Shown in pieces: positions 1 to 29,186 of a stretch of DNA of 29,186 nucleotides. The DNA comes from a virus: the IMG/VR virus record IMGVR_UViG_3300006802_010402, positions 1-29,186 of that record; one strand, written 5' to 3'. The notes beneath the pieces are model-generated. The model saw nothing but the letters and a program-made list of their open reading frames with translations. It searched no databases and was not told where the DNA came from. Numbering within the stretch: the first letter of the stretch is position 1; each line of letters starts with the position of its first letter. The translations under genes were made by a program, and so were the position numbers.

Positions 1-568
1 CAGCTGTGCGTGACCAGGTGGGAGGGTCGATGCGCCCAACACCCGAGGAGTCCGATACATACAGGCTGTTGCCAAGCGCAACCATCTTGGTCGGTGAGGT
101 GAGCGCAACCCTGAGTCCTACCCCGTCCTCGTACAAACCGGCAGTGGTGAGGTAGTACACGGTGTCATCCACTTGTGCCACATCAAGCACTGTGGAGCCC
201 ACACTCTCAGGATCCATACGACGCATGAGCTTGGCCCGATAGATCTCACCCTTGTTGGCTGAGAACACATCAACGCCCTTGCTATCCCAATATCGTATGG
301 GCGCGTCCTCGGGGCGGCGAGGGGTGTGAAGAAAATCTAACCCTGCGCCTCCCTCGAGAACTGTCCTTGAATAGCGTTGCCCCACTTCGTCGCGCATGTC
401 CTCTGCGCCTTCGCTTGTGTCTAACCGCTGCGCTGTCGCATCCGCTGTCACATCCTCGAGAGGGGTATCGGGAGAGACACCGAGTCGGATCAGGATGTTG
501 TCGATCTGCCCGTCATAGCCATGGGCTACGGGTCGTTCGACTGAGCCGACGTTAGGTACTGCGACCAT
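1..568 (-). CDS. Tail protein, N-terminal part (runs off left edge)
   Basis: Reading the minus strand from ATG at 568-566 gives 189 codons with no stop before the window edge, so the C-terminus is missing. The start overlaps the stop of the upstream gene as TAATG, which fits translational coupling and fixes the start. The translated N-terminus has LEGGAGLDFLHTPRRPEDAP, then IRYWDSKGVDVFSANKGEIYRAKLM, and later short repeated beta-strand patterns such as VDDTVYYLTTAGLYED and NSLYVSDSSGVGRID, which look like blades of a beta-propeller. Its position directly after an adaptor-like gene suggests a tail-tube, hub or stabilisation protein like the second tail tubular protein of podoviruses. That role is an inference from context and predicted fold style; no diagnostic motif was recognised. 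Confidence 0.8.
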   Translation of the reverse strand, partial: MVAVPNVGSVERPVAHGYDGQIDNILIRLGVSPDTPLEDVTADATAQRLDTSEGAEDMRDEVGQRYSRTVLEGGAGLDFLHTPRRPEDAPIRYWDSKGVDVFSANKGEIYRAKLMRRMDPESVGSTVLDVAQVDDTVYYLTTAGLYEDGVGLRVALTSPTKMVALGNSLYVSDSSGVGRIDPPTWSRTA

Positions 569-1488
569 TACCAGATGCCTGCCTTACGCCTTGCGATCTT
601 GCGCTTGTATCGAGCAGTGATCTCTTTGTTGTGCTTGTCGGTGAGGAACTCCGAGAACCCGAGCAACGCATTACTGATGGAGGTACCCGACCCAACGGGG
701 AAGCCTTGCAGCCTGATCTGTTGGGTCAGTGTCTCCTGGGTCTGAGCGTCGATATCGACACCGGCAAGCAGCTTGGCAGCCGAGGCCGCGAGGACGATGG
801 GCTCATACTCGGAAGGGAGATCCTCGATGGTGTCATCATCTCCCGCCGGCGGTTCGATGCGTACACCGTATTGGATGCGTACAAGCTGACTCGGATACGG
901 CACCGCAGCCAACTGTACCGATGCCTGGTTCGGGTCGAGTGGATGCTCAGGGAAGAACTCGAAGGGTATCGAACGCCATCGATCGAAGGATCCGAACCCT
1001 CGAGAACCAGCCGGTCGCTCCATCTTGACATCGAGGATGCGTACCGTGTTGAGCGGGAGTGGTACCCATGGTGCTGACTCAACGGTGGAGAGTTCGTTCC
1101 TGGTAGCGAACAACGGTTGCCAAAGCCCAATGATGGCCGAACGCAATGTCTTGATCATCCGGTGCCTGGGCCAGCGCGTCGGGATCCGCACTTCACAGTC
1201 AGCAGCCGTATGAGCCACGGCCTCAGATCCTCGCACGCCTCGCTTGCAGTTGACCAGGTAGGTCGAGGCATCGAAAGAGGTGACGCGAACCAGCTCGTTG
1301 TCGAGCTCAAGCAACCTACCGGCTTCGATGAACGCCAGCTCATCGGGTGACAAGATGTCAGGGGTGATCGAGAAGCTGAGAGCACCGCTGGTGATGTCAC
1401 CCGTCAGCGTGGTACCTGGTGTTTCCTCGGATGTGGGCTCGAGGTAGAGATCCTCGAGCTCCTGGCGTAGTTCATTGAGTGTCGTCAT
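568..1488 (-). CDS. Head-tail or tail adaptor-like protein (306 aa)
   Basis: The ATG start at 1488 overlaps the upstream stop as ATGA. The N-terminal third (about residues 25-105) is beta-rich and includes GRLLELDNELVRVTSFDAST, a pattern seen in phage proteins that sample attachment or tail-tube surfaces. A helical stretch follows (about 107-130, RHRMIKTLRSAIIGLWQPLF). The C-terminal part is helical (EPIVLAASAAKLLAGVD, then a basic tail ending KRKIARRKAGIW). The mix of beta region, helices and basic C-terminus, and the position before another tail gene, resemble head-tail connector or tail tubular A proteins that dock under the portal. Certainty that it is a virion gene is high; the exact adaptor role is moderate. 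Confidence 0.8.
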   Translation of the reverse strand: MTTLNELRQELEDLYLEPTSEETPGTTLTGDITSGALSFSITPDILSPDELAFIEAGRLLELDNELVRVTSFDASTYLVNCKRGVRGSEAVAHTAADCEVRIPTRWPRHRMIKTLRSAIIGLWQPLFATRNELSTVESAPWVPLPLNTVRILDVKMERPAGSRGFGSFDRWRSIPFEFFPEHPLDPNQASVQLAAVPYPSQLVRIQYGVRIEPPAGDDDTIEDLPSEYEPIVLAASAAKLLAGVDIDAQTQETLTQQIRLQGFPVGSGTSISNALLGFSEFLTDKHNKEITARYKRKIARRKAGIW

Positions 1489-1817
1489 GAGTTATCCAGA
1501 TCCCCACCGATGCGGACGATATCCGTGTTGAGGGTCGGGAATGTCTCGGTAGTGCCATCGTTCCACAACACCTCCCATTCAGCGACATACATGCCTGGAG
1601 TGTCGGTGTCTCCTGATGCCCAACGATACTCGACCTCGCCGGCCACGGCATTGGTTATGACCGCTGCCGAGTTGACCTTGAGGGTCTTACGATTGCGGTA
1701 GCGCATCTTGAATGTCACGCTCGAGGCGAGGCTGAGATCAACGGGGGTACCGGCACTCCCCCGAGTGATGGTGATGTCGGCAACCGGCCTGCGATCACCT
1801 TGTTTGATGTGGATCAT
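1485..1817 (-). CDS. BppU N-domain-like small tail protein (110 aa)
   Basis: Start and stop both form ATGA overlaps with the neighbouring genes. The sequence follows the pattern of the BppU N-terminal (baseplate upper protein) beta-sandwich: IKQGDRRPVADITITRG, then PVDLSLASSVTFKMR, a middle segment with VAGEVEYRW, then DTPGMYVAEWEVLWNDGTTE and a final beta strand. In that family the domain acts as a small structural adaptor linking receptor-binding proteins to the tail. It is encoded immediately after the large fibre-like gene and before the adaptor-like gene, which suits a fibre attachment role. The family assignment rests on pattern recognition only. Confidence 0.8.
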   Translation of the reverse strand: MIHIKQGDRRPVADITITRGSAGTPVDLSLASSVTFKMRYRNRKTLKVNSAAVITNAVAGEVEYRWASGDTDTPGMYVAEWEVLWNDGTTETFPTLNTDIVRIGGDLDNS

Positions 1818-4800
1818 TCTGTTCTCCCAAGTTCTGTGTCATCCTGGGTTTCGCCGCTCTCTGACGATACCGTACTTACTCCCATCTGTCCTGCTGTCGT
1901 GGTCAGTCCAGGCACAACAGCACTGACCGCAGCACCTACCCCCACGCGCTCGGCTGTGCCACCGAGCCCTCTGCTCGAGTCAATGGCAGTTGACCACCAC
2001 GAGTCAGATCTACTCGTTGAGAGCTCGAGGTTCGCGACACCACTATCGGTGGCATAGAGGGTGTCGGCTCCTGCGGTCAAGAGGTTCACCATTACCACGC
2101 CACCATCAAGGAACGAACCCATATCCGTTGCCGTCCCTGCCAAGGACAGGTTCGTGGTCGTTGACTCAGTGAGCGCAAGCAGTTCGGTGGCTGTGACGCT
2201 CAGGTTCACGGTGGCTGTGACGCTATCGCTGAACGGTTGACTGTCTGTGCTGGTGACCGAGAGCTCAAGATCTACGGATGTCGGGTCAGCGTAGGTTGCG
2301 ACCGAGGTGGCTGTGCTAGTCAGCTCGACGGATACGGTGAGCCCTGTCTCATCGTACTGATTGCTCGGGGTGGTGAGATCGTCCGTTGCCGAGACAGAGA
2401 ACTCGACATCGACGCTTGTTGACTCCGTGAAGGTCGCATTGTCAGTACCCGTGACCGCCACGGTGAGGTTGGCTGCGATGGAGTCCACACCTGTAAGGGT
2501 GTCTGTTGGGAGGACTACCAACTCCACCGTGACGGTCAACGAGTCTTGGTAGGCAAGCCCGTCTGAGGCCGTTACAGAGAGATTGACGGTGGCGGTGCCT
2601 GAATCTGTGGCTGCGAGGCTGTCCGATCCGGTAGCAGACAGCTCGAGGGATGCTGTCAGCGAGTCCTGAGTGGCCCAAGAATCGACGCTGGAAGCTGACA
2701 GGTCTACGGATACCGAAAGTCCTGTTTCGTTGTATGCGTTGGCCCCCTGGTAGGTGTCAGTTGCGCTGACGGAGAACTCAACATCGACGCTTACGGAGTC
2801 AGCGAAGTTCGCGCTCTCAGTTCCGGTTGCGGAGAGCTCAAGGTTGACCGTGACGGAATCACCAACCGAGAGATCGTCGTTCGAGGTGACCGAGAACTCG
2901 ACGGTCGTGGCAAGCCCTGTCGAGACAGCAGCAAACCCATCATTGGATGTGACAGAGAACTCGACATCGGCCTGGGTGCTATCTGCCAGGGCAGCGATGT
3001 CCGATCCGGTGACTGACAGATCGACATTCACTGTCACCGAATCGGAGGTAGCGAACGCATCTGTCTCAGTGGCTTGTAGTTCGACTGATACCGATAGGCC
3101 TGTCTCGTCGTAAGCAGTAGAGCCTGGGGTGTAGGTATCGGTTGCTGTGACTGACAGGTTGACGGTGGCGACTACCGACTCGGAGTAGGCAGACCTCAGC
3201 GCACCGTAGAAATCTATCTCGTGAAACTTCCACCAATACGCACGAGCACCAGCACCCGACATGCGCCAATATCGGTACTCGGTGGTGCCAAGACCGGAGT
3301 CAATGGTGTTGACTCCCGAAGCCATCGAGATGCCGGTATTTACGGCTGTCCACCCCGTACCGTCGTTTGACCCTTCAATGTCGAGTGTTTCTACATAGTC
3401 GAGAGCGTCGTCCTGACGAATCACTATTTTGGTGGGCAGCGCACGCTTGCTATCACCGAAATCGAAGTAGATCCATTGGTCGTACCCGAATCCCGACGAC
3501 CACCAATATGTTGAGTCGTTGTTGTCGTGGGCGAGATCTGCCGTGAAGGTACTCCAAGTGCTTGAAGCAGTAGCAGAGACAGGCTCGATGAGTGTGAGGA
3601 GAACATCGGTTACGGCAGAGGAAAGGTTGACATCGACGGTGGTGGAGTCAGCGAAGTCAGCCGTATCGGTTGCTGTGGCCGACAGCTCGAGGTTGGCAGA
3701 CAATCCTGTTTCGTCATAGGTCACAAGCGCAGTAGTGCTCGCTTGTTGACCTACCTGAACGAACGAGTTGGAAAGGCCGTGACCGACGGTGAAATCAACG
3801 GTGTCGCCAACATCAACGCCTGGAATACTATTCGAAACCAGAGATATGGTGAACTCAAGTTCGGTGCGTTCCCCCACTTCAAGGAGAGGGAGTCCTGCCA
3901 ATGAGGAACCATCCTCTGACACCCACTTACCGGCAACGAAGGTGCCCGTATCGGTGAGTTGTTCGGTGCTGGTGAATGTTCCCTCAGCAAACCCGTAGGT
4001 TGCCCACGCACCTTCACCAGACTCAGAGACAGTCCAGGCCCCACCGTTGATTCGATAGAACAACTCGTACTGACCGAGGGTAAGTCGAACACCTTTATTG
4101 CCGGTCTGTTTGACGCTGAACCGCAGGCGGAACGCACGCCCCTCCAACCCGATCGACCCGCCTGTTCGCTGGTCAACAGAGATAACTTGTGCTGCTTGCC
4201 AAGTCGCCCCTGTCTCGTTGCCGTCATCGTTACGGAAACGGTATGTGTCAACAATGGCATTGGAAAGGTCGCCGTAAGCCAAGTCGGTAATCGTTGCCGT
4301 CAGGTTGACGGTGGCAGTAAGACCTGTTTCGTCATAAGCGGTGCTAGCAGGGGTGTAGGTATCGGTTGCTGTGACCGTGAACTCGACATGTTCTGGCGTG
4401 CGTTGCGTGCCTATCCCTGTCTCGTTGTAGTGGTTGGATGTGTCAATCGTTAGGTCGGATTCAGCCTCAGACACCTTCGGCTTGGAGGTACCGTCCGAAG
4501 CCATACGGACATACGCATAGCCCGACCCGTCCACCCACAAGTCGTCAATGAACGCCTGCGTCAGCGTCCACTCAATCCATGTGTCGGCAGCGATTGCGCC
4601 ACCGTTGATCTCGTTCGTCGTGGAGACAGAGTTGGCATCGGTGTATGGCAACAGGTAGATGTCGCCACCTGTCATAAACGAATCCACCCGAACACGAATC
4701 AGGGAGCCGGCTACAATGGTGCCTCCACCCAAGTCGAGTCCGATCCGACCCGACAGGATGTTCTTCCACTCGTCACATACCGTGGTCAGCGTGCCGTTCG

Positions 4801-4909
4801 ACATACACGCTGTGATGTCGAGGTCTACGGTGGTGTCGTCATTCTGCCGACCGGAGGAATGGTCCATCGTGATGACGGAAACGATGTGGGCTGTGGGTGA
4901 GTACGCCAC
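1814..4909 (-). CDS. Large repeat-containing fibre/adhesin-like protein (1031 aa)
   Basis: The GTG start at 4909 overlaps the upstream TAG by one base. The N-terminal ~170 residues look like a beta jelly-roll with Trp/Gly-rich strands. Five YDETGL/YNETGL-type motifs are spread along the protein, with a weaker YNETGIG variant near the N-terminus. Roughly residues 437-570 resemble an F5/8 type C (discoidin) carbohydrate-binding domain: ASSTWSTF, DNNDSTYWWSS, QWIYFDFG, ETLDIEGSNDGTGW, and EYRYWRM. The C-terminal ~400 residues are about 19 units of 19-24 residues of the form DSVTVNLELSATGTD. The last ~60 residues are non-repetitive. Repeat shaft plus glycan-binding module suggests a host-contacting fibre or surface decoration. 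No catalytic motif was seen. Confidence 0.88.
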   Translation of the reverse strand: MAYSPTAHIVSVITMDHSSGRQNDDTTVDLDITACMSNGTLTTVCDEWKNILSGRIGLDLGGGTIVAGSLIRVRVDSFMTGGDIYLLPYTDANSVSTTNEINGGAIAADTWIEWTLTQAFIDDLWVDGSGYAYVRMASDGTSKPKVSEAESDLTIDTSNHYNETGIGTQRTPEHVEFTVTATDTYTPASTAYDETGLTATVNLTATITDLAYGDLSNAIVDTYRFRNDDGNETGATWQAAQVISVDQRTGGSIGLEGRAFRLRFSVKQTGNKGVRLTLGQYELFYRINGGAWTVSESGEGAWATYGFAEGTFTSTEQLTDTGTFVAGKWVSEDGSSLAGLPLLEVGERTELEFTISLVSNSIPGVDVGDTVDFTVGHGLSNSFVQVGQQASTTALVTYDETGLSANLELSATATDTADFADSTTVDVNLSSAVTDVLLTLIEPVSATASSTWSTFTADLAHDNNDSTYWWSSGFGYDQWIYFDFGDSKRALPTKIVIRQDDALDYVETLDIEGSNDGTGWTAVNTGISMASGVNTIDSGLGTTEYRYWRMSGAGARAYWWKFHEIDFYGALRSAYSESVVATVNLSVTATDTYTPGSTAYDETGLSVSVELQATETDAFATSDSVTVNVDLSVTGSDIAALADSTQADVEFSVTSNDGFAAVSTGLATTVEFSVTSNDDLSVGDSVTVNLELSATGTESANFADSVSVDVEFSVSATDTYQGANAYNETGLSVSVDLSASSVDSWATQDSLTASLELSATGSDSLAATDSGTATVNLSVTASDGLAYQDSLTVTVELVVLPTDTLTGVDSIAANLTVAVTGTDNATFTESTSVDVEFSVSATDDLTTPSNQYDETGLTVSVELTSTATSVATYADPTSVDLELSVTSTDSQPFSDSVTATVNLSVTATELLALTESTTTNLSLAGTATDMGSFLDGGVVMVNLLTAGADTLYATDSGVANLELSTSRSDSWWSTAIDSSRGLGGTAERVGVGAAVSAVVPGLTTTAGQMGVSTVSSESGETQDDTELGRTE
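1995..3192 (-). repeat. Array of ~19 degenerate 20-residue coding repeats
   Basis: Within the fibre-like gene, successive ~60-72 bp units each encode a variant of [D/T]-S-x-[TS]-[VA]-x-[VL]-[EN]-[LF]-S-[VA]-[TS]-x-[TS]-D. Units 2, 8 and 14 carry a longer Y[DN]ETGL[ST]VSVEL start, so the array may be built of higher-order blocks of about six units. The units are diverged at DNA level, not exact copies. Such arrays often form elongated beta shafts and change length by recombination; neither is shown directly here. Confidence 0.8.
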
Positions 4910-5289
4910 TAGAACGCCTCAGCAACCATCTTGCGGTACTTTGCCTCAATGCGGGCGTACTGTGCGTCGGATACCTGTGAGCCTTCCAGCCACACATGGG
5001 TACATCCGAGAGGGATGCGGTCACGGTAGGTTGACCTGACCGGCTCGTTCGGTCGCCACGACCAATCGTTGTCGTCAACCCCCAGGACATTCCCCCACTT
5101 GGTGCTGTGACGCTCCATGTAGCAGGGTGCGTACCAATCGTAGCCGATCCTGGCACCGAGGTTCCGTCCGTCTGTGGAGCGCATCAGGACAGCCTGTACC
5201 CCCGTGGTGGTGAGATCGTCGAGGTGGGCGACATCTACTGACTGAACGCTCAGGTCGGCGTAGACAACATGGACGGTTGGCAGGGTCAC
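4909..5289 (-). CDS. Hypothetical virion-module protein (126 aa)
   Basis: The GTG start at 5289 is preceded by a good Shine-Dalgarno (CTAGGAG, 4 nt upstream), and the gene lies 42 nt after the preceding stop with a hairpin in the gap. The protein starts with alternating hydrophobic beta strands (TVHVVYADLSVQSVDVAHLD), has an aromatic middle (YDWYAPCYMERHSTKWGN, DDNDWSWRPNEP), and ends in a short helix (QYARIEAKYRKMVAEAF). The stop overlaps the GTG of the large fibre-like gene, so the two may be co-translated; a fibre-associated or assembly role is possible. I do not recognise the family. Confidence 0.75.
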   Translation of the reverse strand: MTLPTVHVVYADLSVQSVDVAHLDDLTTTGVQAVLMRSTDGRNLGARIGYDWYAPCYMERHSTKWGNVLGVDDNDWSWRPNEPVRSTYRDRIPLGCTHVWLEGSQVSDAQYARIEAKYRKMVAEAF

Positions 5290-5306
5290 GATACTCCTAG
5301 CCGAAA

Positions 5307-5322
5307 GGGGGCTTGCGCCCCC
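5307..5322 (-). terminator. Hairpin with GCAA loop between virion genes
   Basis: On the minus strand a perfect 6-bp GC-only stem (GGGGGC/GCCCCC) closes a GCAA tetraloop (GNRA class) and is followed by CTTTCGG. It lies in the 42-nt gap after the stop at 5332 and before the RBS of the next gene. The U tract is short, so it may be a weak terminator, a partial attenuator lowering expression of tail genes, or an mRNA-stabilising hairpin. Confidence 0.55.
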
Positions 5323-5331
5323 AATCAGGTG

Positions 5332-5916
5332 TTATACGCCTTCTGCCACAACGGTCATGTCAACATCGAGCGTGTCGCCATTGACAAGGTTGCGAGCAAC
5401 AGACAGGTTCGCCCACGCAATGTGGAGTCCTGCCGTACCCGTTACTGCCGTGTTCAACACCAACGCCTGAGCCTGCGTCCATGTAGCCGTGGCTGCGAAC
5501 TGCTTCGTTGTCGATGTCGTACCGGCAGCAGCCGATGGATCAGACCAGTCGGTACCACGGGTCACAGCGATACGGGCGTACCCGCCTTCTGTGACCTCAG
5601 TACCGATGGTCGCCATCGTGTCAGCCTCGGTGATAGCAGCATCATTATGGAGCGAGAAGTAGAGCGTTGTACGAACCGCCACATCGTCGAAGTAGACATC
5701 GAGGATGTCCTTTTCGCCCTCGTCAGCGACCGTGTTCTGCGTCCACAACTGACTATGCACGACCTCGAGCTCGAGATCGGAACCTGGAAGGATGAGCTCG
5801 TCGCTGCGAGGCATGATGGAGGCTTTCTCCCCATCCGATGCCCACAGCAACGCACGCATCCCCGAGTCAGGATCAACCCCATAGTGACGGAACTTGTATT
5901 GAGTGTGGATCCCCAT
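5332..5916 (-). CDS. Beta-structured virion protein, tail or decoration type (194 aa)
   Basis: The start chosen is ATG at 5916-5914 because AGAAAGGAGATCCC precedes it directly; the open frame extends further upstream but into the hairpin and the capsid gene. The protein is beta-rich and contains TLYFSLHNDAAIT, then EVTEGGYARIAVTRGTDWS, then TATWTQAQALVLNTAV and GDTLDVDMTVV at the C-terminus. This order (short-lived strand, EVxxGGYAR, W, then GDxL near the end) recurs in small phage virion proteins placed after the capsid gene. It may decorate the capsid or form a tail appendage. Separated from the capsid gene by a strong hairpin, so it could be expressed at a different level from the capsid. 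Confidence 0.82.
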   Translation of the reverse strand: MGIHTQYKFRHYGVDPDSGMRALLWASDGEKASIMPRSDELILPGSDLELEVVHSQLWTQNTVADEGEKDILDVYFDDVAVRTTLYFSLHNDAAITEADTMATIGTEVTEGGYARIAVTRGTDWSDPSAAAGTTSTTKQFAATATWTQAQALVLNTAVTGTAGLHIAWANLSVARNLVNGDTLDVDMTVVAEGV

Positions 5917-5941
5917 GGGATCTCCTTTCTCGTTGGATTCA

Positions 5942-5963
5942 GGGTGGGGCCGAAGCCCCACCC
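5942..5963 (-). terminator. Strong cUUCGg hairpin directly after the capsid gene
   Basis: A perfect 9-bp stem (GGGTGGGGC/GCCCCACCC) with a TTCG loop on the minus strand, closed by C-G, lies 20 nt after the capsid stop. The C(UUCG)G loop is exceptionally stable in RNA. No U tract follows (TGAATCCAACG), so intrinsic termination would be inefficient. A role in protecting capsid mRNA from 3' exonucleases or in partial termination fits the need for many capsid copies. Confidence 0.65.
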
Positions 5964-5983
5964 ATCCTCCTTCGCTCCGCTGC

Positions 5984-6979
5984 TTAGGTGATCGCCGTGA
6001 TCTTGCCGTGGAACGACTCGGGGCCGTACTCGAGGCCGATCTCACCGTACAGCTGCGCCTTGTCCGTCGAGCCCGTCTTGGCGAGGGGCTCAATGAAGAA
6101 CAGACCCTTGCCTGGGATCGGCAGGTAACACGGACGAACCACGCTCATGTCAGCAAGGAGAAGCTCATTGCTTGGCATGTAGCGGTCGAGCACCACATGA
6201 AGGGTGCCGAAGTCCGTGAGCAGCGTGTCCACTGCGACACCACCAATGGTGCGATCGCGAGGTGCGAGCAAACCACTGTTGGTGTAGTCATTGGAGATCT
6301 GCACCTTCCGAGCAGCATTGCAGAAGATGACGAATGTGCCATCCTCGTTGGCTGCCGGTGCCACCTCTGCCTCATTGGTCGGGTCGAACATTCCAACGAG
6401 CAAGTCGTTGAGTGCCGTCCGCAGCGAGGTGTAGGTACCTACCGTGTAGTCGAGCGTGTGCGTCGTGATGGCACCCAGGATTCCCTGAGTTTCACGAGCA
6501 GTGAGGTTGTTTGGGGGGTTGACGAGCGATCCACTGAGGAACGAACGCTCAACATCTCGAGCAACCTTGCCAACCTTCTTGTCGATCTGGTGCTGCATCG
6601 GGCTACGAACGGGGTTCGTGCCCTCGATCCTGGCCGAGTCAGTGGCGAGCTGTTCGACAACGGCCTGTGCCGTGTACCCGAACTCGACAGCTTCCTGGTG
6701 GATCTCCACAACATTCGTGACTTGCTGACGGGGGATCACATCACCCGCGGGGTCGGCGTTCTCCAACGCCACATTGCCCGCAGCTGAGGCTTCTCCATCC
6801 TCAACCTGCCACACGAACTCACGGCTGGCAATCGCCTTGCCACCGTGGAGCCCACCTGCCATCGACAGGAAGGGCGTGTTCTGAGGCATCAGATCGTACA
6901 GATCTCCCTGGTATTGGGGTAGATCATAAGAGTCGATGTCTCCCGACACCGGTGTACTTGGAATTGTATAGTCTGGCAC
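5984..6979 (-). CDS. Major capsid protein, SU10/DUF5309 type (331 aa)
   Basis: Builds the icosahedral shell. The GTG start at 6979 has an AGAAAGGG Shine-Dalgarno that overlaps the end of the scaffold gene. Diagnostic patterns match the SU10-like HK97-fold capsid family (formerly DUF5309): a helical spine with QHQIDKKVGKVARDVERSFL at about 129-148, DGTFVIFCNAARKVQISN at about 213-230, and GGVAVDTLLTDFGTLHVVLD with RYMP following at about 246-269. The C-terminal strands end EIGLEYGPESFHGKITAIT. The length is typical. Upstream scaffold-like gene and downstream decoration-like gene support the call. Portal and terminase of the same phage lie about 17 kb away, with the internal-protein genes between them. 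Confidence 0.93.
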   Translation of the reverse strand: MPDYTIPSTPVSGDIDSYDLPQYQGDLYDLMPQNTPFLSMAGGLHGGKAIASREFVWQVEDGEASAAGNVALENADPAGDVIPRQQVTNVVEIHQEAVEFGYTAQAVVEQLATDSARIEGTNPVRSPMQHQIDKKVGKVARDVERSFLSGSLVNPPNNLTARETQGILGAITTHTLDYTVGTYTSLRTALNDLLVGMFDPTNEAEVAPAANEDGTFVIFCNAARKVQISNDYTNSGLLAPRDRTIGGVAVDTLLTDFGTLHVVLDRYMPSNELLLADMSVVRPCYLPIPGKGLFFIEPLAKTGSTDKAQLYGEIGLEYGPESFHGKITAIT

Positions 6980-6997
6980 TAGGCCGACCCTTTCTGG

Positions 6998-7456
6998 CTA
7001 TGTACCAGGCTGACGACCCAACATCTTCGCGACCCTATCGGCCTTGATGCGAGATGTCGTATGCCTATCACCCTCGGCTTGAGCCTTCTTGAACAGTTCT
7101 TGCTCAGAGAGTGGCATGACTGATGTGGATTCCTGATTCATCTGATCAACGACCGACTGACCAGCTGCGATCGCTGGAGCAACGGGGTTCTCGGGTGCCT
7201 CCGGTGGCTCCCACTCGTACTCCTGCTTGGCGTACTCGAGCAGTGCCTCTCTCGTAGGCTCACCCTTGTACTCCTTGGCGATTGCCTTGCCCAGGCCTTT
7301 CGTTGCATCAAGATTGACCTCGGCATAGATCTGTTCCATGACCTGTGCAGTGAGCGCAGCGTTCTTCTCTTGCTCTCGCTTGAGAGCATCTCGAAGTTGC
7401 TTCGGGCCCGCACTGTCATCGGTGAGATGTACCTCGGTGGTTTCCATGTCTGACAT
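6998..7456 (-). CDS. Scaffold-like protein (152 aa)
   Basis: Small, acidic and predicted helical, encoded just before the major capsid protein as phage scaffolds usually are. The start chosen is ATG at 7456 (MSDMETTEVHL) because TAGGAGACAAC precedes it; an upstream in-frame ATG at 7483 lacks a Shine-Dalgarno. The N-terminal half has a coiled-coil-like helix (PKQLRDALKREQEKNAALTA), the centre is Pro/Ala rich (WEPPEAPENPVAPAIAAGQS), and the C-terminus is basic and helical (SRIKADRVAKMLGRQ), as in scaffolds that touch the capsid shell. No protease motif is visible. It follows a strong promoter and a long structured leader, and the 17-nt gap to the capsid gene contains the capsid RBS. Confidence 0.78.
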   Translation of the reverse strand: MSDMETTEVHLTDDSAGPKQLRDALKREQEKNAALTAQVMEQIYAEVNLDATKGLGKAIAKEYKGEPTREALLEYAKQEYEWEPPEAPENPVAPAIAAGQSVVDQMNQESTSVMPLSEQELFKKAQAEGDRHTTSRIKADRVAKMLGRQPGT

Positions 7457-7487
7457 GTTGTCTCCTACTCGGCAAGTCCGCATCCCT

Positions 7488-7511
7488 GAATATCAGGCCG
7501 GTCTGATATTC
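7488..7511. repeat. Perfect 9-bp inverted repeat, 6-nt loop
   Basis: GAATATCAG (7488-7496) and CTGATATTC (7503-7511) are exact reverse complements around GCCGGT. It lies about 30 nt upstream of the scaffold start codon on the minus-strand transcript and is AT-richer than its surroundings. It could be an RNA hairpin upstream of the RBS or a dyad bound by a regulator. Confidence 0.8.
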
Positions 7512-7517
7512 GGCGGT

Positions 7518-7556
7518 GCCAGAGGATTTGAACAAACGAAGGGGGAAGCCTCTGGC
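7518..7556 (-). repeat. 8-bp hairpin with a competing 6-bp hairpin inside
   Basis: GCCAGAGG (7518-7525) pairs with CCTCTGGC (7549-7556) around a 23-nt loop. The right arm also sits inside GAAGCC-AGA-GGCTTC (minus strand, plus coordinates 7545-7559), so only one of the two can form. The large loop holds GTTCAAATCC, a tRNA T-loop-like string, but no cloverleaf can be drawn. Confidence 0.65.
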
Positions 7557-7634
7557 TTCTACCACTCCAACGTCTGCCCTACCCCGAAGGGTGATACTCA
7601 GAGGGCTCAGGACGAGCTGCCCTCCGGTGATCGA

Positions 7635-7664
7635 AATATATCATGCTTGGCGTAGTCCTGTCAA
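7635..7664 (-). promoter_or_regulatory. Sigma70-like promoter for scaffold and capsid genes
   Basis: On the minus strand TTGACA (7664-7659, full consensus) is followed after 18 nt by TATATT (7640-7635, five of six consensus bases). Transcription would start near 7628. The -35 box lies inside the end of the upstream coding sequence and the -10 box directly after its stop. The position ahead of the two genes needed in greatest amount, scaffold and capsid, supports function. Confidence 0.75.
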
Positions 7665-8444
7665 AGACTCAGCGTTACCCACTACTGCGCCACCCACACC
7701 GAACTCAGCACGCTCGGCGTTGATGAGCCTTCTCATGCGGTACGACTGTCGTGGATCCTTGTAGATATCCGAAGCGAGGAAGTCGTTGATATCGAACTCA
7801 TCTTCGGGATCGTTGTGTCTCGCAGCCAGAGTGTCGAGGATCGGAACGAGCTGGCGTGCCTGACCAAAGACCCCTCGAGCCTCATCGAGTCTCATCCCTG
7901 TCTCGACCAGGCGATCAACAGCGTTCATGTCGAGGTTGAACCCGAACTCATCGCCGGCTCCAGCGATCTCTGCGTAGTCGATCTGACCCTCGAGGATCTT
8001 CGTGCCAATGTCTGGATCGAGTGCCGAGGCCAGGATGCCTTCAGTGGTGATGGGTGTCTGGTTGGCCTCAGAGAAGCGAGCCTTGATCTCCTCAGATGCG
8101 GACGCTACGCGGTCGTAGACAGCGAACACTCGGCTGGAGAACTCGTTGGGTGCTACCTCACCAATGATCAGGTTCGTGAACTGTTCCTCGAAGATGTCGG
8201 GGTTGAGCCCTACGCTCGTGATGATATCCCGATAGGACTGACGCACTGCTGCGTACTGATTCTCTGCGTAGCGTGGCCGGCCATCTTCCGTGAGGTTGCC
8301 TGGGAACCACTGTGCGTATCGCGCGTCCTTGCGTACCGCAGCCCACGCAGCGTCGGCACCGTACTCGATGTAGGCATCCCTGTATGCGTCCCTCGCATCT
8401 TGGGGCATCCACTCGTACATGATGTTGAGTTCTTCTGGTGTCAT
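7641..8444 (-). CDS. Helical virion protein, last of the internal-protein block (267 aa)
   Basis: ATG at 8444 overlaps the upstream stop as ATGA. The protein is predicted almost entirely helical: SYRDIITSVGLNPDIFEEQF, then NLIIGEVAPNEFSSRVFAVYD, then GILASALDPDIGTKILEGQ, and near the end SYRMRRLINAERAEFGVGG followed by a Gly/Ala tail. These phrases recur in phage internal proteins of actinobacterial and metagenomic phages as I remember them; this is recognition from memory, not a search. Encoded after the lysin and before the capsid promoter, it is probably a minor capsid-internal or ejection-complex component. Confidence 0.78.
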   Translation of the reverse strand: MTPEELNIMYEWMPQDARDAYRDAYIEYGADAAWAAVRKDARYAQWFPGNLTEDGRPRYAENQYAAVRQSYRDIITSVGLNPDIFEEQFTNLIIGEVAPNEFSSRVFAVYDRVASASEEIKARFSEANQTPITTEGILASALDPDIGTKILEGQIDYAEIAGAGDEFGFNLDMNAVDRLVETGMRLDEARGVFGQARQLVPILDTLAARHNDPEDEFDINDFLASDIYKDPRQSYRMRRLINAERAEFGVGGAVVGNAESLTGLRQA

Positions 8445-9784
8445 ACAGCTCCCCTCACTCCTCGAGACATGCCCTGGTCTATGCCTTGTGCCATCTCTGC
8501 GATCGTCCGGTCATAGCCACGAGTGGCACCGATGCGCCTGAGCTCCTTCTGAGCTTCGGTAGCGTTGTTCATGTTGATGATCGCATGAAGCTCGGAGTCC
8601 ATGTCGTCAGCGGGTACGCCCCATGCGTTCTGAGCCATGGCCTTCCATGGTGCAGCGATGTCCTGGTAGGTGAGGTTGGCATCGGCGTAAGAGGGGAACA
8701 GGGCTAGACGCTGGCTTCGTAGGTGCTCAGTCAGCCGACCCTGGGCCCCTTCGGGATCGTCACGGAACCGGCCTGCCCACTCAGAGATAACGGAGTCATC
8801 GGGTGTGTAGAGAGGGCCGAGCCATGTGTGGAACATGTCACGCACCTGGTCGATACCAACGGTTGCGTTCACCGTGGATGCGTAGCCACCTTCGTTGAGG
8901 AAGGCATCGAAGTCCTCGTTGAGTGTGGAACCCTCGCCACCTCCGGTGAACACAGAGATCTGTTCCTTGGTCTGTCCCTCCGACCACTTCCCTGATGCGT
9001 ACTGCAAGGCGATGTAGTCAATGACCGCGGCATCGGGAAGCTCGGCACCAGCGTTGAGGAAGAAGTCCGATACGGTGATCCGTGTGCCATTGAGGAACTG
9101 TGCAGCTGAGGCTGGATCCTGTGCGAGCTGTGTCATCCATGTGCGTTCAGCCTCATTGTGAATCTGATACCACTCGGTGCCTGCGAGTTCCCAATCCTCG
9201 ACCGGCCTGCCCTCGAGGTAGGCACCACCGATGATGGAGAACACCTCTGGATCTTCGAGCCACGGCATGACCTCTCGAGCTCGATCCATCTTCTGGACGA
9301 ATCCAGCCCATGGGTCACCTTCGTTGTCCTCGATGTCACCGACATCACCGAAGCTGATCGCTCCGTAACTGTCGATCTCAGCAGAGGTGTACTCGCGGTC
9401 GAACTCCACATCCTGGTTTCCAAAGTAGGTCTTGAGCACCTTCTCGGTAGGGATGGTCATGAGCAACGGGATCGGTGGTTCAACACCAGGAACGTAGTAC
9501 ACGGCGTACATGCCACCGGTGTCTGTGTTCTTCCAGATCTCAGGCTTGCCAGGTAGCCCGATGAATCGGGTCAGCTCGTCTTGGGTGTAGTCACCGTCCT
9601 CGAGGTCAGTGTCACCGCTACCACCGCCACCATCGCCATGACCGTGACCGTCGCCCTCGGGTGGGTGTCGAAGTGGGTAGTCAACCGAGCGTGGGTCGAT
9701 GCCCTCGATATCAGCATAGGTCTTGCCACCAGGTTGTGTGAGCCCTGCTTCGGGGTGCCGAAGTGGGAAATCAGGTGAGGTCAT
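8441..9784 (-). CDS. Virion protein with Gly/His-rich N-terminal linker (447 aa)
   Basis: ATG at 9784 overlaps the lysin stop as ATGA. The N-terminus carries a duplicated peptide, DFPLRHPEAG at about residue 5 and DYPLRHPPEG at about 35, followed by a Gly/His/Asp-rich stretch (about 43-60). From about residue 65 it is acidic and helical with many Trp-anchored segments (WLEDPEVFSIIGGAYLEG, TWMTQLAQDPASAAQFL, MFHTWLGPLY). The C-terminal end (APWKAMAQNAWG, EAQKELRRIGATRG) is helical and loosely similar in style to the ends of the neighbouring 688- and 267-residue proteins. Likely an internal virion protein. No enzymatic motif is visible. Confidence 0.78.
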   Translation of the reverse strand: MTSPDFPLRHPEAGLTQPGGKTYADIEGIDPRSVDYPLRHPPEGDGHGHGDGGGGSGDTDLEDGDYTQDELTRFIGLPGKPEIWKNTDTGGMYAVYYVPGVEPPIPLLMTIPTEKVLKTYFGNQDVEFDREYTSAEIDSYGAISFGDVGDIEDNEGDPWAGFVQKMDRAREVMPWLEDPEVFSIIGGAYLEGRPVEDWELAGTEWYQIHNEAERTWMTQLAQDPASAAQFLNGTRITVSDFFLNAGAELPDAAVIDYIALQYASGKWSEGQTKEQISVFTGGGEGSTLNEDFDAFLNEGGYASTVNATVGIDQVRDMFHTWLGPLYTPDDSVISEWAGRFRDDPEGAQGRLTEHLRSQRLALFPSYADANLTYQDIAAPWKAMAQNAWGVPADDMDSELHAIINMNNATEAQKELRRIGATRGYDRTIAEMAQGIDQGMSRGVRGAV

Positions 9785-10857
9785 ATCGCCCCCAATTCAT
9801 CTGCCTTCGCTAGCTTGGCGAGGCGGTTGGCCTTCTCCTCCTCGATCGATGGTAGCGGTTTACGCTGACCGCCAGCTTGAGCGTTCGATAGTGAGTTGGC
9901 CCAATCCGAGAGGTTGTTACGGATCCCCGATCCAGCATCATCAAGCGTGGCATCCTCTGAGTTCGGGACGAGGCCTGTCGTGGAGGCTCCCTGGAGGTAA
10001 GAGACAGGGTTGATCGACCTTCCTTGCTGCTTCATCGAGAAGTGAGCGTGTGGCTTTGTGTTCTTGGCAGATCCCGAGCGACCGACATAGCCCAGGTGGT
10101 GACCGGCTTGTATCTTGTCTCCCACCCTTCGCACCGAAGGCGCGGCCATGTGAGCGATGTAGTACTCGATGCCGTCGTCGCCAAGGATCTTGACAGTGTG
10201 ACCACCGATATCTCCGGTCTTGACCGAGATCACCTTGCCACCAACGGGAGCCACGATAGGGGTTCCTTCCTGGGCATAGATGTCGATGGCTCCATGGGTG
10301 CGGCCACGATGTGTGAGCTGGTTGGGCATCCATGAGCCACCGCTCCACTCAGACTCGCCAGCAACAGGCATGATCCACGAGCCACCACCCTTCTTGCCTG
10401 TGAACCGACGAGGGGAGATCTTGGTCAGGTACTTGGAGTTGACGGGATCCTGGGCCTCCTTGAGCCCCTTGCTCACCTTGTCGAGGTATCCCTTGATCTG
10501 TGGGTTCTGGATCGAGTCGATGCCCTTCCATCCACGCATCACCATCTTGGAGGCTGAGGTCGGCCCTGCGTACCAGGCGACCGCAGCGAGATCCCAAGAC
10601 CCGAAGCGGTCGTAGTAGGCATTGAGCACCGACGCAGCTACGAGATCTTGAGCCTGTGGGCTGTGTATGTTCGCACCCTTGAGGCCCGACATCGCTGCCC
10701 AAGCCTCCCAATTGGGTTGGAGGATTCCGTAGGCACCGAAGGGTTGCTTCCCGTTCTCCATCGGGCCACGGTTTGCGTAGTTGCCTTGGAGCGAACCTGA
10801 CTCGGCAAGCCTGATCGCTGCCAGGAGCTCATCAAGGCTACCTACGAGTTCTGGCAT
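9781..10857 (-). CDS. Virion-associated lysin: transglycosylase-like + M23 endopeptidase (358 aa)
   Basis: Degrades peptidoglycan, probably during DNA entry. The N-terminal domain (about 8-110) is lysozyme/transglycosylase-like: candidate catalytic Glu19 in IRLAESGS, then PFGAYGILQPNWEAW (40-53) and AAVAWYAGP (91-99). A linker of about 50 residues follows. The M23 LAS-peptidase domain (about 160-290) has the complete zinc set: His188 and Asp192 in HGAID, His236 in YIAHM, and His270/His272 in HAHF. Together they would cut both the glycan chain and the peptide crosslink. The gene is embedded among internal-protein genes instead of a holin-lysis cassette, and no signal peptide is present, so an entry rather than an escape role is inferred. 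ATG at 10857 overlaps the upstream stop as TGATG. Confidence 0.92.
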   Translation of the reverse strand: MPELVGSLDELLAAIRLAESGSLQGNYANRGPMENGKQPFGAYGILQPNWEAWAAMSGLKGANIHSPQAQDLVAASVLNAYYDRFGSWDLAAVAWYAGPTSASKMVMRGWKGIDSIQNPQIKGYLDKVSKGLKEAQDPVNSKYLTKISPRRFTGKKGGGSWIMPVAGESEWSGGSWMPNQLTHRGRTHGAIDIYAQEGTPIVAPVGGKVISVKTGDIGGHTVKILGDDGIEYYIAHMAAPSVRRVGDKIQAGHHLGYVGRSGSAKNTKPHAHFSMKQQGRSINPVSYLQGASTTGLVPNSEDATLDDAGSGIRNNLSDWANSLSNAQAGGQRKPLPSIEEEKANRLAKLAKADELGAI

Positions 10858-12923
10858 CAGCCTCTCCCCACTGACGAGCCAAGGCTTCGGAGTCCACCGA
10901 ACAGATTGACTGAATCCTGTCGGATCTTCGCTGATCTTTGTTCCTCATCGAGCTCCACCTCGTATCGTTTCTCGAAGTCCTCGGCAAAGCGTGCGTCCTC
11001 ATCGACATCAATGAACGAACCTTCGATCTGCTGTGGTTCATCGAACTCTATCGCTCGACCCTGGGCCTCGAACTGAGCGAACTCAGCCGCGACCTCTTGG
11101 CTGTACGCATCAGCACGATTACGCTTCTGCTCCTCGTTCATGAGCTCGATCTCCCATGGTTCAGGGTCACGACGAAGTGCTGTACGCATGGCTGTCTTGG
11201 AGTATTGATTCATCGCTGCGGGATCGAGTCCGACGAACGGCTTGGATGGAACGAAGTCCTCGAGGGCGTACCCTCGAGCCTTCCTCTCATCAGCACCCGA
11301 CGCAGCTTCCTTGGCCTCCATGTAGTCCTGCCAGGTGTTGGCCAACAATGTCAGCTGTTCCTGCCATGTTTTCCCCGAAAGGTTCGCTGAGTACATGACC
11401 GATTCCATTGCGGAAGTGATGAGTTCATCAAGGAAGCCGGTGCCTTGGTATGTCTCGGGAAGGAGCCCCGCCATGATCCCCTCCTCAACGAAGGACTCGA
11501 GCTGACCTGGTGTCATGTTGTCCACGGTACGCGAGAAGTCCTCCTCGGTGTACCGCCATCGATCCGATGTGTAGCCGGTTATGGACGGGTTGATAGGCGA
11601 GCCCTGTATTCCTTCACCGACCCACGGTACGCGCGGGTTCTCGATCTGGAAGAAGGCAGCGTTGGCTTGGGCAAGGAAGCCCTCGGGGTTGGCCTCGGCA
11701 AGTGCCTGGATCTGGGCAAGGTCAGCGGTTGGGTGGTTCGTGACCCACCAAGCGATCGCTTCATCTACGGTCTTGAAGCCCTCCCACTCCTCGTCTGAGG
11801 AACTACCGCCCGTCGGGTTGTTCGTGCGCTGAGCTTGACGCAGATCGGGTGCACCACCGGAGGTGACTATGCCGCGCTGATAGGTGTACGGATTCTGCGC
11901 TCCGGTGCTCTGAGCACCCACACCGCCTGGATACTCGGGCCCTGTTGGTGGTGGTATTGTTTCATGGATGATGTTGCCGATAGCCTCTACATCCATGTTG
12001 TTGATCGCAGCGAGAGCATCCACGACCTCATCTTCAGTGAGCTCAACTTCCTCGCCGGTGGCTATGTAGCTCCAATCCTTGCTCATCTTCTGGAGCGCGT
12101 TCTGCTGGAGCTGAAGGTCAGCCTTGAGCTTTGCCTCCTCGTTGAGCTCCCCCTGTCCCTCGGGATCTGCCACAGCGATGGCAGTGCCGGCGAGCGCGTT
12201 CAGCAACGCCACGCCAGAGTTCGCAGCACTCAAGGCACCGGCTACCGTAACCACGGAAGTTGGAATCGCAGCGGTAGCTACACCGAGCATCGACAGTGGG
12301 GCAGAGAAGAAGGCACCAACGCCACCTGATGCGTAGATGATGAATGCAGCTGTGGCTAACCCAATAGCCATGCCGTATGGATTGAACCCCAACTCCTCCT
12401 CGAACGGTAGGTACCTTGCGGTGTCCCTCATGATCATACGAATCGGGATCTCGTTTGGAACATTCCCACCACCGTAGTTCGTGGGTCCGTCAGGGAGCGT
12501 GTCGAGAGCTTCGTTGTAGGCAGCGAAGTACTCGTCCTGCCATGTCATGTGAGTCACGGGATCCACAGAGATATCAGTTTGTGGGCCTACCTTCATGAGC
12601 GCGACCTGTCGAGCCTGGTGCTCTTTGTCTCCACCTGTGCGCATGAGGTTGTATTGAGCTGCGCTTTGTATCCACTTGTTCCGATTGAGCTCAAAGACCG
12701 TACCGTATTTGTCCGTGAACTCCTCGGGGTGACTAAGGATGTACTCCTTGGCCTCATCATCATGCTGGAGTCCGAAACGCATCACCGGAGCCAAGTGTCG
12801 GACATCCATTGCTGTGCCGACCCCGTAGTTGGGCGAAAGCATTACACGGCTCAGGAACTCATAGAGTAGGGCACGCTGTTGTGGGTCGAACCTCTCTTGG
12901 AACCTGTCGATTACTTGACTCAT
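10857..12923 (-). CDS. Large virion protein with membrane-active segment, ejection-protein-like (688 aa)
   Basis: ATG at 12923 overlaps the stop of the giant gene as ATGA. Residues about 183-252 form a long Ala/Gly/Ile/Val-rich hydrophobic stretch (GMAIGLATAAFIIYASGG, then GAFFSAPLSMLGVATAAIP, then ALLNALAGTAIAVA) that could span a membrane two or three times; the rest is soluble and helical. Residues about 320-380 are Pro/Gly/Ser rich and disordered. The C-terminus is a charged coiled-coil-like helix (ELMNEEQKRNRADAYSQEVA). Such a segment in an internal protein next to a lysin is typical of podovirus ejection proteins that build a channel across the envelope. The role is inferred; the hydrophobic segment is directly visible. 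Confidence 0.85.
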   Translation of the reverse strand: MSQVIDRFQERFDPQQRALLYEFLSRVMLSPNYGVGTAMDVRHLAPVMRFGLQHDDEAKEYILSHPEEFTDKYGTVFELNRNKWIQSAAQYNLMRTGGDKEHQARQVALMKVGPQTDISVDPVTHMTWQDEYFAAYNEALDTLPDGPTNYGGGNVPNEIPIRMIMRDTARYLPFEEELGFNPYGMAIGLATAAFIIYASGGVGAFFSAPLSMLGVATAAIPTSVVTVAGALSAANSGVALLNALAGTAIAVADPEGQGELNEEAKLKADLQLQQNALQKMSKDWSYIATGEEVELTEDEVVDALAAINNMDVEAIGNIIHETIPPPTGPEYPGGVGAQSTGAQNPYTYQRGIVTSGGAPDLRQAQRTNNPTGGSSSDEEWEGFKTVDEAIAWWVTNHPTADLAQIQALAEANPEGFLAQANAAFFQIENPRVPWVGEGIQGSPINPSITGYTSDRWRYTEEDFSRTVDNMTPGQLESFVEEGIMAGLLPETYQGTGFLDELITSAMESVMYSANLSGKTWQEQLTLLANTWQDYMEAKEAASGADERKARGYALEDFVPSKPFVGLDPAAMNQYSKTAMRTALRRDPEPWEIELMNEEQKRNRADAYSQEVAAEFAQFEAQGRAIEFDEPQQIEGSFIDVDEDARFAEDFEKRYEVELDEEQRSAKIRQDSVNLFGGLRSLGSSVGRG

Positions 12924-15900
12924 GGTGCTCCAACCGTATCAGATATGAAGTACTCAGGGTATTGCTGCTTGATCTCTGCTTCCGTAAGGATCTTAGGCAC
13001 CTCGGTTCGAAGCAACCATAGTTCATCGTACCCGCTGTATCCATTCAAGAGAGGTTCGAGTACTCGAGTGGTGAACCAACCGATCTGACTCTCGAGCTCG
13101 GCCTTACGGAGAGGGTCAGCCTTTGCCACAAGCTCCGTGGTCGCAATGTTGATCTGATCAACTGCCTCGTCCCTCATCGCCTGGGCGACGGTACTTTCTC
13201 CGGTGAGCCACCAGGTGCTCGAGTGTGAATGGGCATCAGTAAAGGTGGACATCTCGAGGTTTACTTTCCAGATGCGAGTGACCTCCTCTGACCACTCAGC
13301 GATATCGGGCTGGAGCTCGTGTGCCAAGGCGTTGGCCTCGGTGCCTGGAGTGCCCACCGTGAGGAAGTCATCAAGGATGTTCTGAGGTGTGGGCCTACCA
13401 GCGAGTCCAGCGATCTCGCTCTGTGGTCGTGACAGTGGGTACTGCGCGTAGATGTCGAGGCGTTGCTGATTGCGCCAAAGGTCGAGTCGTTGCATGTTGA
13501 GCGACCAGCCCTTGTTGTGTTCGTAGTCAAAGGCTCTATCGATCTCGACGGCCTGAGCGTTGTAGAACTCATCGATGGCGTTGAGCGCGTTGTAGCCGGC
13601 TGTTCTTGAACGGATGTCCATGGTCTGCTCGGGAGTGAGGGTCTGCCGATCTCCCTCGTTCTTGGCTCGGTTGTAGGCGGGGAGGTAGAACTCCGACATG
13701 TTCGTTGTCGGTATGAACAGCATCATGGACGACCCCATCTTGGGGTACAGGTCACGGTGCGTCATGGCGTAGTCGTAGCCCTGCTTGTCGTAAGGGCGAG
13801 CGACGACCTCACGAGTAGCTCCCGTCATAACGAACGGGTCGATGCCAAAGCGGTTACGCATGTAGCCAGCCGCGATGTGGTCATCACCGAAGAACTCACG
13901 AGCTGCGCGCCACTCACGAGCCAAGGCTGTTGCCTGCATCCAGAATGGATCCTCCGTTTCATCGAGCTGTATGGCGATGGTCGGTTCGTAGCGTGGCTGG
14001 CCTGGGCTGATTATGCCGTCGAGGATCCGGAGCCATGCAAGGGTCGAACCGAACTTCTTGGCATCCTCGATGGTGTGATCTCTCCGATCGGGGTCAAGCC
14101 CGTATTGGGGATCGCCGGTCATCAAGAGAGTCTCGATCCGCTCGTTGATCTCATCGGCGTAAGCCTGCTTCGACTCATCCCCGAACCAGGCTTCGACAAG
14201 CCGACGACCATAGGTTGGCGAAAGGGAGGCGATGAGATCGTTGGGGCTCTGCGCTTGGTTGGCTGTGTAGTCACCGTAGACGAACCAATTGATCGCATCA
14301 CGAAGCGGCGGGTAGTTGTCGAGGACATTCTGCACCATCGAGACAGGCACCTGAATGAAGCCATGGGTACCAGGGAGCCCAAGGCCTCGAGGCGTGAAGT
14401 TCATCATCATCAGCTGATCGGGACGGATCGTTGCTGAGAGGCCGACCCCATCTGGCAAACCAGGGCTGAACAGGTCAGCCATGAGTCCAGCACCAGGCCA
14501 ATTGAATACCTCGTTGCCGAACTCATCCTCAGAGAAGAAGCCCGACTTGCGAGCGTTCTGGAGTGCGATATCACCTTTACGCCAATTCTTGATTGCTTGA
14601 CCGGCCTGATCTCCCAACGGAGTCATGGCTCGAGCCCATATCCCGACCTGCTCGATGAAAGCATCACCGAAGGGGAAGATGAATCGGAGTTGATCGGTGA
14701 TGTTCGAGCGTGAGGTGAGGTCGTAAAACAGCTTCTTGGTGTCGTCAATGGCTAGCGACTTGGCAACACTGTCGATGTCGCTGACGAGCTGCTGCTCAGG
14801 GGTGAGCACACCGAGGGAGCGGTTCGAGAACGGATGAGGCACCGAGTCCTTGTGTCGTCCACCATCGTTGCCCTTCCCGCCGGCTCCCTTGCGGTACCAA
14901 TCCCCACCATCAGCCTCGAGGTAGGCACCAGACTCATAGAAGTACATCTCGGCCTCACCGCTCCTGTGCCACCTGATGTACTCCATAGGATCCTTGATGC
15001 CCATGGGGTTGTTCTCGTCGTAGCCCATGTTCTTTGCTTCTCTCATCTTCTGCTCGTACACCTCTGCTGAGTTCATCCTGATGAGAGGATCCTCGTGGTA
15101 TCCCGGTGGGTACTGCACCTTATTGGGATCAGTGCCCTCGAGGAACTCCTGGTACTTGGCGAACTCGGAGATCTCGTCCTCGGTGTAGCCGCGCGCTCTC
15201 GAGAATGTCTCCCAATCTCCTGTGTCCATCGCTGCCCGCTGTTCAGGCGTGAGATCGGCGTAGTTCCCTGGCTTCTCGGCAGCATGGACTCGACGCTGGA
15301 GGTCATCGAAGTTCTCGATGAAGGATTTGCGAGAAGCGTGTGCCTGGTTGTACGCATCGACCGCTGGTTGGTACCAGACCGTTTCTCCCCGAGCTGCTGC
15401 TTCCTCGGCCATATGTAAATCGTATGCAGACAGCTTCGGCGTTGGGAAGATCCCTTGTGCGAGTTCATAGATGTCTGCGTCGTACCCGCTCTCGAACCCG
15501 AAGAACCTCTTAAAGAGAATGTCATCCTCGAGGAATGAGCCGGTGAATGGGTAGACATAATGACCTTGCCTACCGAGCCGAACATCGTTGCGAGCCAGCT
15601 CGATGATGAACCGTCGTTGTTCCTCATACCCACTCAGCGCAACTGCACGCCTCCTGATCTCATCATCGATCATTCCCATACTCAGTGGTGTGAGCTCGGG
15701 TGCGCTCCCCATCGGGCCCCCGATTCCTGCTGCCATCTCAGCCCACTCAACCTCCGAGCTGGCGATCAGCCATTCGTGCTGGAGCTCCTCGAGCGTCATA
15801 GCCTCGGCTTCGAGCTTCAGTTGATGGGCTGGATGTTCGGCGTAGTAGCCCCACTTGCCTGCTGGCACCGTGAACTCCCCACCATCACGACCGTAGAGAG

Positions 15901-18900
15901 CCCACTCGGTCATCGTTTCCTGCTGTGCTCCCAAGCCTTTGATGTAGTCAGCATCGATCTTGATGATGTGGCCGGCATCTGTGTGGTTGCGTACTCGTGC
16001 TGAAGCGAAAGTACGAGTGCGGTAGTCGTGTGCCTCTCCAATGTCAGTGGTGAAGGAGAAAGAGGGGTCGAGCTGATGGAAGTCACCCTGGGCAACAGCC
16101 ATGATCAGCTCTCCGTCGGGCCCGATGAACGAATCGATGTCCTTTGCGCGTGTACCGTGGAACAGCCAATCACCGTCCTCGAGGTCGTCGGCATCTGGCC
16201 ATCCTCCGAGGTGTGGGTTCATCGGGTCGGCTTCCTCGATCGGGATACGACGAGCTCCCCCTACATCTCCCGCTCCCTGCCGAGCAAGGGAGATGCCCTC
16301 TGGTTGCATCCGTATGCTCTGAGATGAGCCCGTTCCTTCGTATCTCGGGATCGGCTGAGTGCCTGGGGGGTACTTGATCTCAGGGAGAAAGTTGCCTTCT
16401 TCAAGCTGTGAGTTGAATTGCCTGTTGACCTCAGCATCGGGGATAGGGCGGTCGATGGGTTGCGTGTACTTGAAGTCCTCCCATATGCCCTGTCCGCGCA
16501 ACTGCGCCTCGAGCCCACCGAAAGTGGCATTGAGGTCGTTGACCCTGCGAGGACGGTCGAGCCCACCCACGGTGCCAGCCACAGGGAGCTCCCCCTCTGG
16601 TATCAGATCTGCTCGTTCTGGGTTCTCGAACCAGCGGTAGTCCTCAAGCCCGCCCCAATGGTTGACATGCCATCTACCTATGGCTTCCTCAACATCAGCG
16701 ATCGAGATCTCGCCCTCTGAAAGTCGGCGCAAGACCTCCATGCGTAGTGTTGAGTGGTGAGCCATCTCGTTGGCTGGAAAGTCGAAGGAGTCCGAGTGGA
16801 ACATCTTCTTATCGGCGTACCGACTGATCTCCTGCATTCGATCCTCGAAGAAACGAGGCCATTCGTCACGAGGTATTCCTTGTAGCTCGGCCTCATTAGC
16901 GAGATCCCACAGGTAGGGGTTGTCGGCAACTTGGTCAACTATCTCATGAAGGTGCTCAACGAAGGACGCATCGCCAAGGAGGAAGGCATCTTCGATCTCG
17001 TCTACGATCATGGGAGTACGGCGACCACCCTCGAGAAGTGGAAGCGAATGGTGAACATCTCGAGGGAGGCCGAGGTAGAAGCCCGCTGGAGTGCTGGCAT
17101 CTCCCGATGCCTCGATGAGTTCATCGAGCGTCATGGAGTGGATCTTGGCGGTCACCTCATCAGACCACCAGGGGTGTGTCCACTTACGATACGCCTCGAG
17201 TCGGTGTCCGTAGTAGGCATCGACAAAGGCCGGTTCGTTCTTGATACCTGGAGGGAGTGGGCCACGGTTGGCTGTCCGTCCACGCAGCTCTCGCCTGAGC
17301 TGCATCGCATTGTCCATCAGGTACTCGAGCTCACGCACCTCTTGTGGCGATACCCACGCACTGACTTGATGGCGTGGCCCCCGAATGGATGCGGGCCATG
17401 CCCACAGGTCTGTGTTCATGCCTTCGGATTCCATGTACAGGAGGATGCGGTTGAGGGCTTCGATATCCTCTGGATCCAGGCGAGCGACATTCTCTGGTGA
17501 GTGAGGAGTGATCTCGTTACCGAGCTCATCGTAGTGCTCTGTCTGCCTCGTAATGAGGATGTGTTCTCGCTGCTCACTGAGAACTTCCCAAGAAGCTGCA
17601 CGAAGGTCGAACTGTTCAGCGATATCGTCAATGCGTGCGTTGAGCTCGAGGAGATCTTCATATAGAACTGCGGAGTCTTGGATGGCTGCGTATCCACGAG
17701 GGTTGATGGCACCCGTCACAGTGCGGTGAGCCTCAACCACACCGAGCTCTTTCACCGATGCTTCGAACTGCGTTTTCACCTGGTCGAACTGACGAAGGAA
17801 CTCAACCCGATCACCGCCGGCCAACGAATTGATACGCCTCTGAGCAGCCCTTGAGATGGGCTTGTTGTTGAGCTGCCATACGCTCAGAGAGCCAGACCCC
17901 TTGTAGATCTCGTCAACGACGGATCTCATGTTGTAGTACTTGTTGACCAAGAGGTTCTGTGATGCTGCCTTGGTGCGCTGGATATCTGCTGCGGGGCGAA
18001 GATCATCGATCGTCATGGTGCCTCTACGCAGCTCTTTGATCACATCTTCAGCAACGAGGTCGAGGCCGTTGGCATCGAGGTACCACTGCAACTCACGGCG
18101 GGCATGGTTCGATACGGTTCGGAAGTCATCCAACCAATCCCATTCTTCATACGACCTACCGTGACGCAAGATCGATTCGGGGTAGACAGCCCCCTCCATC
18201 TGCGAACGGAAGCCTGGAGAGAACAGGTATTCATCCACATCGGGGGAGAAGATCCAGCCGGAACCATCGAGTTCGTGGTTGCCATCCACACGATACGCAT
18301 GATCGATAAGTGCCCGTTCAGGGATCTCGTCAATGCTCTTGACACCGTACATCTCGAGGAGCTCAGCTCCGTACTCATCCTGGAGGATCCGACGAGCTAT
18401 CGGTATCGCCTCCTCGAGCTCGTGACCCACCTCATCGTAGAACTTGAGATTCTCGATGAAGTCACCCGCCATCTCCTCGTAATCCATGACCGGCCTCGAG
18501 TAAGACATGTCACGCTCAGGCACGCCACCCCCACCGCCCACCTCATCGGGTGGGGGTACAGAGTCACCCGAACCTCCACGGCCCCGCAAGGAGCCACCAC
18601 CTTCCATGGTTCTGATATCGTCACCGACCTGCTTGATCTGTGCATCCAGGTCGTGGATCTTGTTGACCACGAGGGCATCAGGATCATCTCCGAACCACAC
18701 TCGAGCTGCTTCGTTGAGTTCATCGAAGTGTTCCTTGACGAGCTCGAGCTCGTAGAAGTTCTGCATGAGGTCACTGCGCTGTACCCCATCGCCGTACCTG
18801 GCAACGATCGCATCCACGCTGGAACGGGTATCGAGAAGGTTGTCGTGAATCTGGACCATACGAGGGGTTGGCCCTGGGGTAGCCGGCCAATTGGCACCAC

Positions 18901-21900
18901 GACGCGCGAGGTCAGTTGAGTCGGGGAACACCATGGGAACGATGCCTTCATCGACATACGGGATCAGGTTCTCGGGAAGCATCCCCATCATGTGGAGGTT
19001 GTTGAGCTTCAGCTGCCAATCGGAAGTATCAGTCCCTATTCCCTTGAGGTACGCGGCCACCTCATCTGGGCCTTCGACACCCTTGATAACTTCAGTCAGC
19101 TCATCGGTGACGGTATCGGCCTGGTCACGGATCTTGGCATAGACATATCGCCCCTTATCGAGCTCATCGAGGTTGAGGGGCCCGCCTGGTAGCTGCCTGA
19201 GTCCATGGATCTCGAGCTGTTTCTTCAGCGCACGCTGCCATGCCCTTCCCATGTTGTTCTGTTCCACCATGGCTTCGATCACCGCTCGTTGCTCAACGGT
19301 GGAGCCGAGGTACATACGGGCAGTGTGATCGAGGTAGCGGGTGAGGAAGTGAGGCTGGCGCACCAGACGAGAAGTAGGCACCTGCATGAGCACTTCGAAC
19401 AAACGATCTACCCACTGCTTCTTGGCAACCTCATCGAGTCCACCGATCATGGTTCGCACCACCTCTGGCGGTGTAGCCCCAAGCTCATCGTAGATACTGA
19501 GGATCCGAGGTTCGAGTTCAGCGATCTCGCTTATCTTCATGTTGTCGAGAAGGAAGGGCTCATCATTGAGCGTGCCGTCAGAGATGGCACGCCTGAGCTG
19601 TCCGTTCCCCTCCTCAACGATATGGAACTGTCGATTGGGGTGTTCGGTAGCGAGCCTGACGACATCTGGCGTACCGTCAGCATCATGGATCGCTGATGCG
19701 AGTTGATCTTTGTTCATCCCATGGCGACCCGTTATCCCCCTCTGCTTTGCCATCTCGAGGAGCTCGGCACGCTTGTGCTGATCCTGGAGTGCGTGGATCT
19801 GGTTCCCCCACATATCCTTGAATATCGGGCGACCTCCAGCATCCAGCTCGGAAGTGCGCTCGATCCATCGGCCTCCGGTCTGCTGGTGGATCATGGCATC
19901 GAGAGACTCGAGGTGCTCACGCAATACCGCTTCGTTGACACGCGACCTGTTGCCACGCACCACGATGATCTTGCTCTGGAGGGAACCCCGCTTCGCTCGC
20001 TTCTGGATGCTGACGAGAAGGGCACGCATAGCTTCATTGTTGGGATCTGACAAGATCCGAAGTGCTTCATCAACCCCGACATCTGACACAATGCGTGCCA
20101 CGCGAGAGCCTCTGAGCTGGAGAAGTTCGGTGAGCACGCCTCGCTCATAGCCCGACTGACCTCGGCGTGCAGCTGTCCAATTCTGACGAGACATGTCATA
20201 GATCTGGTCGGACTCACGCCAGCCACCAGCACCGAGGCCATCGCGACGGATCATGGCTACGAGATCATCACCCATCAGCGAGTAAAGCCCATCGGTGTTC
20301 TTGATCTGAGCCAGGATGTCCATTGGGTGGGTCAGCCATTCACCGTAGCCATAGGCATGTCCACGCAACAACTCCTCACCGATCACCCTGATCGGCCAGC
20401 CCATACGCAACAGCATGATGTCACGCCAATACTTGTGCAGCGTGTCGAGAGCTCGAAGCCCGATACCTGACTCGAACCCAATTGCGATCCGTTCTGGATT
20501 GAGCCCAGGGATGGCTCGATGTACCCGCATGTTGAGGGCACGCGTGTGTGCCGTGGCCCTGCGGGTATCCCTGAGATTCGGCACCACGAGGCGTGTGTTG
20601 GTGTACTGCGCTTCGTGGACAGCCGAGATGAGTGGGACTGTCGGATTACCCATGGTTTCATTAGCGACCCTCTGTTGCATGAACAGCTCGACATCACGCA
20701 TACGCTGAACCTCTTGGGGTGACGCTGCGTAGTTGAGCCAATACGATGCGTTCGATGCTTCATCGGTGGCTACCTGCTCAAGGATCTTCATGATCTCTGG
20801 TTCGGTATAGCCCGAGGCAGCGAGCTTCCTCGAGAGAACCCTGTACATGGAGTCCCTGGCTCCGGTGAGAGCACCCATGTCCTTCGTTCTATGAGCCATG
20901 GTTATCTGCGACAGAACAGCCTGGATCTCCTCATCAGAGGCGCGGATCGTTCGCATCCATTGGATCACGGCCTGCTTGGTTTCGTATGGATCCATCAGCG
21001 ACAACACGATGGGCTGACTCTGTGCGCCGTATCGCCTGAGCCCGAGGCGCATCGAGCGCACTGCCTTGTTGTTGCCGAACGAGTGCCTCGCGGTCGGATT
21101 GCGAACACCTATCTGGAGATGGTCGGAGTACTTCGAGAGGCCAAGACCTGGGGTCTTGTAGATCTCCCTGCCCAACAATGGACGGAGGATCTCACGCACT
21201 TCTTCGGCTGTGTTGGCGTGCTGTAATGCGGTGATAATGCTGTCGTCCTTGACAGTGGGAAGTCGTCGTGCCAGGTGTTCCCATCGTTTCTCACGCGCAA
21301 GGAAGTTGACGACATCATCGGACTTCTTGGGATCCATGAGCCAATCGTCAGCTTGCGTGTGCTTGAGCCACTTGCGCCACTTGACGTTGATGCCGACCTT
21401 TGCCTCATGCTCAGCCCTGAGTACATGAACCTCCATGTTGTCCTCGAGCATGTTCTTCCACGCAAGGATCTCGGCTTCCATCTCGTCACCGCGCTTGACC
21501 GACACGATTTCGTGCTTGAACTCCTCGTGGGCTTTGGTGTAGTCATCGATGAGTTGAGCCTCCTCATCGGTGATGGGGATGGGGTTGCCAGCATCATCGA
21601 CCTGGCGAACACCCCACTCGTCAACCATCGGGTCGAGGCCATCCTGGACACGCCTTGCGTTCGCCTCCTGGAGTGCGTAGTACGCGTCATCGTGCCTTGC
21701 GATGATGTGGTCTTTGCCACTCTCCCTCCAAGTCTGGATCGACTCACCCTGCACTCTTTGGTGGATGAGTTCGTGCTCGAGGACATAATCCTCATACGCC
21801 TTGAGTCCACCACGCGCATTGATCTCGTCAACGAACTCCCTGACAGTCAGGTTGTTGATCTGATAGGGGGAGCCCAGGTCAGCGGTCTGGTGCGGGTCAA

Positions 21901-22990
21901 GGGCCGGTACCCCTTCCGGTACCCTGTCGGGAGGGAAAAGGAGCTCGTCGGGTGCGTTGTGGTAACGATTGAGAAGGCCGTTCCAATCAGCCTCGATCGC
22001 CTCGGGATACATGGTGATACGCGGAACAGCGTTCGTTGAATCACTTGAGGCGGTTCCGAGCTGACCGCTCGGGCCGGCACCTGGTTCATGAAAGATGTTC
22101 TCGTTCTCCTGCATGAGCCTGCGGATGTGGTCACGCACATGTGCATCCGTTGACAGTGAGATGGCTTTGCGGTTCATCGCCCACATGCCGAGCTCGTATG
22201 CCGGTCGGTTGATCGGGTCAGCGAAGATCCTGAAACTGAGATCGGCAAGCCCCGATGCGACATTGAACGGTGTCGTATCGGGACGGAACACCGTGATGGC
22301 AAGGGCTCGACCCATCGAGGCTGGTACCGAGTAGGTCTGGTCACCGAAGGTCTTGTTGATCAGCGTTGAGTTGTGGAGGTCGTGGATGTTGTCGGTGATC
22401 GGAACGCCGTATCGCTCTTGGGTGAGAGCCGAGGCATGGCTCATCGAGGCGCGCAGATCGTGTGTCTCGTCGTACTTAGACCTCAGTGCTGTGCTGTACC
22501 CAGGGAGTTGGTGGTCTTGCTCGGAGCCATATGTCCAGCCCGAGCCCATACGGATCGGGTTCCCCATGCGAGCCTGACGAGTGATCTCGGTGAGGTAGGA
22601 CTGATTGGAGATCCGATACGCTGTCCACAAGTCCTCACCTTGGGCAGCTCGAACACCGGTACGAAGCAGTGTGTTGACACCGTGATCCCAATAGGACTCG
22701 AGCCCTGTCAAGGCACCCCTTACAGTGCCTCGCACCGCGTGCATGGGTGTCCAATCCTGCGTGATCTGGAAGTCAGCATCAGCGATCTCGGACAGGAACG
22801 GATCATCCCAACTCACCCCGCCCACAACGAGTGCTGCCGCGGTATCGGGAGCCAAGGCTGGATTGACACCAAGGATCCCCGCGAGGTTCTGAGCATCACG
22901 CTCAGTCAGCGTGTGCGACCAACCAAGGTATTCACCAAGGAACCGTTCTCGTTGGATCGTTTCTTCGTTGCGCTCTGCTGTGGTGGGCAT
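12920..22990 (-). CDS. Giant polyvalent virion protein (3356 aa)
   Basis: One uninterrupted 10-kb frame. I chose ATG at 22990 (TGATG overlap with the upstream gene) over a GTG at 23029 that has no Shine-Dalgarno. Visible parts: HELIH at 406-410, an HExxH zincin-like motif; a core segment near 780-870 with YWRDIMLLRMGWPIRVIGEE; a Rho-N/SAP-like helix pair at about 1075-1102 (ELLEMAKQRGITGRHGMNKD); a Gly/Pro linker at about 1462-1495; an ADP-ribosyltransferase-like domain at about 2270-2390 (FHGT with His2278, SFTTDIGEAHDY with Tyr2323, GGEFTVP with Glu2372); and a C-terminal core from about 2750 (LTSRSNITDQLRFIFPFGDA). Modular enzymes set in a structural frame match phage polyvalent proteins, carried in the capsid and injected. 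No RNA polymerase motif was found. Confidence 0.9.
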   Translation of the reverse strand: MPTTAERNEETIQRERFLGEYLGWSHTLTERDAQNLAGILGVNPALAPDTAAALVVGGVSWDDPFLSEIADADFQITQDWTPMHAVRGTVRGALTGLESYWDHGVNTLLRTGVRAAQGEDLWTAYRISNQSYLTEITRQARMGNPIRMGSGWTYGSEQDHQLPGYSTALRSKYDETHDLRASMSHASALTQERYGVPITDNIHDLHNSTLINKTFGDQTYSVPASMGRALAITVFRPDTTPFNVASGLADLSFRIFADPINRPAYELGMWAMNRKAISLSTDAHVRDHIRRLMQENENIFHEPGAGPSGQLGTASSDSTNAVPRITMYPEAIEADWNGLLNRYHNAPDELLFPPDRVPEGVPALDPHQTADLGSPYQINNLTVREFVDEINARGGLKAYEDYVLEHELIHQRVQGESIQTWRESGKDHIIARHDDAYYALQEANARRVQDGLDPMVDEWGVRQVDDAGNPIPITDEEAQLIDDYTKAHEEFKHEIVSVKRGDEMEAEILAWKNMLEDNMEVHVLRAEHEAKVGINVKWRKWLKHTQADDWLMDPKKSDDVVNFLAREKRWEHLARRLPTVKDDSIITALQHANTAEEVREILRPLLGREIYKTPGLGLSKYSDHLQIGVRNPTARHSFGNNKAVRSMRLGLRRYGAQSQPIVLSLMDPYETKQAVIQWMRTIRASDEEIQAVLSQITMAHRTKDMGALTGARDSMYRVLSRKLAASGYTEPEIMKILEQVATDEASNASYWLNYAASPQEVQRMRDVELFMQQRVANETMGNPTVPLISAVHEAQYTNTRLVVPNLRDTRRATAHTRALNMRVHRAIPGLNPERIAIGFESGIGLRALDTLHKYWRDIMLLRMGWPIRVIGEELLRGHAYGYGEWLTHPMDILAQIKNTDGLYSLMGDDLVAMIRRDGLGAGGWRESDQIYDMSRQNWTAARRGQSGYERGVLTELLQLRGSRVARIVSDVGVDEALRILSDPNNEAMRALLVSIQKRAKRGSLQSKIIVVRGNRSRVNEAVLREHLESLDAMIHQQTGGRWIERTSELDAGGRPIFKDMWGNQIHALQDQHKRAELLEMAKQRGITGRHGMNKDQLASAIHDADGTPDVVRLATEHPNRQFHIVEEGNGQLRRAISDGTLNDEPFLLDNMKISEIAELEPRILSIYDELGATPPEVVRTMIGGLDEVAKKQWVDRLFEVLMQVPTSRLVRQPHFLTRYLDHTARMYLGSTVEQRAVIEAMVEQNNMGRAWQRALKKQLEIHGLRQLPGGPLNLDELDKGRYVYAKIRDQADTVTDELTEVIKGVEGPDEVAAYLKGIGTDTSDWQLKLNNLHMMGMLPENLIPYVDEGIVPMVFPDSTDLARRGANWPATPGPTPRMVQIHDNLLDTRSSVDAIVARYGDGVQRSDLMQNFYELELVKEHFDELNEAARVWFGDDPDALVVNKIHDLDAQIKQVGDDIRTMEGGGSLRGRGGSGDSVPPPDEVGGGGGVPERDMSYSRPVMDYEEMAGDFIENLKFYDEVGHELEEAIPIARRILQDEYGAELLEMYGVKSIDEIPERALIDHAYRVDGNHELDGSGWIFSPDVDEYLFSPGFRSQMEGAVYPESILRHGRSYEEWDWLDDFRTVSNHARRELQWYLDANGLDLVAEDVIKELRRGTMTIDDLRPAADIQRTKAASQNLLVNKYYNMRSVVDEIYKGSGSLSVWQLNNKPISRAAQRRINSLAGGDRVEFLRQFDQVKTQFEASVKELGVVEAHRTVTGAINPRGYAAIQDSAVLYEDLLELNARIDDIAEQFDLRAASWEVLSEQREHILITRQTEHYDELGNEITPHSPENVARLDPEDIEALNRILLYMESEGMNTDLWAWPASIRGPRHQVSAWVSPQEVRELEYLMDNAMQLRRELRGRTANRGPLPPGIKNEPAFVDAYYGHRLEAYRKWTHPWWSDEVTAKIHSMTLDELIEASGDASTPAGFYLGLPRDVHHSLPLLEGGRRTPMIVDEIEDAFLLGDASFVEHLHEIVDQVADNPYLWDLANEAELQGIPRDEWPRFFEDRMQEISRYADKKMFHSDSFDFPANEMAHHSTLRMEVLRRLSEGEISIADVEEAIGRWHVNHWGGLEDYRWFENPERADLIPEGELPVAGTVGGLDRPRRVNDLNATFGGLEAQLRGQGIWEDFKYTQPIDRPIPDAEVNRQFNSQLEEGNFLPEIKYPPGTQPIPRYEGTGSSQSIRMQPEGISLARQGAGDVGGARRIPIEEADPMNPHLGGWPDADDLEDGDWLFHGTRAKDIDSFIGPDGELIMAVAQGDFHQLDPSFSFTTDIGEAHDYRTRTFASARVRNHTDAGHIIKIDADYIKGLGAQQETMTEWALYGRDGGEFTVPAGKWGYYAEHPAHQLKLEAEAMTLEELQHEWLIASSEVEWAEMAAGIGGPMGSAPELTPLSMGMIDDEIRRRAVALSGYEEQRRFIIELARNDVRLGRQGHYVYPFTGSFLEDDILFKRFFGFESGYDADIYELAQGIFPTPKLSAYDLHMAEEAAARGETVWYQPAVDAYNQAHASRKSFIENFDDLQRRVHAAEKPGNYADLTPEQRAAMDTGDWETFSRARGYTEDEISEFAKYQEFLEGTDPNKVQYPPGYHEDPLIRMNSAEVYEQKMREAKNMGYDENNPMGIKDPMEYIRWHRSGEAEMYFYESGAYLEADGGDWYRKGAGGKGNDGGRHKDSVPHPFSNRSLGVLTPEQQLVSDIDSVAKSLAIDDTKKLFYDLTSRSNITDQLRFIFPFGDAFIEQVGIWARAMTPLGDQAGQAIKNWRKGDIALQNARKSGFFSEDEFGNEVFNWPGAGLMADLFSPGLPDGVGLSATIRPDQLMMMNFTPRGLGLPGTHGFIQVPVSMVQNVLDNYPPLRDAINWFVYGDYTANQAQSPNDLIASLSPTYGRRLVEAWFGDESKQAYADEINERIETLLMTGDPQYGLDPDRRDHTIEDAKKFGSTLAWLRILDGIISPGQPRYEPTIAIQLDETEDPFWMQATALAREWRAAREFFGDDHIAAGYMRNRFGIDPFVMTGATREVVARPYDKQGYDYAMTHRDLYPKMGSSMMLFIPTTNMSEFYLPAYNRAKNEGDRQTLTPEQTMDIRSRTAGYNALNAIDEFYNAQAVEIDRAFDYEHNKGWSLNMQRLDLWRNQQRLDIYAQYPLSRPQSEIAGLAGRPTPQNILDDFLTVGTPGTEANALAHELQPDIAEWSEEVTRIWKVNLEMSTFTDAHSHSSTWWLTGESTVAQAMRDEAVDQINIATTELVAKADPLRKAELESQIGWFTTRVLEPLLNGYSGYDELWLLRTEVPKILTEAEIKQQYPEYFISDTVGAP

Positions 22991-23382
22991 CAGTCTTTGA
23001 GCATCCCCAGGATGTAGCCCGAAGGCCACTTGCGCGCGAGGATACGAAAGATCATCTGTGGATCAGTCAGTGGTGGGCCTGGAGCTGCTCCTGGTGCTCC
23101 TGCTGTGATGGGCTGTGACGGAACTTGGGTAGGTCCGAAAACACCACCTCCTCCAGCCTGTGCTGGTCGAGGCGATTGATTTGGGCCTGGAGCTCCACCT
23201 GCGGGTACGGGAGCTGCTGCTTGGGCTGCTTCCATCTCTTGTCGAGATCCATAATCTCCACCTGGCGCGACAAGGTTCGCAGTACGCAAGTCGGAAGGGC
23301 CCCCGTCTGTGCGAGCAGAGAACCTACCTGGCCCGGATACCGCAGCTGGTCTTGACGGTTCACGCTGTCCTCCTTGTGCCAT
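22990..23382 (-). CDS. Pro/Gly/Ala-rich small protein (130 aa)
   Basis: ATG at 23382 is preceded by TAGGAGTAACAC. Residues 1-105 are low complexity and probably disordered (VPAGGAPGPNQSPRPAQAGG, QPITAGAPGAAPGPPL). The last 25 residues form a short ordered segment, DPQMIFRILARKWPSGYILG. A disordered arm with an ordered C-terminal peptide next to the portal and giant-protein genes suggests a linker or an assembly or packaging factor. The stop overlaps the favoured start of the giant gene. The family is not recognised. Confidence 0.72.
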   Translation of the reverse strand: MAQGGQREPSRPAAVSGPGRFSARTDGGPSDLRTANLVAPGGDYGSRQEMEAAQAAAPVPAGGAPGPNQSPRPAQAGGGGVFGPTQVPSQPITAGAPGAAPGPPLTDPQMIFRILARKWPSGYILGMLKD

Positions 23383-23391
23383 GTGTTACTC

Positions 23392-23733
23392 CTAGATGTC
23401 GAAGTGCGTAGCAATGACCGCGAAGGTGAAGGACTGACCCGCTGACCCTGTAATCGTCCACACGACTCGGTAGTACCGAGCCTTGGCTGTGACCTCGAGC
23501 ACTTCATCGCCCGCTGCTACGAGCTGGGCGAAAGCGTCAGGCGTTCCTGCATCAACAAAGTTCACACCATCTCCTGACCACTCGATGGTTACATCAAGGG
23601 TCGGGGAGGTGCCTGCTGCTGCCGTACAGTGAAGCGCGAAGGCGAGCTCCTTGGATGTCACGGCGACCGCTGCGGAGTTACCCGTTACCGTTTCGGCCCC
23701 AGCTGCGTGAACCGCAATGTGCTTAGGAAGCAT
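23392..23733 (-). CDS. Small beta-sandwich virion-type protein (113 aa)
   Basis: ATG at 23733 lies 11 nt inside the end of the zinc-ribbon gene, with AAGG upstream. The protein is one predicted beta domain of Ig-like character: AVAVTSKELAFALHCTAA, then TLDVTIEWSGDGVNFVDAG, then RYYRVVWTITGSAGQSFTFAV. The phrase WSxDGxxFVDAG followed by YYRVxWTxTG is common in small phage and bacterial surface beta-sandwich proteins. It may decorate the capsid or sit at the portal vertex. No enzymatic residues are evident. Confidence 0.75.
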   Translation of the reverse strand: MLPKHIAVHAAGAETVTGNSAAVAVTSKELAFALHCTAAAGTSPTLDVTIEWSGDGVNFVDAGTPDAFAQLVAAGDEVLEVTAKARYYRVVWTITGSAGQSFTFAVIATHFDI

Positions 23734-23926
23734 CTTCTACCTTGGCTGTTGCCTTGGTCTTGGTGGTCTTGGTCGCTGACGGAGGTGCCGGCACCTTCTC
23801 TTTGCAACCCGAACCTGGGCATACCGTCCGACGCTCGTTGTCCTTGATGGGGTTGTACTCCACCCCGCAATTGTCACAACGGATTCGCTCGTAGCGACCG
23901 ATCGTGACCTTACCTGTTGCTGCCAT
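23723..23926 (-). CDS. Zinc-ribbon protein (67 aa)
   Basis: ATG at 23926 has an AATAGGAGAGAGCC Shine-Dalgarno. Two cysteine pairs form a compact zinc-ribbon: CDNC (about 17-20) and CPGSGC (about 36-41), separated by 15 residues. A Thr/Lys/Ala-rich flexible tail follows (PSATKTTKTKATAKVEDAS). It is placed directly after the portal gene. Small zinc ribbons at this place are common in phages but their function is usually unknown; nucleic-acid binding or a structural role are both possible. Confidence 0.78.
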   Translation of the reverse strand: MAATGKVTIGRYERIRCDNCGVEYNPIKDNERRTVCPGSGCKEKVPAPPSATKTTKTKATAKVEDAS

Positions 23927-23935
23927 GGCTCTCTC

Positions 23936-25741
23936 CTATTGGATTTGGGAAACGGTTTGAGCACCGCTTCCACCTTGCTCGAGTTGGGCAAGGATAGTCT
24001 GCACCGAGGTCGGGCCTCCTACCCCTTCTCCCGTTGGTGGGCCTTGTGGCCCGCCCACACCCCCCATGCCCATCTGCGCGGCCTGTGCCATCGCCATCTC
24101 CTCTGGAGACATCTGTGGCTCTTGGGGTGTGAAGAACTTCTTGAGGACTTCGATGTGAGAACCTGGCGTGTCAAGGATCTCAACGAGTGCCATATCAGCC
24201 GATGGATCCTGTTGCTGGGAGCGAGCACCCAACGAACTCAGAAGCGCATCTCGGGCCTGGTCTTGGATGATCCGCTCGTTGACCAGGCTCAGGTTGTCCA
24301 GACCATCGATGTTCTCCTGGAAGGTACGCATGTCCATGGCCCTGGCACCCACGAGCTGGAGGCCAGCGAGGATCTTGGATGTCTCATCGAAGGTAGCCAT
24401 GGCACCGAACACGCGGCGGGTGCGGTAGTCACCGGCGATGTCCTCTGACGGTACATAGGACTCCTCGAACTCGGATGAGCCCTCGTACCAATACACCCGC
24501 TTCTTGCGGTGGGGGTGCATCGCCTCCTCCCACTCGAGTCGCTTGCGATCGCAAAGCTCCGATGAGTGCTTGATGGCGGTCTGGTACTCACGCACATTGA
24601 GGTCTGCTGACCCCGCCAGCTTCTCGATGCCGGCACCGGTGGCAAAGGAGTTGGGAGAGATCCCGTCCTGCTGGACATCGTATGCACCCACGATGCGGAA
24701 CTCCCGCTCGAGGACATTGATGGCCTGGAGCGTCTGGTTGATGATCTCGCCCGTTGGCTTCTCGACCCGTGACCCTGCCTCGAAGAAGTTGATGGCATCA
24801 CGGCCCTTCTCGTACTCGGCTGATGTCATCTCACCGTGAACATTCGTTTCACGGAAGGTCGAGTCCTCGGCTCCGATCATGGCCAGGAGGTTGAGCTTGG
24901 CCATCATCGCCATGATTCCGAACACATGGAAGTACTGACCCTGGAGTTGATCGAACGAGAACCGCTTGGTCAGCACGAACGCCGGCCCCGACTTGAGCGG
25001 GTTGGGTACGAAGGAGATCACATCCTCGGTATCGAGACTCACGACATAGGTGCCCTCCGGTGTGAAGTACTCACATACTTCTACATCAGCACTCGAGGGG
25101 GAGAGCCCTGACTCCCACGAGGAGGCATCGAGGATCACGGCACCACCGCGACCACGACGATGGATCTTCGATGACAGGGTGGGGTGGATTGCCTTGAGCT
25201 TGGCATACGGCATACGGCGAATGACCGCCATCTCGGTCGGCTGCTGGTCGGGCCCGAAGAACCCTGGGTAACAGTCGAAGGGATCACGAAGCTCGGCAAC
25301 GGGATACATCTCTCCACCGAAGTTGCGCTCGGTGATGACCTGGACGGAGAACCCGTAGCCCGCCGTCCATCGCCCGATCTGTGGGTACTGCAACTCCATG
25401 CGTCCGAGGTCGTCCCAACCCTGAACGATGCGGGCCCGCTTCTCGGCACGCTTGCGCGCCGAGTTGGTGTCGCGGGTGGGGATCATGTCGGTCTTGAGTG
25501 TCGGTGCGCGTCCGACCTTCTGTGCGAACCGCTCGAGGCCCGAGTGCATGTAGTTGGCAGTGGGGAGATCAACGCCAAGGTCACGGAGATCCTGCTCGGG
25601 GCCCTCAAGCCCCCAATCGAGAACAGCCTGGACTCCTTGGGCTCCACCGTTCATGACGGCTCGGATGCGGCGACGGTCGTGTTGGGAGTACTGATTGCGG
25701 AGGGAGTCGATACGATCCCGTAGTTCCCTGAACTCTCTCAC
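23936..25741 (-). CDS. Portal protein (601 aa)
   Basis: Forms the ring at the capsid vertex through which DNA is packaged and ejected. It directly follows the terminase gene (3-nt gap), and its GTG start at 25741 has a GAGGTAAC Shine-Dalgarno. Typical portal patterns: helical N-terminus, an APTLKTDMIPTRDTNSARKR segment at about 79-98, YPQIGRWTAGYGFSVQVI at about 120-137, PVAELRDPFDCYPGFFGPDQ at about 146-165, and a long helical stem and wing region with Asp/Glu-rich helices (LAGSADLNVREYQTAIKHS). The C-terminal ~55 residues are Gly/Met/Pro-rich and disordered (MGMGGVGGPQGPPTGEGVGG). Length is in the usual range for portals of this type. Confidence 0.88.
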   Translation of the reverse strand: MREFRELRDRIDSLRNQYSQHDRRRIRAVMNGGAQGVQAVLDWGLEGPEQDLRDLGVDLPTANYMHSGLERFAQKVGRAPTLKTDMIPTRDTNSARKRAEKRARIVQGWDDLGRMELQYPQIGRWTAGYGFSVQVITERNFGGEMYPVAELRDPFDCYPGFFGPDQQPTEMAVIRRMPYAKLKAIHPTLSSKIHRRGRGGAVILDASSWESGLSPSSADVEVCEYFTPEGTYVVSLDTEDVISFVPNPLKSGPAFVLTKRFSFDQLQGQYFHVFGIMAMMAKLNLLAMIGAEDSTFRETNVHGEMTSAEYEKGRDAINFFEAGSRVEKPTGEIINQTLQAINVLEREFRIVGAYDVQQDGISPNSFATGAGIEKLAGSADLNVREYQTAIKHSSELCDRKRLEWEEAMHPHRKKRVYWYEGSSEFEESYVPSEDIAGDYRTRRVFGAMATFDETSKILAGLQLVGARAMDMRTFQENIDGLDNLSLVNERIIQDQARDALLSSLGARSQQQDPSADMALVEILDTPGSHIEVLKKFFTPQEPQMSPEEMAMAQAAQMGMGGVGGPQGPPTGEGVGGPTSVQTILAQLEQGGSGAQTVSQIQ

Positions 25742-25744
25742 TCG

Positions 25745-27940
25745 TTACCTCGGGTATTTCGTTGTCCATGGGACTCGACCATCTTGAGTCCGAGTCATAG
25801 GGTACGCTGATTCGTGCTGGCTGACAATCTTGTGTTGCACCGTGTCATTACGGATCCACTTGAGCATCCTGGGCCACGGTAGCCACTGAGCCATCTTGAT
25901 GTCGGTTTTTGCGTTCTTGCCGGTCTTGAGCCCATCGGTCGTCCAGAGCGAAAGCTGGCGAAGAAGGAGGTTCACCTTCTGGCGTGCGTTCGCATCACCG
26001 TAGGGTAGGTCGATCGTTCCATCATGGTAGAGCGGGGCCATCGAGGAGATCCCGTAGGCGGGGTCGTGCTTGTTCTTGCCGGTGGTGTGCTTGAGCACCG
26101 TGATGCCGAGTTCGTAACAGATCTCCTTGAGGCGGGGATCACGGAAGAAGTCGTCCTTGGACATGTTGTCCTCGTACACCCACAGGTCGAGTCCGTACTC
26201 AGCGTGCCATCTCCGCATGAGCTCATGGGCCCCCTCGAAGCCTCCCGCCTTCTGAGTCTCGAGATCCACCATCGACAATGTGGGGTCTGCCCAATGCCAC
26301 AGGAAGGCTGCCTGGGTGCCGCGGGGGGCTGGGTCAAGGCCAGCGATAAGACGACCAGGACCGAGCTGGTCTATCCCCAACCCCCGCGACTTGTTGAGAG
26401 CCTTCTCCCTGATGACATCCATCTTGAACACGATGCCCGTTTCGGGGATCGGCTTGTTGAGGTAGCGCATCTCGTAGGCACCAGGGATCCCGAGGTCGTC
26501 CATCTCCTCCTTCTTCTCGAGAAGCCAGCGATAGGAACGGACCGCGGGGAACAGGACGCATCCGTTCCCGTCATGCTTGTCGATGATGTCGGGATCGAGC
26601 TGACAATCCTCATGCGCCGAAGTGACATGGACACGCCACGATGCAACACCGTCACGACCCATCAGGTTGTTCGGGATGTCGTCGGGGTGCTGGCGGGAGC
26701 CGATGTACACCCATCCGGTGCGCTCCTCCTTACGGGTGCCGATCTCTGCCAGCTTGTTGCGTGAGTACCGTCGCTGGCCCTCCTCCCTCGTCGTGTCGAA
26801 GTCCTCGAGGTCATCAACGATCAGGCCGTCCACATCACGAGAGAGGATCTTGGAGGTACGCCCCAACGCCAGCATCGAGGATGACTTCTGCCCGACACGC
26901 TTCTGTTGGGCAACCTTGATCTCCTTGTTCGACCATGGCTTGTTGGTTCCCCACCCTGGCTTGTACCGATCCCCTGGTGGAAGGGTGGCATGTATGAGCT
27001 CCTCGTTGGACTCGAGGTGATCCTTGACGGCACCCAACATCAGCTTGGCGACATCGGTGTTGGCAGCGACCCACATGATCCTGAACTCGGGATCCATTAC
27101 GATGAGCCAGATACAGAACCGCACCAGGGTTTCCGACTTGCCATGTCGGGGCGGTGACAGGACAAGCTGCTTGGAGCCGGTGGCGAAGCATATGATGATG
27201 AGCCTGATCCACTCGAGGTGGAAGTCCTCGATGATCGGCCTCTTACCCTCAAGGGTGAAGTACCTCCTCGAGAACATGGCATAGGCCCGCACCAGGTAGT
27301 CCACGATCTCGTTGAACTCGTCGGTGCCCTCCTCCTTGTACCCAAGGTTCCTGAGCCTCTGCCACAACTCGGTCGGCAGCATGGCCCTGGTGAGTCGTGG
27401 TCTGCGCCACTCAGCGTGCTGCTTGTCCATTTCGGTCTGGTAGTACCACGCCTCCATGCCTCGGTTCACCGATGCGGGGGTGACACCATAGATCTCGGCA
27501 ATAGCAGCCTGAGTGACGAGCCCATCGGCTATCCGTTGCCCATCCCCTGTCTCAGACAGTCTCTCATACACCTCTCCCCGTCTGAGATGGATCCCTGGTT
27601 CAGCACCGGCAACCTCCTTGTTCCTGGCCTTGGCAATCCCCACCTTCCTGACCCTCACCCGTTCCTGTGCGGCCATGACACTGTGCTCCCTCGAGCAATA
27701 GATCGCATTGGCCCTACGCCCAACGATCACACGATCACAGTTCGGCAACGCACATATCCGCTCATCAGAGCCATCACTCACAACCTGAGCCCTCAGATAG
27801 CGATATCGCTTCCTCGTAGGTGGAGTCCTATGGGTCTTGCAGTACTTGGCATTGTGATGATCCTTGATAAAGACCTCATCACACCCATCCTTACCACATA
27901 CGATCTCATCACCTTTTGCTGCTGTCATACCGGTGACCAT
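25745..27940 (-). CDS. Terminase large subunit with N-terminal zinc fingers and HTH (731 aa)
   Basis: Packages phage DNA. The ATPase part has Walker A at about 262-269 (SPPRHGKS) and Walker B LIVDDLE at about 373-379. The C-terminal RNase H-like nuclease begins with GRLIAGLDPAPRGTQAAF, with a further acidic motif VYEDNMSKDDFF. N-terminal to the ATPase are two similar C-x4-C...NAxYC...H units (Cys15, 20, 34 with His37; Cys63, 68, 82 with His86) and a helix-turn-helix at about 141-165 (TQAAIAEIYGVTPASVNR), the kind of DNA-recognition module usually carried by a small terminase subunit. Start is uncertain: ATG at 27940 follows a TATACA box closely (possibly leaderless), ATG 27928 is an alternative. 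The frame stays open to 28666 but that part is not protein-like. Confidence 0.88.
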   Translation of the reverse strand: MVTGMTAAKGDEIVCGKDGCDEVFIKDHHNAKYCKTHRTPPTRKRYRYLRAQVVSDGSDERICALPNCDRVIVGRRANAIYCSREHSVMAAQERVRVRKVGIAKARNKEVAGAEPGIHLRRGEVYERLSETGDGQRIADGLVTQAAIAEIYGVTPASVNRGMEAWYYQTEMDKQHAEWRRPRLTRAMLPTELWQRLRNLGYKEEGTDEFNEIVDYLVRAYAMFSRRYFTLEGKRPIIEDFHLEWIRLIIICFATGSKQLVLSPPRHGKSETLVRFCIWLIVMDPEFRIMWVAANTDVAKLMLGAVKDHLESNEELIHATLPPGDRYKPGWGTNKPWSNKEIKVAQQKRVGQKSSSMLALGRTSKILSRDVDGLIVDDLEDFDTTREEGQRRYSRNKLAEIGTRKEERTGWVYIGSRQHPDDIPNNLMGRDGVASWRVHVTSAHEDCQLDPDIIDKHDGNGCVLFPAVRSYRWLLEKKEEMDDLGIPGAYEMRYLNKPIPETGIVFKMDVIREKALNKSRGLGIDQLGPGRLIAGLDPAPRGTQAAFLWHWADPTLSMVDLETQKAGGFEGAHELMRRWHAEYGLDLWVYEDNMSKDDFFRDPRLKEICYELGITVLKHTTGKNKHDPAYGISSMAPLYHDGTIDLPYGDANARQKVNLLLRQLSLWTTDGLKTGKNAKTDIKMAQWLPWPRMLKWIRNDTVQHKIVSQHESAYPMTRTQDGRVPWTTKYPR

Positions 27941-27976
27941 ATCACGACTTGTATAGATTTGGAGCATGTGACTAGA

Positions 27977-28025
27977 CTCATCGACAGCGGAGCCGTCCAA
28001 ACAGCTCCGAAACAGAGTGTCTGAG
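27977..28025. repeat. Interrupted hairpin upstream of terminase
   Basis: CTCA (27977-27980), GACA (27983-27986) and CGGAGC (27988-27993) pair in turn with TGAG (28022-28025), TGTC (28018-28021) and GCTCCG (28004-28009), with loop CGTCCAAACA. TGTCTG (28018-28023) can pair instead with CAGACA (28044-28049), so two states are possible. Confidence 0.6.
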
Positions 28026-28075
28026 GTCAAAAGTTTCCAGATACAGACACGAAGCCTACGTATAGGTATACCAAG

Positions 28076-28232
28076 GTACACATTGAGTATGGGGTAGGTC
28101 AGGTGAGCCTCTCGGCTCCCCATCACATGGAATCGAGGATCGATTCTCATGTGATGTCGAGCCGTTCTCACCAGACCCACCCATCCAATCACTTCCGCAT
28201 CGAGCGGAAGTGATATGGCACTCAATATGTAC
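28076..28232. repeat. Three-way junction 1: 13-bp outer helix around two hairpins
   Basis: GTACACATTGAGT (28076-28088) pairs with ACTCAATATGTAC (28220-28232) with a single mismatch, which is a G-U pair on the minus strand. It encloses a long hairpin at 28102-28172 and an 11-bp perfect hairpin at 28188-28214 (ATCACTTCCGC/GCGGAAGTGAT, loop ATCGA). Confidence 0.8.
28102..28172. repeat. 71-nt interrupted long hairpin
   Basis: Stacked segments: GGTGAG/CTCACC, CGGCTC/GAGCCG, CATCACATG/CATGTGATG, and GAATCGA/TCGATTC closing a GGA loop (28137-28139). The inner 16 bp are interrupted only by one extra T at 28147. About 28 base pairs in total. Confidence 0.85.
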
Positions 28233-28264
28233 ACCCCGTCACAGCTAGGCAAGCACACGCCACC

Positions 28265-28324
28265 CCTCGCCGTCAGCGTAAGACGCTGACGGTTCCCTCG
28301 ATGATCACGATCATCGAGGCGAGG
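28265..28324. repeat. Three-way junction 2: outer helix around two perfect hairpins
   Basis: CCTCGC (28265-28270) pairs with GCGAGG (28319-28324) around CCGTCAGCGT/ACGCTGACGG (28270-28292, loop AAG) and CCTCGATGAT/ATCATCGAGG (28296-28319, loop CACG). Bases at 28270 and 28319 are shared between helices. Confidence 0.8.
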
Positions 28325-28337
28325 ACGCACCTTGTGC

Positions 28338-28425
28338 CACGCTCCCTGATAATGAGTCGGCTCCAGGAGCCGACACTCTTTATATCGTGCGGGCAAGCCG
28401 AGCTTGCCGCGCACAGGGGAGCGTG
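28338..28425. repeat. Three-way junction 3
   Basis: CACGCTCCCTG (28338-28348) pairs with CAGGGGAGCGTG (28414-28425) with one bulged G. Inside are GTCGGCTC/GAGCCGAC (28356-28374, 3-nt loop) and GTGCGGGCAAGC/GCTTGCCGCGCAC (28387-28414, loop CGA, one bulged base). Confidence 0.8.
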
Positions 28426-28434
28426 TCGCTTCAT

Positions 28435-28455
28435 CGAGTTGGCCAAGCCAACTCG
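28435..28455. repeat. Perfect 9-bp hairpin
   Basis: CGAGTTGGC (28435-28443) and GCCAACTCG (28447-28455) flank a CAA loop. Together with a GGCGG/CCGCC hairpin at 28483-28497 it can be enclosed by GTGTCG (28423-28428) pairing with CGACAC (28497-28502), a fourth junction that competes in part with junction 3. Confidence 0.75.
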
Positions 28456-28503
28456 TGCGGTGCGTGTAGGTGGCTGCTAAGTGGCGGGCTGACCGCCGAC
28501 ACA

Positions 28504-28756
28504 CAACTCCAATGCTCGGCGCAAGGGCGCAATCCTGCGCCCGCGCCTCTCCTATGGAGTGTCGGCTACCCGACCACTCACTCGCTGCTCCGACCGTAAC
28601 ACGCCGCGTCAAGCCGTCCGAGGGGCAACGGCGGTGTGACGACCCGCAGACGGGTCGTAAACACACACGCCTGCCCCTAACTCTTGAGGCTTGACCCGTC
28701 GTGTATCACGGTCGGCACCGAGTGAGGTGCCCGATGCACCTCGCAGATTGGAGTTG
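28504..28756. repeat. 10-bp long-range helix closing a multi-branch domain
   Basis: CAACTCCAAT (28504-28513) and ATTGGAGTTG (28747-28756) are exact reverse complements 233 nt apart. Between them lie the hairpins 28518-28547 (GGCGC-AA-GGGCGCA, loop ATCC), 28557-28579 (GAGT-GTCGG, loop CTAC), 28590-28715 and 28724-28742 (GAGGTGC/GCACCTC). The right arm contains the GGAG Shine-Dalgarno of the plus-strand gene. Confidence 0.75.
28590..28715. repeat. 126-nt hairpin with about 45 base pairs
   Basis: Nested arms from outside in: CCGACCGT/ACGGTCGG, ACACG/CGTGT, GTCAAGCC/GGCTTGAC, AGGGGCA/TGCCCCT, GGCG/CGCC, GTGTG/CACAC, ACGACCCG/CGGGTCGT, ending in a CAGA loop (28647-28650). The arms are separated by short bulges or internal loops (AC, AAA, A, CCGC opposite CCGT). 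Confidence 0.85.
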
Positions 28757-28761
28757 CGCTG

Positions 28762-29186
28762 ATGCGTCAGTACAACCTATACCCACGCAACCGTCAGGGC
28801 GAGGTCGTCCTGCCCGATGAGGCCTACGAGGAGGCTCTCTACTCTCTCCCTCAAGGGTGGGAGTCGCTGTCCGAAGCGGAACTCAACCGCTGGCTCATCC
28901 ACGAGATGATTGACAGGGGCAAGGTGGCTTCGGCTCAGCCCGAGAGCGACCAAGGTTGTCCCTCTGGGTGGTTCGAGTCGCGGAGAATCCCGACTCAGGC
29001 AAGATGGGAGGAGATCCACTCCGACCAACTCGACCTCGAGTCCCATCAACTCGTAGGTCGCCCTTCGGACAGCGACGGGTTCAAGTACGAGGTCAGTCCA
29101 CGGTTGTACCACGACCACGAGTCCGCAGCAGGACGGGTCGCATGGTACGACGGGGAAGCGTTCCAGATGGAACAGCCGGTCGTCAC
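28762..29186 (+). CDS. Hypothetical plus-strand protein, N-terminal 141 codons (runs off right edge)
   Basis: The only convincing plus-strand gene. ATG at 28762 has GGAG at 28750-28753, 8 nt upstream, and the frame is open to the window end. The protein starts MRQYNLYPRNRQGEVVLPDE, continues with an amphipathic helical stretch (AELNRWLIHEMIDRGKVAS), then an acidic, Trp/His-containing region (SDQLDLESHQLVGRPSDSDG, SPRLYHDHESAAGRVAWYDG). It is acidic and shows no membrane segment or enzymatic motif in the visible part; I do not recognise it. It is transcribed divergently from the virion block and may begin an early or replication module. The structured region upstream would form its 5' leader if transcribed from the left. 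Confidence 0.72.
   Translation, partial: MRQYNLYPRNRQGEVVLPDEAYEEALYSLPQGWESLSEAELNRWLIHEMIDRGKVASAQPESDQGCPSGWFESRRIPTQARWEEIHSDQLDLESHQLVGRPSDSDGFKYEVSPRLYHDHESAAGRVAWYDGEAFQMEQPVV

Follow-up and report, generated by a model that had tools for sequence, protein, structure and literature searches.

What kind of element occupies the non-coding stretch 27975–28760 of this phage contig, and is it RNA or DNA that folds there? The first-pass annotation had likened it to the giant structured RNAs of the GOLLD, ROOL and OLE classes, with a replication origin or packaging site as the chief alternative. The contig is a 29,186-base IMG/VR record, and "the window" refers to this whole stretch of DNA at its full length.

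Folding and genome setting of the stretch

The stretch is flanked by terL (start 27928, − strand) on one side and an ORF starting at 28762 (+ strand) on the other, and these genes do diverge as initially described. We folded 27960–28770 and found an MFE of −428 kcal/mol for the + strand, against a mean of −293 for 20 dinucleotide shuffles (z −21.1), and of −453 kcal/mol for the − strand (z −15.8, likewise against dinucleotide shuffles). When 400-nt tiles are moved across the whole window, z ranges from −7 to −13 inside the region and from −3.2 to +3.1 outside it; the ~790-nt densely folded region is thus real and extreme, and coding sequence in the window is free of such folding, both as the first-pass annotation had stated. 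Its ~15 hairpins, nested multi-branch junctions and perfect 8–11-bp stems are also recovered: the MFEs contain 16 (+) and 15 (−) hairpin loops and 8 (+) and 7 (−) multiloops, and we counted 17 perfect inverted repeats (at least 8 bp, within 300 nt; 2–6 in four control stretches), with arms of up to 11 bp. The wording that nearly every base falls within or beside an inverted repeat proved slightly too strong for this dense folding, with ~73–76% of bases paired (62–68% in shuffles). The MFEs of both strands have 254 of ~300 pairs in common.

Perfect arms pair at short range (28188/28204, 11 bp; 28270/28283, 10 bp; 28296/28309, 11 bp) as well as at long range (28368/28557, 11 bp, 178 nt apart; 28504/28747, 10 bp, 233 nt apart). 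The dense part covers ~28070–28760, and 27975–28070 is looser. The parts of the locus are as follows.

25745–27928, − strand: terL, 727 aa (phrog_38, E 5e-42; start supported by relatives)
27975–28069, no strand: looser flank between core and terL, with two hairpins (27988–28009, 28017–28050)
28055–28066, − strand: palindrome CCTATACGTAGG, with the TACGTA half of a bipartite motif (28057–28062)
28070–28760, no strand: core, a dense cluster of nested inverted repeats (fold z −16 to −21 for 27960–28770; 254 pairs common to both strands)
28076–28232, no strand: first enclosed domain, outer helix 28076–28088/28220–28232, enclosing helix P1 and hairpin 28188–28214
28091–28101, − strand: TGACCTACCCC, the other half of the bipartite motif (TGAC at 28098–28101); its GACCTACCC pairs with 28174–28182 to give helix P1 around a long arm
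28102–28172, no strand: arm inside P1 (28102–28107/28167–28172, 28113–28118/28159–28164, 28121–28129/28148–28156, 28130–28136/28140–28146)
28259–28474, no strand: second enclosed domain, outer helix 28259–28264/28469–28474, hairpins 28270–28292, 28296–28319, 28356–28374, 28392–28408 and 28435–28455
28504–28756, no strand: third enclosed domain, closed by a 10-bp perfect helix (28504–28513/28747–28756) and containing a long arm (28580–28723)
28762–29184, + strand: divergent ORF, 141 aa to the contig end, resembling the divergent ORF L177:808–1914

The head and packaging genes to the left of the stretch all run leftward and include that of an SU10-type capsid protein (PF17236, E 8e-61). A single ORF of 3,369 aa (12920–23029, − strand) has a weak Rho_N-type Pfam match (E 8e-4, below cut-off). 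By eye, many Cys/His pairs are visible in the N-terminal part of TerL, and this part may serve recognition. The window shows no separate terS. Pattern searches gave no close relative of the divergent ORF, and none was found among phages; its sole match, a weak one, is the divergent ORF of L177 (BLASTP E 2e-6 over 43 aa in one pairwise test).

Known RNA families and strand signatures

No family of Rfam 15 matches the stretch at the gathering cut-off, GOLLD, ROOL, OLE, HEARO and group I/II introns included, and a permissive scan returned only RsmV (E 4.4); kinship with the GOLLD, ROOL and OLE classes therefore finds no support in Rfam. In searches from which the window's own or near-identical records may be absent, homologues of the core were found neither in 50,697 phage records (distant blastn) nor in the complete records of 20 TerL relatives (blastn), and local alignment gave none either, the long gapped alignments obtained there being compositional noise. 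An exact 17-mer of the flank had no match. When the motif was sought more widely in viral contigs, the relative L191 and five matches in contigs without a terL match were obtained, but no closer homologue, and the papers found in an open-access library describe no such element.

ROOL and GOLLD are phage- or prophage-borne, and the stretch resembles them and OLE in size (570–800 nt) and dense multi-branch folding (PMC12286853). It differs from all three in having no covariance-model match and no conserved architecture among relatives, from OLE and ROOL as measured in its far fewer G·U pairs and stronger z, and from ROOL and GOLLD, which often lie near tRNA islands (PMC12286853), in its position beside terL.

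G·U pairs make up 1.7% (+) and 4.0% (−) of the MFE pairs, compared with 9% and 14% in shuffles. As yardsticks we took OLE, ROOL and RNase P of GC-rich bacteria from genomes. On the sense strand these have 3–17% G·U among MFE pairs, mostly 8–17% and mostly close to shuffles, together with A-rich loops and z values of ~−1 to −11. Since one GC-rich RNase P sense strand has 3.4% G·U, the test provides a lean and not a decision. The loops of neither strand show the A-rich, C-poor composition of OLE, ROOL and RNase P, and a one-strand RNA signature (G·U pairs, A-rich loops) was found on neither strand. In the window alone, three A/C mismatches that interrupt Watson–Crick pairing correspond to G·U on the terL strand. 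When six clusters are pooled, the 1×1 mismatches on the terL strand comprise 4 G/T and 10 A/C, and there is therefore no RNA bias towards this strand; the strand assignment suggested by the window disappears with pooling. Helices almost free of G·U on both strands, with no strand bias, speak against the RNA-class reading.

Structured stretches and a bipartite motif upstream of terL in relatives

TerL searches returned hundreds of relative contigs, of which those of most near relatives reach no more than ~1.2 kb upstream of terL. Bacterial genomes contain terL relatives too, for the most part remote ones, and these served as yardsticks only. Five relatives carry a hairpin-dense stretch upstream of terL: L191 (z −11/−13), L183 (z −10/−5), L177, L079 and J. 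The last is the junction of contig 3300033153_001849, the ends of which overlap by 55 nt, so that the upstream side was read across the junction; the hairpin cluster there has a z of −4 to −6.6. L177 (57% TerL identity) has the same layout as the window, with divergent ORF, structured gap (z −6 to −8) and terL. Among 61 relatives, a z below −4 is reached by 29% of 200-nt segments in the interval −1000 to −800 relative to terL (0.4% downstream), many of these belonging to marine phages with another element.

This marine element is ncRNA-like and ~200 nt long, and it includes several hairpins and an intrinsic terminator (L037:3068–3275, L073:1043–1300, L078:1–220 and L080:1580–1795, + strand; L045 ~60–330). 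In its hairpin N4-TATGAGGATA-N4, the stem letters differ yet stay paired in four phages; the elements of L037, L045 and L073 have no Rfam match.

Other features were observed upstream of terL in relatives. L235:12400–15000 (SBFI01000054.1, an Acidobacteria MAG) contains, directly upstream of its terL relative, ~54 perfect hairpins (7 bp or more); of 66 hairpins, 54 fall in the 2.6 kb that precede terL, many of them inside ORFs. The contig has 42 triloop hairpins, ~28 of them with GNA/TNC loops that are nearly all C-G closed, and C-G-closed GNA/TNC triloops are very stable in DNA. L007:1–600 shows seven perfect 6–9-bp hairpins, six with 3-base loops, set in C/A-rich linkers. By eye, L193 has a tRNA-Gln-like sequence at ~980–1045 (TTTTGGAGCTGG anticodon arm), and the string CTAGTACCCC(C/G)TGTCAAGG, seen in k-mers, recurs directly upstream of terL in L017, L009 and L177, where it is possibly another regulatory site.

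L191 and L193 have TTGACTACCC-TATGTAAAC in common. A looser form of this bipartite motif, TGAC-N32..42-TACGTA, occurs at six distinct places (the window, L191, J/L193–L195, L184, L177 and L079). In 1.5 Mb of relatives' loci (3.0 Mb on both strands), 6/6 distinct matches lie on the terL strand directly upstream of terL, a count that is partly circular since the form was written after several occurrences had been seen; L079 (34% TerL identity) was new. The motif directly adjoins the hairpin cluster in the window, L191, L079 and J. The 300 nt 5′ of the motif have z values of −9.8 (window), −12.1 (L191), −5.6 (J), −9.6 (L079) and −0.1 (L177, with its cluster at a greater distance), and the 300 nt 3′ of it −2.3 to +2.0. 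Flank alignments L191–J, L191–L184 and J–L177 score above all 300 shuffles; that of the window with L191 is reached by 2/300 and that with J by 3/300. In two different phages (L184; L193–L195), contigs start 4 and 9 bases before TGAC, as would be expected if the DNA ended, or its assembly broke off, at this point.

The clusters beside this motif are of different architecture. Those of L191 and J, anchored by their flanks, are unlike each other (43/200 shuffles score as high), that of L079 is a run of AT-rich hairpins, and the hairpins of all three differ from those of the window, a comparison that lends no support to the RNA-class reading. The nearest form of a check for compensatory changes gave a divided result: helix P1, formed by GAC(C)TACC and an upstream GGTAG/GGTGG, is drawable in three clusters (window, L191 and L079), each time with other outer pairs, while the other hairpins differ and J has no P1. 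Because of J, we do not claim P1 as proof of a conserved fold. The comparison, which involves flank-anchored relatives and not close homologues, leans against a conserved RNA fold.

Readings of the element

We tentatively favour a cis-acting DNA element, probably one for the initiation of packaging or replication, and put its probability a little short of even. What the analysis establishes is the structure, where it lies, its reappearance close to terL in related phages, the common motif and the lack of a conserved hairpin architecture; that the folding molecule is DNA and not RNA, and that it serves packaging or replication, we infer. This preference rests on the hinge position, on the terL-adjacent motif oriented with terL and on the contigs of two phages that begin 4 and 9 bases from TGAC. 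The paucity of G·U pairs, the lack of RNA-like loops and of a strand bias, the hairpin-dense stretches upstream of terL in relatives and the differences between their hairpins count in its favour as well. The origin or packaging site named as an alternative in the first-pass annotation fits better than the RNA class, although it is unproven.

The element would sit at the hinge between left-going head and packaging genes and right-going genes. It would consist of nearly perfect inverted repeats, fast-evolving but selected, beside the conserved bipartite motif oriented with terL. Either packaging, with recognition and first cut by TerL, or DNA replication would start here, and the palindromes would function as hairpins or cruciforms in DNA that is in a single-stranded or supercoiled state.

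The cos/pac packaging sites of phages occur next to terminase genes. Like them, the stretch lies beside terL, has a short conserved motif oriented with terL (all six distinct matches being upstream of terL) and has counterparts in two phages whose contigs start at the motif; we know of no cos/pac site with 700 bp of nested palindromes. With replication origins that contain inverted repeats it shares palindromes and the position in a non-coding hinge between divergent operons, but we found no iterons, initiator sites or skew evidence here, the GC skew near the stretch being small and following gene direction. Likewise, no terS, integrase, origin protein or DnaA box was found that would tie the site to packaging or replication. 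The telomeres of Streptomyces linear replicons also have closely spaced palindromes from which stable DNA hairpins can form (PMC4513846), a likeness of description. Triloop DNA hairpins occur in the relatives L235 and L007 too. Unlike a telomere, the stretch is internal, between two genes and not at a known DNA end.

Several points speak against a DNA element. The contig starts may reflect merely the loss of hairpin DNA in assembly, and in L177 the cluster stands ~160 nt or more from the motif. Multi-branch nesting whose arms are separated by 180–230 nt is commoner in RNA than in the double-stranded DNA origins or cos sites that are known. P1 beside the motif in the window, L191 and L079 would suit a conserved fold of RNA or single-stranded DNA.

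A large structured RNA outside the Rfam classes, either a free ncRNA or a 5′ leader of the terL operon or of the divergent operon that acts by its fold, is less probable. Speaking for it are the z of −16 to −21 with multi-branch nesting, the constant orientation of the motif relative to terL, the window's three A/C mismatches that are G·U on the terL strand and the P1 pairing (GAC-CTACC with GG-TAG/GGTGG), and an ncRNA-like element is indeed present upstream of terL in marine phages related to this one. Set against this are the absence of an Rfam match, the differing architecture among flank-anchored relatives (with J lacking P1), the depletion of G·U on both strands and a loop composition that is not RNA-like. 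Nor does the stretch offer a promoter or terminator for a free RNA, one weak terminator-like site (+ strand) being all that was found.

We consider it improbable that the palindromes are a mutational by-product, perfected by template switching at quasi-palindromes in the non-coding hinge (and in the L235 stretch) with no function of their own. Near-perfect arms, unique sequences and fast turnover between relatives would fit such a process, and PMC3820800 treats template switching as an accepted source of palindrome perfection. Nevertheless, a neutral process would be expected neither to keep to a single place in phages that differ so much nor to produce nested long-range helices. That the stretch is coding sequence or a series of ordinary terminators is very improbable, since the terL frame, although stop-free for 246 codons upstream (27929–28666, − strand; P ~1.6e-4 for one frame), scores −0.145 in codon usage, where the genes of the phage score +0.08 to +0.20, and has a GC content by codon position unlike genes, so that coding in this frame was rejected, and divergent genes need no terminators here despite the one + strand terminator-like site.

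Extended to the phages of this TerL lineage, the DNA reading would be that packaging or replication begins at TGAC-N32..42-TACGTA together with quickly re-invented DNA hairpins, selection keeping hairpin density and not a sequence or fold; in this general form we regard it as rather unlikely. A spectacular folding z-score in one sequence alone does not prove RNA. If the stretch is RNA all the same, it would be a new ornate RNA of unusual wobble-free design. If it is the packaging start of TerL, it would be a packaging landmark that can be recognized from sequence in a large group of uncultured phages, and it would exemplify selection for "many perfect hairpins" and not for a given fold.
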